A DNA stretch of 56,950 bases from Kiritimatiellia bacterium (GTDB lineage Bacteria; Verrucomicrobiota; Kiritimatiellia; CAIQIC01; Lenti-01): assembly GCA_017527155.1 (NCBI GenBank), contig JAFXQI010000044.1, positions 1 to 56,950 on the forward strand. Reading direction: 5' to 3'. The position numbers and the translations under genes are program-made. The notes beneath the pieces are model-generated. The model searched no databases. It saw only the letters and a program-made list of their open reading frames with translations, and was not told where the DNA came from. This document shows, piece by piece, positions 1 to 56,950 of the stretch; position 1 is the first letter of the stretch, and each line of letters starts with the position of its first letter.

Positions 1-177
1 GAAGGCAGCCCCTACAACCCGCAATCGCTGTTCCAGAACCTGCGCAACCAGAAGTGCAAGGTGTACGACACGCAGGTCATCCCGCAGGAACCGGCGAAAA
101 AGGCGAACGACGCCTACCGCCTCGTGGGCATTCCCTCCCCGGTGAAACTCCCCCGCCCCGACCGTCCCTCCCCGTAG
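1..177 (+). CDS. C-terminal end of an unrecognised protein (5' truncated)
   Basis: An open frame runs from the first base to a TAG at 175-177 and encodes 58 residues ending in a proline-rich tail (LPRPDRPSP). The beginning lies outside the window. The composition (several Asn, Gln, Tyr and Lys residues) looks like real coding sequence rather than a shadow frame. No motif allows a functional call. It is followed by a palindrome array and runs towards lexA on the opposite strand. Confidence 0.55.
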   Translation, partial: EGSPYNPQSLFQNLRNQKCKVYDTQVIPQEPAKKANDAYRLVGIPSPVKLPRPDRPSP

Positions 178-204
178 TCAGAATCCAAAGCCGGGAATTA
201 CAGA

Positions 205-276
205 TCATTGGAAAAAACGGCCCGTTTTTTCCAACCATTGGAAAAATTTCCATGGGGTTTTCCAATCATTGGAAAA
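205..276. repeat. TTTTCCAA-N3-TTGGAAAA palindrome array, copy 1
   Basis: Two complete palindromes are at 227-245 (centre CCA) and 258-276 (centre TCA), with a right half-site at 205-215. Starts are 31 bp apart. It is the same family as the six-unit array at 27393-27545, but the central triplets are the reverse complement, so this array points the other way. It lies between the end of the truncated gene and the lexA terminator. The role is unknown; a protein-binding array or a mobile palindrome are both possible. Confidence 0.85.
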
Positions 277-307
277 AAAATTCCGCGATGGCCGGGGCCC
301 GGTCCGG

Positions 308-345
308 GAACGGAAAACGGCATCCCCGGGGACGGGGATGCCGCG
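308..345 (-). terminator. Rho-independent terminator of lexA
   Basis: A perfect 9-bp stem (GGCATCCCC at 319-327 with GGGGATGCC at 334-342, 6-nt loop) lies just past the lexA stop. On the minus strand it is followed by a T-rich stretch (CCGTTTTCCG). Confidence 0.75.
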
Positions 346-369
346 GTGGGGCCGGATGGCGCGCCGGAA

Positions 370-954
370 TCAGTACTTGCGGATGACCGCGCGGACGATG
401 CCGCCGATTTCCAGGGAGCGGCGCGGGCGGATGAATTTGTACTTGCGGTTGGCGGGTTCGAGACGGACCCCGGCCTGGTCCTTCATGTAGTATTTGAGCG
501 TCCATTCGTCGTCCACGCACGCGACGACGATGTCGCGCTGCTGCGGGGAGGGCCCCTTCTCGACCAGCACGAGGTCGCCGGGCTGGATGCCGGCGTCGAT
601 CATGGAATCGCCGCGGACCGTCAGCATGAAGGTGTGGTCGGGATCGCGGACGAGGTATTCGTCGAGGGAGATGGCTTCCGACTTCTGCTCCTCTTCCTGC
701 GTGGGGAAGCCCGCGACGACGGAGCCGAGGTTGCGGACGCCGCCGGTGAGTTTGGGCAGGAAGGAGAGCTTGCCGTCCTTGGCCTTGAGGAGGTATCCGC
801 GCTGTTCGAGGTGGCGGACGAGACCGAAGACCGAGTTCTTGGATTTGTAGCCGAAAAGGCCGAGCATTTCGGAGTAGGAAGGGGGACGGTGTTCCGAACG
901 CCAGAAGGCGCGGAGCTTGAGGATCTTGTCGTCGAGGATCAGTTTGCGTGGCAT
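370..954 (-). CDS. lexA: LexA-type SOS repressor/autoprotease
   Basis: This 194-residue protein has an N-terminal winged-helix DNA-binding region (about 1-65) and a C-terminal S24 peptidase domain. The Ala81-Gly82 bond (VVAGFP) matches the LexA self-cleavage site. Ser117 (GDSM) and Lys154 (TLKYY) match the catalytic dyad. Length is close to the usual about 200 residues. The start at 954 is chosen because AGGAG lies 8 nt upstream, giving one of the few clear Shine-Dalgarno sites here. Longer in-frame extensions lack conserved sequence. A CTGT-N8-ACAT site 25 bp upstream suggests autoregulation. It should repress DNA-damage genes and self-cleave when RecA is activated. UmuD-like proteins share the protease domain, but the intact N-terminal domain and Ala-Gly site favour LexA. 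Confidence 0.9.
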   Translation of the reverse strand: MPRKLILDDKILKLRAFWRSEHRPPSYSEMLGLFGYKSKNSVFGLVRHLEQRGYLLKAKDGKLSFLPKLTGGVRNLGSVVAGFPTQEEEQKSEAISLDEYLVRDPDHTFMLTVRGDSMIDAGIQPGDLVLVEKGPSPQQRDIVVACVDDEWTLKYYMKDQAGVRLEPANRKYKFIRPRRSLEIGGIVRAVIRKY

Positions 955-1118
955 GGTGTTTCTCCTGTTTGGGTTTCCATGTACGACCATACAGCGCCCC
1001 GCACCGTTGCGCAAGAACGAAATTTCGGGAACAGGCGTTTTCGCGGGGCGCCTCGTCCGGACGTGCCCAGGGTGCGGAGGGAAGGGGGCGGAGGGGAAAG
1101 CGGCGCGATGTCGTTCAT
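939..1118 (-). CDS. Possible 59-residue leader ORF overlapping lexA
   Basis: The ATG at the end of the upstream 65-bp leader element opens a 59-codon frame that stops 16 nt inside lexA in another frame. The peptide is Pro/Arg-rich and unrecognised. It is listed because analogous short ORFs follow other copies of the element. It may simply be untranslated 5' sequence. Confidence 0.25.
   Translation of the reverse strand: MNDIAPLSPPPPSLRTLGTSGRGAPRKRLFPKFRSCATVRGAVWSYMETQTGETPCHAN
979..994. promoter_or_regulatory. Candidate LexA (SOS) box
   Basis: On the minus strand this reads CTGT-N8-ACAT, differing at one base from the CTGT-N8-ACAG box of gammaproteobacteria. It sits 25 bp upstream of the lexA start. 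LexA motifs differ between phyla and no second site was found in the window, so this is a candidate only. Confidence 0.45.
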
Positions 1119-1182
1119 GGTGGGGACCTTGACGGAAAAGGCATGGAAATGAATGGAATTCCCGTATTATCAAATGAAGGCG
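1116..1182 (-). promoter_or_regulatory. 65-bp leader element, copy E1 (divergent)
   Basis: Most similar to the copy at 17668-17733, with shared blocks CATGG.GGGGACC, GGAAAA and TATTATCAAATG along the length. It is the most diverged copy and the -35-like hexamer is not clear. It ends at the ATG at 1118 and points towards lexA. Confidence 0.55.
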
Positions 1183-1183
1183 C

Positions 1184-1230
1184 GGAAAGGGGAAAACGGA
1201 AACGCCGCGCTCCCGGGAGGGGGCGCGGCG
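1184..1230 (-). terminator. Rho-independent terminator of the pta-ilvE unit
   Basis: CGCCGCGC (1203-1210) pairs with GCGCGGCG (1223-1230). On the minus strand a TTTCCGTTTTCCCC tract follows. It lies 25 bp past the ilvE stop. Confidence 0.7.
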
Positions 1231-1254
1231 TGGGGGGAGGGATGGATTGGGAAC

Positions 1255-2283
1255 TCAGACTTCGATCTTGAGGTTCCAGTTGTGGGTGTCGGGGAGTTCG
1301 CCGTACTGGATGCCCTGGACGGCGTGGTAGAGTTTTTCGAGGGTCGGGCCGCAGCCGGTTTCGGGGCCGGTCTTGTGGACGACGCCGTTGCGCTCGATCG
1401 AGCTGACCGGGGTCACCACCACCGCGGTGCCGCAGGCCGCCACTTCGGCGAAGCCGTCGATCTCCTTCTCGAAATCGATGGGACGGCGCTCGACCGGCAT
1501 GCCCATGTCGGCCGCGACCTGGCAGAGGGTCATGTTCGTGACGGACGGGAGGACGGACGGGGAGTCGGGGGTGACGTACTTGCCGTCCTTGGTGATGCCC
1601 AGGAAGTTGGAGGTGGAGAATTCTTCGATGTAGGTGTGGGTCTTGGCGTCGAGGTAGAGTTCGACGGGGTAGCCGGCCTTCGCGGCTTCGACGTGCGCCG
1701 CCAGGCTCGCGCCGTAGTTGCCGCCGCACTTGACGTGGCCGGTGCCCATCGGGGCCGCGCGGTCGTAGTGGTCGATCACGATGGCCTTCACGGGCTGCAG
1801 GCCGCCCTTGTAGTAGGCGCCCACCGGGGTGACGAGGACGATGAAGGTGTATTCCTTCGCCGGCGCGACGCCGATCTGCGGGGCGCTCCCGAACAGCAGC
1901 GGGCGGATGTACAGGGAGCCGCCGGTGCCGTAGGGCGGGATGTAGTCGGCGTTGGCCTTGATGACGCGCCGGCAGGCGTCGATGAACATCTCGGGCGGCA
2001 CGGGCGCCATGCAGATGCGCTCGGCGGTGTTGTACATGCGCTTGGCGTTCTCCTGCGGGCGGAAGAGGACGACGTCGCCGTTCTTCTGCCGGAAGGCTTT
2101 CATGCCTTCGAAGGCTTCCTGCCCGTAGTGCAGGGCCGCGGCCGCGATGTGGATGGGGATGTACGGGGATTCGACGAGCTTGCCTTCGTCCCATTTGCCG
2201 TCTTTCCAGGTATACTGGATGTGGCAATGGGTCTGGATGTAGGAGAAGCCCAGGGTGGCCCAGTCGAGGTTCACGGTGGTCAT
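1255..2283 (-). CDS. ilvE: Branched-chain amino-acid aminotransferase
   Basis: This 342-residue fold-type IV PLP enzyme should interconvert Val, Leu and Ile with their 2-oxoacids using 2-oxoglutarate/glutamate. Lys185 in GTGHVKCGGNY is the expected Schiff-base lysine. The IEEFSTSNF segment (about 219-227) and YGQEAFEGMKAFR (53-65) are typical of the long (group II, eukaryote/Bacillus-like) branch, and the length fits that family. The ATG at 2283 is preceded by AAAGGA. It starts 19 bp after the pta stop on the same strand, so the two are probably co-transcribed, and a hairpin terminator follows. The enzyme acts in the cytoplasm at the last step of branched-chain biosynthesis or the first step of degradation; the sequence does not say which dominates. 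Confidence 0.92.
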   Translation of the reverse strand: MTTVNLDWATLGFSYIQTHCHIQYTWKDGKWDEGKLVESPYIPIHIAAAALHYGQEAFEGMKAFRQKNGDVVLFRPQENAKRMYNTAERICMAPVPPEMFIDACRRVIKANADYIPPYGTGGSLYIRPLLFGSAPQIGVAPAKEYTFIVLVTPVGAYYKGGLQPVKAIVIDHYDRAAPMGTGHVKCGGNYGASLAAHVEAAKAGYPVELYLDAKTHTYIEEFSTSNFLGITKDGKYVTPDSPSVLPSVTNMTLCQVAADMGMPVERRPIDFEKEIDGFAEVAACGTAVVVTPVSSIERNGVVHKTGPETGCGPTLEKLYHAVQGIQYGELPDTHNWNLKIEV

Positions 2284-2302
2284 GGTCGGTTCCTTTCGTT
2301 TG

Positions 2303-3436
2303 CTATTGCATGAGGTTCTTGGCGACGCGGCGGGCGATGTCTTCGACTTCGTCGTCGCGCAGGACGCCGGGGGCGCCGGCGGCTGCGTTGCCGGACGCGG
2401 CCGGGGCGGGGGCGCCGCCCGCGACGCGGCTCGGCCCGAGCGCGGCGGCCTGGCACATGGTGACGGCGGCGACGCCGACGATGTCGTCGGGCTTGCAGCC
2501 GCGCGAGAGGTCGTTGACGGGGCGCGCCAGGCCCTGGAGGATCGGGCCGAGGGCGGTCGCGCCGGCGAGGCGTTCGACGAGTTTGTAGGCGATGTTGCCC
2601 GCCTGGAGGTCGGGGAAGACGAGGACGTTGGCGGCGCCGCGGAGGGGGCTGTCCTTCGCCTTCTGCGCGGCGACGGACGGCACGAGGGAGGCGTCGGCCT
2701 GGAGTTCGCCGTCGAGCTGCAGGCCGGGCTGGGTCGTGGCGGCACGCTCCTTGGCGATGCGCGTGGCCTCGGCCACCTTGTCCACCAGCTCGTGCTTGGC
2801 GCTGCCGCGCGTGGAGAAGCTCAGCAGGGAGACGCGCGGCTCGGGGCCGAGGAGGGCCTTGTAGGTCTGCGCGGTCGTCAGCGCGATGTCCGCCAGCTGC
2901 TCGGCCGTGGGGCAGGGGTTCACGCCGCAGTCGGCGAAGAGGAGGGTGCCGTCGCCCGACGGGGTCGGGGTCTTGAGCTGCATCAGGAAGCAGCTGCTCG
3001 CGGTCTTGATGCCCTTGGCCGTCCCGATGCAGTGGAAGGCGCTGCGGAGCATGTCGGGGGTGGACGCGATGGAGCCGGCGACCATGCCGTCGGCGAGGCC
3101 GAGTTCGACCATCATGGCGCCGACGTAGAGGCGGTTCTTGAGCTGGGCGGCGGCCTGCTCGGCGGTCACGCCCTTGGCCTCGCGGCGCTTGTGGAAGGCC
3201 GCGACGAGCTCGGGCAGGAAGGGGGCGGTGGCGGGGTCGATGACCTCGAATCCGGCGGAAGACACGCCGGCTTCGGCGCAGGCCTTGGAGGCTTCGGCGG
3301 GGGAGGCGAGGACCTTCACGCGGGCGATGCCGAGGCGGACGATTTCGGAGGCGGCTTTCATGACGCGCGGGTCCATGCCTTCGGGGAGGACCACGCATCC
3401 GTTGTACTGTTTGGCTTTTTCGATGAGGTTTTTCAT
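2303..3436 (-). CDS. pta: Phosphate acetyl/butyryltransferase with a C-terminal helical tail
   Basis: Residues 1 to about 325 form the PF01515 phosphotransacetylase fold: [13 protein letters not shown] near the N-terminus, [21 protein letters not shown] centrally, and [21 protein letters not shown] followed by [17 protein letters not shown] towards the end. It should convert acetyl-CoA and phosphate to acetyl phosphate and CoA. No acetate kinase gene is adjacent. The protein has 377 residues; after the domain comes an Ala/Gly/Pro-rich linker and a short amphipathic helix ([17 protein letters not shown]) that resembles microcompartment targeting tails. A TTGCGC/TACCAT promoter lies 9 nt before the ATG with no Shine-Dalgarno site, suggesting leaderless translation. 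It is followed by ilvE. Confidence 0.9.
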
Positions 3437-3445
3437 GGTGCGCGC

Positions 3446-3474
3446 ATGGTAGTCCCCCGGGGGGCGGCGCGCAA
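3446..3474 (-). promoter_or_regulatory. pta promoter (leaderless type)
   Basis: -35 TTGCGC (3469-3474), 17-bp spacer, -10 TACCAT (3446-3451), then 9 nt to the ATG. Confidence 0.5.
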
Positions 3475-3515
3475 GCGCGAATGAGGGGAAAAAACGGGAG
3501 AGCGACGGCGTCCGC

Positions 3516-4454
3516 TCAGGTTCCGGCCGCACCGGCAATCCATCGGGCGAAACGGTCGCGGTGGGCGGCGAGCTTCCTGGGAAGGTCGCGCTCGCGGAGG
3601 AAACCGGCGAAGGCGCGCATCGTCGCGTCGAGGCGGGGCGGGGAGGTGGTGACGGTGTAGTCGCCGAGAACCACCGATTGGCTGTGGAGCGGCTTTTGTG
3701 TAGCCAACCGGCGGCGAATCTGGGCCGCTTCCTTCGGACGGCGGGTGGTGCGGCGAACGGTCAGCAGCTCGGGGATGCCGAGCTTGGCGTCGACGTGCTT
3801 GCGCAGGCGGTCGAAGTTCCAGTGGTCGCGGAGGAGATGGGCGAGGCGGCGTCGGGCGGTGGAGCAGAGGGCCTGGAGGTCGGCGGGAAGCGGGCGGTCC
3901 GGGGCTTCGCCGGGGAGGAGCCATTCGAGAGGCAGTCGCGGATCGAGCTGGAGGAACTGGCGCAGGCGGAGGGCGAGGAGGCGGTAGCGCATGAGGGTGG
4001 AATAGCTGACGGGAATGCGGTTGTCCGCGAGATAGCCGCGCAGGCCGCGGCCGCGGGACTGGATGCGTTTGGCGCCGGTCGGGGATTCGCGGTAGTGGTT
4101 GCCGCTGTCGAGCGTCGGTTCGAGGTCGGCCAGGCGGGAGCCGAGTCGCAACCGCACGCGGAGGGTGCGCGGCGAAATCGTGCAGTCGGCTTTCAGCTCT
4201 TGCGCGGTCGGGGTGCCGCGGAGGGACGGGCTCTCGGGATGCGGCGCGCGGAGGCGGCCGCGGCGGCGGAGTTCGCCGAGGATGGCGGCGCCGGTCTCGG
4301 TGGCAAGGAAGCCGACGAAGGCGCTTGCCGTGACGCCGAGGACGGCCGGAAGGAAGGCAAGGCCGATCGCCCCGTTGCCGCCGCGGAAGGGGGAATAGGC
4401 GGCCTCGAAGACGGATTGGGTGCGGACGGAGGCGTTGCGGAGGATGTTTTTCAT
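3516..4454 (-). CDS. Unknown membrane-anchored Arg-rich protein, paralogue 1 of 3
   Basis: This 312-residue protein belongs to a family with three copies in the window (also 12715-13701 and 41609-42571). A hydrophobic segment at about 30-53 is followed by an Arg-rich soluble part. Shared blocks are [35 protein letters not shown], then [12 protein letters not shown] and [18 protein letters not shown], followed by [10 protein letters not shown]. The YSTL..YR block suggests a compact helical, possibly nucleic-acid-binding module, but no known domain is recognised. The ATG is exactly the ATG of a 65-bp leader element (TTGACA, 17 bp, CATCCT, 9 nt, ATG), so the mRNA is probably leaderless. It lies between era and pta on the same strand. 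I do not assign a function. Confidence 0.85.
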
Positions 4455-4516
4455 GGTGGGAGGAGGATGGCGGAAAAGGGATGTGTTGTCAATACTTTCG
4501 TGTTCTCAAATGATGG
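4452..4516 (-). promoter_or_regulatory. 65-bp leader element, copy E2
   Basis: -35 TTGACA (4487-4492), 17-bp spacer, -10-like CATCCT (4464-4469), 9 nt, then the ATG of paralogue 1. The upstream block reads CATTTGAGAACACGAAAG on the minus strand. Confidence 0.75.
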
Positions 4517-4554
4517 CGGGACTTCGGGGGGATGGAGCGGAGGGAGGAGGGGGA

Positions 4555-5496
4555 TCAGACGTAGCCGAATTTGCGGAGGAGCCAGTAGTTGCGGGACCAG
4601 TCGGGTTCGACTTTGACCCAGAGGTCGAGGTGGTGGGGGGCGCCGAAGATGCCGGAAAGGTCTTTTTCGGCGGCGTGGCGGATGTCGCGGATCATCTTGC
4701 CCTTGTTGCCGATGACGATGGGGCGCTGGGTCGCTTTTTCGACGTAGATGGTCGCGGCGGCGTGGACGGTGCCGTCGGGCCGCTCTTCGACGCGGTCGGT
4801 GGCGACGGCGATGGCGTGGGGGAGTTCGTCCTTGAGCCGGGCGTTGATCTGGGCGCGGACGACGTCGGCGATGAAGTAGGGCATCGGGTCGTCGGCGATC
4901 TGGTCGGTGGGGAAGGCGGGCGCGCCTTCGGGCATGGCGGCGCGGAGGGCGTCGAGGAGCGCGGGAAGGCCGTCGCGGGTGAGGGCGGACAGTTCGAACC
5001 AGCGCCAGGGGGGCGGGGCGTAGGCGGCGTCGCGTTCGCGGCGGCGCGCGACGGTGGCGGCCCAGGCGGCTTCGTAGTCGGCGCGGCGGCAGGCGCGGTC
5101 GGTCTTGTTGAGGATGGCGAAGACGGGGGTCTCTTCGCGGGCGAGTTTGTTCATCCAGCCGATGTCTTCGTCGTGGGGCGGGATGGAGGAGTCGAGGACC
5201 AGGAGGGCGGCGTCGGCACCGGTGACGAGGCCGCGGGCGGTGCGGTTGAGCAGGGCGCCGAGGGCGTGGGTGGCCTGCTTGATGCCGGGGGTGTCGAGGA
5301 AGACGATCTGGAGTCCGGGTTCGTTGAGGATGCCGCGGACGACGCGGCGGGTGGTCTGGGCGACGGGGGATACGACGGAGACGGTCTCGCCGAGAAGGGC
5401 GTTGAGGAGGGTGGATTTGCCGGCGTTGGCACGTCCGGCGATGACGGCGGTGCCGGAGCGGAAGCCGGCGGGGACGGGGGAGGGGGTGTCGTTCAT
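4555..5496 (-). CDS. era: GTPase Era
   Basis: This 313-residue protein has the Era layout: a GTPase domain (about 14-185) and a C-terminal KH RNA-binding domain (about 210-300). Motifs are G1 GRANAGKS (21-28, slightly different from the usual GRPNVGKS), G2 around Gln47-Thr49, G3 DTPG (68-71) and G4 NKTD (130-133). The KH domain carries VIGNKGKMIRDI. Era binds the 3' end of 16S rRNA and helps mature the 30S subunit. Its ATG is 3 nt after the stop of the upstream kinase, so the two are probably translated from one message. The copy E2 element and paralogue 1 follow. Confidence 0.95.
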   Translation of the reverse strand: MNDTPSPVPAGFRSGTAVIAGRANAGKSTLLNALLGETVSVVSPVAQTTRRVVRGILNEPGLQIVFLDTPGIKQATHALGALLNRTARGLVTGADAALLVLDSSIPPHDEDIGWMNKLAREETPVFAILNKTDRACRRADYEAAWAATVARRRERDAAYAPPPWRWFELSALTRDGLPALLDALRAAMPEGAPAFPTDQIADDPMPYFIADVVRAQINARLKDELPHAIAVATDRVEERPDGTVHAAATIYVEKATQRPIVIGNKGKMIRDIRHAAEKDLSGIFGAPHHLDLWVKVEPDWSRNYWLLRKFGYV

Positions 5497-5499
5497 GGG

Positions 5500-7857
5500 T
5501 CAGTCGGCGGCGCCGATGAGGTGGTAGAGGAGGTTGCGGCCGACGGCTTCGGGGAGAAGCAGGACGGAGCGGTAGACGGGGGCGTTCTCGGTGCCGGCGG
5601 AGAAGTCGACGGCCTCGGTGTCGATGCGCAGGGTGCCCTGGCCGCGCATGGTGTTGTGGGCGAGGCGGATGTCGCCCTTGGTCGGGGCGGTGCGGCCGGT
5701 CACGAAGTCGTAGGTCTTGCTGCCGTCGGTGTAGGTGGTGGGCGGGTGCTGCATGGGGGTCTTGGGCTCGGGATCGACGAGTTCGACGCCGACGAGGCGG
5801 TCTTCGGCGTCGGAAATGAGCCGGATGAGGGGGTAGGGGGGGACGTTGGGGGAGATGGTGCCGTAGCGTCCGGCGGGGGCCTCGAAGTAGAAGAAGCCGC
5901 CGTAGGGGAAGGGGGCGCCTTCGACGGGCCGCCGCGGGGACGGGGTGGGGGCGGAGACGAGCCGGAGGGCTTTGTCCATCGGCATCAGGCACGCGAGGGG
6001 GCCGTGGATGGCGAGGTCGGGCCGGGCACGGGTGTCGGCGGCGGGGGAGAGGCCGAAGGAGGCCAGCAGGAAGACGAATTCGGTGGCGTCGGTGCGGTCG
6101 CCGGGCGCTGGCAGCATGTCCCAGGCGTAGCCGAACTGCATGTAGCGGGAGGCGAAGGGATCCTTGGGGTCGGCCGGCGGGGTGGGCCAGGGGACGAGCA
6201 GGTCGTTGTGGGTCTTGGGCGCGGCGCGGTGGGCGGCGCGGCGGGCGTCGGTGTCGAACCGGGCCCAGCGGGCGTCGTTGACGAGGCGGTAGCATTGGTT
6301 GGCGTAGTCGGTGACGGGGACGCTGGCGGGGGCTTCGGGGCGGATGGCTTCGAACTTGGCGGCGGCGTCCCGGGCGTCGGAGGCGATCTGGAGGAGGGTC
6401 GGGTCGGCGGGGTCGGGGTTCTTGGAGAATTCCTGCCAGGCGGTGAGGGCGGCGTTGAATTGCTGGGCGGCTTCGATGAATTCGGGTCGGTTCCAGGAGC
6501 CCGGGGTGGCGGTGCCGGAGGTGCCGCCGCCGGCGAGCTGCGGCGCGAGTTCGTCTTCGGGGGCGGCGGAGGCCGCGCCGCCGGAGGCCGACTGGGCAGG
6601 GCGCGTGGCGAGGTCGCCGAGGATGGCGTTGCCGCCGACCTGGACGTTGGGGCTGTGGACGTCGATGTCGGGTTTGCCGGAGGGCACGGGCTTGGGCTTG
6701 CCGTGGAGCATGGCCTGGAAGTCGGGGTTGTCCTTGAGGCCGAAGTGGTAGATGGCGAAGCCGACGCCGCCGGCGAGGACGAGGAAGATCAGGAAGCGGA
6801 GGAACCCGCCGCCGGAGGAGGCGCGCCGGGCGGCGCGGGCGGCGTCGGGGCGCTTGACCTTGAGGTGTTCCTGCTGGCTGGCGGAGAGGACGATGGCTTT
6901 CTTGGCCGCGGCGCCGAGGTTGATGGTCTTGGCGCGGGAGCCGGGGCGGTGGTTGGGGGAGAGGAGAATGGTGCTTTCGTCTTCTCCGGGGTAGGGGGGG
7001 GACGGGAATTTGCCGTCCTGGATCTGGCGGATGTCCTTGGCGACGGCGGTCCAGGTGTCGGGGCGGCGGGCGGGGTCCTTGGCCGTCATCTTGGCGAGGA
7101 GCCAGCCGTAGCAGGCGGGGACCGCGGGCTGGAGGTCGCAGGGGTCGGGGAGGTAGTCGGTCTGCTGGGCTTCGAGCACTTGCTGGAGGGTGAGGCCTTC
7201 GAAGGGGGCGTTGCCGGTGAGGGTGTGGTAGAGGGTGAGGCCGAGGGCGTAGATGTCGGAACGGCAGTCGGGGGGGAGGCCTTCGATCTGCTCGGGGGCG
7301 AGGTAGGTGGGGGTGCCCTCGATGTAGTCGGGGTCGGCCTGTTCGGCGGCGCCGACAACGCGCGCGAGGCCGAGGTCGGTCAGCTTGACCGCGCCGTCGG
7401 TGCCGAGCAGGATGTTGCCGGGCTTGATGTCGCAGTGGATCATCTGGTGCTGGCGCCAGATGGCGTCGAGCGTGTCGGCGACGATGCCGCCGAGGAGCAG
7501 CGCCTGCTGGGGGGCCATCTGGCCGTGCTGGGCGAGCCATTCGGCGAGGGAGACGCCTTCGACGTACTCCATGACGTAGTAGGGGGTGCCGTCGGCCGTT
7601 TCGCCGAAGTCGAGGATGCCCACGACGGAGGGATGCGAGATTTTCGCGGCGGCGCGGGCTTCGGTGAGGAAGGCGGCGCGGGAGGCGTCGTCGCGGAGGA
7701 GGCCGGGGGAGAGGACCTTGATGGCGACGGGGCGGTCGAGGGAGACCTGGCGGGCCTTCCAGACGACGGCGGTGCCGCCGGTCCCGATGGGGCCGAGCAG
7801 TTCGTAGCCGGGGATTTGGGGCGGGGTGGGGGCGGACGCTTCGGAGGGCTCTTTCAT
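5500..7857 (-). CDS. Transmembrane Ser/Thr protein kinase with a large external domain
   Basis: Counted from the upstream Met at 7866, the kinase domain spans about 20-285: glycine loop GTGGTAVVWKA, Lys50, Glu69, catalytic loop HCDIKPGN (Asp146), metal-binding DLG (164-166) and APE (190-192). The usual HRD is HCD, so the activation loop may not need an arginine-coordinated phosphate. One transmembrane helix at about 355-374 separates it from a C-terminal part of about 410 residues outside the membrane, with no recognised repeats. The start at 7857 is preferred because the stop of a 24-codon leader ORF overlaps it as ATGA; 7866 is the alternative. Era follows 3 nt downstream. It probably phosphorylates cytoplasmic proteins in response to an envelope signal, but its targets are unknown. 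Confidence 0.88.
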   Translation of the reverse strand: MKEPSEASAPTPPQIPGYELLGPIGTGGTAVVWKARQVSLDRPVAIKVLSPGLLRDDASRAAFLTEARAAAKISHPSVVGILDFGETADGTPYYVMEYVEGVSLAEWLAQHGQMAPQQALLLGGIVADTLDAIWRQHQMIHCDIKPGNILLGTDGAVKLTDLGLARVVGAAEQADPDYIEGTPTYLAPEQIEGLPPDCRSDIYALGLTLYHTLTGNAPFEGLTLQQVLEAQQTDYLPDPCDLQPAVPACYGWLLAKMTAKDPARRPDTWTAVAKDIRQIQDGKFPSPPYPGEDESTILLSPNHRPGSRAKTINLGAAAKKAIVLSASQQEHLKVKRPDAARAARRASSGGGFLRFLIFLVLAGGVGFAIYHFGLKDNPDFQAMLHGKPKPVPSGKPDIDVHSPNVQVGGNAILGDLATRPAQSASGGAASAAPEDELAPQLAGGGTSGTATPGSWNRPEFIEAAQQFNAALTAWQEFSKNPDPADPTLLQIASDARDAAAKFEAIRPEAPASVPVTDYANQCYRLVNDARWARFDTDARRAAHRAAPKTHNDLLVPWPTPPADPKDPFASRYMQFGYAWDMLPAPGDRTDATEFVFLLASFGLSPAADTRARPDLAIHGPLACLMPMDKALRLVSAPTPSPRRPVEGAPFPYGGFFYFEAPAGRYGTISPNVPPYPLIRLISDAEDRLVGVELVDPEPKTPMQHPPTTYTDGSKTYDFVTGRTAPTKGDIRLAHNTMRGQGTLRIDTEAVDFSAGTENAPVYRSVLLLPEAVGRNLLYHLIGAAD

Positions 7858-7928
7858 GGGAGGCATTTTCTACGGGCGGGGGGGCGTTGGCAACCAAATT
7901 CCGGGGAGGGGGAGGGGGTGTTTTTCAT
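7854..7928 (-). CDS. 24-residue leader ORF coupled to the kinase
   Basis: It begins at the ATG of leader element E3 and encodes a Pro/Arg-rich peptide beginning MKNTPSPSPEF. Its TGA overlaps the kinase ATG at 7857 as ATGA, the arrangement expected for translational coupling. It has no recognisable domain. Confidence 0.4.
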   Translation of the reverse strand: MKNTPSPSPEFGCQRPPARRKCLP

Positions 7929-7990
7929 GGGCGGGGGATGGGGTGGAAAACGGGGGAAACATCAAGGATTTTCGTGTTTCCAAAAGTGGG
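7926..7990 (-). promoter_or_regulatory. 65-bp leader element, copy E3
   Basis: Upstream block CCACTTTTGGAAACACGAAA, then TTGATG (7960-7965), 17 bp, CCCATC (7937-7942), 8 nt, ATG at 7928. It lies between the 3D-domain gene and the kinase, both on the minus strand. Confidence 0.7.
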
Positions 7991-8028
7991 GGCGACGTGG
8001 GGCGAGGGAGGGGGAGGGATGGCGGGGG

Positions 8029-8538
8029 TCAGTCTTCGGTGGGGGGCGGGGCGTTCTTGGGCATCTTGGGGGTGCCCTTGGGGAAGACGACGCACTTGAT
8101 GCGGTGGCGGCCCCATTTCTGGGCTTCCTTGTGGGTGGGGAAGAAGAGATCGAGGCGGGACTTGCCGCGGATGTCGCCGCCGCGGTCCTCGACGCAGCCG
8201 TAGCCGTAGCCGGGGATGTAGAAGACGGTGCCCATGGGGTAGTGGCGGGTGTCGGCGGCGAGGGTCCCGGGGGTGGCCTTGCCGCCGCTGGCGGTGATGC
8301 CGACGGCCTTGGGCTTGCCGCGGTAGCGGCCCTTGGAATGGACGGGGTTGCCCTTGGCGTCGAGCTTCCAGTCGCAGCACTGGCCGCAGGGACAGTAGGC
8401 GGTGGTCTCGATGGTGACGTAGCGGCCGCGGATGATTTCGTCGGGCTCGCGCTCCTCTTCGAGGAACAGCAGGCTGCATCCGCCGGCGGTCAGCGCCAGC
8501 AGGAGGGCGAGGGCCAGGATGGTCAGTTTGGCTCGCAT
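8029..8538 (-). CDS. 3D-domain cell-wall lipoprotein
   Basis: This 169-residue protein starts with a lipoprotein-like signal peptide (hydrophobic to about 20, TAGGC with Cys21). A 3D domain (PF06725) follows: ETTAYCPCGQCC, GITASGG, AADTRHYPMGTVFYIPG and VEDRGGDIRG..RLDLFF, holding the three conserved aspartates. Such domains resemble the catalytic part of MltA-like lytic transglycosylases and of Rpf/YocH-type wall enzymes, so it probably acts on peptidoglycan in the periplasm. The start at 8538 is supported by the signal peptide and by a TTGCTT/GATACT promoter 8 nt before the ATG. Four cysteines in CPCGQCC could bind metal or form disulfides. Confidence 0.85.
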   Translation of the reverse strand: MRAKLTILALALLLALTAGGCSLLFLEEEREPDEIIRGRYVTIETTAYCPCGQCCDWKLDAKGNPVHSKGRYRGKPKAVGITASGGKATPGTLAADTRHYPMGTVFYIPGYGYGCVEDRGGDIRGKSRLDLFFPTHKEAQKWGRHRIKCVVFPKGTPKMPKNAPPPTED

Positions 8539-8546
8539 CGGGAGGG

Positions 8547-8575
8547 AGTATCCAACGGGGCGGGGGAAAAAGCAA
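8547..8575 (-). promoter_or_regulatory. Promoter of the 3D-domain gene (leaderless type)
   Basis: -35 TTGCTT (8570-8575), 17-bp spacer, -10 GATACT (8547-8552), 8 nt to the ATG. Confidence 0.6.
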
Positions 8576-8641
8576 GGGAAACCGCCTGCGCCCTGCGGGC
8601 AGGTGACCAGTGGCAAGCGGAGGCAGCGGAAGAAAAAAGGC

Positions 8642-8670
8642 TTGCCGCGTGAAACGTTTTACCTTATGGT
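8642..8670 (+). promoter_or_regulatory. Promoter of the OmpP1/FadL gene
   Basis: -35 TTGCCG (8642-8647), 17-bp spacer, -10 TATGGT (8665-8670). A leader of about 75 nt with an AAAAAGGAA ribosome site follows, unlike the leaderless promoters elsewhere in the window. Confidence 0.55.
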
Positions 8671-8752
8671 TTGCGGCCAACGTGGCAATGGCGCAGACGT
8701 GGTAACCCTTGCGGGCGGGCGCGCGCCGGACCCACGGGAAAGCAAAAAGGAA

Positions 8753-9994
8753 ATGAGCAAGAACACTCGCTTGGCGCTGGCGGCCGTCCTGGCCGTCGCG
8801 TTCGGCAACGGAATGGCCTTCGCCGCCGGTTACGGCATCAACGAAGGCAGTGCCCGCGGAAACGCGATGGGCACGGAAGTGACGGCGGACCCGGTCTCGC
8901 CGTCGGTCATGTACAACAACGTCGCGGGCCTCACCGAGCTGCCCGGGACGCAGGTGGAAGTCGGCGCGACGTTCATCAAGCCCCGCCAGACCGTCACCAC
9001 CGACACCCCGCAGGGCAAGTTCCACACCAACGGCAACAGCGAATGGTGGACGCTGCCGACGGTGTACGCGAGCCAGCAGATCAACGACCGCTGGTGGGCG
9101 GGCATCGGCCTGTTCACGCGCATCGGCCTCGGCTCCGAGTTCCCCGAGACCTGGCCCGGCCGCTACTCCAATCTCAAGGCGAAGATCACCAGCATGGACG
9201 TCAATCCCTCGGTGGCGTTCAAGGTCACCGACACGTTCTCGCTCGGCCTGGGGCTGCGGGTCGAGTACTTCGACTTCACCCTCATGCGCGCGGTGCCGAC
9301 GGGCACGCCGTTCGTCGATCCGGACGCGAAAGTCAAGATCACCGGCGACAACTACGGTCTGGGTTTCAACGCGGGCGCGTACTGGAAGCCGACCGAGCGG
9401 CTGGCTTTCGGCGCGGCCTACGAGAGCGAAATCGTCCACGACGTCAACGGCGACTACAAGACGACGATGGGCGGGCGCATCCTCCAGGACGCGACGGCGT
9501 ACGGCGACTTCCCCTCGCCGGCCGTCTTCCGGCTGGGGACGTCGATTGGCCTGACCGAGAAGTGGAAGCTGAACCTGGGCATGAACTACGTGTTCTGGAG
9601 CTGCTACGACGAGCTGACCATCCACTTCGACCCGCCGCTCCTCGGCAAGCGCGCCGAGACGACCGGCAAGAAGAACTGGCACGACACGTTCCGCTGGCAG
9701 GCGGGCACGGAGTACAAGGTGACCGACCACTGGGCGCTGCGCTTCGGCTATGTCTACGACAAGACGCCGGACCCGGACTACCTGGTCGACTACATGGTCC
9801 CGGCCAACAACCGCCACCTGTTCAGTTTCGGCGCGGGCTGGGACAACGGGACGTTCTTCGCGGACGCCGGGTACACGTTCGTGATGATCGAGGACCGCAC
9901 GGTCCACGGGCACATCGCGGACGGCGTCTGGGACGGCAAGCTCCAGGACGGCGACGCCCACATGGTCGGCGCTTCCGTCGGTTACCGCTTCTGA
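8753..9994 (+). CDS. OmpP1/FadL/TodX-family outer-membrane protein
   Basis: This 413-residue protein has a signal peptide (cleavage after AFA, about residue 24). It then has the family's N-terminal signature AGYGINEGSARGNAMG and a series of amphipathic strands ending in the aromatic C-terminus GYRF expected of an outer-membrane barrel. FadL-type barrels carry hydrophobic substrates such as long-chain fatty acids across the outer membrane; the actual substrate is unknown. The ATG at 8753 has a good ribosome site (AAAAAGGAA) and the promoter at 8642-8670. A strong hairpin terminator follows. It is an isolated plus-strand gene between minus-strand neighbours. Confidence 0.9.
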   Translation: MSKNTRLALAAVLAVAFGNGMAFAAGYGINEGSARGNAMGTEVTADPVSPSVMYNNVAGLTELPGTQVEVGATFIKPRQTVTTDTPQGKFHTNGNSEWWTLPTVYASQQINDRWWAGIGLFTRIGLGSEFPETWPGRYSNLKAKITSMDVNPSVAFKVTDTFSLGLGLRVEYFDFTLMRAVPTGTPFVDPDAKVKITGDNYGLGFNAGAYWKPTERLAFGAAYESEIVHDVNGDYKTTMGGRILQDATAYGDFPSPAVFRLGTSIGLTEKWKLNLGMNYVFWSCYDELTIHFDPPLLGKRAETTGKKNWHDTFRWQAGTEYKVTDHWALRFGYVYDKTPDPDYLVDYMVPANNRHLFSFGAGWDNGTFFADAGYTFVMIEDRTVHGHIADGVWDGKLQDGDAHMVGASVGYRF

Positions 9995-10018
9995 GCGGAA
10001 CGCCGCATTCCGGCCATC

Positions 10019-10062
10019 GCGCCCCCTGCCCCCTTCCCGGGCCGGGGGCGCGTTCCGTTTCC
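10019..10062 (+). terminator. Terminator of the OmpP1/FadL gene
   Basis: GCGCCCCC (10019-10026) pairs with GGGGGCGC (10044-10051), followed by GTTCCGTTTCC. Confidence 0.65.
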
Positions 10063-10159
10063 GGGGCAGACCGGCTGCTACGGGGGAGCCGTTGCGAGGG
10101 CTACTTGCTGGAACGGTTCAGAAACCGTGTGGCTGCCGTCCATTGTGTCGCCACCGTTT

Positions 10160-10273
10160 CTTTCGCGGACGCGCAGAAGCGCGTCCCTCCCTGTGGAGAG
10201 CGCACGGGAGGGTCGCGCTTCCGCGCGACCATGTGGGTGGGAAATATCCGGGAAGCTACAGAAAACCTTGAAC
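10160..10273. repeat. Double-hairpin intergenic repeat, copy 1
   Basis: Two hairpins sit back to back: GGACGCGC-AGAA-GCGCGTCC (10167-10186) followed by CTCCC, and GGGAG followed by GGTCGCGC-TTCC-GCGCGACC (10211-10230). The whole block is similar, in inverted orientation, to 13728-13850. Both copies lie between convergent genes, so they may act as bidirectional terminators. Confidence 0.8.
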
Positions 10274-10277
10274 CGCT

Positions 10278-12509
10278 CTAAAGGAGCGAGGGGGTGGTGG
10301 GGGACGGGGGAGCGTCCGGAAGGCCGAGGGTGCGGCGGTAGTCGGCGATGATGGCGAGGATGGCTTCGCCGTACTGGGCGGTCTTGCGGGCGCCGAAGCC
10401 GGGGATGGCACCGAGGGCGTGGAGGTCCGCCGGCATCGCGGCCGCCAGGGCGTAGAGGGTCTTCTGGGAAAAGACGATGTAGGCGGGAAGGTGCTGGGCG
10501 GTGCAGGTTTCGTAGCGCCAGCAGCGGAGGCGTTCGACGAGTTCGGGGTTGGGAATGTCGCCGGCGGAGACGGGGTCGGCGGAGGCGGCCGTGGGGGGGA
10601 TGTCGCGGCGGCGGGGGCGGGGGGAGGCGGAAGAGGCGGCGGCGGAGAGGCCGGGGGAGGCTTCGTCGTGTTTGAGGATGGCGGAAGCGCGGGCTTCGAG
10701 GAAGGCGGCGGTACGGTAGCCTTCGGGGGTGGCCAGGGAACGGAAACACGCGGTCTTGACGCGGGCTTCGGAGTCGAGGCGGACGGCGGTGTCGGTCAGC
10801 TGCTTGCGGAGGGCCTTGTTGTCGACGTCGAGATCGGCGGCGGCGAGCGGACGGAGGATGCCGTTTTCGAGGCGTAGGCCGAACCAGTCGGCCGCCTTGC
10901 GGAGACGGTCGCGGAGGGGAGGATTCGTCTCGGCGTCGGGGTCGTCGCGGAGGTAGGCGTCGAGCTGCGGGAGGAATCTGGCGGCGACGGGGGCGAGGTC
11001 GTGCGCGGCGGTGCGCAGGATGCCGTCGCCCGAGGCGAGCAGCGGCGCGGGCAGGGCGGTGGCGTTCTCGCCGAGCAGCGCGGCGAAGCGCTCGGCGGAG
11101 CGGGCCAGGCGGCCGAAGTCGAAGAGGTCGGTCAGGAGCGTGCGCTGGTGGTCGAGCGCGTCCTGGCGGAGGGTTTCGGCGGAGGGGATGGCTTCGGCGA
11201 GACGGCGGTGGAAGTCGGTGACGCGCGGGTCGGTCTGGACGGCGCTCGCGGGGATCGGCGTGCGCAGGACGAGTCCTTCGAGGGTGCGGCAGCGGGAGAG
11301 GGCGACGTAGACCTGGCCGGGGGCGAAGGCGCGGCCGGCGTCGAGGATCGCGCGGTCGAAGGTCAGGCCCTGGCTCTTGTGGATCGTGATCGCCCAGGCG
11401 AGGCGCAGGGGGAGCTGCGTGAAGGATCCTTCGACGGTTTCGACGATGCGCCCGCCGTCGGGATCGACCGCGTATTTGCAGTTGTCCCAGCGCATGGGGG
11501 CGACGCGGATCGGCTCGGGGTCGTCCGGGCATTCGACGTCGAGTCCGTCGGCGCGCACCGCGGCGACGCGGCCGAGCTTGCCGTTGTGGAAGCGGTGTTC
11601 GGGGTCGTTCTTGACGAACATCACCTGCGCGCCGGTCTTGAAGCGGAGGACGGGTTCGAGGGGATAGGCGCTCTCGGGGAACGTGCCGTCGACGCTCGCC
11701 CTGAACTCGCGCGCGGGGCCGGGCAGGGCGGCGAGGCGGTCGGCGTTGATGCGGTCGGCCTGGGCGTTGTGCGTGCAGAGCGTCACTTCGCCGTCGGCGG
11801 GGACGTGTCCGGGGAGGTGGCGGCGGTTGAGTTCGGCGAGGACGGACGGCGTGGCGTGGCCGTCGCGGATTTCGTTGAGCAGGTCGAGGAAGCGCCCCTC
11901 CTGCTGGCGGTAGACGCGGCGGAGTTCGATGCAGCGCGGGCGCGCCTCGGCCAGGGCGTGGCTGCTGAAGAAATACGGGGTCTCGTAGGCGCGGCGGAGG
12001 ACCTCCCATTCGGCGTCCTGCGCGATGGGGGGGAGCTGGCGGAGGTCGCCGATCATCAGCAGCTGGACGCCGCCGAACGGGCGGTGCGGATCGCGCTGGC
12101 GGCGGAGGACGTCGTCCACCGCGTCGAGGACGTCGGCGCGCACCATGCTGATTTCGTCGATGACGAGCAGGTCCATGCCGCGGATCATGTCGATCTTGGC
12201 GCGGGAGAGGCGGTAGCGGCGGCCGCCCCCGTGTTCGGCGCCGGGCAGGTGCGGGCCCAGCGCGAGCTGGAAGAAGGAGTGGAGCGTCACGCCGCCCGCG
12301 TTGATCGCCGCGATGCCGGTGGGGGCCGTCACGACCATCCGCTTGGGGCACGACTCGCGGAGGGAGCGCAGGAAGGTCGTCTTCCCGGTGCCCGCGCGGC
12401 CGGTCAGGAAGACGTTGCGGCCGGTCGTCGTGACGTAGTCGCGCGCGAGGGCGAGCTCGGGATTGTCGTCGTCGGGGACGGGGAGGTCGGTATCGGAGCG
12501 TTCGTTCAT
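10278..12509 (-). CDS. Pif1/RecD2-like superfamily 1 DNA helicase with C-terminal HRDC-like domain
   Basis: This 743-residue helicase has Walker A GRAGTGKTT at about 37-45, LVIDEISMV (Walker B), GVQLLMIGDLRQLPP (motif III) and, near 400, AWAITIHKSQGLTFD and GQVYVALSRCRTLEGL (motifs V and VI). The motifs place it in the Pif1/AAA_30 group. The C-terminal about 90 residues (NPELVERLRCWRYETC...PAYIVFSQKTLYALAAAMP...GFGARKTAQYGEAIL) look like an HRDC domain, as in RecQ. It should be a 5'-3' DNA helicase for repair or replication through difficult structures. The ATG at 12509 is supported by TTGAAC-17-CAATCT ending 6 nt upstream. A Ser/Pro/Arg-rich linker precedes the HRDC domain. Confidence 0.88.
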   Translation of the reverse strand: MNERSDTDLPVPDDDNPELALARDYVTTTGRNVFLTGRAGTGKTTFLRSLRESCPKRMVVTAPTGIAAINAGGVTLHSFFQLALGPHLPGAEHGGGRRYRLSRAKIDMIRGMDLLVIDEISMVRADVLDAVDDVLRRQRDPHRPFGGVQLLMIGDLRQLPPIAQDAEWEVLRRAYETPYFFSSHALAEARPRCIELRRVYRQQEGRFLDLLNEIRDGHATPSVLAELNRRHLPGHVPADGEVTLCTHNAQADRINADRLAALPGPAREFRASVDGTFPESAYPLEPVLRFKTGAQVMFVKNDPEHRFHNGKLGRVAAVRADGLDVECPDDPEPIRVAPMRWDNCKYAVDPDGGRIVETVEGSFTQLPLRLAWAITIHKSQGLTFDRAILDAGRAFAPGQVYVALSRCRTLEGLVLRTPIPASAVQTDPRVTDFHRRLAEAIPSAETLRQDALDHQRTLLTDLFDFGRLARSAERFAALLGENATALPAPLLASGDGILRTAAHDLAPVAARFLPQLDAYLRDDPDAETNPPLRDRLRKAADWFGLRLENGILRPLAAADLDVDNKALRKQLTDTAVRLDSEARVKTACFRSLATPEGYRTAAFLEARASAILKHDEASPGLSAAASSASPRPRRRDIPPTAASADPVSAGDIPNPELVERLRCWRYETCTAQHLPAYIVFSQKTLYALAAAMPADLHALGAIPGFGARKTAQYGEAILAIIADYRRTLGLPDAPPSPTTPSLL

Positions 12510-12515
12510 GATTCA

Positions 12516-12544
12516 AGATTGGCGCAACGCGGAAGGGAGTTCAA
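12516..12544 (-). promoter_or_regulatory. Promoter of the Pif1-like helicase (leaderless type)
   Basis: -35 TTGAAC (12539-12544), 17-bp spacer, -10 CAATCT (12516-12521), 6 nt to the ATG. Confidence 0.5.
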
Positions 12545-12659
12545 GCTTTTTCTCCGCCTCGTCCGCCTGAACCTCCATTCCTGCCGTTCCCCCTCTCCCA
12601 GCACCCCATTTCATCCCCCCCTCCGTGGTTCGTCCGGAGCCCGCCCTGTCCAGGAAAAT

Positions 12660-12717
12660 GCGATATCAAAGAAAATACTTGCATTCCAATCGGTTTTTCA
12701 TCATCTTCCCCCACATG
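12660..12717 (+). promoter_or_regulatory. 65-bp leader element, copy E10
   Basis: The only copy on the plus strand. TTGCAT (12679-12684), 17-bp spacer, CATCTT (12702-12707), 7 nt, then the ATG of paralogue 2 at 12715. The upstream block (ATATCAAAGAAAATAC) is related to, but more diverged from, the other copies. Confidence 0.6.
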
Positions 12718-13701
12718 AAAACCGAACCTCTTTTCCCTCCTGGCTACCTCAAAGGTCTTGGCGAACTGTTCCTCCCCGGCCTCGACCGGCGCTATCCGCG
12801 TTTGGAGGACCAGCTCCTCTTGCCGATCGGGCTGGTCGCCTGCACGGGCGCCATCGCCCTCCATCTTGCCTTCTACGGCGGACGGAAGCTCCTCGCCCGC
12901 CTGCGGCGGCATGTTGCGCCGCAGGAGGTCGTGGTCCCGGCGGCGCCGCGGGAGGCCGTGTCCCTGCGCGGCGTGCCCGAGCCAGAAGAGATCGAGGAAG
13001 TCTGGGAAATCGATCCCCGGACCCTGTGCGGGCGGCTACGCATCGGGTCGCGTCTGGCGGATTTGGAGCCGACTCTGGATTCGCGGTTCGTGTTCAAGAA
13101 GGCCCGCAACGGGTCGAAACGCATCTGTGCGCGGCAACCGGGGCTCAAGGGGTGGATGAAGAAGGAGGTTCCGTCTGTGAAGTATTCGACGGCCATGCAT
13201 TACAAGAAGCTGGCGACGCGGCTGCGCCAGCTGGTGGGGCTGGATGCACGCATCCCGCTGGAGTGGCTCTTTCCGGACAGCGAGGAGGGGGCGGAAGGGC
13301 TTTCGGGGCTGCCGGCAGGCGAGCGGGCGGCGGCGGAGCAAGCGAAGGCGAAGCTGCTGCGGTTGCTGGAGGAGAATCCGAAGGTGACGTGGCTGGTGCG
13401 GGCGGTGGAATCGAAGCTGGGCATCATGCGGATGGTGACGATCCGGCGGATCCGGCCACCGAAGCCAGGGCGGGGGAGGAAATGGAAATCGAAGGAAAAG
13501 CCCGATAATCCCTTGATATCGCGAGTGGTCGGGGCCGGGGTGAGCGTGGGAGCGGGGGAGGAGCGGGAGAGGGCGTTCTGGGAGGCGTTGCGGCGGGTGC
13601 TGGGGGAGCGGAATCCGGATGCGGAGACGCGGAAACTGCAATCGGATATCCGCGACTGGCTGAATGCGCCGCTGGGGGCGCGGCGGAACCGGCGGATATA
13701 G
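12715..13701 (+). CDS. Unknown membrane-anchored Arg-rich protein, paralogue 2 of 3
   Basis: This 328-residue member of the three-copy family has a hydrophobic segment at about 38-57 and the same ordered blocks: [62 protein letters not shown] and ARIPLEWLFPDSE. It is the most diverged copy and has a longer Arg/Lys-rich C-terminal region. The start at 12715 is preferred over an upstream Met because it lies 7 nt from the -10 of leader element E10 and gives the MKTEPLF start comparable to the other paralogues. It is divergent from the helicase and convergent with the HD-domain gene. Function is unknown. Confidence 0.8.
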   Translation: MKTEPLFPPGYLKGLGELFLPGLDRRYPRLEDQLLLPIGLVACTGAIALHLAFYGGRKLLARLRRHVAPQEVVVPAAPREAVSLRGVPEPEEIEEVWEIDPRTLCGRLRIGSRLADLEPTLDSRFVFKKARNGSKRICARQPGLKGWMKKEVPSVKYSTAMHYKKLATRLRQLVGLDARIPLEWLFPDSEEGAEGLSGLPAGERAAAEQAKAKLLRLLEENPKVTWLVRAVESKLGIMRMVTIRRIRPPKPGRGRKWKSKEKPDNPLISRVVGAGVSVGAGEERERAFWEALRRVLGERNPDAETRKLQSDIRDWLNAPLGARRNRRI

Positions 13702-13727
13702 GCGGGAGAGGGGCGGCGGGGGGGGGC

Positions 13728-13850
13728 AAGAGAGGTTTACGTTTTTCTGTCGCTTCCCTGACGTTTCCCGTCCACAAGGTCGCGCAGAAGCGCGACCCTC
13801 CCGCCGGGCTCTCCACGGGGAGGAACGCGCTTCTGCGCGGCCGCAGTGGA
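13728..13850. repeat. Double-hairpin intergenic repeat, copy 2
   Basis: GGTCGCGC-AGAA-GCGCGACC (13778-13797) followed by CTCCC, then GGGGAGG with a second hairpin around ACGCGC-TTCT-GCGCGG (13825-13840). It matches 10160-10273 in inverted orientation, including the flank TTTTCTGT.GCTTCCC.GA..TTTCCC. It lies between convergent genes. Confidence 0.8.
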
Positions 13851-13899
13851 AATGCCTGACGGGACAAAAGGTTGGGGATACCCGATTTCTTCGATCGCC

Positions 13900-16617
13900 C
13901 TATGGCGCGAGCGGCGCGGTGTCGGGAGCGCCGGTGGCGGGAGCAGAAGCCGGAGCGGGTTCTGGGGGAGGGGAAGCGGGAGGAGGGATCGCTGGCGTCG
14001 TGGCGGGCGGATTGGCGTTGGGGTACGCACTGCGGCCGTGGAGGATGTTCGTCAGCGTGAAGACGAAGGAATCGCGGACGGTGTTCAGGTCGGCCAGCGT
14101 CAGCGGGGCTTCGTCGAGCTGCCCGTCGAGGAGCTTGTCGCGGACCAGGCGGTCCACCATCTCGGAGATGCGGCTGGGGGTGATTTTCTCGAGGGAGCGC
14201 GAGGCGGCTTCCACGGTGTCCGCCAGCACGAGGACGGCCTGCTCCTTCGTCCAGGGGCGCGGCCCCTCGTAGCGGAAGGAGGCTTCGAGGGCGGGATCCT
14301 CGGGGAGGTCCCGGGCCTTCAGGTCGTTGACGGCCATCTGGTAGAAGTAGGAGATGCGGGAGGTGCCGTGGTGCGCCTGGATGGCGTCGCAGACCACCGC
14401 CGGGAGGCGGTAGCGCTTGGCCAGGGTGAGGCCTTCCTTGACGTGCGACTGGATGAGGAGGGCGCTCATGCTCGGCGAGAGGCTGTCGTGGGGGTTCTCG
14501 CCGCCGCGCTGGTTCTCGGTGAAGAATTCCGGCTTGGCCAGCTTGCCGATGTCGTGGAACGAGGCGCACACGGCGACGAGCAGTCCGTCGGCGCCGATGC
14601 GGTCCGCCGCCGCCTGCCCGATGGCGGCCACCATGCGGCTGTGGTGGTAGGTGCCGGGGGCTTCCAGGGAGAGGCGCTGGAGGAGCGGATGGGATTGGTC
14701 GGTCAGCTCCAGCAGCGAAATGTCGGTGGTGTGGCCGAACGCCCATTCGAGCACCGGCAGGAGCACGGTCACGACCACCGAGGAAACGATGCCGCTGGAG
14801 AAGCTGGCGATGAGGTCGCCGCGGAACGTCGCGCCCGTGTGCCGGTTGAGCAGCGCCATGACGATGGCCACCAGCGAGTTGACGCAGCCGACGACCAGCC
14901 CCGCGCGCATGATCTGGGAGCGGCGCCGCACGTTGCTGCGCAGCATGGCGACGGCGCTGACGCTGGCCGCGATGCCGATGAACATGAACTCGAAGCTGCG
15001 CCCGAAGATGAGCGCGGAGGAAAGGGCGACCCACAGGCCCGCGGCGAGGCCGGCCTCGGGGCCGAGCATGAGGACGGCGATGGTCGGCACGAGGGTCATG
15101 GGCATCGCGTACGGCACGACCCAGCCCGGCAGGAAGCCGCGCACGGTGGACATCCAGTGGTACAGCAGTTCGATGCCCAGCGAGAGCAGCCCCAGCAGCA
15201 CGAGCAGCCATTTGCGGCGCGACTTGCTGTAGACGCCCGGCTGGACGCTCCGCAGCCACCCCACGCACGCGATGAGCACCACCAGCATCATCAGGTAGTC
15301 GCCGATGTGCTTGAGTGTGCGGTCGAGCGGGGTTTCGAGTTCGGCGAGCTTGCGGTTGTAGGCGGAGAGCATCTCGATGTTCTGCGCCTTGACCTCCGCG
15401 CGCTCCTCCAGGATGGTCGTCCCCGGGAAGACCGTCATCACCGCGTCGCCCACCCCCGACGCCGCCGCCACCTGGCGCGCCCGCGTGGCCTCCTGGTCGT
15501 ACTTGATGCTCGCGTGCGCGAGGGCGGCGGCCAACGCGCGGGCGGTCCCCGGGATGTCCTCCACGCCGCGCTCTTCGAGGAGCGGGCGGAGGGCTTCGGC
15601 GATGCGGTCCGCGGCCCCGCCCTCGCGCAGCAGCTCGGCCGCGGCGACGCGCTGGGTGGCGACCGTTCCGTTCGCCTCCGGTATCAGGATGTCCACCGCC
15701 GTGCTCGCGGCGATCTTGGGGCCGACGAACTCCAGTTCGGTGTCCGACACCACCCCCAGGCGCAGCACCCGTTCCGCGGCCGCCTTCACCGCGTCGGCGC
15801 TTTCGCGTTCCAGTCCGTTCGGGAAGAGTTTCGCCAGGTCCGCCCCCGCCACTTGCAGCTCCAGCAGGTCGGCCGTCCGCTGCAACGCGAAAATCACTTC
15901 CGGCGAATCGCCCGGCTGCACCAGCTGCACCGGCCCCACCGGCTCGGGCGCAGGCGCGGGAGCCACGGGCTCCGCCGCGGGCGTCGCCTCAATCGGCTCG
16001 CTCTTGGCGGCAGCCGGTTCGGCCGGCGCCACCACCGTAGCCGCCGCCCCGCCCTTCTTCCTCTTCGGCTTCGCCGCGGACACCGTGCCCTCATCCCCCG
16101 CCTTCACGTCGCTTCCGGAGGTGCGGCTTCCAGCCGCGCCCTCCGGCGCCGTGGCCACGCTCCCATCGCCCTCCGCGGCCGCAACTGCCCCGGCGGGCGT
16201 CTCCGGCACAACCACGGCCACCTTCGCCCCGTACCGCGCCCGCGACGTGATGGCCATCTCGGCCAGCTTGTCCACATCCCGCCACGCCTTGTCGCGCGCG
16301 TGCAGCTGCATGCGGAAGAGCGGCACCGCCGCCTCCCCCGCCCGCTGCTTGTTGAGGGCCGTGCGCTGGAGGTCGCGGCACTGGAATTCCACCGTCGCGA
16401 CGACCGTCTTCGGCGCCACCTGCCCCTCGGAGAGGTTCGCGTCGAACGCCTCCCCGCCCAGGCTCAGCACCCCCACGCCCACCAGCCACATCAGGAGCAG
16501 GATGCCGACATTGTAGAGCCAGATCCGGTGCCAGGACTTCGGGGCCTCCTTCTCTTTGCGCCGCTGCTGCGCCAGGACCCAGTCGTGCGGCTCGCGCCTG
16601 CGGAAAAACCATCTCAT
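13900..16617 (-). CDS. 7TM-HD family phosphohydrolase (PgpH-like)
   Basis: This 905-residue membrane protein has one N-terminal transmembrane helix (about 33-55), a large extracytoplasmic 7TMR-HDED-like domain (about 60-470), a cluster of membrane helices (about 480-650) and a cytoplasmic HD domain. The HD domain shows PGTYHHSRMV, FHDIGK (near 686) and an AHHGT motif. PgpH-type members degrade cyclic di-AMP; this is the likely activity by family, not shown here. The GTG/ATG question does not arise: its ATG overlaps the phoH stop as ATGA, and phoH-pgpH pairing is common. A 32-bp palindromic repeat is embedded in frame in the low-complexity external loop (around residue 160). The C-terminal tail is Pro/Ala-rich and looks disordered. 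Confidence 0.88.
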   Translation of the reverse strand: MRWFFRRREPHDWVLAQQRRKEKEAPKSWHRIWLYNVGILLLMWLVGVGVLSLGGEAFDANLSEGQVAPKTVVATVEFQCRDLQRTALNKQRAGEAAVPLFRMQLHARDKAWRDVDKLAEMAITSRARYGAKVAVVVPETPAGAVAAAEGDGSVATAPEGAAGSRTSGSDVKAGDEGTVSAAKPKRKKGGAAATVVAPAEPAAAKSEPIEATPAAEPVAPAPAPEPVGPVQLVQPGDSPEVIFALQRTADLLELQVAGADLAKLFPNGLERESADAVKAAAERVLRLGVVSDTELEFVGPKIAASTAVDILIPEANGTVATQRVAAAELLREGGAADRIAEALRPLLEERGVEDIPGTARALAAALAHASIKYDQEATRARQVAAASGVGDAVMTVFPGTTILEERAEVKAQNIEMLSAYNRKLAELETPLDRTLKHIGDYLMMLVVLIACVGWLRSVQPGVYSKSRRKWLLVLLGLLSLGIELLYHWMSTVRGFLPGWVVPYAMPMTLVPTIAVLMLGPEAGLAAGLWVALSSALIFGRSFEFMFIGIAASVSAVAMLRSNVRRRSQIMRAGLVVGCVNSLVAIVMALLNRHTGATFRGDLIASFSSGIVSSVVVTVLLPVLEWAFGHTTDISLLELTDQSHPLLQRLSLEAPGTYHHSRMVAAIGQAAADRIGADGLLVAVCASFHDIGKLAKPEFFTENQRGGENPHDSLSPSMSALLIQSHVKEGLTLAKRYRLPAVVCDAIQAHHGTSRISYFYQMAVNDLKARDLPEDPALEASFRYEGPRPWTKEQAVLVLADTVEAASRSLEKITPSRISEMVDRLVRDKLLDGQLDEAPLTLADLNTVRDSFVFTLTNILHGRSAYPNANPPATTPAIPPPASPPPEPAPASAPATGAPDTAPLAP
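16115..16146. repeat. Palindromic repeat inserted in frame in the 7TM-HD gene
   Basis: GGTGCGGC-TTCC-AGCCGCGCC type palindrome with GGAG and CTCC flanks, encoding PEGAAGSRTSG on the minus strand. Related intergenic copies are at 26008-26028, 29134-29154 and 29205-29225, where the stem bases differ but still pair. Confidence 0.7.
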
Positions 16618-17603
16618 GGCCGATCTCCTTTGTCCCCCGCCCCCGCCGCGCCCTCCGGCGCCGCGTACGCGTCGATGATCCGCTGCACCAGCGGATGCCG
16701 CACCACGTCGCCGCCTTCCAGCCGCACCACCGCGATGCCCGGCACCCCCTCCAGCCGCCGCGCCGCCTCCAGCAGGCCCGGACGCCGGTGCGATGGCAGG
16801 TCCACCTGCGTCAGGTCGCCCGTCACCACCGCCTTCGAGCCGAAGCCCAGCCGCGTCAGGAACATCAGCATCTGCTCGCGCGTCGTGTTCTGCGCCTCGT
16901 CGAGGATGACGAACGACCGCGTCAGCGTCCGCCCGCGCATGTAGGCGAGGGGCGCGACCTCGATGATGCCGCGCTCCGTCAGCTCGGCGAGTTCGCCGCG
17001 CGGCACCATGTCGTGGAGCGCGTCGTAGAGCGGCCGCAGGTAGGGCAAAATCTTCTGCTGCAGGTCGCCCGGAAGGTACCCCAGCGCCTCCCCCGCCTCC
17101 ACCGCCGGACGGGTCAGCACGATGCGCGAAACCTCGTTCTTCAGCAGCGCGTTGACCGCCATCGCCATCGCCAGCCACGTCTTCCCCGTGCCTGCCGGTC
17201 CCAACCCCAACGTCAGCTCGTGCCCCGCGATCGCCTCCAGCAACCGCGCCTGGCCCAGCGTCCGCGGGAACACCGGCGCGCAACCGGCCCCCACGTCCAC
17301 CCGCAGGCCGATCAGGCGGTCCAGCTCCTTTTCCCGCCCCTCCACCCAGAGCCGCCGCGTTTGGTCCACGAGCGACCGGTGGAGCCACATCCCGGCATTG
17401 CGCGCGCGCACGAGGCCGTCCAGGTATCCCCAGGCCGAGGCCACGGCGTCCGCCGTCCCGGCCAGCCGCACCTCCAGATCGCGCACGACGGCCCGCACCC
17501 CGAACGCCCCCTCCAGCGCCGGGACGTACTCCTCCCGCCGCCCGAGCACGTCTTCCAGCTCCCGCGCGTTGTCGAACCGCAAGTTTTTCTCGCATGTCTT
17601 CAT
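16614..17603 (-). CDS. PhoH-family ATPase
   Basis: This 329-residue PhoH-like protein has an N-terminal small domain (about 1-110) and a P-loop ATPase domain: GPAGTGKTWLAMAMAV (Walker A), RIVLTRPAVEAGEALGYLPGDLQQKI, SFVILDEAQNTT (Walker B) and VVTGDLTQVDLP. PhoH proteins are linked to RNA metabolism. The usual phoH-pgpH-ybeY run is partly kept here, since the 7TM-HD gene overlaps its stop, but no ybeY is seen in the window. The ATG at 17603 is 10 nt after a TTGCGG-17-TAAGGT promoter. A second promoter, leader element E4, lies further upstream with a 17-codon leader ORF between. Confidence 0.9.
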   Translation of the reverse strand: MKTCEKNLRFDNARELEDVLGRREEYVPALEGAFGVRAVVRDLEVRLAGTADAVASAWGYLDGLVRARNAGMWLHRSLVDQTRRLWVEGREKELDRLIGLRVDVGAGCAPVFPRTLGQARLLEAIAGHELTLGLGPAGTGKTWLAMAMAVNALLKNEVSRIVLTRPAVEAGEALGYLPGDLQQKILPYLRPLYDALHDMVPRGELAELTERGIIEVAPLAYMRGRTLTRSFVILDEAQNTTREQMLMFLTRLGFGSKAVVTGDLTQVDLPSHRRPGLLEAARRLEGVPGIAVVRLEGGDVVRHPLVQRIIDAYAAPEGAAGAGDKGDRP

Positions 17604-17613
17604 GTGATTCCAA

Positions 17614-17642
17614 ACCTTACCGCACCCTCCCCCCTGCCGCAA
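17614..17642 (-). promoter_or_regulatory. phoH-proximal promoter (leaderless type)
   Basis: -35 TTGCGG (17637-17642), 17-bp spacer, -10 TAAGGT (17614-17619), 10 nt to the ATG. Confidence 0.55.
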
Positions 17643-17670
17643 CCCCCCATTTCCCGGCGCCGATGTTCAT
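17617..17670 (-). CDS. 17-residue leader ORF upstream of phoH
   Basis: It starts at the ATG of leader element E4 and encodes MNIGAGKWGVAAGGRVR, ending 13 nt before the phoH ATG. It overlaps the phoH-proximal promoter. It may be a translated leader or simply untranslated sequence. Confidence 0.3.
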   Translation of the reverse strand: MNIGAGKWGVAAGGRVR

Positions 17671-17733
17671 GGGAGGGGACCATGGGGGAAAACACGGGGA
17701 AAACTTCAGGATTTTCCGTGTTCTCAAAAGTGG
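17668..17733 (-). promoter_or_regulatory. 65-bp leader element, copy E4
   Basis: On the minus strand it reads CCACTTTTGAGAACACGG, then AAAATCCTGAAG, pyrimidine-rich sequence and CCCCTCCCATG. It points towards phoH. Confidence 0.7.
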
Positions 17734-17787
17734 TTCCGGGGAGCCGTGATGGGGGGGCGGAGGATGCGGCGGGCGGGTTTTCGCCTT

Positions 17788-17816
17788 TTGACTTTGCGCG
17801 GGGGCGCGTGTAAGAT
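17788..17816 (+). promoter_or_regulatory. Promoter of the xanthine-dehydrogenase-type genes (leaderless type)
   Basis: -35 TTGACT (17788-17793), 17-bp spacer, -10 TAAGAT (17811-17816), 7 nt to the ATG. It is the best sigma-70-like match among the protein-coding genes. Confidence 0.7.
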
Positions 17817-17823
17817 GCGTGCC

Positions 17824-18306
17824 ATGAAGACCCGACGAACCTGGAAACTCAACGGCAAGACCGTCACCGCGGACATCCCCGGCATCCGGCGCCTCCTCGA
17901 CGTGCTGCGCGAGGACTTCGGCCTGACGGGCGCGAAGGAAGGCTGCGGCGAAGGCGAATGCGGCGCCTGCACGGTGCTGCTCGACGGCGAACCCGTGGCC
18001 GCGTGCCTGATCCCCGCCGCGCAAGTCCCCGACGGCGCGGCGCTGCTGACCATCGAAGGCGTCGCCCGCACCCGCGCCGGCCGCGTCCTCCAGCAAGCCT
18101 ACATCGACGCGGGGGCCGTGCAGTGCGGCTTCTGCATCCCGGGCATGGTCCTTTCCTCCTACGCGCTCCTCCAGCGCAACCCGCGCCCGACCGAGCGCGA
18201 CATCCGCACCGCCCTGTCGGGCAACCTCTGCCGCTGTACCGGCTACGCGAAGATCGTGGCCGCCGTCCGTCTGGCCGCCCGCCGCCTCCGGGAGGAAGCG
18301 AAATGA
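17824..18306 (+). CDS. Xanthine-dehydrogenase/CO-dehydrogenase-type 2Fe-2S subunit
   Basis: This 160-residue subunit carries both [2Fe-2S] sites: GCGEGECGACTVLLDG for the plant-ferredoxin-type cluster, and CGFCIPGMV with CRCTGY for the helical cluster. Length and order match XdhC/CoxS small subunits. It should pass electrons from a molybdenum site to the FAD subunit. The ATG at 17824 is chosen because it is 7 nt after the -10 box; a Met three codons upstream is possible. The FAD subunit overlaps its stop as ATGA. No molybdopterin-binding large subunit lies next to it. Confidence 0.93.
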   Translation: MKTRRTWKLNGKTVTADIPGIRRLLDVLREDFGLTGAKEGCGEGECGACTVLLDGEPVAACLIPAAQVPDGAALLTIEGVARTRAGRVLQQAYIDAGAVQCGFCIPGMVLSSYALLQRNPRPTERDIRTALSGNLCRCTGYAKIVAAVRLAARRLREEAK

Positions 18307-19160
18307 TCCCGAACGCCGACACCCCCCGCATCGTCTTCCCGAAAGACCTCGACGAAGCCTGCCGCCTGCAGGCCAATCCCCGGACCCGCGGCCGTCTCAT
18401 CGCGGGCGGCACCGACCTCATGGCCCAGTGGGCCGCGGGGGTGCCCGTCCCCGAGCGCATCGTGTCGCTGAAGAACCTTCCCGAGCTGACCGGCATCGCC
18501 CTGACGCCCGACCTCGTGGAAATCGGCGCCGCGACGACGCACGCCGCCATCCGCGACGACGCCCGCCTGCGCCCCCTCCTGCCCGCGCTCGTCGCCGCGA
18601 GCTCCTCCGTCGGCGCCCGGCAGATCCAGGCCACGGGCACGCTCGGCGGCAACGCCGCGAACGCCTCCCCGGCGGGCGACACTGCGCCCGCGCTGCTCGT
18701 GACGGGCGGACTCGTGCTCCTCGCCAGCGTGCGCGGCCCGCGCACCGTGCCCCTCGACCAGTTCTGGACCGGCTACCGCCAGACCGCGGCGGCGCCCGAC
18801 GAAATCATCGTATCCTTCCTCCTCCCGCCGCGCGGCCGCGCGAAGGAGACGTTCCGCAAGGTCGGCACCCGCGCCGCGCAGGCCATCAGCAAGATCATGA
18901 TCGCGACGCGCGTGCTGGTGAAGAAAGGCTCCATCGAGCACGCCGCCGTCGCGATGGGGTCCGTCGCCGCGACGCCCGTACGCCTGACCGCCCTCGAGCA
19001 ATGGTTGCAGGGGCGCCCGCTGACGGAGTCGTTGCCCGAAGAAGCGGCCGCCGTCGTGCGCGAGACCGTCCACCCCATCGACGACATCCGCTCCACGGCC
19101 GACTACCGCCGCTGGGCCGCCGGCCAATTGGCCGCCGACGCCCTCCGCGCCCTTCTCTGA
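18303..19160 (+). CDS. Xanthine-dehydrogenase/CO-dehydrogenase-type FAD-binding subunit
   Basis: This 285-residue protein has the CoxM/XdhB layout. The FAD-binding half carries LIAGGTDLMAQW (the AGGTDL pyrophosphate motif) and TLGGNAANASPAGDTAPAL. The C-terminal CO-dehydrogenase flavoprotein domain starts around TFRKVGTRAAQAIS. It starts with ATGA overlapping the 2Fe-2S subunit gene, so the two form one unit. It ends 50 bp before a convergent gene, with no room for a large subunit. It probably works with a molybdenum subunit encoded elsewhere; the MobA-like gene at 39454-40068 could serve such an enzyme. Confidence 0.9.
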   Translation: MIPNADTPRIVFPKDLDEACRLQANPRTRGRLIAGGTDLMAQWAAGVPVPERIVSLKNLPELTGIALTPDLVEIGAATTHAAIRDDARLRPLLPALVAASSSVGARQIQATGTLGGNAANASPAGDTAPALLVTGGLVLLASVRGPRTVPLDQFWTGYRQTAAAPDEIIVSFLLPPRGRAKETFRKVGTRAAQAISKIMIATRVLVKKGSIEHAAVAMGSVAATPVRLTALEQWLQGRPLTESLPEEAAAVVRETVHPIDDIRSTADYRRWAAGQLAADALRALL

Positions 19161-19210
19161 CGGGCGGACGCTTCCCGGCGGCCTGGAGCGCGTACGGGAG
19201 ACCCGCTGGG

Positions 19211-21790
19211 TCACGGTTCCGGTTCGAGCATCAGCTGGGTCAGGAAGACGGGGGGCTGGATGCCGGGGCCGCGTTCGGCGTCGATGCCGATCCGTCCGTC
19301 CGGCCCGGGGACCAGGTCATGGAGGACGAGTCCCGCATGGGATTCGAGGGGGAGGACCGTCCAGTCGCGGTCCGGCGCGGCCTGGCGGAACTTCATGGCA
19401 CTGCCGATTTCGCCCATACGGGTACGCCCTTGGCATCGCAGGGCGATGTGGAGGGCGTAGCGCCGGCCGGGGTCCGGAACCCGGAACGCGAACGAGAAGG
19501 CGGGTTTGCCGGTGGCGAGGACGGGGCTGGGCCAGAACTCGATGTTCTCGAACGCGATATCGAGGTCGTTCTTCCCCAGCTCGCTCCGGTCGAGCGAATA
19601 CGGGATGCCCGTGGCCATGGGGCGCATCCCGGCGGGGTCGCGTGCGGCCAGTTCCCCGGTTCCGGAGGACAGCACGTCCCCGTCGGGGCCGACGATCCAT
19701 TCCTTCCAGCCGGGACCCATGCCGCCGAGGAGCCGGAAGTAGCGCCGCCGGTCGGACCGCAGGATGGCTTCGACGGCGTCTTCCGGGAGGTCGTCCCGTC
19801 CGGCCGCGCGCAGCAGCGCGTGGATGTTGGCGTGGCTGGTGGGGAGGGGACTGGTACGGAAGGGATGGGTACTGCCGGCGGGCTTGACCCACAGGAAGGG
19901 GCGGCCGTTGGAGGGAAGCCGGTCGGGCTCGGCGCCTTCGTCATGGCGCCCGTGGTCGGCCAGGACCAGGATCAGGGAGCGGTCGTAGAGGTCCTTTTCC
20001 CGGAAGACGTCGAACAGGTCCCCGAGTCGCTGCATGAGGAAGACGCCCAGCTCCGTGCAGGCTTCTTCCGAGGTCCCGGGCCGGACCAGGCTCTCGCCGT
20101 GTCGGTTGTAGAAAACGGGAATGTGGACGCCCGCCGTGTGGACGAACAGCAGGGTCCCCGGCAGGGCCGGGTCGGGTTCCGCGGCCTGGAGCAGGGGATA
20201 GACCTTCCATTCGCGGGTTTCGAAGTCCTCCGCGGGCGAGCCGCGCACCATCCATCCCGCGCAGGGGGCCTTGGCCGCGAACGGCAACCAGCGGAAGCGC
20301 CCGAGGTTGGCGAGCGACCAGCCGCCGCCACCGCGTCCGGGGGTCCGCCAGACGCCGCCGGTGCCGCGGGCGGGGGCGGGGGCGGGGGCGGGTCCGGCGG
20401 TGACACCGCGGTTGGAATAGCCGTAGCCCAGGGCTTCGGTGGCCATGGAGACGGCGTATCCGGCGTCCAGGAAGCCGCAGAGGGCGGACTGGCGGGAATA
20501 GGGGGAAACGTGGAAGTCGAAGAGCCCGGCGGCGGTCTCCGGGTAGCCGCCCGTGAACAGGTTGGCCACGGCGGTCAGGCTGGCGCTGCACGCCCCCACG
20601 TTGTTGGTGTACTCCGTGAACCCGCGGAACCGCTCCCGCAGCCCCGGACCGGCTTCCGGGTCCTCCATCACCGCATGCGCCTGCTCCCGCTCCAGCGAGT
20701 CGATCACGAACACCATCACGTTGCGGTTGGTCGAATACGAGACGGTGCGGAGGACCGCCCCGATGGGGGCGAAGCCGTCCACGGCCAGCTTGGATGCGTC
20801 CGCTTTCCCTTCCGGCCGCACGCCGAGCAGCGAGCCGGCCTCCAGGAGCGCCAGACACAGGCCCGCCCGCCCGTACCGCCCTTCCAGGAGCGGATGCAGG
20901 GCGGCGACCGCCACGGCCACCCCGGCCCAGATGCCGGCATCCCGCCAGGCTTTCGCCCGGTCCGCGAAAAACGTCCAATCGCCGTTGAGCGCCGGCAGGT
21001 CCCCGGCCAGCACGCCCGACTCCAGATGGGCGCAGAGGGCGAAGGCCAGCACCGGGGCCAGGATCCACTGCCCGAAGCCGCGCGCCAGCAGGTACAGCGC
21101 GGCCGCCGCCAGCCCCCATGCCAGCGGGAAGCGCCACGCGAGCTCCAACGCCAGTTCCCCGGGACCGAAGGGGAAGGCCGACCGGTTCGCCACGAAAGAG
21201 GAGACGGGCAGGGCCAGATGCGTCAACGCCGCCAGGGCCAGGCCCACGCCGGCGGCCGCGCGGAGGAGCGCCTTGCGGCCGGCGCGGTCCGGACGGTACC
21301 ACCGCGCGGCGGCGAACGCGGCCCCCAGCAGCAGGGCTTCCAGGATGCCCAATGCCAAGGCCGGTCCCTCCGGCACGATGCCCGGACGACCGGGGCGGGG
21401 ACGGCCAAATGCGAACTCGTCGTCCGTCTGCGCCACGCGTTCCAGTCCCCGACCGGTCCAGGACAGCCGGAAGAGGCGCCACTTCCGCCGCTCGATCCGG
21501 GCGACCGCGTCCGGGCCGACGCCCGGCGGAAGGCGGAATGCCAGATCCTTCCACGCCATCCCGTCGTGCAGGTAGAAGCGCCAGATGTGACCTTTTTCCC
21601 AGCGGCCGCAGTATTCCTCGGCCAGGACGGCCCCATCCGCCACGACCCGCACCGTCTGGCTCCCGATTTTCTGCATGTACACCAGGACCTCGTCCGGCAG
21701 CCAACCGAATACCGCCGCCCACAGCGGGACGACCGCACACAGGTTCGCCACCAGGAAATTGCGCAATGCCGTGGCACACAGACTCTTCAT
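19211..21790 (-). CDS. Membrane protein of the alkaline-phosphatase/sulfatase superfamily
   Basis: This 859-residue protein has an N-terminal helix, a membrane domain of roughly five helices (about 150-330) and an external catalytic domain. VMVFVIDSLER (about 356) matches the first metal-binding Asp of the LTA-synthase/sulfatase fold. SASLTAVANLFTG (about 400) holds the Ser/Thr nucleophile region, and LVLADHGRHDEG (about 607) the second metal site. It resembles YejM/LtaS-like lipid or polymer phosphoglycerol/phosphoethanolamine transferases; the substrate is not deducible. The ATG at 21790 is 7 nt after a GTGACG-17-TATACT promoter. Translation from the ATG of leader element E5 (21874) would add 28 residues in frame. 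It is a single minus-strand gene convergent with the dehydrogenase pair. Confidence 0.75.
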   Translation of the reverse strand: MKSLCATALRNFLVANLCAVVPLWAAVFGWLPDEVLVYMQKIGSQTVRVVADGAVLAEEYCGRWEKGHIWRFYLHDGMAWKDLAFRLPPGVGPDAVARIERRKWRLFRLSWTGRGLERVAQTDDEFAFGRPRPGRPGIVPEGPALALGILEALLLGAAFAAARWYRPDRAGRKALLRAAAGVGLALAALTHLALPVSSFVANRSAFPFGPGELALELAWRFPLAWGLAAAALYLLARGFGQWILAPVLAFALCAHLESGVLAGDLPALNGDWTFFADRAKAWRDAGIWAGVAVAVAALHPLLEGRYGRAGLCLALLEAGSLLGVRPEGKADASKLAVDGFAPIGAVLRTVSYSTNRNVMVFVIDSLEREQAHAVMEDPEAGPGLRERFRGFTEYTNNVGACSASLTAVANLFTGGYPETAAGLFDFHVSPYSRQSALCGFLDAGYAVSMATEALGYGYSNRGVTAGPAPAPAPARGTGGVWRTPGRGGGGWSLANLGRFRWLPFAAKAPCAGWMVRGSPAEDFETREWKVYPLLQAAEPDPALPGTLLFVHTAGVHIPVFYNRHGESLVRPGTSEEACTELGVFLMQRLGDLFDVFREKDLYDRSLILVLADHGRHDEGAEPDRLPSNGRPFLWVKPAGSTHPFRTSPLPTSHANIHALLRAAGRDDLPEDAVEAILRSDRRRYFRLLGGMGPGWKEWIVGPDGDVLSSGTGELAARDPAGMRPMATGIPYSLDRSELGKNDLDIAFENIEFWPSPVLATGKPAFSFAFRVPDPGRRYALHIALRCQGRTRMGEIGSAMKFRQAAPDRDWTVLPLESHAGLVLHDLVPGPDGRIGIDAERGPGIQPPVFLTQLMLEPEP

Positions 21791-21797
21791 GCGGTCC

Positions 21798-21826
21798 AGT
21801 ATAGGGGAGTTTCCCCGTTCCGTCAC
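21798..21826 (-). promoter_or_regulatory. Proximal promoter of the sulfatase-fold gene (leaderless type)
   Basis: -35 GTGACG (21821-21826), 17-bp spacer, -10 TATACT (21798-21803), 7 nt to the ATG at 21790. Confidence 0.55.
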
Positions 21827-21871
21827 GCTGTCAATCCCGGGGCTCCGGGGGGCGATTCCGGGGAATGCGTT

Positions 21872-21935
21872 CATGGAGGGGAGTGTGGGGGGGAAAGGCT
21901 TGGTTTGTCAGGATTTTTCCTGTTTCCAAAAGTGG
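21872..21935 (-). promoter_or_regulatory. 65-bp leader element, copy E5
   Basis: CCACTTTTGGAAACAGGAAA, then CTGACA as -35-like hexamer, pyrimidine-rich spacer and CCCCTCC before ATG 21874. The ATG is in frame with the downstream sulfatase-fold protein. Confidence 0.7.
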
Positions 21936-22001
21936 AGCGGACAACGGGATGGATGGAGAACGAACGGCCACCGGAAAGGCCTGGGGCCAGCCGGAGAGGC
22001 G

Positions 22002-22112
22002 GCCGCGATCTCGGATTGGCGGGCCGTGGTCAGGTCGCGCTGGAGCTGGAGGACGACGAAGGGGGTGGATGGGCCGCTGCCGAGTTTCTTCTGTTCGGCG
22101 GAGAGGGTCTCC
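22002..22112 (-). pseudogene. Detached fragment of the TolC-family gene
   Basis: About 100 bp here match 24546-24655 inside the outer-membrane efflux gene with only a few differences. On the minus strand it encodes LSAEQKKLGSGPSTPFV, then VLQLQRDLTTARQSEIAA, the last helix of a TolC-type protein. There is no start or remaining gene around it. It lies between the leader element E5 and the decarboxylase start. It is a recent partial duplication. Confidence 0.85.
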
Positions 22113-22252
22113 AAGCCTGCTCCCCGGCTTCTCGTAAATCTCCCTCCGTCTGTTTCCCCGCAAAAACCGGGATGAGGGTGGAGGGAAAATCTTGTGGAAA
22201 AGGGGAGGGTTTTCTGCCATGCTCCGCGGGAATCCGCCAGGGAAAAGACATC

Positions 22253-24430
22253 ATGCTGCAACCTCTACACGTCGTGTACCTCCACGCGCCGGCCGATGAC
22301 GACGGTGCGGTCTTGCCGGAGATGGAATACGGGCTTTCGGACGCGTTCCGCGCGTTCTGCAAGGAGGCGTTCTCCAACGGCCACCCGCTGGATTTCCCGC
22401 GGCTGAAGCTGCTGGTGGTCCGTACGCCCCAGGAGTTGAGCGACCTGCTGTTCGACGTGGAGGACCGGCACCGGTTCGTGTCGGATGCGGCCCAGCACTG
22501 CTGCCTGTTCCTGTTCGACGACGCGCTGCCGGGGGCGGAGGGGGAGGCGGAGCGGCCGGTGCAGTCGCTGGAGGTGGACGGGATGCCGCTGGCGCGCTGG
22601 TTCCTGGCCTATTTCCCGGCGCTGCCGAAGGTGGTGCTGGAACGGCCGGGACGGGCGGAGGCGCCGCCGCCGACGAGGCGGTGGACGGCGCGCCCGGCGG
22701 AGATGTTCCGGAATCCGGCGGCGCACCGGGAGAGGCTGGTGCGGCTGTTCCGGTCGTTCTGGCTGCCGCGCTTCTGGACGGCGCTGCGGGAGTACGTGTG
22801 CAACCGGGCGGGGAGCAACTGGCACACGCCGGGCCACAACGGGGGGCGCGCGTTCGACGATTCGCCGTTCCTCCGGGGGTTCCACGACGCGTTCGGGGAC
22901 ATGTCGTTCCGGGCGGACCTGTCGGTGTCGGTGGAACGGCTGGGGGATTTGTCGTCGCCGGAAGGCCCGGCGCCGCTGGCGGAGGCGCAGCGGCTGGCGT
23001 CGGAGATCTTCGGTTCGGCGCAGACGGCGTTCATCACGAACGGGACGAGCACGTCGAACAAGGCGATGCTGATGACGCTGCTGCGCCCGGGGGAGACGGT
23101 GCTGCTGGACCGCAACTGCCACAAGTCGGTGCACCACGCGGTGGTGCTGTCGGGGGCGGTGCCGCGGTACCTGCCGGCGCGCTACAACGCGCGCTACGGG
23201 GTGTGGGGGCCGGTGGCGCTGGAGGACATCCGCGCGGAGCTGGAGCGCCCGGCGGGGGCGTCGGGGCCGCCGCGGCTGCTGGTGCTGACGACGTGCACGT
23301 ACGAGGGGGTGCTGTACCCGGCGTGGGAGGTGGCGCGGCTGTGCGAGGAACAGGGCGTGCTGTTCTACGCGGACGAGGCGTGGGCGCCGTACCTGGCGTT
23401 CCACCCGTTCTACACCTGGGAGGGGCCGGACGGGGCGCCCTCCCGCTACGCGGCGGTCAACGAGCTGCGCGGCGCGCACTTCGCGGTGCAGTCGACGCAC
23501 AAGGCGCTGGCGGCGTTCTCGCAGGCGTCGATGATCCACGTCTCGACGCGCTTCCGGGCGCTGCTGGACGACGAGTCGCCGCGGCAGTTCCGCTGGCTGC
23601 GCAAGCGGTTCGCGCTGCACGGGCGCGGGTCGTTCGAGAAGTTCCTGCACGACCTGCACGAGGTGCTGCGCTACTGGCACTCGACTTCGCCGCACTACCC
23701 GATGCTCGCCACGCTGGACACGGCGGGGGTGCACATGCGGCTCGAAGGGCTCTCGCTGCTGGAGGACCGCCTGCACTGGGTGGCGGCGTTCAAGCGGCGC
23801 GTCGCGGACATGGCGGGGCTGCCGGAGGCGGATTGTTTCCCTTCGCTCGCGGAAATCGCGGGTCCGGGCCCGGACTGGGAGGGGCAGGGCTACCTGCACG
23901 ACCCGCTGAAGCTGTTGCTCTCGTTCCGCACCCCGGAGGCGCGGGAACGTTTCGAGCGGGCGCTGCTGCGGGCGCGCATCCAGTGGGAGAAGGCGTCGCC
24001 GGCGACGTTGCTGTTCCTGGTGACGGCGGGCACGGTGGAGGAGCACTTCGAATATCTCTACCGCGTGTGCCGCGAGCATGCGGAGTGCATCGGGCGGCCG
24101 GAGCGGGAGTGCCGGATTCCCTCGATCCCGGCCGCGATCGACGAGCAGGTCTCGGTGCTCCCCCGCGACGCGGCGCTGTGCGACGGGGAGCTGGTCCCGC
24201 TGGCGGAGAGCGAGGGGCGCGTCTGCGGGCAGCTGATCGTGCCGTATCCGCCGGGCATCCCGGTGCTGCTGCCGGGGCTGCGCATCACGCGGCCGATGAT
24301 CGACCTGCTGATGGACGTGGTGGCGACGGAAGGCCCCGCCGCGGTACACGGGCTGTTCGTGCGCGGGAAGTCGCTGATGGTCGAGGTGCTCGCCCGGGAC
24401 GAGGAGTCGCGGGTGGCGCGGATTCCGTGA
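22253..24430 (+). CDS. Orn/Lys/Arg decarboxylase (biodegradative type)
   Basis: This 725-residue PLP enzyme matches the large bacterial lysine/arginine/ornithine decarboxylases. It has an N-terminal flavodoxin-like wing (about 1-150), the PLP fold-I domain with SNWHTPGHNGGRAF, ITNGTSTSNK (263-270), FYADEAW (Asp374) and STHKALAAFSQASMIH (Schiff-base Lys417), and a C-terminal domain (about 580-725) with PYPPGIPVLLPG. It should decarboxylate one of the basic amino acids to a polyamine or diamine, either for acid resistance or polyamine synthesis; the substrate cannot be told from sequence. The ATG at 22253 has GGGAAAAG upstream. TTGTGG-17-TGCCAT (about 22196-22220) is a possible promoter. It stops 12 bp before the convergent efflux gene. 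Confidence 0.9.
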   Translation: MLQPLHVVYLHAPADDDGAVLPEMEYGLSDAFRAFCKEAFSNGHPLDFPRLKLLVVRTPQELSDLLFDVEDRHRFVSDAAQHCCLFLFDDALPGAEGEAERPVQSLEVDGMPLARWFLAYFPALPKVVLERPGRAEAPPPTRRWTARPAEMFRNPAAHRERLVRLFRSFWLPRFWTALREYVCNRAGSNWHTPGHNGGRAFDDSPFLRGFHDAFGDMSFRADLSVSVERLGDLSSPEGPAPLAEAQRLASEIFGSAQTAFITNGTSTSNKAMLMTLLRPGETVLLDRNCHKSVHHAVVLSGAVPRYLPARYNARYGVWGPVALEDIRAELERPAGASGPPRLLVLTTCTYEGVLYPAWEVARLCEEQGVLFYADEAWAPYLAFHPFYTWEGPDGAPSRYAAVNELRGAHFAVQSTHKALAAFSQASMIHVSTRFRALLDDESPRQFRWLRKRFALHGRGSFEKFLHDLHEVLRYWHSTSPHYPMLATLDTAGVHMRLEGLSLLEDRLHWVAAFKRRVADMAGLPEADCFPSLAEIAGPGPDWEGQGYLHDPLKLLLSFRTPEARERFERALLRARIQWEKASPATLLFLVTAGTVEEHFEYLYRVCREHAECIGRPERECRIPSIPAAIDEQVSVLPRDAALCDGELVPLAESEGRVCGQLIVPYPPGIPVLLPGLRITRPMIDLLMDVVATEGPAAVHGLFVRGKSLMVEVLARDEESRVARIP

Positions 24431-24442
24431 CGGAGGGCGGCG

Positions 24443-25873
24443 TCAGGGCTCGGCGGGGGAGGTGTCGAGGTCGAGGTGGTGGCGCTGGAGGAGGGTGCCT
24501 TCGGCGAGGGAGAGGGCGGAGGCGAGGCGGAGGTAGTCGGTCAGGGCCGCGATCTCGGATTGGCGGGCCGTGGTCAGGTCGCGCTGGAGCTGGAGGACGA
24601 CGAAGGGGGTGGATTGGCCGCTGTCGAGTTTCTTCTGTTCGGCGGAAAGGGCGTCTTCGGCGCAGGCGCGGGCTTCGCGGGTCGCCGCGATCTTTTCCCA
24701 GCCGGTGTCGAGGGCGGCGGTGGCGTTCTCGACTTCGACCAGGGCGTTTTCTTCGAGGCGGCGCAGTTCCAGGCGCATGCGTTCGGCGTTGGCCAGGGCC
24801 TGGCGGTGGGCGGCGGAGGCGGCGCGGTTGCCGAGGGGGATGGTGAAGGTCAGGCCGGCGGTCCAGTAGGGTTCGTCGGCGGAGGCGAGTTGGGAGAAGG
24901 CGTCGGAGTAGGTGTCTTCGTCGGAGGCGGCGACGCCGGCGCCGAGGACGAGGTCGAGGGAGGGGAGGGTCTGGTTGCGCCGGTAGTCGACTTCGATGCC
25001 CTGCCGGACGAGGGCGAGCCGCTGGGCGCGGATGTCGGGGCGCAGGTCGAGGGCGAGGTCGCCGGAGGCGGCGGGGTCGGTGGGGACGCGCGCGGGGTCG
25101 AGGGTGTAGCGGGCGTCGATGCGCAGGTTGCGGACGGTGCGCTGGTCGGCGAAGACGAGGGATTTCAGGTCGTTGTGGGCGACGGCGGCGGCGCGGTGGG
25201 CGTCGGAGAGTTCGGCGCGGGCGGTGGCGGCCTGGGAGGCGGCTTGCCGGGCGTCGAGGGCGAAGGCGGTGCCGACGGAGACCTTGCGTTCGGTGTCGGC
25301 GGCGAGCTGCTCGGCGAGGGCAAGGGCTTTTTCGCGGACGGCGATGGTTTCGCGGGCTTGGATGAGGGCATAGAAGGCGGCTTCGACGGCGGCGACGGTG
25401 GATTGGATTTTTTGTTCGAGGGCGAGGGCGGCTTCGTCGGAGAGGGTTCTGGCGGTGGCGATGCGGTAGTGGGTGGCCGGGGTCTTGAATCCGCGGAGGA
25501 GGGGTTGGGTGAGGGTGAGTCCGGCGGAGGCGGTGGTGGTGTCGAAGGGGTTGTTGGCGCGGGTGCCGGAGGAGTCGCCGGCGCGGGCGGAGAGGTCGTA
25601 GGAGAGCCCGTGGAAGGAGGTGTCGCCCTGGAAGCCGGCGGAAAAGGCGTTTTCGTCGGTCTCGGTGCGGGTGGTGGAGAGGACGCCTTCGGAGGTGCCC
25701 GCGGCGGTGCCTTCGGTCTCGGTGCGGGAGCGCTTGGCGCCGAGGGCCAGGGAGGGGTCGTAGGCGCCGGACGCGCCTTCGGCGTCGATGGCCGCGGCGG
25801 TGCGGGTCAGGCGCTGGATGCGGAGGTCGAGGTTGTGCTCGAGGGCGAGGGCGATGCAGTCATCGAGCGCCAT
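24443..25873 (-). CDS. TolC-family outer-membrane efflux protein, body out of frame with its signal peptide
   Basis: This 476-codon frame holds two OEP repeats typical of TolC/NodT-type channels: LDDCIALALEHNLDL at the start, LTLTQPLLRGF, and ending with ALSLAEGTLLQRHHLDL. It lacks a signal peptide. A plausible signal sequence starting at 26088 is in the frame one base away, and the two are separated by three TGACGAG heptamers and five 9-bp repeats. Adding one heptamer would join them into a single reading frame. As assembled, the gene is therefore either off, decayed or misread. It follows the MacB-type permease by position and probably forms the outer-membrane exit of that pump. A 100-bp fragment of it is duplicated at 22002-22112. 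Confidence 0.8.
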   Translation of the reverse strand: MALDDCIALALEHNLDLRIQRLTRTAAAIDAEGASGAYDPSLALGAKRSRTETEGTAAGTSEGVLSTTRTETDENAFSAGFQGDTSFHGLSYDLSARAGDSSGTRANNPFDTTTASAGLTLTQPLLRGFKTPATHYRIATARTLSDEAALALEQKIQSTVAAVEAAFYALIQARETIAVREKALALAEQLAADTERKVSVGTAFALDARQAASQAATARAELSDAHRAAAVAHNDLKSLVFADQRTVRNLRIDARYTLDPARVPTDPAASGDLALDLRPDIRAQRLALVRQGIEVDYRRNQTLPSLDLVLGAGVAASDEDTYSDAFSQLASADEPYWTAGLTFTIPLGNRAASAAHRQALANAERMRLELRRLEENALVEVENATAALDTGWEKIAATREARACAEDALSAEQKKLDSGQSTPFVVLQLQRDLTTARQSEIAALTDYLRLASALSLAEGTLLQRHHLDLDTSPAEP

Positions 25874-26088
25874 GGGGCGCTCGACGACTGCAGTGACGAG
25901 TGACGAGTGACGAGAGAATCGGTGGAATCGATGGAATCGATTGAATCGATTGAATCGATGGGGTCGCCGGCGAGCGCGGGGAGGGCGAGGCAGGTGCAGA
26001 GGAGAAAGGCGCGACAGGATGTCGCACCCCCCAGGAGGGGGCGGAGGAGGGGGCGGAGGGGGGAGGAGGCGGTATGAGGATTTTTCAT
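25807..26088 (-). CDS. Signal-peptide end of the TolC-family gene, frameshifted
   Basis: It starts 1 nt past the stop of the permease (ATG 26088). It encodes a signal peptide (CRAFLLCTCLALPALAG, about residues 25-41), then IDSIDSIDS from the 9-bp repeats, then LVTRHSSLQ from the heptamers, and stops at 25807 inside the efflux gene in the wrong frame. Part of the signal region (GGATSCRAF) derives from a palindromic repeat at 26008-26028. Confidence 0.65.
   Translation of the reverse strand: MKNPHTASSPLRPLLRPLLGGATSCRAFLLCTCLALPALAGDPIDSIDSIDSIDSTDSLVTRHSSLQSSSAPWRSMTASPSPSSTTSTSASSA
25894..25914. repeat. Three perfect TGACGAG heptamers
   Basis: Units at 25894-25900, 25901-25907 and 25908-25914. 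They lie between the signal peptide and body of the TolC-family gene, where unit number decides the reading frame. Related heptamer runs are at 27336-27363 (GTGAAAA type) and 29070-29097 (GTGAAAA and GTGACAA). Confidence 0.9.
25916..25960. repeat. Five 9-bp repeats (GAATCGATT type)
   Basis: Units begin at 25916, 25925, 25934, 25943 and 25952 and differ only in the last bases. On the minus strand they encode Ile-Asp-Ser repeats, so changes in copy number would not shift the frame. Confidence 0.9.
26008..26028. repeat. Palindromic repeat in the TolC signal-peptide region
   Basis: GGCGCGACA-GGA-TGTCGCACC type hairpin followed by a C-rich flank. Relative to 29205-29225 two stem positions differ and both still pair, so the stem covaries. 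Confidence 0.7.
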
Positions 26089-26089
26089 T

Positions 26090-27310
26090 TTATTCATAAC
26101 GGAGGGCTTCGATGGGGTCGAGGGAGGCGGCCTTTCGGGCGGGGTACCAGCCGAAGAAGATGCCGATGGCGGCGCTGAAGAGGAAGGAGAGGGCGATGGA
26201 TTTGGCGGATACGAGGGTCGCCCAGCCGAATTTGATGGATACGATCTTGGCGGCGGCGCATCCGGCCGCGATGCCGATGACGCCGCCGCCGATCCCCAGC
26301 ACGACGGCCTCGACCAGGAATTGCAGCAGGATGTCGCTCCCGCGCGCCCCCACCGCCATGCGCAGGCCAATCTCGCGGGTGCGTTCGGTGACGCTCACGA
26401 GCATGATGTTCATGATGCCGATCCCCCCCACCAGCAGCGACACGCCCGCGATGGCGCCGAGCAGGACGGTCATGGTGGAGGCGGTGGAGGTGGCCATTTC
26501 GACCATGTCCTGCTGGTTGCGGATGGTGAAGTCGTCCTCCTTGCCCTCCCGGATGCGGTGGCGCTCTCGCAGGAGGGCCGTGAGCTGCGCGATGACGTCC
26601 TGCGCGCGGTCGGCGCTCTCGGCCTGCACGGTGATGGACCGGAAGGAGGTCCCGCCGGTCAGCCGCACCATCGCGGAGGTCCACGGGACGAGGATCATGT
26701 CGTCCTGGTCGTCGCCCATCATGTTGGCGCCCTTGGGGCGGAGGACGGCGACGACTTCGTAGGGGGCGTTCTTGATGCGGACGATCTGCCCGACCGCCCC
26801 CGCCGCGGAGCCGAAGAGGTTGGACGCGACGGTGTTGCCCAGGATGGCCACCTTGGCCGCGCGCGCGACGTCGGTGGCCGTGAAGGGGGTCCCTTCGGCG
26901 ACGGTCCAGGCGCGGATGGCGACGTAGTCTTCGCTGACGCCGTACACGGTGGTGGAGACGTTGTCGGCGCCGGCGGTGGCCTGGGCGGTGCCGCGCAGTT
27001 CGGGGGTGGCGCCGGTGATGCCGGTGATTTCGGAGCGGATGGCGGCGTAGTCTTTCTTGGTCAGGGTCGGGGCGGACCCCCAGCCCATGTGGACGCGTCC
27101 GGAACGGGCGGCGCCGGAGAAGACCATGAGCATGTTCTGGCCCATCTGGGCGATGGAGTTGGCGACCTGCGCCTTGGCGCCGACGCCGATGGCGACCATG
27201 GCGATGACGGCGCCGACGCCGATGATGATGCCGAGCATCGTCAGCCCCGTGCGCAGCGGGTTGCGGCGCAGGGCGCGCAGGGCCATGGTCCAGGTGGCGG
27301 TGAATTTCAT
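26090..27310 (-). CDS. MacB-type ABC transporter permease
   Basis: This 406-residue protein has the MacB/FtsX layout: one N-terminal transmembrane helix (about 20-42), a large periplasmic domain (about 50-275) and three C-terminal helices. Family motifs include ALRALRRNPLRTGLTMLGIIIGVGAVI, SVTERTREIGLRMAVGAR and the C-terminal YPARKAASLDPIEALRYE. It should work with the MacB-type ATPase (30535-31380) and MacA-type adaptor (31392-32633) in tripartite export. Its ATPase partner is now about 3.2 kb upstream, with an island between. The first codons and the leader are duplicated at 29006-29118. The start at 27310 fits the family N-terminus and has GAGG upstream. Confidence 0.92.
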   Translation of the reverse strand: MKFTATWTMALRALRRNPLRTGLTMLGIIIGVGAVIAMVAIGVGAKAQVANSIAQMGQNMLMVFSGAARSGRVHMGWGSAPTLTKKDYAAIRSEITGITGATPELRGTAQATAGADNVSTTVYGVSEDYVAIRAWTVAEGTPFTATDVARAAKVAILGNTVASNLFGSAAGAVGQIVRIKNAPYEVVAVLRPKGANMMGDDQDDMILVPWTSAMVRLTGGTSFRSITVQAESADRAQDVIAQLTALLRERHRIREGKEDDFTIRNQQDMVEMATSTASTMTVLLGAIAGVSLLVGGIGIMNIMLVSVTERTREIGLRMAVGARGSDILLQFLVEAVVLGIGGGVIGIAAGCAAAKIVSIKFGWATLVSAKSIALSFLFSAAIGIFFGWYPARKAASLDPIEALRYE

Positions 27311-27386
27311 GGGGAGGGCCTCATTTCAGGAGTGAAAAGTGAAAAGTGGAAAGTGAAAAGATGCGGTGCGCGCCCTGCGGGCGCGG
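27272..27386. repeat. Permease 5' end and leader, original copy of a 115-bp duplication
   Basis: It covers the first 13 codons of the permease and its leader, with heptamers GTGAAAA and the GCGGTGCG...CCTGCGGGCGCGG tail. A diverged copy in the same orientation lies at 29006-29118. Confidence 0.8.
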
Positions 27387-27392
27387 GAAAAG

Positions 27393-27547
27393 TTTTCCAA
27401 TGATTGGAAAAAAAGTTTCCAATGGTTGGAAAATTTCGGCGGATTTTTCCAATGATTGGAAAACTTTTTTCCAATGGTTGGAAAAACGGGCGGATTTTTC
27501 CAATGATTGGAAAAATTTTTCGGCGGTTTTCCAATGATTGGAAAAAA
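27393..27547. repeat. TTTTCCAA-N3-TTGGAAAA palindrome array, copy 2 (six units)
   Basis: Palindromes start at 27393, 27415, 27445, 27467, 27496 and 27527. The central triplets run TGA, TGG, TGA, TGG, TGA, TGA, and the spacing alternates 22, 30, 22, 29 and 31 bp. The first four thus form two TGA-TGG pairs separated by a CGGCGGA-like spacer. It lies in the permease leader region at one edge of the island. Confidence 0.9.
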
Positions 27548-27587
27548 TTTTCGGGGCGGGGGAAGCGCAAGGTCGGCGCAAGGGGAA

Positions 27588-27628
27588 AACGCAAAGAACG
27601 CAAAGGGGTTGACGCAAAGAACGCAAAG
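27588..27628. repeat. 41-bp inverted repeat, left copy
   Basis: Two ACGCAAAGAACGCAAA units joined by GGGGTTG. The inverted, nearly identical copy is at 30477-30517, on the other side of a block of three hypothetical genes. Confidence 0.85.
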
Positions 27629-27737
27629 GAAGGGGGCGGGAGTCGATGGCTCTCGAATGCAGTCGATTGCTGGCGTTTTGTTTTTGGGGTGAATGGGTCA
27701 TTCTTCTGATTCGGGGGAGGGGTGGTGGAAGGACTCC

Positions 27738-28838
27738 TCATTCCATTCCAGTGAAGGAGACAAGCAAATCCAGATTCCGCTGGGGGCAACGGAAGCGATA
27801 CAAATGGCCTGTTTCCAAGATGGACGCGTCATGGTTTCCCCGCGGAGCCGGTTGGACATGTCCGCCGGTTCCCGCGAGGAATGCGTTTTGCCCGTTCTCC
27901 CCGAGGTCGTCGAAGGTGTTCGGCCAATAGACGAAGAAGGCTTCGAGATGGTTTTCGTCCCGGTAGGTCAGGCGCAGGTCGTCGAACTGTCCGAATTGGT
28001 CGGGTTCGTCCTTGACGACCAGCCGGGCGTTCCCGTCCAAGCATACCTGCTTTTCCTGCCAGTCGCCCGATTGGTCGAATCGGGCAAGGCGGAACGTGGC
28101 CGTTTTCGTCCGGATGAGACTGATGGGGTCCAAGGTTTCCCGCCGGGATGCGTCGAAAGGTTGCCGGACGGCCATGCATCCGGGAGCGGAAATCCTCCAT
28201 TCGTAGGGCATGGGGGTGAGACCGTGCAGTTCGATTCTTCCACCTTCGCTTTCCATCTTGATGGCCAAAGCCTCTATGGGAGCATCGCCGTCGTAGCCGT
28301 CGTCGTGCCAGGTGGAAGGCAGTTTCCCCGTCCAGAGTTCCACCCGCGCGGAGGGGATTCCTTCGGGGAGGACGAGGTCAAGAGATGCGTCAACGGTGTT
28401 TTCCTCGGGCAAGCGGCGCAAGGTTCGTTCTCCCAAGTCCAAGACGCTGTCGAATGTGCCGTCATCCATTGGCGGCAGGGTAACGTCCAGCGGTTCGAAG
28501 CCGTGTTTCACGAAGCGCAAGGTGCGGCCCGCGTACAACGGCGCGACGAAAATACCGTGTTCGGCGAAAACTGCCTTGGTGGCCACGCCATCCAAGGAGT
28601 CTCCCGCGCCTTCCACCCGCAGTTTTCCGATGACGACCCGACCTTCCCCGCAGTGGAGGTCCCGGTGATGCTCCCATGCCCATTGATAGAGAGGGGCGAA
28701 TGATTTGCTGGCGTGGTAGTCCACCGGCGAGTCTTTTTCCGGCAGAGGACCGGTGGACATGCACAGAGAGGAGCGACCACAGAATGCAATCATGGCCAAC
28801 AAGAACGGCAAGAGGACTGTTCTGGGGTGTTTTTTCAT
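27738..28838 (-). CDS. Secreted hypothetical protein with carboxypeptidase-regulatory-like segments
   Basis: This 366-residue protein has a signal peptide (MKKHPRTVLLPFLLAMIAFC, cleavage near 28). GKLRVEGAGDSLDGV...FVAPLYAGRTLRFVKHGFEPLDVTLPP (about 70-130) resembles the beta-sandwich repeat that decorates many secreted proteins. No catalytic motif is seen. The start at 28838 has AAAGGAA upstream in a 71-bp leader that is nearly the same as that of the gene starting at 30404. Base composition is visibly less GC-rich than in neighbouring genes, which suggests transfer with the island. Function is unknown. Confidence 0.75.
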   Translation of the reverse strand: MKKHPRTVLLPFLLAMIAFCGRSSLCMSTGPLPEKDSPVDYHASKSFAPLYQWAWEHHRDLHCGEGRVVIGKLRVEGAGDSLDGVATKAVFAEHGIFVAPLYAGRTLRFVKHGFEPLDVTLPPMDDGTFDSVLDLGERTLRRLPEENTVDASLDLVLPEGIPSARVELWTGKLPSTWHDDGYDGDAPIEALAIKMESEGGRIELHGLTPMPYEWRISAPGCMAVRQPFDASRRETLDPISLIRTKTATFRLARFDQSGDWQEKQVCLDGNARLVVKDEPDQFGQFDDLRLTYRDENHLEAFFVYWPNTFDDLGENGQNAFLAGTGGHVQPAPRGNHDASILETGHLYRFRCPQRNLDLLVSFTGME

Positions 28839-28909
28839 GGTGTTCCTTTGGTTCATGGGTTTCCCGTTCCGTTGCCGGTGGAATTCAAGGGGACGCGCCT
28901 GCGGGGCGG
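28839..28909. repeat. 71-bp leader repeat, copy 1
   Basis: Upstream leader of the gene starting at 28838. It matches 30405-30475 at about nine of ten positions and contains the ribosome site AAAGGAA and an upstream in-frame ATG. Confidence 0.85.
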
Positions 28910-29005
28910 CCGGGAAGCGGCAAACAAGGGGCATCTTCATCCTTCCTCCTTGCAAGTAAAAACCGGGCGGCTGTTTGTAATAATCCGGGTAGCCGCCACA
29001 TGTTT

Positions 29006-29118
29006 GGCGCGCAGGGCCATGGTCCAGGTGGCGGTGAATTTCATGGGGAAAGCCTCGTTTCGTGAGAGAAAAGTGAAAAGTGACAAGTGACAAGTTGCGG
29101 TGCGTCCTGCGGGCGCGG
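29006..29118. repeat. Duplicated permease 5' end and leader, remnant copy
   Basis: It encodes MKFTATWTMALRA on the minus strand from 29044, identical to the permease start, then diverges into unrelated sequence. It includes heptamers GTGAAAA/GTGACAA. It lies inside the island and no longer heads a gene. Confidence 0.85.
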
Positions 29119-29133
29119 ACGTGAAAGGGAACG

Positions 29134-29154
29134 GGCGCGGCTGGAAGCCGCACC
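29134..29154. repeat. Palindromic repeat
   Basis: GGCGCGGCT-GGA-AGCCGCACC type hairpin, the same core as the copy within the 7TM-HD gene. Confidence 0.65.
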
Positions 29155-29204
29155 CCCCAGGGAAGCGGACGGGAAAGCGGGAGGGATGGGGACGGCACCT
29201 GGGA

Positions 29205-29225
29205 GGTGCGGCATCCTGCCGCGCC
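29205..29225. repeat. Palindromic repeat
   Basis: GGTGCGGCA-TCC-TGCCGCGCC type hairpin preceded by GGGA. Related to 26008-26028 with covarying stem bases. Confidence 0.65.
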
Positions 29226-29265
29226 GCTGCGCACGGGGGGGAGGCTGGAGGGCGTGGGGGCTTGT

Positions 29266-29709
29266 TCATGGGGTACCTTCGGGGTGCGGACGGAAAGTGA
29301 TTTTTTCCACGATTCTCGGGCCGGGGAATCCGGGGGCGTCGGGATGGGGTTCGGCGAATTCCAGTTTCCCGTCGGGGTGGACCACGAAGAAAACCCGGTC
29401 CAAATCGATGCGTTGCCCGTCCCGGTGGTAAAAGGCTCCCCCGTCATGGCGGCCGATGCAGTATCCGGCCCTGACGACCGACAGCACGGCGCCGGGCGGC
29501 ACGATTTCATGGCCATCGGGGGACACCAGGGAAGACAATTCGCCGTCGCCGCAGTAGAAGCGATAGCCTCCGTGCAGGGGAATCCCGTAATTGTCCGGCC
29601 GGAACGGGGTCCGGGACTCCCCGGAATTGCGCGAGCATGCACACGTTGCGGCAAGGGCGGAGAGGACAAGGGCCAGTGCAAGGAGGGTGGACGGGAAACG
29701 GTGCTTCAT
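29266..29709 (-). CDS. Small lipoprotein-like hypothetical protein
   Basis: This 147-residue protein has a hydrophobic N-terminus ending in ATCAC, suggesting a lipoprotein. The mature part is rich in Gly, Asp and His (GYRFYCGDGELSSLVSPDGHEIVPPGAVLSV) and looks like a small beta-rich domain. Its ATG overlaps the stop of the upstream gene as ATGA, so both are translated from one message. Both proteins end in PEGTP. I do not recognise the family. Confidence 0.65.
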   Translation of the reverse strand: MKHRFPSTLLALALVLSALAATCACSRNSGESRTPFRPDNYGIPLHGGYRFYCGDGELSSLVSPDGHEIVPPGAVLSVVRAGYCIGRHDGGAFYHRDGQRIDLDRVFFVVHPDGKLEFAEPHPDAPGFPGPRIVEKITFRPHPEGTP

Positions 29710-30404
29710 GGGGTGCCTTCGGGGAGCGGGGTTTCCATGCCGGAATCGGGGCCGCGCAGGAGCGGCTCGACGTTGTGCAGGAAGAGCATGTACACTTCGC
29801 CCTCCGGCGACAAGGCCGCCTCGTAGAGGAAGCCGCAGGCGTCGCCGAGTTCGAGGAGGATGTCTCTGAGCGGTCGGTCCGTGGCGTCCACCGTGATGGG
29901 TTTGTCTCCCGCCCCGTCGATTGCGTGGATCGATATGCCAATCTGCTGGCAGAGCGTCCAATTCAAGTCCGCCATCGGGGCGCCGGCGGATTGGGCCGTG
30001 ACCGGTCGGTCGAAAAAGGGATGCGCCAGGGCGAGCCGGTTGAAATGGTTTACCGAGTGCATGGAGAGCGACACGTTGAGAATCATCCGCTCTTGGCTTG
30101 TTGGTTGCGTGGCGCTTCGGGTTGCCCGGATTGCTTTGCCCTCGTCCCGGAAGCGGCGCACGTTTTCGAGAAGGTTGTCCCGGGATTCGTATGTCAAACG
30201 CTGCGACTTTCGGAAGGTTTCGAAGCGTTCCCCGAAAGCGGGCTCGCCTTCCGAAAGGGCGTCCGCGATTTCGTCGAGCATGGTCCGCATGGAAGCCGCG
30301 TAGTAGCTCTGGTCGTAGAGTTGGGTGATGCCAACGGAGACGGCAATGGTCACGGGCAGGATAAGTGCGAGAGGGACGAGGATGGAGAAGCGATGGGGGT
30401 TCAT
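29706..30404 (-). CDS. Membrane-anchored hypothetical protein
   Basis: This 232-residue protein has an N-terminal anchor or signal ([21 protein letters not shown]). A charged helical region and a C-terminal part with [27 protein letters not shown] follow. That last part resembles the short secretin/STN-like segment in which a residue set is scored as 'D.PL.ILL...'. The start at 30404 has AAAGGAAG upstream. The leader repeats that of the gene at 28838. It heads a two-gene unit inside the island. Function is unknown. Confidence 0.65.
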
Positions 30405-30475
30405 GGTCTTCCTTTGGTTCATGGGTTTCCCGTTCCGTTTCCAGTGGAGTTCAAGGGAACGCACCTGCGGGGCGG
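30405..30475. repeat. 71-bp leader repeat, copy 2
   Basis: Leader of the gene starting at 30404, matching 28839-28909 in the same orientation. Confidence 0.85.
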
Positions 30476-30476
30476 C

Positions 30477-30517
30477 TTTGCGTTCTTTGCGTGAAATCCC
30501 TTTGCGTTCTTTGCGTT
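30477..30517. repeat. 41-bp inverted repeat, right copy
   Basis: Inverse of 27588-27628 with two or three differences, located 17 bp before the stop of the MacB-type ATPase. Confidence 0.85.
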
Positions 30518-30534
30518 GAATGTCGGGGGGGCAG

Positions 30535-31380
30535 TCATGCGGAGGGGGCTTCGTCGGCGAGGAAGTCGAGTTCGCGGGGGAGGCGTTTGAGTTCTTCGGT
30601 GGCGCGCAGGGGGGTGCTTACGCGTTCGTCGCGGACGATGCGGCCGTCGCGGAGGACGATCTGGCGGCGGCAGTACTGGGCGATGTCCGGTTCGTGCGTC
30701 ACCATCAGGATGGTCATGCCTTTGTCGTTGAGGTCCTGGAAGATTTCCATGATTTCCAGCGAGGTGCGGGTGTCGAGGTTGCCCGTGGGTTCGTCGGCCA
30801 GCAGGAAGGAGGGCTCGTTCACCAGGGCGCGCGCGATGGCGACGCGCTGCTGCTGGCCGCCGCTCAGTTGGCTGGGGTGGTGCAGGGCGCGCTTGCCGAG
30901 GCCGACGCGCTGGAGGCACGCGAGGGCGCGGCGGCGCAGGGCGCGGCGGGAGGGGCAGTGGGGGGAGTAGAGCATCGGGAGTTCGACGTTCTCGAGGGCG
31001 GAGGTGCGGGAGAGGAGGTTGAAGCCCTGGAAGACGAACCCGAGGCGCTGGTTGCGTACGCGGGCGAGGCGGTCGCGGTCGAAGGCCGCCACTTGCTCGC
31101 CTTCGAGCCAGTATTCGCCGCCGGTCGGGCGGTCGAGGCAGCCGAGCATGTTCATCAGCGTGGATTTGCCGGAGCCGCTCGGGCCCATGATCGCCACGAA
31201 GTCGCCGCGCGCGATTTCCAGGGATATGGTCCGGCAGGCGTGGACGGAGTTCTCGGCGCCGGATTGGTAGACTTTGTCGAGGTCCACCAGGCGGATGACG
31301 CAGTCGGAGGGGGCGGGGGAGGGGGGCGCGGGGGGCGCGGACGGGGCGGGCTGGGCGGGCTGGGCGGGGGCGGGGGGCAT
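30535..31380 (-). CDS. MacB/LolD-type ABC transporter ATPase
   Basis: This 281-residue ATPase has Walker [11 protein letters not shown]-loop VFQGFNLL, signature [15 protein letters not shown], Walker B FLLADEP and H-loop THE. The sequence is typical of the MacB/LolD/FtsE group. An unusual N-terminal Pro/Ala-rich segment of about 25 residues precedes the domain and could be an incorrect early start, since an internal start near residue 27 is also possible. It begins 11 bp after the MacA-type gene and should drive the permease at 26090-27310. Confidence 0.9.
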
Positions 31381-31391
31381 GGGGCGGATCC

Positions 31392-32633
31392 TCAGCGTCG
31401 CGGCGGGGGGCCGGGCATGAAGGGGGATCCGCCGCCGGAACGCGGCGCGGTGGCGGCCGCGGAGGCGGCGTCGGCGCGGCCGGTGACGACGGGGTCGCCT
31501 TCGGAGAGGCCCGCGAGGACTTCGGTCCAGGTGCCGTCGGTGATGCCCGCCAGGATCGGGGTACGGCGCAGGGCGCCGGTGGCGGGGTCGAGGACGTACA
31601 CGGTCTTGGGGGTGGCGCCGGCGGGGGGCGCGGGCGGGGCGGAGGGGGAGGCGCCGGGGGCGGGGGGCGCGGGGGGCGCGGCGTCGGCCACGGGTTCGCC
31701 TTCGGCGGGGCGGAAGCGCAGGGCCGCGTTGGGCACGCGCAGGGCGCCGGTGCGCTTGGCCGTCACGACGCTCGCGTTCGCCGTCATCCCGGGGCGCAGC
31801 TTGAGGTCGGCGTTCACGACGTCCACGATCGCGATGTAGTTGACCACGTTCTGCGAGGTCACCGGCTCGTAGCGGACCTGGCTGACCGTGCCCGTGAATT
31901 CGCTGTCGGGATAGGCGTCCACCGTGAAGACCACTTCCTGCCCCTCCGCCACGCCGCCGACGTCCGCTTCCGATATCTCCGCCTCGATGCGCATGTCGCG
32001 CAGGTCCTTCGCGAGCGTGAAGAGGACCGGCGTCGTCATGCTCGCCGCCACCGTCTGGCCCACGTCCACCGAGCGCGAGAGGACCATGCCGTCCATCGGG
32101 GAGTAGACGAGCGTCTTGGCGATGTCCACGTTCGCCTTGTCCAGGCTCGCCGAGCGCTGGCGGAGCGAGGCGCGGGCCTTCGCGAGGGCCGCCTCCGTCT
32201 GGTCGTAGTCGGCGTCAGAAAGGAGGTCCGCGGCGCGCAGCTCGCCCGCGCGGCGGAAGTTCGCCTCCGCCAGCTTGAGGTCGGCGCGGGCGCTCTCCAG
32301 CTCCGCTTCGCACTGCTCGCGGGTGCGGAGGTAGGAGGAGTCGTCCAGGCGCGCGAGCAGCTGGCCGTTGGTCACCGCCGAGTTGTAGTCGGCGAAAAGC
32401 TCCACGATCTTGCCCGACACCTCGGAGCCGACGTCCACCGTCCGCACCGCCCCGAGCGAGCCGTTGGCCGTGACGGTCTGGGCGATCTCGCCGGCGGCGG
32501 CCGCGGCCGTCTTGTACTGGACCTTGCCGCCGCCGAGCGCCGCCCCGCCGCGCCCCGCGTACCACCACCACGCGCCAAACCCCGCCGCGCCGAGCAGCAG
32601 CAGGACCAGTACCGTCTTGGAAAACTTTTTCAT
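31392..32633 (-). CDS. MacA-type periplasmic adaptor (membrane fusion protein)
   Basis: This 413-residue adaptor has an N-terminal signal anchor (about 5-25), a biotinyl-lipoyl half (TVTANGSLGAVRTVDVGSEVSGKIVELF), a helical hairpin (about 95-170) and the second lipoyl half with YSPMDGMVLSRSVDVGQTV. A beta-barrel and membrane-proximal region follow. A Pro/Ala-rich insertion near 330-350 and a Gly/Pro-rich tail are unusual. It should link the inner-membrane MacB to the TolC-family channel. The start at 32633 has GGAGG upstream. Leader element E6 with a 29-codon ORF lies upstream. Confidence 0.9.
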   Translation of the reverse strand: MKKFSKTVLVLLLLGAAGFGAWWWYAGRGGAALGGGKVQYKTAAAAAGEIAQTVTANGSLGAVRTVDVGSEVSGKIVELFADYNSAVTNGQLLARLDDSSYLRTREQCEAELESARADLKLAEANFRRAGELRAADLLSDADYDQTEAALAKARASLRQRSASLDKANVDIAKTLVYSPMDGMVLSRSVDVGQTVAASMTTPVLFTLAKDLRDMRIEAEISEADVGGVAEGQEVVFTVDAYPDSEFTGTVSQVRYEPVTSQNVVNYIAIVDVVNADLKLRPGMTANASVVTAKRTGALRVPNAALRFRPAEGEPVADAAPPAPPAPGASPSAPPAPPAGATPKTVYVLDPATGALRRTPILAGITDGTWTEVLAGLSEGDPVVTGRADAASAAATAPRSGGGSPFMPGPPPRR

Positions 32634-32668
32634 TCAACCTCCGGAAGTCGCCGCGCGGCGGGGAAAGG

Positions 32669-32758
32669 TTACCGGCGGGGCGACGTTTCCCGGACGATAC
32701 CGTTTCGGGGCATCCCGCGCCACCCAAAAACCGGGGGGGAAGAGGGGGATTTTTTCAT
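32669..32758 (-). CDS. 29-residue leader ORF upstream of the MacA-type gene
   Basis: It starts at the ATG of leader element E6, begins MKKSPSSPPVFGW and ends 35 nt before the MacA-type ATG. It is Pro/Arg-rich with no recognisable domain. Confidence 0.3.
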   Translation of the reverse strand: MKKSPSSPPVFGWRGMPRNGIVRETSPRR

Positions 32759-32820
32759 GGGAGGGAGGGTGGAGGAAAAAGGGGGGGAATGTCCGTATTT
32801 TCCGTAATTCCAAAAGTGTT
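32756..32820 (-). promoter_or_regulatory. 65-bp leader element, copy E6
   Basis: ACACTTTTGGAATTACGG, then CGGACA as -35-like hexamer, 17-nt pyrimidine-rich spacer, CCACCC and TCCCTCCC before the ATG at 32758. Confidence 0.65.
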
Positions 32821-32855
32821 GGGGAGCGGGGGCGCGGGATGGGGGCGGGGGCGGG

Positions 32856-33257
32856 TCAGGGGCGGTAGTCGGCCTTGCCGGGGATGACGGCGCGGACGCC
32901 GCCGCGGGGGTGGGGGTGGTCGCCGTCGCGGCGGGGGATGAGATGGGCGTGGCAGTGGAAGACGCTCTGGCCGGCGCAGGCGCCGTCGTTGAGGCCGAAG
33001 TTGAATCCGCGGACGGACGGGTCGGCCGCGAGCAGGTCGGCGGCGAGGCGTTTCGCGAGCCGGTGCAGGGCGGCCCACTCGTCCGGCGCGAGGTCGCGGA
33101 AGGACGCGACGTGGCGGAGGGGGATGAGGAGGGTGTGCCCGGGACTGACGGGAAATCCGTCGCGGAAGGCGATGCAGGGGCCGTCGCGCGCGATGACGCG
33201 GTCCGGGGGCAGCGAACAGAAGGGGCAGGCGGTTTTTTCGTTTTCGGTTGTTGACAT
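32856..33257 (-). CDS. HIT-family hydrolase
   Basis: This 133-residue protein of the histidine-triad family has the motif HCHAHLIPRR with three His in H-x-H-x-H spacing. CPFC near the N-terminus and PGHTLLIPLRHV are typical. It should hydrolyse or transfer nucleoside monophosphate derivatives. The start at 33257 is the first ATG with a conserved N-terminus. The -35 box of the divergent tRNA promoter overlaps the first codons. Confidence 0.9.
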   Translation of the reverse strand: MSTTENEKTACPFCSLPPDRVIARDGPCIAFRDGFPVSPGHTLLIPLRHVASFRDLAPDEWAALHRLAKRLAADLLAADPSVRGFNFGLNDGACAGQSVFHCHAHLIPRRDGDHPHPRGGVRAVIPGKADYRP

Positions 33258-33279
33258 GGCGGGGATTGTGCCCTATAAC
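33251..33279 (+). promoter_or_regulatory. Promoter of tRNA-Phe
   Basis: -35 TTGACA (33251-33256), 17-bp spacer, -10 TATAAC (33274-33279), 17 bp to the tRNA 5' end. It overlaps the start codon of the opposite HIT gene. Confidence 0.75.
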
Positions 33280-33296
33280 ACCGGGAAATTGCAAGT

Positions 33297-33372
<76 letters not shown>

Positions 33373-33407
33373 TTTTTTTGTCCGCCGGGGTCGGGGCGGA
33401 CGGGGCG

Positions 33408-35507
33408 TCAGCGGAGGACGGGGATGGAATGGGTGGGGCCGATGAGGATGAGGGAGTCGTCGGGGGTGATGACGGTGTCGGCGGTGGGGAGGATCGTTTC
33501 CATGCCGCCGCCCGGGTTCAGGCGCTTGATCAGCAGGACGTGCAGGCCCAGGGTTCGCGGGAGGGCGGCATCGCCGAGCGTCTTGCCGTCGTAGGCGGGC
33601 GGCGGGTTCCATTCGGCCAGGGCGACGCCGGGCGCGATCTCGACGGTGCTCTCCGAAAGGGCGGCGAGGGAACCGGTGAGGGCGGAGGTGGCGTCGGCCT
33701 TGAGGATTTCGTCCTGGTAGGCGTCGAGGACGGTGTTGCGGGAGAGGGCGCCGACGAGCCGCCGGTCGGTCTCGGAGCGGATGACGGGCAGTTCGTCGAG
33801 GCCGCACGTGGAGAACTTGGCGATGGAGGAGGAGAGGGTGTCGTCGGGGCAGACGGTCGGGATTTCGCGGCGCATGACGTCCTCGGCCAGCAGCACGCGC
33901 AGCATGGCGGGCGTGCTCAGCAGGATGCGGCGGGCGTCGGCGAGGGGGATGGCGCCGACGAGGGTGTCGGCGGCGTTGACGACGTAGAACTGGTCGGCCG
34001 GCGAGGCGAGCATCCGGTCCATGAGGCCGGAGGCGGGGGCGTCGGGGCGGATGGTTTCGAGGGCGGGGACCATGTGGTCGCGCACGCGCCGGTTGCGGAG
34101 CAGGTCGGGGGTGCTGCCGTGCAGCAGGGGGAGGCCGTCGCGGAAGAGCTTGAGGGTGTAGATGGAGCGGTTGCGGGCGAGCTTCATGACGAGGCCCGTC
34201 GAGAGGATCGCGGTGAGCATGACGGGGAGGATGATGGCGTAGTTGTTGGTGATCTCGAAGACCATCAGGATGGCGGTGATCGGCGCGAGCATGGAGCCGG
34301 CGACGAGGCCGCCCATGCCGGCGAGGGCGTAGGCGGCGGTCCCGCCGTAGCGGGCGCCGAGCCACGGCTCCGCGAGCAGGCCGATGCCGGCACCGAGGAG
34401 CGCGCCCATCGTGAGGGCCGGGGAGAAGACGCCGCCGCTGCCGCCGCTGCCGAGGGTGGTGGTGGTGGCGACCATCTTCGCGAGCAGCAGCACGCCGAGG
34501 AGGACGAAGGGCGCGATGCCCGTGCCGTCGCCGAGCGACCAGGTGAAGGCTTCGTTGGCGAGCGCGTGCCCGTTGCCGAGGATGCGCGGCAGGGCGAGGG
34601 CCATCGCGCCGACCAGCAGGCCGCCCGCGGCGGGGCGCACGAGGCCGGGCAGGCGGGTGCGCTCGAAGAGGCGCTGCACGCGGTCGTTGAGGTAGATGTA
34701 GAGGAGGGAAACCGCGCCGCAGGCCACGCCCAGCAGCGCGTAGGCGACCAGTTCCCGCGCGCCCGCGAACCCGCACTCCGGCGGGGCGAACACCGGCGCG
34801 GAGCCGCGCCAGGCGCGCATCGTCACGGTCGCCAGCACCGACGAAATCACGATGGGGCTGAACTGCGCGAGCCCGAATTCGCCGAGGACCACCTCGCCCG
34901 CGAACAGGGCGCCCGCGATGGGGGCGTTGAAGGTGGCTGCGATGCCGGCGGCCGCGCCGCATCCCACGAGGGTACGCAGGCAGCGGCGGCTCATGCCGAT
35001 GGCCTGGCCCAGGCGGGAGCCGATGGCGGCGCCGATCTGGATGATCGGCCCTTCCTGACCGGCGCTGCCGCCGGTGCCGATGGTCAGCGCCGAGGCGACC
35101 GTCTTGGCGACCGCGACGCGCCCGCGGATGCGTCCGCCGTTGACCGCGACCGCCTTGATGACTTCCGGCACGCCGTGGCCCTTGGCCTCCGAGACGAGGA
35201 AGGTGGTGATGGCGCCGACGGCCAGTCCGCCGGCGGCGGGGATGAGGAGGAGTTTCCAGGGCGGCATCGCGAGGAGGACGCCGAGGGTGGGGGAGTCCAT
35301 GCCCCACATGGTGCGCGCGACCGCGCGGATCGCCAGGTCGAACGCGATGGCGCTCGCGCCGCCGAGCACCCCGACCACGGCGGCGACGCCCAGCAGGAAG
35401 ACGTATTCGCCGTTGCGCGCGCGGTAGACCCAGCGCTTCGCGAGGCGGTGCGCCCAGCGCGCGGCGTCGCGCCAGCGGGAAGACCGGTTCGGGGCGCCCG
35501 CACTCAC
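33408..35507 (-). CDS. CLC-type chloride channel/transporter with CBS and RCK_C-like domains
   Basis: This 699-residue protein has the CLC fold in its first about 430 residues, with GTGGSAGQEGPIIQ (gating Glu152) and GSGGSGGVFSPAL. Two CBS domains follow (about 445-570), and the C-terminal about 80 residues (LPRTLGLHVLLIKRLNP... DSLILIGP) resemble TrkA-C/RCK_C. It should move chloride or protons across the membrane under nucleotide-linked control. It starts with GTG, whose bases overlap the stop of the prenyl synthase as GTGA. The start is therefore fixed by the overlap and by the family N-terminus. Confidence 0.92.
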   Translation of the reverse strand: MSAGAPNRSSRWRDAARWAHRLAKRWVYRARNGEYVFLLGVAAVVGVLGGASAIAFDLAIRAVARTMWGMDSPTLGVLLAMPPWKLLLIPAAGGLAVGAITTFLVSEAKGHGVPEVIKAVAVNGGRIRGRVAVAKTVASALTIGTGGSAGQEGPIIQIGAAIGSRLGQAIGMSRRCLRTLVGCGAAAGIAATFNAPIAGALFAGEVVLGEFGLAQFSPIVISSVLATVTMRAWRGSAPVFAPPECGFAGARELVAYALLGVACGAVSLLYIYLNDRVQRLFERTRLPGLVRPAAGGLLVGAMALALPRILGNGHALANEAFTWSLGDGTGIAPFVLLGVLLLAKMVATTTTLGSGGSGGVFSPALTMGALLGAGIGLLAEPWLGARYGGTAAYALAGMGGLVAGSMLAPITAILMVFEITNNYAIILPVMLTAILSTGLVMKLARNRSIYTLKLFRDGLPLLHGSTPDLLRNRRVRDHMVPALETIRPDAPASGLMDRMLASPADQFYVVNAADTLVGAIPLADARRILLSTPAMLRVLLAEDVMRREIPTVCPDDTLSSSIAKFSTCGLDELPVIRSETDRRLVGALSRNTVLDAYQDEILKADATSALTGSLAALSESTVEIAPGVALAEWNPPPAYDGKTLGDAALPRTLGLHVLLIKRLNPGGGMETILPTADTVITPDDSLILIGPTHSIPVLR

Positions 35508-36397
35508 GACCGCCGCTCCGCCACGTAGCGGGCCAGGGCCGCGAGACGGCCGCGCGCCGCGCCGTCCGGCAGCGGGCCGAGCGCCGCGATGGCGTCCGCC
35601 GTGCGCGCCGCGAGGCGTTCCCGCGCGCCGCCGGGGCCGTAGACCGAGACCGCGGTCAGCTTGCCTTGCGCGGCATCCTTGCCGGCGGTCTTGCCGAGCG
35701 CGGCCGCGTCGGACGTGGCGTCGAGCAGGTCGTCCGCGATCTGGAACGCCTCGCCCAGCGCACCGGCGTAGGCCGTCGCCGCGGCCAGCGCCGCCGCGCC
35801 GCCGCGGGCCGCGAGCACCCCCATCCGGCAGGCGCAGGCGATGAGGTCCCCCGTCTTGTGGCGCTGGATGTAGAGCAGGCGCTCCGCGTCCGGCGGGAGG
35901 CCTCCGGAAAGCATGTCCTCGACCTGGCCGCCGACCACCGCCCCCGGTCCGGCGGCCGCCGCCAGCTCCGCCACGCAGGCGAGGGCGACCTCCGGCGGCG
36001 CGGGCATCGCGGACAGGAGCCGGAACGCGAGCGCCTGGAGCGCATCGCCGGCGAGAAGGGCGACGGCTTCGCCGTAGACCTTGTGGCAGGTGGGGACGCC
36101 GCGGCGCAGGTCGTCGTCGTCCATGCAGGGGAGATCGTCGTGGATGAGGGTGTAGGTGTGGAGGCACTCGATGGCCGCCGCGGGGTGCTCGGCGGCGGTG
36201 CGGTCCGCGCCGCACGCCCCGGCCCACATCGCGCAGAGGGCGGGACGGATCCGCTTGCCGCCCGCGAACAGGCTGTGGCGCATCGCGGCGTGGAGGGGCG
36301 CCGGGCGCGCCGCGGCGGGCGGCACGAGCCGGTCGAGCGCCGCCTCCGTCCAGGTTGCCAGGTCCTTCAGGTCGCGTTTGAGTTCTTCCGCATTCAT
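35504..36397 (-). CDS. Short-chain polyprenyl (farnesyl/geranylgeranyl) diphosphate synthase
   Basis: This 297-residue enzyme has both aspartate-rich motifs: DDLPCMDDDD (first) and DDLLDAT (second), plus KTGDLI. It should build C15-C20 isoprenoid diphosphates for quinones and the lipid carrier. The chain length is not certain. The ATG at 36397 is 7 nt after a TTGCAC-16-TAGGCT promoter. The CLC gene overlaps its stop. Confidence 0.92.
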   Translation of the reverse strand: MNAEELKRDLKDLATWTEAALDRLVPPAAARPAPLHAAMRHSLFAGGKRIRPALCAMWAGACGADRTAAEHPAAAIECLHTYTLIHDDLPCMDDDDLRRGVPTCHKVYGEAVALLAGDALQALAFRLLSAMPAPPEVALACVAELAAAAGPGAVVGGQVEDMLSGGLPPDAERLLYIQRHKTGDLIACACRMGVLAARGGAAALAAATAYAGALGEAFQIADDLLDATSDAAALGKTAGKDAAQGKLTAVSVYGPGGARERLAARTADAIAALGPLPDGAARGRLAALARYVAERRS

Positions 36398-36404
36398 GTC
36401 CCAC

Positions 36405-36432
36405 AGCCTAGACCAATCCCGGGCTGGTGCAA
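36405..36432 (-). promoter_or_regulatory. Promoter of the prenyl synthase (leaderless type)
   Basis: -35 TTGCAC (36427-36432), 16-bp spacer, -10 TAGGCT (36405-36410), 7 nt to the ATG. Confidence 0.5.
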
Positions 36433-36496
36433 TCCCATTCTTCGCCGCGGGCGGGGGAGCGCCCTCCGCTCCTCCGCACCGGCGGACGCACGGTGC

Positions 36497-36525
36497 TTGC
36501 GGCGCGGGGGAAAACGCGCTACCCT
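36497..36525 (+). promoter_or_regulatory. gltX promoter
   Basis: -35 TTGCGG (36497-36502), 17-bp spacer, -10 TACCCT (36520-36525). A 30-nt leader with AAAGGA precedes the ATG. Confidence 0.45.
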
Positions 36526-36555
36526 GCGCGGTCCATCGAGAAAGGAACCAACGTC

Positions 36556-37875
36556 ATGAGCACCCCCATCCGCACCCGTTTCGCGCCGAGCCCGACCGGC
36601 AACGTCCACATCGGCAACATCCGCGCCGCCATCTACAACTGGCTCTTCGCCCGCCACGAGGGCGGCGAGTTCCTCCTGCGCATCGAGGACACCGACCTCG
36701 AACGCTCCACGCCGCAGGCCGTCCGGACCGTCCTCGACTCCATGGACTGGCTCGGGCTCGACCACGACGGCGAGGTCCTCTACCAGAGCACGCAGCGCGA
36801 GAAGCACCTCGAAATCGCCGAGCGCCTCCTCTCCACCGGCCACGCCTACAAGCAGGACAAGGGCGGCACCGGCAAGGGCGAGTGCATCGTCTTCAGGATG
36901 CCGGGGAAGGACATCACCTACCACGACGAAGTCAAGGGCGACCTCACCAAGAAGGCCGAGGACCTCAAGGATTTCGTCATCGTCCGCTCCGACGGCTCGC
37001 CCGTCTTCCACCTCGGCAACGTCGTCGACGACATCACGATGGGCGTCACGCACGTCATCCGCGGCGACGACCACGTGGAGAACACGTTCAAGCACATCGC
37101 GATGTACGAGGCGATCGGCGCGCCGGTCCCGAAGTTCGCCCACCTGCCCATGATCGTCAACGCCCAGGGCAAGCCCTACTCCAAGCGCGACGGCGACGCC
37201 TACGTCGGCGAGTTCCGCGAAAAGGGCTTCCTCCCGTCCGCCCTCTTCAACTCCCTCGCCCTCCTCGGATGGTCCCCCGGCGACGACCGCGAAGTCATGA
37301 CGCGCGACGAGCTCGTCGCCGCCTTCACGCTCGACCGCGTCCGCTCCGCCCCCAGCCAGCTCGACATGACCAAGCTCCTCTGGATGAACGGCCAGCACCT
37401 CAAGGCGCTCTCCCCCGAAGACCGCGCCGCCGGCTGCCGCGAAGCCATGCAACGCCAGGGCCTCTGGAACGACGCCATCGATCCCGCCTACTTCCGCGCC
37501 GTCATCGACTGCATGGGCGAGCGAATCCGGCTCTTCACCGACCTCGGCGACAACGCCGCGTTCTTCTTCACCGAAGACTACCCCTACGACGAGAAGTCCG
37601 TCCGCAAGCGCCTCCAGAAGGAGGGCGCCCTGGACATCCTCCGCGAAGAGCTCGCGCTGCTGGAAGCTCTCCCGGACTTCACGGCGGCCGCCTCCGACGC
37701 CGCCCTCCACGCCTTCGCGGAAAAGACCGGCCGCGGCATGGGCGATCTCGTCCACCCGCTGCGCGTCGCCGTCTCCGGCACCGGCGTCGGCCCCGGCCTC
37801 TTCGAGATGCTCGAAGTCATGGGCCGGGACCGTGTTCTGTCGCGGATCCGGAAGACGCTGGAACGCTTCGGTTGA
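36556..37875 (+). CDS. gltX: Glutamyl-tRNA synthetase
   Basis: This 439-residue class I synthetase has RFAPSPTGNVHIGNIRAA (HIGH-type motif) and YSKRDGDA as the KMSKS equivalent. LRIEDTDLERST is the glutamate-binding segment. It is a little shorter than the typical about 470 residues, mainly in the C-terminal anticodon-binding part. It charges tRNA-Glu and may also charge tRNA-Gln, which the sequence does not settle. The start at 36556 has AAAGGA. It is convergent with the MATE gene. Confidence 0.93.
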   Translation: MSTPIRTRFAPSPTGNVHIGNIRAAIYNWLFARHEGGEFLLRIEDTDLERSTPQAVRTVLDSMDWLGLDHDGEVLYQSTQREKHLEIAERLLSTGHAYKQDKGGTGKGECIVFRMPGKDITYHDEVKGDLTKKAEDLKDFVIVRSDGSPVFHLGNVVDDITMGVTHVIRGDDHVENTFKHIAMYEAIGAPVPKFAHLPMIVNAQGKPYSKRDGDAYVGEFREKGFLPSALFNSLALLGWSPGDDREVMTRDELVAAFTLDRVRSAPSQLDMTKLLWMNGQHLKALSPEDRAAGCREAMQRQGLWNDAIDPAYFRAVIDCMGERIRLFTDLGDNAAFFFTEDYPYDEKSVRKRLQKEGALDILREELALLEALPDFTAAASDAALHAFAEKTGRGMGDLVHPLRVAVSGTGVGPGLFEMLEVMGRDRVLSRIRKTLERFG

Positions 37876-37900
37876 TCGCCCCTCCCCGTCCCGCGGATGC

Positions 37901-37917
37901 CGCCGCCCCGGGCGGCG
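37901..37917. terminator. Short GC hairpin between convergent gltX and MATE genes
   Basis: CGCCGCC (37901-37907) pairs with GGCGGCG (37911-37917) with a 3-nt loop. There is no good T tract, so termination is only probable. Confidence 0.4.
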
Positions 37918-39288
37918 TCACGCGAGGGAGCGGGTCAGGCGGTGGGTGAGGTACCAGCCGGTGGCGCCGGCGAGGAGATCGGCCGCCACGCGGGCCAGGA
38001 AGAGTCCGGGCAACCACCGGAACGCCATCGCGAGCAGCGAGAAGGGAATCAGCAGCCCCACGATGCGGAAGGCGTTGAACCAGGCGGCGGCCGCGGGTTT
38101 CGCGCAGCCGGTGAAGAACATCCCGGTGTAGCGGTGGATCTCGATGAACGCGAATCCCCACGGGATGATGCGCAGGCCGAGGACCATCAGCCGCTCGACT
38201 TCGGGGTCACTCGAAAAGGCGCGCGCGAGGACGGGGGCCGCGAAGGCGTAGAGGACGGACATGGTCCCGAGGAACAGCAGGGCGAAGCGCATCGCGAAAC
38301 GGCGGCACTGGTGGATGCGGTCGTAGCGGCGGGCGCCGTAGTTCTGGCTCACCATCGGGGAGAGCGAGATGCCCAGCGCCATCGGGAAGACGAACGCGAT
38401 GCCCTCAAGCCGCCCGATGGCGGCGGTGGCCGCGACCGCGATGTCGCCGAACGCCGCCGTCACGCGCGTGAGGACCGCCTGCCCGGCCGGCATCAGCATC
38501 ATGCCGAGGATGGACGGGATCGCGTAGCGGGAGATCGTGCGCCAGGCGGAGAGGAGGGGGCGCAGGGTCAGGCCGCGGAAGGCCAGCATCCGGTGGCGGC
38601 GGTGGAGGAGCCATAGGACGAACACCATCCCGACACCCTGCGCGAGGACGGTGGCGAGAGCGGCGCCGCGGATGCCCATCGCGGGGACGGTCCAGGGGGT
38701 GCCGGGAATCGCCGCGCCGAAGATGAGCAGGGCGTCGAGGGGGATGTTCAGCGCCATGCCGAGGATCATCGCGGCACTGGCCATGCGGGCGTCGCCGACC
38801 GTGATCAGCAGGTCGTTGCCCATCATGGAGAGGGCGGCGGTGAGGATGCCGGCGTACCAGATGTCCATGTAGCCGAGGGCCAGTGACAAGGCTTCGCCAG
38901 TGGCCCCGAACAGGTGCAGCACGGGGCGGCCGGCGCGGATGCCGAGAAACATGAGCGCGATGCCGAGGATGACGTTGAGGACGATGCCCGCGGCGACGAG
39001 CCGGCGGGCGCGGGGGGCGTCGCCGGCGCCGATGGCGTGGGCGGTCGTGATCATCAGGCCGCCCGTGAAGCCGCGCAGGAGGCAGCCGACGAGCATGACG
39101 AGCGGCTGGGTGTAGCCCATCGCGGCGAGCGGTTCGGCGCCGGGGAGGCGGCCGATGAACCAGGCGTCGGCCAGGTGGTAGCCGTGGATGGCGAGCGAGC
39201 CGGCCAGCATCGCGAAGCCGGTGCGGATCATCGTGCGGCCGATGGGGCCTTGGGTGTAGGTGGCAGCTTGGGGGGCGGTTTCGGGCAT
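37918..39288 (-). CDS. MATE-family efflux transporter
   Basis: This 456-residue protein has about twelve membrane helices in two MATE halves. The first begins GFAMLAGSLAIHGYHLADAWFIGRL, and the second shows MALGISLSPMVSQNYGA and FFTGCAKP. It should export drugs or toxic compounds by Na+ or H+ exchange. The ATG at 39288 is 7 nt after TTGCCA-17-CATCCT. Use of the ATG of leader element E7 at 39354 would add 22 residues (MKMPPRRRIGLPT...), an unconserved Pro/Arg extension. Confidence 0.88.
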   Translation of the reverse strand: MPETAPQAATYTQGPIGRTMIRTGFAMLAGSLAIHGYHLADAWFIGRLPGAEPLAAMGYTQPLVMLVGCLLRGFTGGLMITTAHAIGAGDAPRARRLVAAGIVLNVILGIALMFLGIRAGRPVLHLFGATGEALSLALGYMDIWYAGILTAALSMMGNDLLITVGDARMASAAMILGMALNIPLDALLIFGAAIPGTPWTVPAMGIRGAALATVLAQGVGMVFVLWLLHRRHRMLAFRGLTLRPLLSAWRTISRYAIPSILGMMLMPAGQAVLTRVTAAFGDIAVAATAAIGRLEGIAFVFPMALGISLSPMVSQNYGARRYDRIHQCRRFAMRFALLFLGTMSVLYAFAAPVLARAFSSDPEVERLMVLGLRIIPWGFAFIEIHRYTGMFFTGCAKPAAAAWFNAFRIVGLLIPFSLLAMAFRWLPGLFLARVAADLLAGATGWYLTHRLTRSLA

Positions 39289-39295
39289 GGGGGAA

Positions 39296-39324
39296 AGGAT
39301 GGCGCGCGAAGGCGGGGTTGGCAA
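39296..39324 (-). promoter_or_regulatory. Proximal promoter of the MATE gene (leaderless type)
   Basis: -35 TTGCCA (39319-39324), 17-bp spacer, -10 CATCCT (39296-39301), 7 nt to the ATG at 39288. Confidence 0.5.
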
Positions 39325-39351
39325 TCCAATTCGCCGGCGGGGGGGCATTTT

Positions 39352-39414
39352 CATGGCGCGGGGAAGGGGGGGAATAGGCGAAAACGTCAATGTTTTTCCT
39401 GAAAGAAAATGTGG
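39352..39414 (-). promoter_or_regulatory. 65-bp leader element, copy E7
   Basis: CCACATTTTCTTTCAGG, AAAAACA, TTGACG (-35-like), 17-bp spacer, CCTTCC, 7 nt, ATG 39354. The upstream part is almost the same as copy E8 upstream of paralogue 3. Confidence 0.75.
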
Positions 39415-39453
39415 GGTTGGAAACGGGGCCGCGGCGGGCGGACAGGAGGGAAA

Positions 39454-40068
39454 TCAAGGGGCCGCGAAGGCGTCGGGGGGGAGCGCGGCGTAGTCGGCGG
39501 GGGTGTTGGCGTTGCGGAGGAGGGCGGGATCGTCGAGGTCGAGGGAGGAGGCGAGGGGGGCGACCCAGTCGTCGATGCGGGCGTCGGGGGGGAGGGCGGC
39601 GAGGGCGGGGGCGAGGAGGCGGGGAATCCAGAGGAGGTTGCCTTTCTGTCCGCGGTGGAGGGGACGCCAGGGGACGCCGGGGTTCCAGCGGGCGGTGGCG
39701 AGGAGGGTTTGGAGGGTTTCGAGGCGGATGCCGATGGCGTCGACGGGCAGGAAGAGCCAGCCGGCGGCGTCGGGGCAGGCGGCGGCGGCGGCCTGCAGGG
39801 AGGTGGCGCGGCCTTCGGCCCAGCGGGGGTTTTCGATGGCGGGGATGGTGGGGGGGAGGGCGGCGCGGACGGCGTCGGCGGCGGAGCCGATGACGACGGC
39901 GGCGGGGGCGCATCCGGCGGCGCGGAGGCGGGCGGCCTGGTGGGCGGCGAGGGGAAGGCCGCTGGGGGTCGGGAGAAGGGCCTTTGGCGTGCCCATGCGG
40001 CGGGAGGCGCCGGCGGCGAGGACGATGCCGGCGGGGCGGAAGGAGGGAGAGGGGACCGGGGCGCTCAC
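39454..40068 (-). CDS. MobA/MocA-like nucleotidyltransferase
   Basis: This 204-residue protein carries the molybdenum-cofactor nucleotidyltransferase signature LAAGASRRMGTPKALLP with FLPVDAIGIR and a C-terminal region. It most resembles MocA-type CTP:molybdopterin cytidylyltransferases, which serve xanthine-dehydrogenase-family enzymes, and so may be linked to the FeS/FAD subunits at 17.8-19.2 kb. MobA or other sugar nucleotidyltransferases are alternatives. It starts with GTG overlapping the glgA stop as GTGA. Its position after glycogen synthase is unusual. Confidence 0.75.
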   Translation of the reverse strand: MSAPVPSPSFRPAGIVLAAGASRRMGTPKALLPTPSGLPLAAHQAARLRAAGCAPAAVVIGSAADAVRAALPPTIPAIENPRWAEGRATSLQAAAAACPDAAGWLFLPVDAIGIRLETLQTLLATARWNPGVPWRPLHRGQKGNLLWIPRLLAPALAALPPDARIDDWVAPLASSLDLDDPALLRNANTPADYAALPPDAFAAP

Positions 40069-41612
40069 GGGCGCCAGGAGACGACGCGGCGGTAGAGGTC
40101 GAGGTAGCGGGCGGCGGAGGCGGCCCAGTCGAATCGGACGGTCATCGCACGCTCGCGCATCCTGGTCATGTGGGTGGGGCGGTCGTACCAGGTGGAGACG
40201 GCCCAGGCCACGGTGTCGTGGAAGGCCTGCGCGGTCGCGGCGTAGAACTTGAAGCCGGTGCCGTCGCCGCTGCCTTCGTTGTACTGCTCGACGGTGTCCT
40301 CGAGGCCGCCCACGGCGTGGACGACCGGCAGCGAGGCATAGCGGAGGGCGTACATCTGCGCGAGGCCGCACGGCTCGAAGAGCGACGGCATCAGGAAGAA
40401 GTCGCTCCCGGCGTAGATGCGGTGGGAGAGGTCTTCGGAGTAGCCGATGACCGCGGCGACGCGTCCGGGGTAGCGGTGCTGGAGGTCGCGGAGCATCTCC
40501 TCCGCGGCGGGGTCGCCGGAGCCGAGGACCGCCAGCTGGACGTGCATCTCGCCGAGGACCCAGGGGAGGACGTCGCGCAGAAGGCCGAGGCCTTTCTGGT
40601 CGGCGAGGCGCGTGACCATGCCGAGGACGGGTACGGCGTCGTCGAGGGCGAGGCCGAGACGGTGCTGGAGGTCGCGTTTGCAGAGGATTTTGCCGATGAG
40701 CGAATTGTGGCCGTAGGAGGCCGCGATGCGTGGGTCGCGCTCGGGATCCCAGATGTCGTAGTCGGCGCCGTTGAGGATGCCCTGGAAAGTGTCCCCGCGG
40801 CGGCGCACGAAGTCGGAGAGTCCGGCGCCCGCCGGCTCGGAGCGGATTTCGGCGGCGTAGGTGGGGGAGACGGTGGTGACGGCGTCGGCGTAGACCCATC
40901 CGCCCTTGAGGAGGTTGAGGGCGCCGCAGGATTCGAAGGTGTCGGGCGTGTAGTATTCGGGGGCGGAGAGGCCGATGTAGGGGAGGACGGAGGGATGGGT
41001 GTAGCCCTGGTAGGCCTGGTTGTGGACGGTCAGGACGCTGCCCGTGCGCTCGAAGCCGCGGGAGGTGCCGGTCTTGCGCCAGGCGTCGAGCATGGCGGGC
41101 ATCATGGCGGTGGGCCAGTCGTGGACGTGCACGACGTCGGGAATCCATCCGCGCACGCGGCAGAGTTCGGCGGCGGCCATGCAGAGGAGGCCGAAGCGGA
41201 AGGCCTGGTCGCCGTAGTCGCCGTTGCGGTCGGCGTAGACGCCGTCGCGGGCGAAGTAGCGGTCGTGCTCGACGAACGCGGTCGGGATGCCGCCCGCCGC
41301 TACCGTACGCCAGATGCCGCAGCCGTTGATCTCGCCGTTGCCGCAGGGAACCTGGAGGCCGCCCGCGGGTTCGAGGGCGTGGCGGGCGCGGTCGATGGAG
41401 GCGTAGAGCGGCAGGACGGTGCGGACGTCGGCGCCCGCCGCGCGCAGGGCCTTGGGAAGGCTCGCCACGACGTCGCCGAGGCCGCCGCACTTGGCGTAGG
41501 GCGCGCACTCGGAGGAGACGAAGAGAATCCGCAGGGGGCGCGGGGACGGCGTCGCGTCGGGTGCGGGGGAGGGGACGGCATGGGGGCGGGCACGGTGGGA
41601 TTTCGTTTTCAT
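40065..41612 (-). CDS. glgA: Glycogen/starch synthase (GT5)
   Basis: This 515-residue ADP/UDP-glucose-dependent synthase shows the family N-terminal motif AKCGGLGDVV in place of KxGGL, EC/SSEC before it, and VHVHDWPTAMMP (a His/Asp pair). The C-terminal MPSLFEPCGLAQMYALRYASLPVV holds the E-x7-E catalytic motif, and it ends in GTGFKF...RFDWAASAARYLDLYR. It makes alpha-1,4-glucan for storage. Its ATG overlaps the stop of paralogue 3 as ATGA. A TGGACT-17-TAGAAT promoter 7 nt before the ATG would allow separate expression. Confidence 0.93.
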   Translation of the reverse strand: MKTKSHRARPHAVPSPAPDATPSPRPLRILFVSSECAPYAKCGGLGDVVASLPKALRAAGADVRTVLPLYASIDRARHALEPAGGLQVPCGNGEINGCGIWRTVAAGGIPTAFVEHDRYFARDGVYADRNGDYGDQAFRFGLLCMAAAELCRVRGWIPDVVHVHDWPTAMMPAMLDAWRKTGTSRGFERTGSVLTVHNQAYQGYTHPSVLPYIGLSAPEYYTPDTFESCGALNLLKGGWVYADAVTTVSPTYAAEIRSEPAGAGLSDFVRRRGDTFQGILNGADYDIWDPERDPRIAASYGHNSLIGKILCKRDLQHRLGLALDDAVPVLGMVTRLADQKGLGLLRDVLPWVLGEMHVQLAVLGSGDPAAEEMLRDLQHRYPGRVAAVIGYSEDLSHRIYAGSDFFLMPSLFEPCGLAQMYALRYASLPVVHAVGGLEDTVEQYNEGSGDGTGFKFYAATAQAFHDTVAWAVSTWYDRPTHMTRMRERAMTVRFDWAASAARYLDLYRRVVSWRP

Positions 41613-42571
41613 CGCATGGATTCTATGCCGCGGATTTCATGAAGTCCAGCGCGGTTTTCGGGGGCGGTCGGAGGGGGAGCGTGCGCGAGGAACCAATCGA
41701 TGGCGCGGCGGCGCAGGCGTTCGGAGTCCGGTGAAAGGCCGGTGCTTCGCAGGAAACGGAGGATTTCGCGGCGGGTCGCTTCCTCGAGGGCCGCATCGGG
41801 GATGGCCGGGAGGGCGGCGCGGGCCTTCCGGGATCGACCGGGGTTTTCGCGCCGGGCACGCAGCATGGGCGGGATGCCGAGGGCCGCGTCGACGTGCTTG
41901 CGCAGGCGGCTGAAGTTGCGGTGGGTGCGGAGGAGGGCCTGCAGGCGGCGTCGGGCGGCGGCGCAGGGCGCGCGGAGGTCGGCGGGAAGGGGGCGGTCGG
42001 GGGTTGCGCCCGGAAGAAGCCACTCCAGCGGAAGGCGTTCGTCCAGCCGGAGGAGGGCGCGGAGGCGGATGGCGAGAAGGCGGTACTTCGAGAGGGTGCT
42101 GTAGTTCGTCGCGATGCGGTGGTCCGCCAGCCAGCCCTTCAGGCCCGGTCCGCGCGAGGCGATGCGGCGGGCCCCCGTGGGGGAGGTGGAGTAGTCCGTG
42201 CCCGCGTCCAGCGTGGGCGTGAGGTCCGCCAGGCGCGATCCCAGGCGCAGGCGTACGAGGAGGGTGCGGGGCTTTTCCGCGCAGTCGTTTGCGAGTTCGG
42301 CGTCGGTCGGCGTGCCGCGCAGGGAGGGACTCTCCGGGTGCGGGGCGCGGAGACGGTGGCGGCGGCGGACTTCGGCGAGGATCGCGAGGCCGGTTTCGGT
42401 CACGGCGAACGCGCCGATCGCCAGCGGGGCGAAGGCGGCGGCGAAGAGGCCGCCGGTGACTTTGGCGGCGGGATGGTCGGGGACGATGTTGTTCGGGGCG
42501 AGAAGGCCGGAACAGAGGTCGCGGGCAAAGGCGGCGGTTTCGGAGAGGATGGTGCGGAGGGTGTGTTTCAT
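41609..42571 (-). CDS. Unknown membrane-anchored Arg-rich protein, paralogue 3 of 3
   Basis: This 320-residue protein is closest to paralogue 1: hydrophobic segment about 38-60, [69 protein letters not shown] and [20 protein letters not shown]. The C-terminal part, Arg-rich and helical, is unlike that of the other copies. The ATG is the last codon of leader element E8 (TTGACA-17-CACACT-8-ATG). It heads a run with glgA and the MobA-like gene. There is no function assignment. Confidence 0.85.
   Translation of the reverse strand: MKHTLRTILSETAAFARDLCSGLLAPNNIVPDHPAAKVTGGLFAAAFAPLAIGAFAVTETGLAILAEVRRRHRLRAPHPESPSLRGTPTDAELANDCAEKPRTLLVRLRLGSRLADLTPTLDAGTDYSTSPTGARRIASRGPGLKGWLADHRIATNYSTLSKYRLLAIRLRALLRLDERLPLEWLLPGATPDRPLPADLRAPCAAARRRLQALLRTHRNFSRLRKHVDAALGIPPMLRARRENPGRSRKARAALPAIPDAALEEATRREILRFLRSTGLSPDSERLRRRAIDWFLAHAPPPTAPENRAGLHEIRGIESMR
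41620..41648 (-). promoter_or_regulatory. glgA internal promoter (leaderless type)
   Basis: -35 TGGACT (41643-41648), 17-bp spacer, -10 TAGAAT (41620-41625), 7 nt to the ATG. It lies inside the end of paralogue 3. Confidence 0.45.
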
Positions 42572-42633
42572 GGGAGGGGAGTGTGGGGGATGGGGGAAAA
42601 TGTGTCAATGTTTTTCCTGAAAGAAAATGATGG
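42569..42633 (-). promoter_or_regulatory. 65-bp leader element, copy E8
   Basis: -35 TTGACA (42603-42608), 17-bp spacer, -10-like CACACT (42580-42585), 8 nt, ATG of paralogue 3. Upstream block CATTTTCTTTCAGGAAAAAC. Confidence 0.75.
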
Positions 42634-42669
42634 GTGGAAAACAGAATCGAGAAGGGGAGAGGGGTGGGG

Positions 42670-43161
42670 TCAGGGGGCGGGGGACTGGGCGCGGATCTTG
42701 GCGATGAGGATGGTGGTGGAGAGGCCGGGGACCATGGGGGCGAGGAGGACCTGGCCGCCGCGGGCTTCGACGATGTCGCGGCCGCTGACGTAGCCGGCCC
42801 AGTCGGAGGCCTTGACGAGGACGTCGGGGAGGAGTTCGGAGACGAGGGCCTTGGGTTCGTCTTCGTCGAACCAGGTGACGTAGTCGACGCACTCGAGGGC
42901 GGCGATCATGCGGGCGCGGTTCCGTTCGTCGACCATCGGGCGCTCGGGGCCCTTGAGGCGTCGGACGCTGGCGTCGGTGTTGAGGGCGACGACCAGGACG
43001 TCGCCCTGCGAGCGCGCGAACTGGAGGGTGGAGGCGTGTCCGGCGTGGACGAGGTCGAAGCAGCCGTTTGTGAAGACGATACGGCGTCCGGCGGCGCGCA
43101 GGCGGTTGCATTCTTCCGCGAGGGCGGAGCGGGTCATGATTTTTTTCTCGGCATCTCTCAT
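42670..43161 (-). CDS. rfaE2: RfaE2-like heptose-1-phosphate adenylyltransferase
   Basis: This 163-residue cytidylyltransferase-fold protein has FTNGCFDLVHAGH (HxGH motif) and ISTTILIAKI-type ending (LSTTILIAKIR). It matches the adenylyltransferase half of HldE (RfaE2), which forms ADP-heptose from heptose-1-phosphate and ATP in LPS core synthesis. Related glycerol-3-phosphate cytidylyltransferases share the fold. Start 43161 (MRDAEKK) is preferred; the internal Met 9 residues on is possible. It is divergent from ksgA. Confidence 0.87.
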   Translation of the reverse strand: MRDAEKKIMTRSALAEECNRLRAAGRRIVFTNGCFDLVHAGHASTLQFARSQGDVLVVALNTDASVRRLKGPERPMVDERNRARMIAALECVDYVTWFDEDEPKALVSELLPDVLVKASDWAGYVSGRDIVEARGGQVLLAPMVPGLSTTILIAKIRAQSPAP

Positions 43162-43208
43162 GGCAAGTCTTACCTTCCGGGGAGTACCGATAGCAGAAAA
43201 GCCGCCGC

Positions 43209-44105
43209 ATGGACACTCCAAAAACCAGCCTTCCGTTTCCCGACCCCGCGCATCCTTCGGAGGTGCGGGCGTTCCTGCGCGGGGCGGGGTTCCATCCGTC
43301 GCGGGTGCTGGGGCAGAATTTCCTGATCGACCGGAACATCCTGGACATCGTGGTGGGGGCGGCGGAGGTGGAGGCGGGGACCGAGGTGCTGGAGGTGGGG
43401 CCGGGTCTGGGGGCGCTGACGGAGGCGTTGCTGGCGAAGGGGGTGCGTTTGACGGCGGTGGAGAAGGACAAGCGGCTGGCGGGGTGGCTGCGGGAGCGGT
43501 ACGCGGGGAGGGAGCATTTCTCGCTGCACGAAGGGGATGCGCTGGAGGCGGACTGGCGGGCGCTGTGTCCGGGGCCGGGGCGGGTGCTGGTGTCGAACCT
43601 GCCGTACGCGATCGCGGCGCGGCTGCTGGTGGACTTGGCGGCGCTGCCGCATCCGCCGGTGCGCATGGTGGTGACGGTGCAGCGGGAGGTGGCGGACCGG
43701 ATGGCTGCGGCGCCGTCGACGGCGGATTACGGGCTGCTGAGCATCCTCCTGCAGCGGAAATACGCGGTGTCGGTGGTCAAGCAGGTGGCGCGGACGTGTT
43801 TCTGGCCGCCGCCGGAGGTGCAGTCGACGGTGTGCCGGCTGGATTTGCGTCCGGAGGGGGAGCGGGGGCGGGCGGACGACGGGGAGTTCCGGCGGATCCT
43901 GCGGCTGGCGTTTTCGGCGCGGCGGAAGACGCTGGCGCGGTCGCTGAGGGGGGAGGCGGAGGACGTGGCGGGGGTGCTGGAGAAGGCGGGAGTGGCGGCG
44001 ACGGCGCGGGCGGAGGAGTTGGGGCCGGAGGTGTGGGACGGGGTGGTGTTCGGGTTGGGGAAGGGGAAAGCGGCTCGCTCGGAGAGATCGCCCCAACAGG
44101 GGTGA
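43209..44105 (+). CDS. ksgA: 16S rRNA adenine dimethyltransferase
   Basis: This 298-residue enzyme has QNFLID, EVGPGLGALTE (SAM-binding), EKD and SNLPYAIA (NLPY active site) and the C-terminal helical domain. It dimethylates two adenosines near the 3' end of 16S rRNA. The last residues (KAARSERSPQQG) derive from an intergenic repeat at 44070-44104 that also provides the stop codon. It is divergent from rfaE2. Confidence 0.95.
   Translation: MDTPKTSLPFPDPAHPSEVRAFLRGAGFHPSRVLGQNFLIDRNILDIVVGAAEVEAGTEVLEVGPGLGALTEALLAKGVRLTAVEKDKRLAGWLRERYAGREHFSLHEGDALEADWRALCPGPGRVLVSNLPYAIAARLLVDLAALPHPPVRMVVTVQREVADRMAAAPSTADYGLLSILLQRKYAVSVVKQVARTCFWPPPEVQSTVCRLDLRPEGERGRADDGEFRRILRLAFSARRKTLARSLRGEAEDVAGVLEKAGVAATARAEELGPEVWDGVVFGLGKGKAARSERSPQQG
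44070..44104. repeat. Intergenic repeat, copy 1, forming the ksgA 3' end
   Basis: CGGCTCGCTCGGAGAGATCG followed by CCCCAACAGGGGTG. It resembles 44141-44173 and overlaps the end of ksgA. Confidence 0.85.
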
Positions 44106-44140
44106 TGGGGAGGGCGGAGGACGGGGAGGGAAGGGGGAGG

Positions 44141-44173
44141 CGGCTCGCCCGGAGAGCTCGCCCTACCGGGGTG
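44141..44173. repeat. Intergenic repeat, copy 2
   Basis: CGGCTCGCCCGGAGAGCTCG followed by CCCTACCGGGGTG. Direct repeat of 44070-44104, placed just before the stop of the convergent flippase gene. Confidence 0.85.
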
Positions 44174-44176
44174 GAG

Positions 44177-45667
44177 TCAGGATTTCGGGGCCTTGAGGAG
44201 GGCCATGTCGGAGGGGGTGAAGATGCGGGAGAGGAAGAGGATGGGGAGGGTGGGGACGCCGGCGAGGGGGATGCGGAGCCAGGGGGAGGCGTCGGAGAGG
44301 AGGCGGTCGATCAGGTGGTAGGCGGCGGCGCAGGCGAGGATCCCGGCGAGGAGGCGGACGGGGCGGAGGTCGGCAAGGACGAGCCAGCGGGGGGCGCGGA
44401 GGACGGCCAGGAGGAAGACGGCGAGGGCGGCCATGCTCGCGAAGGTCGCCACCGCGGCGCCGGGGGCGCCCCAGCGGGGCACGATCGCGAAGTCGACGGC
44501 GAGGTTCAGTAGCGCCGCCGCCAGGGTGGCGCCGCCGACCAGGCGGGAGCGGTCCTGCGCGAGAAGGGCGCGGCTGGCCACCATCGAGAGGAGGAAGGCG
44601 AGCGGGATGGGGGCGATCCAGGGCATGAGGTCGGCGGCGTTGCGGAAGTCGGGGGCGGCCAGAATCGCGAAGATGTCGTGGCGGAAGACGTGGAGGGCGA
44701 GGCCGAGGATGGCTCCGAGTCCGGTCATGTGCCGGACCATGAGGCTGAAGAGGCGGCGCATGCCGTCGGTGGGCGGCAGGGCGGCGGCGGCGCCGCCGCC
44801 GGCGTTGCGGCGGTTGGCGGCGGCGTAGAGGTGGGGGATGACGAGGTCGAGGAGGCTGGCGCCGGTGACGTAGGCCATCATGGCGATGTTCATCGCGAGG
44901 GTGTATTCGGCGACGACGGCCATGTCGCGGAAGGCGAGCAGGAGGTAGCGGTCGGCGAGGCGGAAGAGGATTTCGCCAGTCATCATCGGCAGGAGCGGGA
45001 TGCCGAAGGCGAGGACGTCGCGGACGCCTTCGCCGGGCGGCGGCTCGGCGGGGCCGGGGTGGCGGTCGAAGGCGAGGACGGCCAGGGCGAGGACGGCGAG
45101 CCACGCGGTCCAGATCCAGAGGGAGTGGGAGAAGGACGCGGCGGCCCAGGCGCCGGCGGCGAAGACGGCGACGAACCAGAGGTCGTTCTGGAAGAGCTGG
45201 ATGGTGCGGAGGGTGCCGATGCGGTTGCAGCCGAGGGCGTAGAAGACGCGGTAGAGGAGCCAGAGGGTGAGGCCGAGGTCGGCCCAGAGGCAGAGGAGGT
45301 CGGCGGGGGCGATCCCGGGAAGGCGGCCGATCGCGAGGAGGACGGCGGCGACGGCGCCGGCGGCGAGCCATCCGGGCAGGGCGAGGCGGCGCAGGAGGAG
45401 CGAGAGCCAGCCCTTCTGGCGGGCGGCGGGGAGTCCGGGCAGGCGGCGGGCGAGGAATTCGTAGGCGCCGAGGGCGAGGAGGGTGGCGAGGAAGGTGACG
45501 GTGGTGACGGCGAGGGTGAGGGAGCCGTAGAGTTCCTTGGGAAGCTGCCCGGTCAGCAGGCGCGAGCGCACGGGGCTGAGCAGGAAGCGGAGGCCGACGT
45601 AGCCGAACGAGAGGAGGAAGAAGCCGGAAAGGCGGCGCGCGGGGCGGGATTGCTCTTGATTGTCCAT
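44177..45667 (-). CDS. Polysaccharide flippase (Wzx/MATE-like)
   Basis: This 496-residue integral membrane protein has 12-14 predicted helices. The N-terminus (GFFLLSFGYVGLRFLLSPVRSRLLTGQLPKELYGSL) is typical of polysaccharide-biosynthesis (RfbX/Wzx) transporters. It should flip lipid-linked glycan across the membrane. The sugar is unknown. It is divergent from a glycosyltransferase, with which it may cooperate. The ATG is at 45667. Confidence 0.85.
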   Translation of the reverse strand: MDNQEQSRPARRLSGFFLLSFGYVGLRFLLSPVRSRLLTGQLPKELYGSLTLAVTTVTFLATLLALGAYEFLARRLPGLPAARQKGWLSLLLRRLALPGWLAAGAVAAVLLAIGRLPGIAPADLLCLWADLGLTLWLLYRVFYALGCNRIGTLRTIQLFQNDLWFVAVFAAGAWAAASFSHSLWIWTAWLAVLALAVLAFDRHPGPAEPPPGEGVRDVLAFGIPLLPMMTGEILFRLADRYLLLAFRDMAVVAEYTLAMNIAMMAYVTGASLLDLVIPHLYAAANRRNAGGGAAAALPPTDGMRRLFSLMVRHMTGLGAILGLALHVFRHDIFAILAAPDFRNAADLMPWIAPIPLAFLLSMVASRALLAQDRSRLVGGATLAAALLNLAVDFAIVPRWGAPGAAVATFASMAALAVFLLAVLRAPRWLVLADLRPVRLLAGILACAAAYHLIDRLLSDASPWLRIPLAGVPTLPILFLSRIFTPSDMALLKAPKS

Positions 45668-45754
45668 CGGGTGGGGCCTATGGTGGAGGATTGCGGGCCG
45701 GCGCCGGCCCATCGCGGCCATCATGGCACAACCGGCGGCGGCAACGCAAGCACC

Positions 45755-46648
45755 ATGACCCCGCGCGCGTCCATCATCATTCCCAGCAACCGGCGCCCCT
45801 GCCTGGAGGCGGCGCTGGAGTCGGTACGGCGCGGGCGGACGGGGGTGGCGTACGAGGTGGTCGTCGTGGGCGAACTGCCGCCGGGGATGGGGGCGTTGCG
45901 GGCGCCGGAACGGTTCGTGCCGTGCGAGGGACTGGGTACCGGCGCGATGCGCAACCTGGCGGCGCGCGGGGCGGAGGGAGAGGTACTGCTGTTCACCGAC
46001 TCGGACTGCATCGTGGACCCGGACTGGCTGGAGCGGGCGGTTGCGGCGTGCACCGCGGAGAGGCCGATCGTGGCGGGGGGAATCCGGTTCCCCGAGGAGA
46101 ACGCGTGCGACTGCGGGGACAATCTGGCGATCTTCCATGCGGTACACGTGTCGCGCCGGGCGGGGCCGCGCGGGGCGTGGGGAATCGGGACGAACAACCT
46201 GGCGGTGCGGCGGGAGGCGTTCGGGCGGCTGGGGGGCTTCGATGACCGGCTGAGCAGCGGGGAGGACGCGGATTTCCTGCACCGGGCGGTGGCGGCGGGG
46301 ATGCCGGTGTGGTTCGATCCGTCGTTCGCCGTGAAGCACTGCAGCGGCCGCACGACGCCGGAAAGCCTCCGCCAGCACGCCCGCTGGTACGCCGAGGGAA
46401 CCCTGCGGCTCCTGCGCGGCGGGAACGCGGCCCCGGCCCGCGGCGTGCGCGCCGACGCGGTGCTGGGCGCGTTGCCCGGCGGGGCCGCGTTCTGGAGCGC
46501 GGTGAAGGCGACGGCGGCGGTGCTCGGCATCGTCGCGTTCCATCCCCCGTTCTGGCGGCTGGCGCGGGCGTGGCCGTGGGCGTGGTGGTTCCTGTACTGC
46601 CGGCGGCGGGAGATGTTCCGGCAGTACCGTCGCGGGGATGTGACGTGA
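45755..46648 (+). CDS. Family 2 glycosyltransferase
   Basis: This 297-residue protein has a GT-A fold N-terminal domain (SIIIPSNRRPCLEAALESV, FTDSDCIVDPDWLE with the DxD-type DSD, and GGFDDRLSSGEDADFLHR). The C-terminal about 60 residues have a membrane-associated helix (FWSAVKATAAVLGIVAF... PWAWWFLYC). It probably adds a sugar to a lipid-linked glycan. Next to the divergent flippase, it suggests envelope polysaccharide synthesis. Its stop overlaps the following permease start as GTGA. Confidence 0.85.
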   Translation: MTPRASIIIPSNRRPCLEAALESVRRGRTGVAYEVVVVGELPPGMGALRAPERFVPCEGLGTGAMRNLAARGAEGEVLLFTDSDCIVDPDWLERAVAACTAERPIVAGGIRFPEENACDCGDNLAIFHAVHVSRRAGPRGAWGIGTNNLAVRREAFGRLGGFDDRLSSGEDADFLHRAVAAGMPVWFDPSFAVKHCSGRTTPESLRQHARWYAEGTLRLLRGGNAAPARGVRADAVLGALPGGAAFWSAVKATAAVLGIVAFHPPFWRLARAWPWAWWFLYCRRREMFRQYRRGDVT

Positions 46649-47643
46649 GAGGGCGGGGCGGACTCTGGATCCTGCTGGCGGCGTTGCCGTTCCTGGCGCT
46701 GCTGGCGGTGTCGCTGGGACGCTATCCGCAGGCAGGGTTCGTGCCGGTGGGGCATCTGGCGGACGACGTGCTGCTGCGGACGATTTTGATCGAGGTGCGC
46801 CTTCCGCGCGTGCTGCTGGCGCTGCTGGCGGGGGGCGTGCTGGCGGGGGCGGGGTTCGTGTTCCAGATGGTGTTCGCCAATCCGCTCGTCGAGCCGGGTT
46901 TCCTCGGCGTGTCGCAGGGGGCGGCGCTGGGGGCGGCGGCGGTCATCGTCGCCTACGGCTGGGCCCCTGCCGGCGTGCAGGCCGCCGCGGCGGGCGGCGC
47001 GATGCTGGGACTGGGGGCGACGTGCGCCCTGGCGCGGCGGTTCCGGTTCGGCGGATGGATTCTGCGGCTCGTGCTGGCCGGCATGGCGGTATCCGCGGTG
47101 GCGGGGGCCGGACTCGCCTTCGTCAAGCTCGTCGCCGAGCCCACGCGCGACTTGCAGGACATCACGTTCTGGATGATGGGCGGCCTCTGGAACGCGAGCT
47201 TCCCGGCGCTGGCGTCGGTGGTCCCCGCGGCGCTGGGATCGCTGGCGGTGCTGTGGGCGATGCGGTGGCGGCTGAACGTGCTGTCGCTCAACGACCGCAC
47301 GGCGCACTCCGTGGGCCTCTCCCCGCGGCGCGACAAGACGGTGTTGCTGGTCGCCGCGGCCGTCGGTACCGCGTCGGTCGTCTCCGTGTGCGGCCTGGTG
47401 GGGTGGGTGGGGTTGCTCGTGCCGCATCTGGCGCGCGCGCTGTACGGGGCCGACGCCCGGCGCGCCCTGCCCGCTTCCATCCTGCTCGGCGCCGCGCTCG
47501 TGCTGGCGTGCGACACCGTCGCGAGGACCGTCCTTCCCGGCGAAATCCCGCTGGGACTGCTTACCAGCCTGTTCGGGGCCGTTGGCTTCGCCGTCATGGT
47601 TTCGCGGCGTCCGCCCCTGCGGGGTGGGGGAGGCGACGCGTGA
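46645..47643 (+). CDS. FecCD/BtuC-type ABC permease
   Basis: This 332-residue permease has about nine or ten helices with RLPRVLLALLAGGVLAGAG, the conserved NPLVEPGFLGVSQGAALGA and CGLVGWVGLLVPHLAR of vitamin B12/siderophore importers. It should transport a metal chelate or cobalamin. The GTG start overlaps the glycosyltransferase stop. No periplasmic binding protein is encoded beside it. Confidence 0.9.
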   Translation: MRGRGGLWILLAALPFLALLAVSLGRYPQAGFVPVGHLADDVLLRTILIEVRLPRVLLALLAGGVLAGAGFVFQMVFANPLVEPGFLGVSQGAALGAAAVIVAYGWAPAGVQAAAAGGAMLGLGATCALARRFRFGGWILRLVLAGMAVSAVAGAGLAFVKLVAEPTRDLQDITFWMMGGLWNASFPALASVVPAALGSLAVLWAMRWRLNVLSLNDRTAHSVGLSPRRDKTVLLVAAAVGTASVVSVCGLVGWVGLLVPHLARALYGADARRALPASILLGAALVLACDTVARTVLPGEIPLGLLTSLFGAVGFAVMVSRRPPLRGGGGDA

Positions 47644-48419
47644 CCTCCGCGCCCGCCCTGCGCCTCGACGGCGTCACCTACACCTATCCCGGGGCCGCGT
47701 CCCCCGCCGTGGACGGAGTCGCGTTCGACCTCCCGCGCGGTGCCAGCATGGCGCTCCTCGGACCCAACGGCGCCGGGAAAAGCACCCTCCTCGACCTGCT
47801 GCTCCGCTGGAAGACGCCCTCCTCCGGTCGCATCGAACTCGCCGGGCGCCCGCTGGAAAGCCATGCGCGCACGGAACTCGGCCGCGCCGTCTCGCTGGTG
47901 CCGCAGGGGGAGGTCGCGCGGTTCGCGTTCACGCTCCGCGAGTACGTGCTGTTCGGGCGCGCGCCGCACGTCGCGGCGCTGGCCATGCCGGGACCGGACG
48001 ACGAAGCGGCGGCCGACGCCGCGCTGCGCGATGTCGGCCTCGCTGCGCTGTCCGACCGCGACGTCGGGACCCTCAGCGGCGGCGAGCGCCAGCTCCTGCT
48101 GCTCGCGCGGGCGATGGCGCAGCAGACGCCGCTGATGCTGCTCGACGAACCCACCAGCGCGCTCGATCCGGCCAATACCGCCCGCGTCGCCCGCATCCTC
48201 CGCACCCTGCGCGACCGGGGGACCACGCTGCTCTGGACGACCCACGATCCGTCCTTCGCCGCCGCCGAAGCGACCCACGCCGCGCTCCTGCGCGCCGGGC
48301 GCCTGCTGGCCGCCGGGCCCGCGGACGAGGTCCTGTCGGCGGATGCGCTCACTGCCCTATACGGCACCCCGTTGAAGACCCTGCGGCACGAGGGGCGGAC
48401 CTTGGTCTACGCTCCGTAG
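47640..48419 (+). CDS. FecE/BtuD-type ABC ATPase
   Basis: This 259-residue ATPase has Walker A GPNGAGKST, signature LSGGERQ, Walker B LMLLDEP and H-loop TTHD. The GTG start overlaps the permease stop as GTGA. It pairs with the permease and completes the cytoplasmic half of an importer. The convergent U32 gene ends 13 bp away. Confidence 0.93.
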   Translation: MTSAPALRLDGVTYTYPGAASPAVDGVAFDLPRGASMALLGPNGAGKSTLLDLLLRWKTPSSGRIELAGRPLESHARTELGRAVSLVPQGEVARFAFTLREYVLFGRAPHVAALAMPGPDDEAAADAALRDVGLAALSDRDVGTLSGGERQLLLLARAMAQQTPLMLLDEPTSALDPANTARVARILRTLRDRGTTLLWTTHDPSFAAAEATHAALLRAGRLLAAGPADEVLSADALTALYGTPLKTLRHEGRTLVYAP

Positions 48420-48432
48420 CCATGGTGCGCGA

Positions 48433-50811
48433 TCAGCGGGCGAGGGAGGCGAGGTCTTGGCGGAGGGTGGCGGGGTCGAGGGGGCGGAGGAGGTAGTCGG
48501 CGCGGGGGAGGAAGGGGGAGTCGGGGGGGAGGGGGCGGTAGGTGGGGGCGTCGGAGAGGGTGTAGAAGCGGCAGTGGCGGGGGATGATGCGGATGGTTTC
48601 GCCGGCGCGGTTGCGGAGGGTTTCGCCGGAGTAGCCGCAACGGCCGTCGCGGGGGCAGGCGCCGGTCGCGGCGGCGTGGGAGCAGTTCTCGGAGATGAAC
48701 AACGGCGGGTCGCTGCGGACGGGCCAGACCCAGGGGCCGGGGGCGGCGGAAGCGAGGGCGAGGGCGTTGTCTTCGGTGTCTTCGGGGGAGATGGTCAGGC
48801 GGGTGATGCCGCGGTCGCGCCAGGCGGCGGCGGCCTGGGGGTTCAGGGCGTAGAGGGGCCAGTCGGCCGACAGGTCGAGGTCGGGGTGGTTCTTCGGCAG
48901 GAGGTCGAGGGAGGAGATATTCGCGGCTTCCCACAGGCGGTGGCCGAGGTCGAGATGGTGGCGGATCTGGGCGAGCAGGGGTTCGCGGTCCCAGGCGCGG
49001 ACGATCATGGGGAGGGCCAGGCGGAGGGCGATGCGGGGCGGCAGGACGGAGGAGAGGCGGGCGATGGCGTCGGTGGTCGCGGGGCGGCCGTCGAGTTCGA
49101 TGCACAGTTCGGTGACGCGCGGCGGGAGGTCGCCGTCGGGGTAGGCGGCGAGGAAGGCGGAAGGGGCGTCGGTTTTGACGAGGAAGGGTTTTTGGGTAGG
49201 GGTGGGTGGGGGTGGGAGCGGGGTAATTTCAAGGTCGGAGAGGGCGTCGGCGAGGCGGGCGTCGGCGGCGGCCTGGAGGGCGTCGGCGAGGGCGGTGGAC
49301 CATTCGCGGCGCATGTCGTTGAGGCGGGAGACGGGAACGAAGGGGAGGGTGCCGTCGATGTCGAGGGTGGCGAGCGCGAAGGGGGTGTCGCCGAGTTTGG
49401 CGAAGGATTCGCGGAGGGCGCGGGCCATTTTTCCGGGGTCTTTGGCGGGGGGGAAGGGTCCGGGCCAGGCGTGGGTGGTGGTGGAGGTGCCGGCGGTGGC
49501 GGTGATGGTGAGTTGGTCGGTGGTGGCGGCGAGGCGGAGGGCGACGGGGGTGCGCTTGCGCCATTCGCGGGGATTGGGGAGGTCGAAGCGGAGGCGGCGT
49601 TTGGCGGTCTGGGAGGAGGCGAGGTGGAGGGGGGTGCCTTTGGGGATGTAGGGGGTGCCGGGCGGGAGGGGGACTTCGAGGAGGGTGCCGGCGGGGGCGG
49701 CGTAGACGCTGCGGCCGGTGGAAAGGGTGATTTCTTCGACGGGGAAGCCGTGGGGGCGGGTCTGGTTGGGGAGGAGGAATTGGATGCCGTCGTGGACTTC
49801 GAGGGGCAGTTCGGTGCGGAACTGGAGGAAGGTGCGGGTGGCGAGTTCGACGCGGCCCAGGGGGGCGCCGAGATGGCCAGTGGCGTCGGGGGAGAGGACG
49901 GAGGGGTTCCAGCGGGAGCGGAGGTGGAGGTCGGTGGTGGGGCGGGAGAAGACGGTCTGGAGGTCGCGTTCGGCGGCGGCGCGCTCGGCGGGGGTGAAGG
50001 TGCCGTCGAGGAGGCCGCGGTAGAGGCGGACGGCGGCGGCGACGTAGAGGGGGGATTTCTTGCGGCCTTCGATCTTGAGGGAGGCGGCGCCGGTGCGGAC
50101 GAGGTCGTGGAGGCAGGGGGCGGTGCAGAGGTCCTTCATGGCGAAGGCAAGGCGGGGCTTGGAGTCGGCGTCATCACCGTTGCCGCCGCCGTCGACGGGG
50201 GTGAAGGCGTCGCGGCAGGGGTAGGCGCAGGCGCCGCGGTTGCCGGAGCGGCCGCGGAGGAGGGCGGAGTAGAGGCAGAGGCCGGAGTAGGAGTAGCAGA
50301 GGGCGCCGTGGGCGAAGGTCTCGACTTCGATGGGGGAGGCGGCGGCGATGGCACGGATTTCGTCGAGGGTCAGTTCGCGCGCGAGGGTGGCGCGCTTGAA
50401 GCCGAGGCGGGCGGCCGCGCGGCAGCCTTCGAGGTTGTGGATCGCCAGCTGGGTGGAGGCGTGGAGGCGCAGTTCGGGGTAGTGGCGGCGGGCCAGGCGC
50501 GCGACGCCGAGGTCCTGCACGATCACGGCGTCGGCCCCGCAGTCGGCGCAGAGGGCCAGGGAGCGCAGGAGGTCCGCGGTCTCGGCGGTGCGGATGAGGG
50601 TGTTGAGGGTGACGTAGACGCGGCGGGGCCGGGGCTGGCCGTGGGCGTAGGCGCAGACTTCGGCGAGGTCGGCGGGGGTCAGGTTGACGGCTTCGGCGCG
50701 CGCGGAGAAGCGGGGAAGGCCGGTGTAGATGGCGTCGGCGCCGAAGGCGAAGGCGGCGTAGGCGGCGGCTTTTTCGCCGGCGGGGGCGAGGAGTTCGGGG
50801 AGGGATTTCAT
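48433..50811 (-). CDS. U32-family protein (RlhA/YdcP-like, with DUF3656-type extension)
   Basis: This 792-residue protein has the peptidase-U32 fold: LLAPAGEKAAAYAAFAFGADAIYTGLPRFSAR at the start and VETFAHGALCYSYSGLCLYSALLRGRSGNRGACAYPCR, with the conserved Cys residues. The long C-terminal region fits YdcP/RlhA, an enzyme that hydroxylates 23S rRNA, more closely than short U32 proteins. By family it is an RNA-modifying protein with iron-sulfur ligands (Cys cluster), not a protease. Its promoter uses the last unit of a 10-bp repeat array as -35 box. Confidence 0.85.
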   Translation of the reverse strand: MKSLPELLAPAGEKAAAYAAFAFGADAIYTGLPRFSARAEAVNLTPADLAEVCAYAHGQPRPRRVYVTLNTLIRTAETADLLRSLALCADCGADAVIVQDLGVARLARRHYPELRLHASTQLAIHNLEGCRAAARLGFKRATLARELTLDEIRAIAAASPIEVETFAHGALCYSYSGLCLYSALLRGRSGNRGACAYPCRDAFTPVDGGGNGDDADSKPRLAFAMKDLCTAPCLHDLVRTGAASLKIEGRKKSPLYVAAAVRLYRGLLDGTFTPAERAAAERDLQTVFSRPTTDLHLRSRWNPSVLSPDATGHLGAPLGRVELATRTFLQFRTELPLEVHDGIQFLLPNQTRPHGFPVEEITLSTGRSVYAAPAGTLLEVPLPPGTPYIPKGTPLHLASSQTAKRRLRFDLPNPREWRKRTPVALRLAATTDQLTITATAGTSTTTHAWPGPFPPAKDPGKMARALRESFAKLGDTPFALATLDIDGTLPFVPVSRLNDMRREWSTALADALQAAADARLADALSDLEITPLPPPPTPTQKPFLVKTDAPSAFLAAYPDGDLPPRVTELCIELDGRPATTDAIARLSSVLPPRIALRLALPMIVRAWDREPLLAQIRHHLDLGHRLWEAANISSLDLLPKNHPDLDLSADWPLYALNPQAAAAWRDRGITRLTISPEDTEDNALALASAAPGPWVWPVRSDPPLFISENCSHAAATGACPRDGRCGYSGETLRNRAGETIRIIPRHCRFYTLSDAPTYRPLPPDSPFLPRADYLLRPLDPATLRQDLASLAR

Positions 50812-50823
50812 GGTTCAGGCTCT

Positions 50824-50852
50824 CTTGTAGCGGAAATGGGGGGCGATTGCAA
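50824..50852 (-). promoter_or_regulatory. Promoter of the U32 gene
   Basis: -35 TTGCAA (50847-50852), 17-bp spacer, -10 TACAAG (50824-50829), 12 nt to the ATG. Confidence 0.5.
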
Positions 50853-50884
50853 TCGACTGCAATCGATGGCAATCGACTGCAATC
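50845..50884. repeat. Four 10-bp repeats (GATTGCAATC type)
   Basis: Units GATTGCAATC, GACTGCAATC, GATGGCAATC and GACTGCAATC at 50845-50884. Each supplies a TTGC-like -35 sequence on the minus strand. Confidence 0.9.
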
Positions 50885-50901
50885 GGAAAGCGGGGGCGGC
50901 G

Positions 50902-51810
50902 TCAGAGCCAGGGGCGCATGGCCTCCAAGTCGAGGCGGATCTGGGCGGAGGCGGCGGTTTGGTCGGGGAAGGGGAGGTAGGGGCGGAGGCGGTGGAGGAA
51001 ATGGACTTCGACGCGGCGGCCGTACCAGTCGCCGGCGGCGCCGAGGATGTGGACTTCGACGACGTCGCCGAATTTGGAGGATTGGGTGGGGTCGGCGGGG
51101 TCGGGTACGAAGGCGGCGGCGGGGTGGTCGTCGAGGCGGGCGGCGTAGACGCCGGGCTTGGGGCGTATGGGGAGGGCGGGGCGGACGTTGGCGGTGGGGA
51201 GGCCGTGTTGGCGGCCGACGGCGCGTCCGTGGACGACGGTGCCTTCGAGGGCGAAGGGGCGTCCGAGCATGGCGGCGGCATCCCCGGCATCGCCTTCGGC
51301 GACGGCGGCGCGGATGCGGCTAGAGGATACGGGAGCGCCGCGCCAGAGGACGGGAGGCACGATGGCGGCGCGGGGGATTCCGGCGGCGGTGGCCAGGCGG
51401 GGGAGGTCGGCGGCGGTGGCTTCGCGGTTGCGCCCGAACGCGAAGTCGGCCCCCGACACGACCCCGGCGACGGGCGCGCGGACGGCGCCGGGCAGCGCGC
51501 GCAGGAAGTCCATCGCGGAGCGGGCGGCCCAGTCGCGGTCGAAGGGGAAAACGACGGTGCCGTCGAGGCCGCAGTCGCGGATGCGGGCGGCGTTCTGGGC
51601 CGGCGTGGCGAGTTCGAGGGGGGCGCGGGCGGGGTCGAGCACGCGCATGACGTGGGGCTCGAAGGTCAGGCACCGGGCGGTGGCGCCGAGCTCCCGCGCC
51701 AGGTCGCGCGCGGCGCGCAGGACGGCCTGGTGCCCGAGGTGGATGCCGTCGAACTGGCCGAGGGCCAGGACGACGGGGCGGGGGGACGGGATGGGGGGGG
51801 AGGAAGCCAT
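50902..51810 (-). CDS. ribF: Bifunctional riboflavin kinase/FAD synthetase
   Basis: This 302-residue enzyme has an N-terminal FAD synthetase domain (FDGIHLGHQ, HxGH-type; SSSRIR matching the ISSTRIR site) and a C-terminal flavokinase domain (GLPTANV, KPGVYAA). It makes FMN and FAD from riboflavin. The ATG at 51810 is followed by a normal N-terminus. Leader element E9 lies upstream. An out-of-frame ORF from E9 is not likely to be functional. Confidence 0.92.
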   Translation of the reverse strand: MASSPPIPSPRPVVLALGQFDGIHLGHQAVLRAARDLARELGATARCLTFEPHVMRVLDPARAPLELATPAQNAARIRDCGLDGTVVFPFDRDWAARSAMDFLRALPGAVRAPVAGVVSGADFAFGRNREATAADLPRLATAAGIPRAAIVPPVLWRGAPVSSSRIRAAVAEGDAGDAAAMLGRPFALEGTVVHGRAVGRQHGLPTANVRPALPIRPKPGVYAARLDDHPAAAFVPDPADPTQSSKFGDVVEVHILGAAGDWYGRRVEVHFLHRLRPYLPFPDQTAASAQIRLDLEAMRPWL

Positions 51811-51886
51811 GGAATGTGCTCGGAGTATCGCATGGATGGGGATGGACGTCGAGAGCGGGATTTCCAGGATGGGCGAGGTTTGCGGT

Positions 51887-51949
51887 CATGGGTGAGAGGT
51901 GGGGGCAGAAAGAGGGAAAATACAAGGAATTTTCCTGATTCCAAATTGG
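51887..51949 (-). promoter_or_regulatory. 65-bp leader element, copy E9
   Basis: CCAATTTGGAATCAGGAAA, CTTGTA (-35-like), 17-bp pyrimidine-rich spacer, CCCACC, 8 nt and the ATG at 51889. It points towards ribF. Confidence 0.6.
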
Positions 51950-52039
51950 CTGGGGCGTGCGGAAAAGCCGACCGGAAGGGGGGGGATGGGCGGGTGGAGG
52001 CGCGGCGCCCGCGATGCCGTCTTGGCCGGGATTTTGCGG

Positions 52040-52068
52040 TTGCATGGGAGAGGGGGGGCGGGTAGATT
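52040..52068 (+). promoter_or_regulatory. ftsK promoter (leaderless type)
   Basis: -35 TTGCAT (52040-52045), 17-bp spacer, -10 TAGATT (52063-52068), 10 nt to the ATG. No ribosome site is present. Confidence 0.6.
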
Positions 52069-52078
52069 GGAAATCTAT

Positions 52079-54943
52079 ATGGCTTCGAAACGTGACAAGG
52101 CTAAGAACGGGCGCCGGGAGGCGGTCGGGATCGTGTTGCAGGCGGTCTGGGTGCTGCTGCTGCTCGCCGTCGTGTCGTATGACGTCATGGACACGCGCGA
52201 CTGGAGCGGCGGGGCGGAGACCGCCCGCAATTACATCGGGCCCGTCGGGGCCTGGACCGCCTGGGCGGTGTTCCGGCTGTTCGGGGCGGCGGGGTTCCTC
52301 GTGCCGGCGATGCTGGCGGTGCTGGGGTTGTTCCTGCTGTTCAAGTCGGAGGACCGGGTGTGGCCGCGGGCGGCGTGGTTGGGGGGGATTCTCGCGGCGT
52401 GCTGCGTGCTGGCGGAGCTGTCGGGGGGGCTTTGGGGATCGCCGAAGCTGGCGAGGTACGACATCGCGGGGATGCCGGGCGGGTTCGTGGGGTATCTGCT
52501 GGGGAACCAGGTGCTGGTGAAGTTGATCGGAGGGATTGGGACGGTGCTGCTGGGTACGGCGGTGGTGCTGGCGGGGCTGTTTTTCGTGAGCGGGGTGAGG
52601 CCGAAGGAGCTCTGGACGGGGCTGCGGGAGGGGTTCGCGAAGTGGAAGGCGGAGCGCAAGGAGCGCCGGCGCAAGGCGCTCGCGGAGGCGGCGGAGCGGG
52701 AGGCGGATTCGCTGCGGCTTGAACGGGAACGGGTACGGCTGGAACGGGAGCTGGCGAAGCAGCGCCGCGAGGAGGAGGCCGCCGCGCGCGCGGAGCAGGA
52801 ACGCCAGGAGCGGGAGGCGGAACGCGCCCGCAAGGAGCGGGAACGCCAGGAGCGGGAAGCGGAGCGTCTCCGCAAGGAGCAGGAGGCGGAGGAGGAGCGC
52901 CAGCGCAAGGAGCGCGAGGCGGCGGAAGCGGCGGAACGGGAACGCCAGGAGGCGGAGGAGCGGGAACGCCGGGAGCAGGAGGAGAAGGAGGCGCTCAGGA
53001 AACGCCTGGAGGAGGAGCGCCGCGCCGCCGAGGAGAAGAAGGCCCGCGATGCGGAAGCGGCACGGGCGGCGCGCGAGGCGGAAGCGCTGGCGGCCGCCGC
53101 GGCCGCGGAGGAGCAGGCGAAGACGGTATGGCAGCTGCCGCCGATGGAGTTGCTCGACCCGGTACCGGCGGGGGCCGGCGGGAGGGCGTCGCCGGAGGAG
53201 CTGGAGGAGACGGTACACATCATCCGGGACACGCTGGCGCAGTTCGGCATCGAGTCGGAAGTGACGCACGTGGAGCAGGGGCCGTCGGTGACGCGCTACG
53301 AGCTGCTGCCGGCGGCGGGCGTGAAGGTGGAACGCATCGGGGCGCTGTCGGGGAACATCACGCTGGCGCTGAAGGCGGAGAGCGTGCGCGTGGAGGCGCC
53401 GATCCCGGGCAAGGGCGTCGTGGGCATCGAGGTGCCGAACCGCAAGGCGGCGCCGGTCGTCCTGCGCGAGGTGCTGCAGAGCGCGGCGTGGACGGCTTCG
53501 ACGGCGCGTCTGCCGCTGGTGCTGGGGGAGGATGTCGGCGGGAACGTCGTGACGGCGGATTTGACGAGCCTGCCGCACTTGCTGGTGGCCGGCGCGACGA
53601 GCATGGGCAAGTCGGTGTGCCTGAATTCGATCCTGGCGGGGCTGCTGATGAGCCGCACGCCGGAGGAGCTGGGGCTGATTTTGGTGGACCCGAAGATCGT
53701 GGAGTTTTCGTCGTACGCGGCGCTGCCGCACTTGATGGTGCCGGTCATCACGGAGCCGAAGAAGGTGGTCGCGGGGCTGCGGTGGGCGATCCTGGAGATG
53801 CAGCGGCGGTTCAAGTTGTTCCACAAGGCGAACGTGCGCGACATCGCGTCGTTCAACAGCCGTCCGAAGCCGGAGCCGGAACCGGAGCCGGAGGAGGGCG
53901 AAGAGGGGGCGCTGGACGCGGAGGACGCGGACGGGGCGGAGGCCGCGGAGTCCGGGGAAGAGGCCACGGCGGCGGTGGAGGGTACGGTGCCGACGGCGGC
54001 GCGGCTGCTGGCGGGCGGCGCGGAGGAGGAGCAGCTGCCGGAGAAGCTGAAGTACATCGTGATCGTCATCGACGAGCTGGCCGACCTGATGCTGGAAGTG
54101 CAGCAGGACATCGAGCCGCAGATCACGAAGCTGACGCAGCTGGCGCGCGCGACGGGCATCCACCTGATCATCGCGACGCAGAGGCCGACGGTGAAGATCA
54201 TCACGGGCACCATCAAGGCGAACGTGCCGGGGCGCATCGCGTTCAAGGTGGCGCAGAAGAACGACAGCCGCGTGATTCTCGACCGCGAGGGCGCCGACAA
54301 GCTGGTGCGCAAGGGCGACATGCTGGCGGTGGTCGGCGGCAACAAGGTCATACGCGCGCAGGGGGCGTGGACGAAGGACAACGAGATCAAGGCGCTGGTG
54401 GACTGGTGGAGCAGGCAGGGGGCGCCGTGCTTCGACGCATCGCTGCAGTCGTCGATGAATGCGCCGATCAAGCTCTCCGGCAAGGGCAAGAAGGGCAAGG
54501 GCGGCGGCGCCCCCGCGGTGCCGTCGTTCGACGGTCTCGGCGGCGGCGGAGAGCCGGGCGGGCAGGACAATGCCTCGGCCGCGGCGGCGATCCTCGCGGG
54601 CGCCATGGGCGGGGGCGGCGGCGCGGCGTCCAGCGGCGGCGCCATCAGCAATTTCGGTGCGTCCGACGCGATGAGCGACGAGGAGGCGGAGGACCAGGAG
54701 CTGCTGGAGCAGGTCGTGGAAATCATACGGCAGACGCAGCGCGCCAGCACGTCGAGCATCCAGCGGCGGTTGCGCATCGGGTACAACCGGGCGTCGCGCC
54801 TGATGGACATGCTCGAGGAGAAGGGGCTCGTCGGGCCGGCGCGCGGCGCGGAGCCGCGGGAGATCTTGTTCGACGTCGGCGCGGCCCACGGGGGACAGGC
54901 GGGCGACGGCGGCGGCGCGGACGGCGGAGGGGGAGGGAGCTGA
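52079..54943 (+). CDS. ftsK: DNA translocase FtsK/SpoIIIE
   Basis: This 954-residue protein has four N-terminal membrane helices (about 18-175), a highly charged Glu/Arg-rich linker likely to be a coiled coil (about 186-345), the motor domain (about 370-800) and a gamma winged helix (about 868-940: LLEQVVEIIRQTQRAS). Walker A is GATSMGKSV (505-513) and Walker B IVIVIDELADLM. A 57-residue acidic insertion (about 595-651), with Pro/Glu repeats, interrupts the motor before Walker B. It pumps DNA at division. It begins at ATG 52079, 10 nt after its promoter. Confidence 0.93.
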   Translation: MASKRDKAKNGRREAVGIVLQAVWVLLLLAVVSYDVMDTRDWSGGAETARNYIGPVGAWTAWAVFRLFGAAGFLVPAMLAVLGLFLLFKSEDRVWPRAAWLGGILAACCVLAELSGGLWGSPKLARYDIAGMPGGFVGYLLGNQVLVKLIGGIGTVLLGTAVVLAGLFFVSGVRPKELWTGLREGFAKWKAERKERRRKALAEAAEREADSLRLERERVRLERELAKQRREEEAAARAEQERQEREAERARKERERQEREAERLRKEQEAEEERQRKEREAAEAAERERQEAEERERREQEEKEALRKRLEEERRAAEEKKARDAEAARAAREAEALAAAAAAEEQAKTVWQLPPMELLDPVPAGAGGRASPEELEETVHIIRDTLAQFGIESEVTHVEQGPSVTRYELLPAAGVKVERIGALSGNITLALKAESVRVEAPIPGKGVVGIEVPNRKAAPVVLREVLQSAAWTASTARLPLVLGEDVGGNVVTADLTSLPHLLVAGATSMGKSVCLNSILAGLLMSRTPEELGLILVDPKIVEFSSYAALPHLMVPVITEPKKVVAGLRWAILEMQRRFKLFHKANVRDIASFNSRPKPEPEPEPEEGEEGALDAEDADGAEAAESGEEATAAVEGTVPTAARLLAGGAEEEQLPEKLKYIVIVIDELADLMLEVQQDIEPQITKLTQLARATGIHLIIATQRPTVKIITGTIKANVPGRIAFKVAQKNDSRVILDREGADKLVRKGDMLAVVGGNKVIRAQGAWTKDNEIKALVDWWSRQGAPCFDASLQSSMNAPIKLSGKGKKGKGGGAPAVPSFDGLGGGGEPGGQDNASAAAAILAGAMGGGGGAASSGGAISNFGASDAMSDEEAEDQELLEQVVEIIRQTQRASTSSIQRRLRIGYNRASRLMDMLEEKGLVGPARGAEPREILFDVGAAHGGQAGDGGGADGGGGGS

Positions 54944-54959
54944 GGGTTTTCGAGGGTTC

Positions 54960-54991
54960 CTAGGTTTCTAGATGTCTAGGTATCTAGAAAT
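54960..54991. repeat. Four 8-bp CTAG repeats
   Basis: CTAGGTTT, CTAGATGT, CTAGGTAT and CTAGAAAT in perfect 8-bp phase. CTAG is otherwise very rare in this GC-rich sequence. The repeat is in the 106-bp gap after ftsK. Confidence 0.9.
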
Positions 54992-55049
54992 CCAGGGGTT
55001 CACAGGGTGAGCAAGGCGAGACGGATTCACAGGGCTTGGAGCGAGAAAC

Positions 55050-56950
55050 ATGAGCGGCATGGGTGACAGGTTGCGGGAGGCGCGGGAGCGCCTGGGCGTA
55101 TCGGTGGAGGACGTGGCGCACGCCACGCGCCTGAAGCCGCAGGTGGTCGAGGCCATGGAGCGCGACGACCGCAAGCGGCTCATCGCGCCCGCGTACGCGA
55201 AGGGGTTCTACAAGCTGTACTGCGAGTACCTGGGCATGGACCCGGAGCCGTTCGTCCAGTCCTACCTCGGCAAGGACGCCGGCACGTCCGCCGGCGGCGG
55301 CGAGGAGAACGGCGGCGGCGGGTTCTTCTCCCGCTGGATGCAGTCCCGCAAGGCCCATCAGGACAAGGAACGCCGGGCGCGCGAAATCCGCGAGGCCCAG
55401 GAAAAGCGTTACCAGATCGACAAGGACAATGCCGTCGCGCAGGGCGCCGGGGCGTGGAAAATCGAGGCGGCCAAGAACGAGTCGGCCAAGAACGACGCGG
55501 CCGCGGAGACGCAGGAGCTTCCCGCGGTCGCGGAGGAGCCCGAGGCGGTGTTGCAGGTGCGCGCGGAGCCGGATCCGGAGCCGCTGGTCCAGCCGGTGGA
55601 GATGCCGAAGGAGACGCAGCGCGCGGAGCAGGCGCTGCTGTTCGAGGTGGAGCCGCAGGAGCCGCAGCCGGAGGAGCCGCAGCAGGAGCCGGCGTCGGGC
55701 GATTACGACGACGGGCTCTGGGATGATTTGCCGACGGAGGACGGGGAGGCCGCCGACGGGGCGGACGATGAGGCTGCGTCCGAGCCGGAGCCGGAGTCCG
55801 ATCCGGAACCCGAGCCGGAGCCTGCGCCGCTTCCGCCGCCGCCGCAACCCGTACGCAAGCCGATGCGGACGCCGACCCGCCTCCAGGCGGCGATTCCGCG
55901 TCCGGCGGGGACGGCGGTGCACATTCCGGCGGGGACCCGCGGGGCGGGGCTGACCCGCGCGGAGCTGCTGTCCGAGCAGGCGCGTCTCGTCGCGGAACGC
56001 AAGCGGCAGCTGGAAGAGGCCCTCAAGCAGTCGGAGGACGAACTCCGCATCGCGCAGGAAAACCTCGAGCGCGAGGCGCGCGAGGAGGCCGAGCGCCGCG
56101 CGCAGGCCGCGGAGCAGAACCGCCGCAAGATGGAGCGCGAACTCAAGCGCCGCGAGGAGGAGTACCGCAAGGCCCGCGAAGAGGCCGAGCAGCGTCTACA
56201 GGAGGAGGCCGAGGCCGCCGCCCGCAAGGAGGCCGAACTCAAGGCCCGCGAGGAGGCGGAACGCGCCGCCCGCGAGGAGGCCGAGCGCAAGATACAGGAA
56301 ATCGACGAGGCACGCCGCAATCTCGAGGCCGAGATCGCCCGCCGCGAGGAGGAGGCCCGCGCCGAGAAGGAGCGTCTCGACGCCCAGTGGGCCGCCGAGG
56401 CCGAGCGCCGCGCCCGCGAGGAGGCCGAGCAGAAGGCCCGCGAGGAGGCGGAACGCGCCGCCCGCGAGTCCGCCGAGGCCCAGGTACGGGACACGGAGGC
56501 CAAGCGCCAGGCGCTCGAAGAGGAGCTCCGCCAGTTCATGGAGCGTACCCGCGCGGAACGCGAGGCCGCCGAACAGCAGGCCCGCGCCGACGCGGAACGC
56601 CGCGCCGCCGAGGACGCCGAGCAGAAGGCCCGCGAGGCCGCCGAACGCTCCGCCCGCGAGGCCGCCGAGGCCCTCGCCCGCGAGACGGAGGCCAAGCGCG
56701 CCGCCCTCGAAGAGGAGCTGCGCCGCGAGACGGAATCCGCCGCCGCCGCCGCCGAAGCCGCGGAACGCGCCGCCGCCGAGGAGGCGGAGCGCCGCGCCCG
56801 CGAGAAGGCCGATCTGGAAGCCCGCGAGGAGGCGGAACGCCAGGCGCGCCTCGCCGTCGAGCAGCAGGTGCGCGAGACGGAAGAGAAACGCCGCGCCCTC
56901 GAAGAGGAGCTCGCCGCCCAGCGCGCCGCCGCCGCCGCCGCCGCCGAAGA
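55050..56950 (+). CDS. RodZ-like helix-turn-helix protein with a long coiled coil (3' truncated)
   Basis: The frame stays open to the window end, giving at least 633 residues. The N-terminal about 75 (GDRLREARERLGVSVEDVAHATRLKPQVVEAMERDD) is an HTH_25 domain as in RodZ. An acidic Pro/Glu-rich part (about 150-285) and then a very long Glu/Arg/Ala-rich coiled coil (from about 310) follow, built of AREEAERAAREEAEQ-type repeats. Unlike RodZ, no transmembrane helix is seen in this part. Its place after ftsK fits the common ftsK-rodZ neighbourhood. It may link cell shape or division machinery, by analogy only. An alternative start is the Met at 55059. Confidence 0.75.
   Translation, partial: MSGMGDRLREARERLGVSVEDVAHATRLKPQVVEAMERDDRKRLIAPAYAKGFYKLYCEYLGMDPEPFVQSYLGKDAGTSAGGGEENGGGGFFSRWMQSRKAHQDKERRAREIREAQEKRYQIDKDNAVAQGAGAWKIEAAKNESAKNDAAAETQELPAVAEEPEAVLQVRAEPDPEPLVQPVEMPKETQRAEQALLFEVEPQEPQPEEPQQEPASGDYDDGLWDDLPTEDGEAADGADDEAASEPEPESDPEPEPEPAPLPPPPQPVRKPMRTPTRLQAAIPRPAGTAVHIPAGTRGAGLTRAELLSEQARLVAERKRQLEEALKQSEDELRIAQENLEREAREEAERRAQAAEQNRRKMERELKRREEEYRKAREEAEQRLQEEAEAAARKEAELKAREEAERAAREEAERKIQEIDEARRNLEAEIARREEEARAEKERLDAQWAAEAERRAREEAEQKAREEAERAARESAEAQVRDTEAKRQALEEELRQFMERTRAEREAAEQQARADAERRAAEDAEQKAREAAERSAREAAEALARETEAKRAALEEELRRETESAAAAAEAAERAAAEEAERRAREKADLEAREEAERQARLAVEQQVRETEEKRRALEEELAAQRAAAAAAAE

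Follow-up and report, generated by a model that had tools for sequence, protein, structure and literature searches.

The locus described here raises the question of whether a short heptamer tract inside a TolC-family gene (tolC) acts as a genetic switch, or whether it reached its present position and length in some other way. The gene lies in a window of 56,950 nucleotides, the whole stretch of DNA that was analysed, from a Kiritimatiellia bacterium (genome G000), and in the assembled sequence its signal peptide is out of frame with the body of the outer-membrane channel. An earlier note on this DNA interpreted the tract as a site of slipped-strand phase variation. On balance, and with moderate confidence, we favour a different history, in which a four-unit copy of a dispersed repeat entered the tolC linker and then shrank by one unit; the resulting allele is out of frame and would rarely revert.

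The tolC body (24443–25873, minus strand) occupies a frame of its own without signal peptide, which is open from MALDDC at 25873 down to 24443 and encodes 476 residues that match the Pfam OEP family (PF02321, 2.2e-44). It is located directly downstream of a gene for a MacB-type permease with Pfam MacB_PCD and FtsX domains (26090–27310, minus strand), whose stop overlaps the tolC start ATG at 26097, and the same overlap is found in relatives. Further upstream lie genes for the ABC transporter ATPase of a MacAB-like set (30535–31380, minus strand; Pfam ABC_tran, 5.1e-32) and for an HlyD-type, MacA-like periplasmic adaptor (31392–32633, minus strand; Pfam HlyD_D23, 1.4e-19, and HlyD_3, 3.8e-14). 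The earlier description of the gene as encoding the channel partner of a MacAB system agrees with these Pfam matches and the gene neighbourhood, which identify a MacB-associated OEP gene.

The leader frame (25807–26097, minus strand) starts at ATG 26097, encodes a signal peptide (MNKMKNPH...CLALPALAGDP) followed by five (I/T)DS units, passes through the heptamers and ends at an out-of-frame stop at 25807. The (I/T)DS repeat (25916–25961, minus strand) is built of five 9-bp units and is frame-neutral, altering only the number of triplets as previously proposed. The heptamer tract, read directly on the minus strand, consists of three perfect TCGTCAC units (25893–25913), or, in the CTCGTCA register, of positions 25894–25914 followed by CT. 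Its 21-mer has one match in the window, even with two mismatches allowed, and zero in 100 shuffles. When the unit number was varied on the sequence, one or four units gave a single ORF, and zero, two, three, five or six units gave none. The frame arithmetic of the earlier note is thereby borne out: signal peptide and MALDDC body lie in different frames by translation, three perfect units are present, and a fourth unit, or the loss of two, unites the frames. Its view that the gene is off as assembled also holds, in that leader and body are out of frame in the assembly and in frame in the relatives. The start codon that it gave, ATG 26088, is in the correct frame but is not the conserved start, which is ATG 26097.

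As a non-triplet coding repeat whose unit number sets the frame, the tract has the hallmark of a contingency locus, and phase variation of tolC may be regarded as a reasonable hypothesis. Phase variation by an intragenic heptamer tract has been described for pglE of Neisseria meningitidis, where, as in tolC, a 7-bp repeat lies within the reading frame and the unit number decides the frame (PMC7157529). The tolC tract differs from the pglE tract in having three units and in belonging to a dispersed family, and is a candidate switch only. In the hmw1A gene of Haemophilus influenzae, which encodes an outer-membrane-associated product, tandem heptamers likewise stand close to the gene start, but there the repeat is part of the promoter, counts 11 to 38 units and modulates transcription (PMC8262952, PMC2651432), whereas the tolC tract is intragenic. 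A heptanucleotide screen of H. influenzae used a minimum of three units (PMC2651432), a threshold that the three uninterrupted tolC heptamers reach, and in a review pentamer tracts count as hypermutable from three units upwards (PMC4235727).

Rather than being specific to this locus, the tolC tract belongs to a heptamer family that is dispersed over the genome. Three or more perfect heptamer units occur at 11 places in G000, eight of which have four units, and the reversed control of this perfect pattern gave zero matches in G000. With the unit relaxed to CTNNTCA, at least 46 arrays are listed in G000 (22 with four units, 18 with two, five with three and one with five) and at least 21 in G001, a genome of the same genus (contig CACXEY010000086.1, isolate RUG11196), where 12 have four units; for the pattern CTNNTCAC the reversed control is uninformative, because the reversed form matches the same arrays in a shifted register. 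Many copies carry the left flank ACCGCA(T/AA/CC), and a GC-rich palindrome adjoins some of them. The tolC copy has neither, and judging from the absent ACCGCA flank it may not have arrived as a standard element. The unit-variant order TTG-TTG-TTT-TTG recurs at several unrelated sites, which suggests that whole arrays were copied rather than grown independently. For another palindrome, GCGACATCCTGTCGC, in the G000 leader, the idea of a further dispersed insert was rejected, this palindrome being absent from all the other stretches compared.

Copies within genes that have coding sequence on both sides stay in frame, for example L112, L134 and L011. In this respect the family resembles the Rickettsia palindromic elements, dispersed repeats that are tolerated in frame within protein-coding genes, although its core consists of heptamers in direct repeat and the GC-rich palindrome stands beside some copies only. 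The presence of tandem 7-bp units at many places in G000 and G001 is also reminiscent of the cyanobacterial short tandemly repeated repetitive (STRR) sequences, the subject of a 1997 paper by Vioque. STRRs are small heptamer arrays that are scattered over the genome and are also present within genes. Compared to them, the present family has another host group and probably another sequence, usually has four units per array and is directed at gene starts. Other genera carry dispersed heptamer families of their own, namely TYCAANN, TCCAARG and CTGATCA (G004, G008, G009, G011–G016 and G019), with 20–192 TYCAANN matches per genome in g4 and g6, and only 3 in G006. The sequence of the heptamer repeat thus appears to be lineage-specific. 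Literature searches found no matching report on dispersed heptanucleotides and no report on repeats in Kiritimatiellota.

The number of units in these arrays is largely stable between the two genomes. It is equal in nine of 10 orthologous arrays, a count that includes units with point changes and in which one equal pair aligns by its right flank only. The tenth array, of the CTTTTCA type, belongs to the permease gene leader (27331–27360, minus strand); G000 has four units there, one of them mutated, and G001 has three, which indicates that single-unit changes do occur. By this comparison, the CTNNTCA arrays do not appear to be fast-switching contingency tracts. In one orthologous pair (L117/L149), length and an irregular unit are kept, and all units have exchanged TT for CG at the two variable bases, which resembles conversion of a whole block.

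In G001, the tolC body is 99% identical and there is no heptamer; leader, five (I/T)DS units in a different order, linker and body share one frame. Leader and body are likewise in one frame in all family relatives with a readable 5' end; two loci are cut by contig ends. A second genome of the same species was searched for and none was found, the contig scan giving three loci only. Between G000 and G001, the tolC body has a dN of 0.0092 and a dS of 0.0586 (dN/dS 0.16), and the permease gene a dN of 0.0033 and a dS of 0.0454. These values indicate that the tolC body has been constrained for most of the period since the two genomes split, and hence that the disruption of the frame either is of recent date, is an artefact, or is not a constant feature. 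Gaps relative to G001 are confined to the tolC leader, with no frame-changing gaps in the permease coding region or the tolC body.

The sequence of events that best accounts for these observations would begin with insertion of the dispersed element, usually (CTNNTCA)x4-CT, into the linker that connects signal peptide and channel and is only weakly conserved. Because four is the norm of the family, the tolC insert is inferred to have had four units on arrival. The linker would then have read through in frame as ...DSLVTRHSSLVTAVVERP-MALDDC, with a length similar to that of the G001 linker. Subsequent loss of one unit would have led the leader into its stop and left the body without an export signal. 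An OEP channel without signal peptide would remain in the cytoplasm, and, given this mode of OEP export, the three-unit allele is predicted to yield no exported channel. Growth from one unit to three is a possible alternative route, one unit being in frame. On the favoured account, the three-unit allele would be a recent off state that arose at a low rate and is only incidentally reversible, and not an evolved switch.

True phase variation, in which slipped-strand gain and loss of heptamers would turn tolC on at one or four units and off at three with a useful frequency, is unlikely on this evidence. The frame arithmetic, the precedents of pglE and hmw1A, a unit number at the H. influenzae screening threshold and the continued constraint on the body all agree with it. 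Furthermore, in IMG/VR contigs the CTCGTCA heptamer grows to 17, 8 and 5 units (L166 11268–11391, L164), showing that it can expand in other settings, and arrays of period 7 or 8 recur at the 5' end of tolC in other genera. The latter arrays have other sequences, lie just after the tolC start codon in six relatives (L022–L036) and are all in frame; G006 provides a weak seventh case. On the other hand, the tract belongs to a dispersed repeat of mostly fixed size, orthologous arrays nearly always hold their unit number, the tolC gene of the sister species G001 has no tract, and the known heptamer switches quoted mostly have 6 to 38 units compared to three in tolC. The slipped-strand switching proposed in the earlier note is therefore unsupported.

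An error in the assembly or consensus, the true tract having four units or another in-frame number and tolC being intact, is possible but not favoured, and we consider it quite improbable. Such an error would fit the in-frame arrangement of all relatives, the usual unit number of four and the constraint on the body, and the G000 assembly is fragmented into 114 contigs. Nevertheless, the tract of about 23 bp can be spanned by single reads, and the permease coding region and tolC body, as noted, are free of frame-changing gaps relative to G001. Expression of the three-unit gene in spite of the break, either from ATG 25873 with the array as leader or by ribosomal frameshifting, is very improbable: array copies do often lie 4–20 nt before start codons and ATG 25873 follows the tolC array by 18 nt, but no Shine-Dalgarno-like sequence precedes this ATG, its Met lies within the protein in G001 and G005 and is missing in most relatives, the product would be expected to stay in the cytoplasm, and no frameshift site is conserved in G001.

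The preferred account, a dispersed copy that lost one unit, illustrates that a plausible phase-variation call can arise from a dispersed repeat. For a short non-triplet tract, a genome-wide count and a comparison with a sister species are needed before the label of a switch is applied.

The repeat family itself is a less common finding than the broken tolC frame: it is lineage-specific, usually has four units per array and tends to point at gene starts. Arrays pointing at gene starts outnumber those facing away by 18 to 1 in G001 (p = 7.6e-5) and by 11 to 3 in G000 (p = 0.057), in counts for which some orthologous sites are common to both genomes and coding frames were guessed via GC3. The stronger statement, that no array faces away from a gene start, was weakened by this stricter scoring (11:3, 18:1). 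Several arrays end 4–20 nt upstream of an ATG, and others lie inside the code for a signal peptide (L106, L116, L120 and L125). Special RNA folding of the array was considered and rejected, bare arrays having a minimum free energy of 0 to -0.1 kcal/mol. Tentatively, such lineage-specific, mostly four-unit and gene-start-oriented families might provide unstructured 5' leaders, or N-terminal extensions, that can be copied, and loss of a unit from copies inside a reading frame, as in tolC, would occasionally create heritable off states; this wider proposal is doubtful. If the orientation holds, these arrays would represent a poorly described class of 5'-end repeats by which leaders and signal peptides are remodelled in uncultured bacteria of the gut.

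Several smaller duplications and repeats surround the locus. At the 3' end of tolC, a piece of 107 bp is duplicated downstream (22001–22107 versus 24545–24651, 97% identity). A second copy of the permease leader, including its heptamers, the start codon and the initial codons, lies upstream (27272–27370 versus 29006–29104, 90% identity), and another segment that resembles a leader and contains a gene start also occurs twice (28834–28910 versus 30400–30476, 92% identity). A further CTNNTCA array of the window lies at 29068–29095. Finally, the palindrome TTTTCCAATGATTGGAAAA forms a tandem cluster upstream of the permease gene (27378–27554), which is largely conserved in G001.
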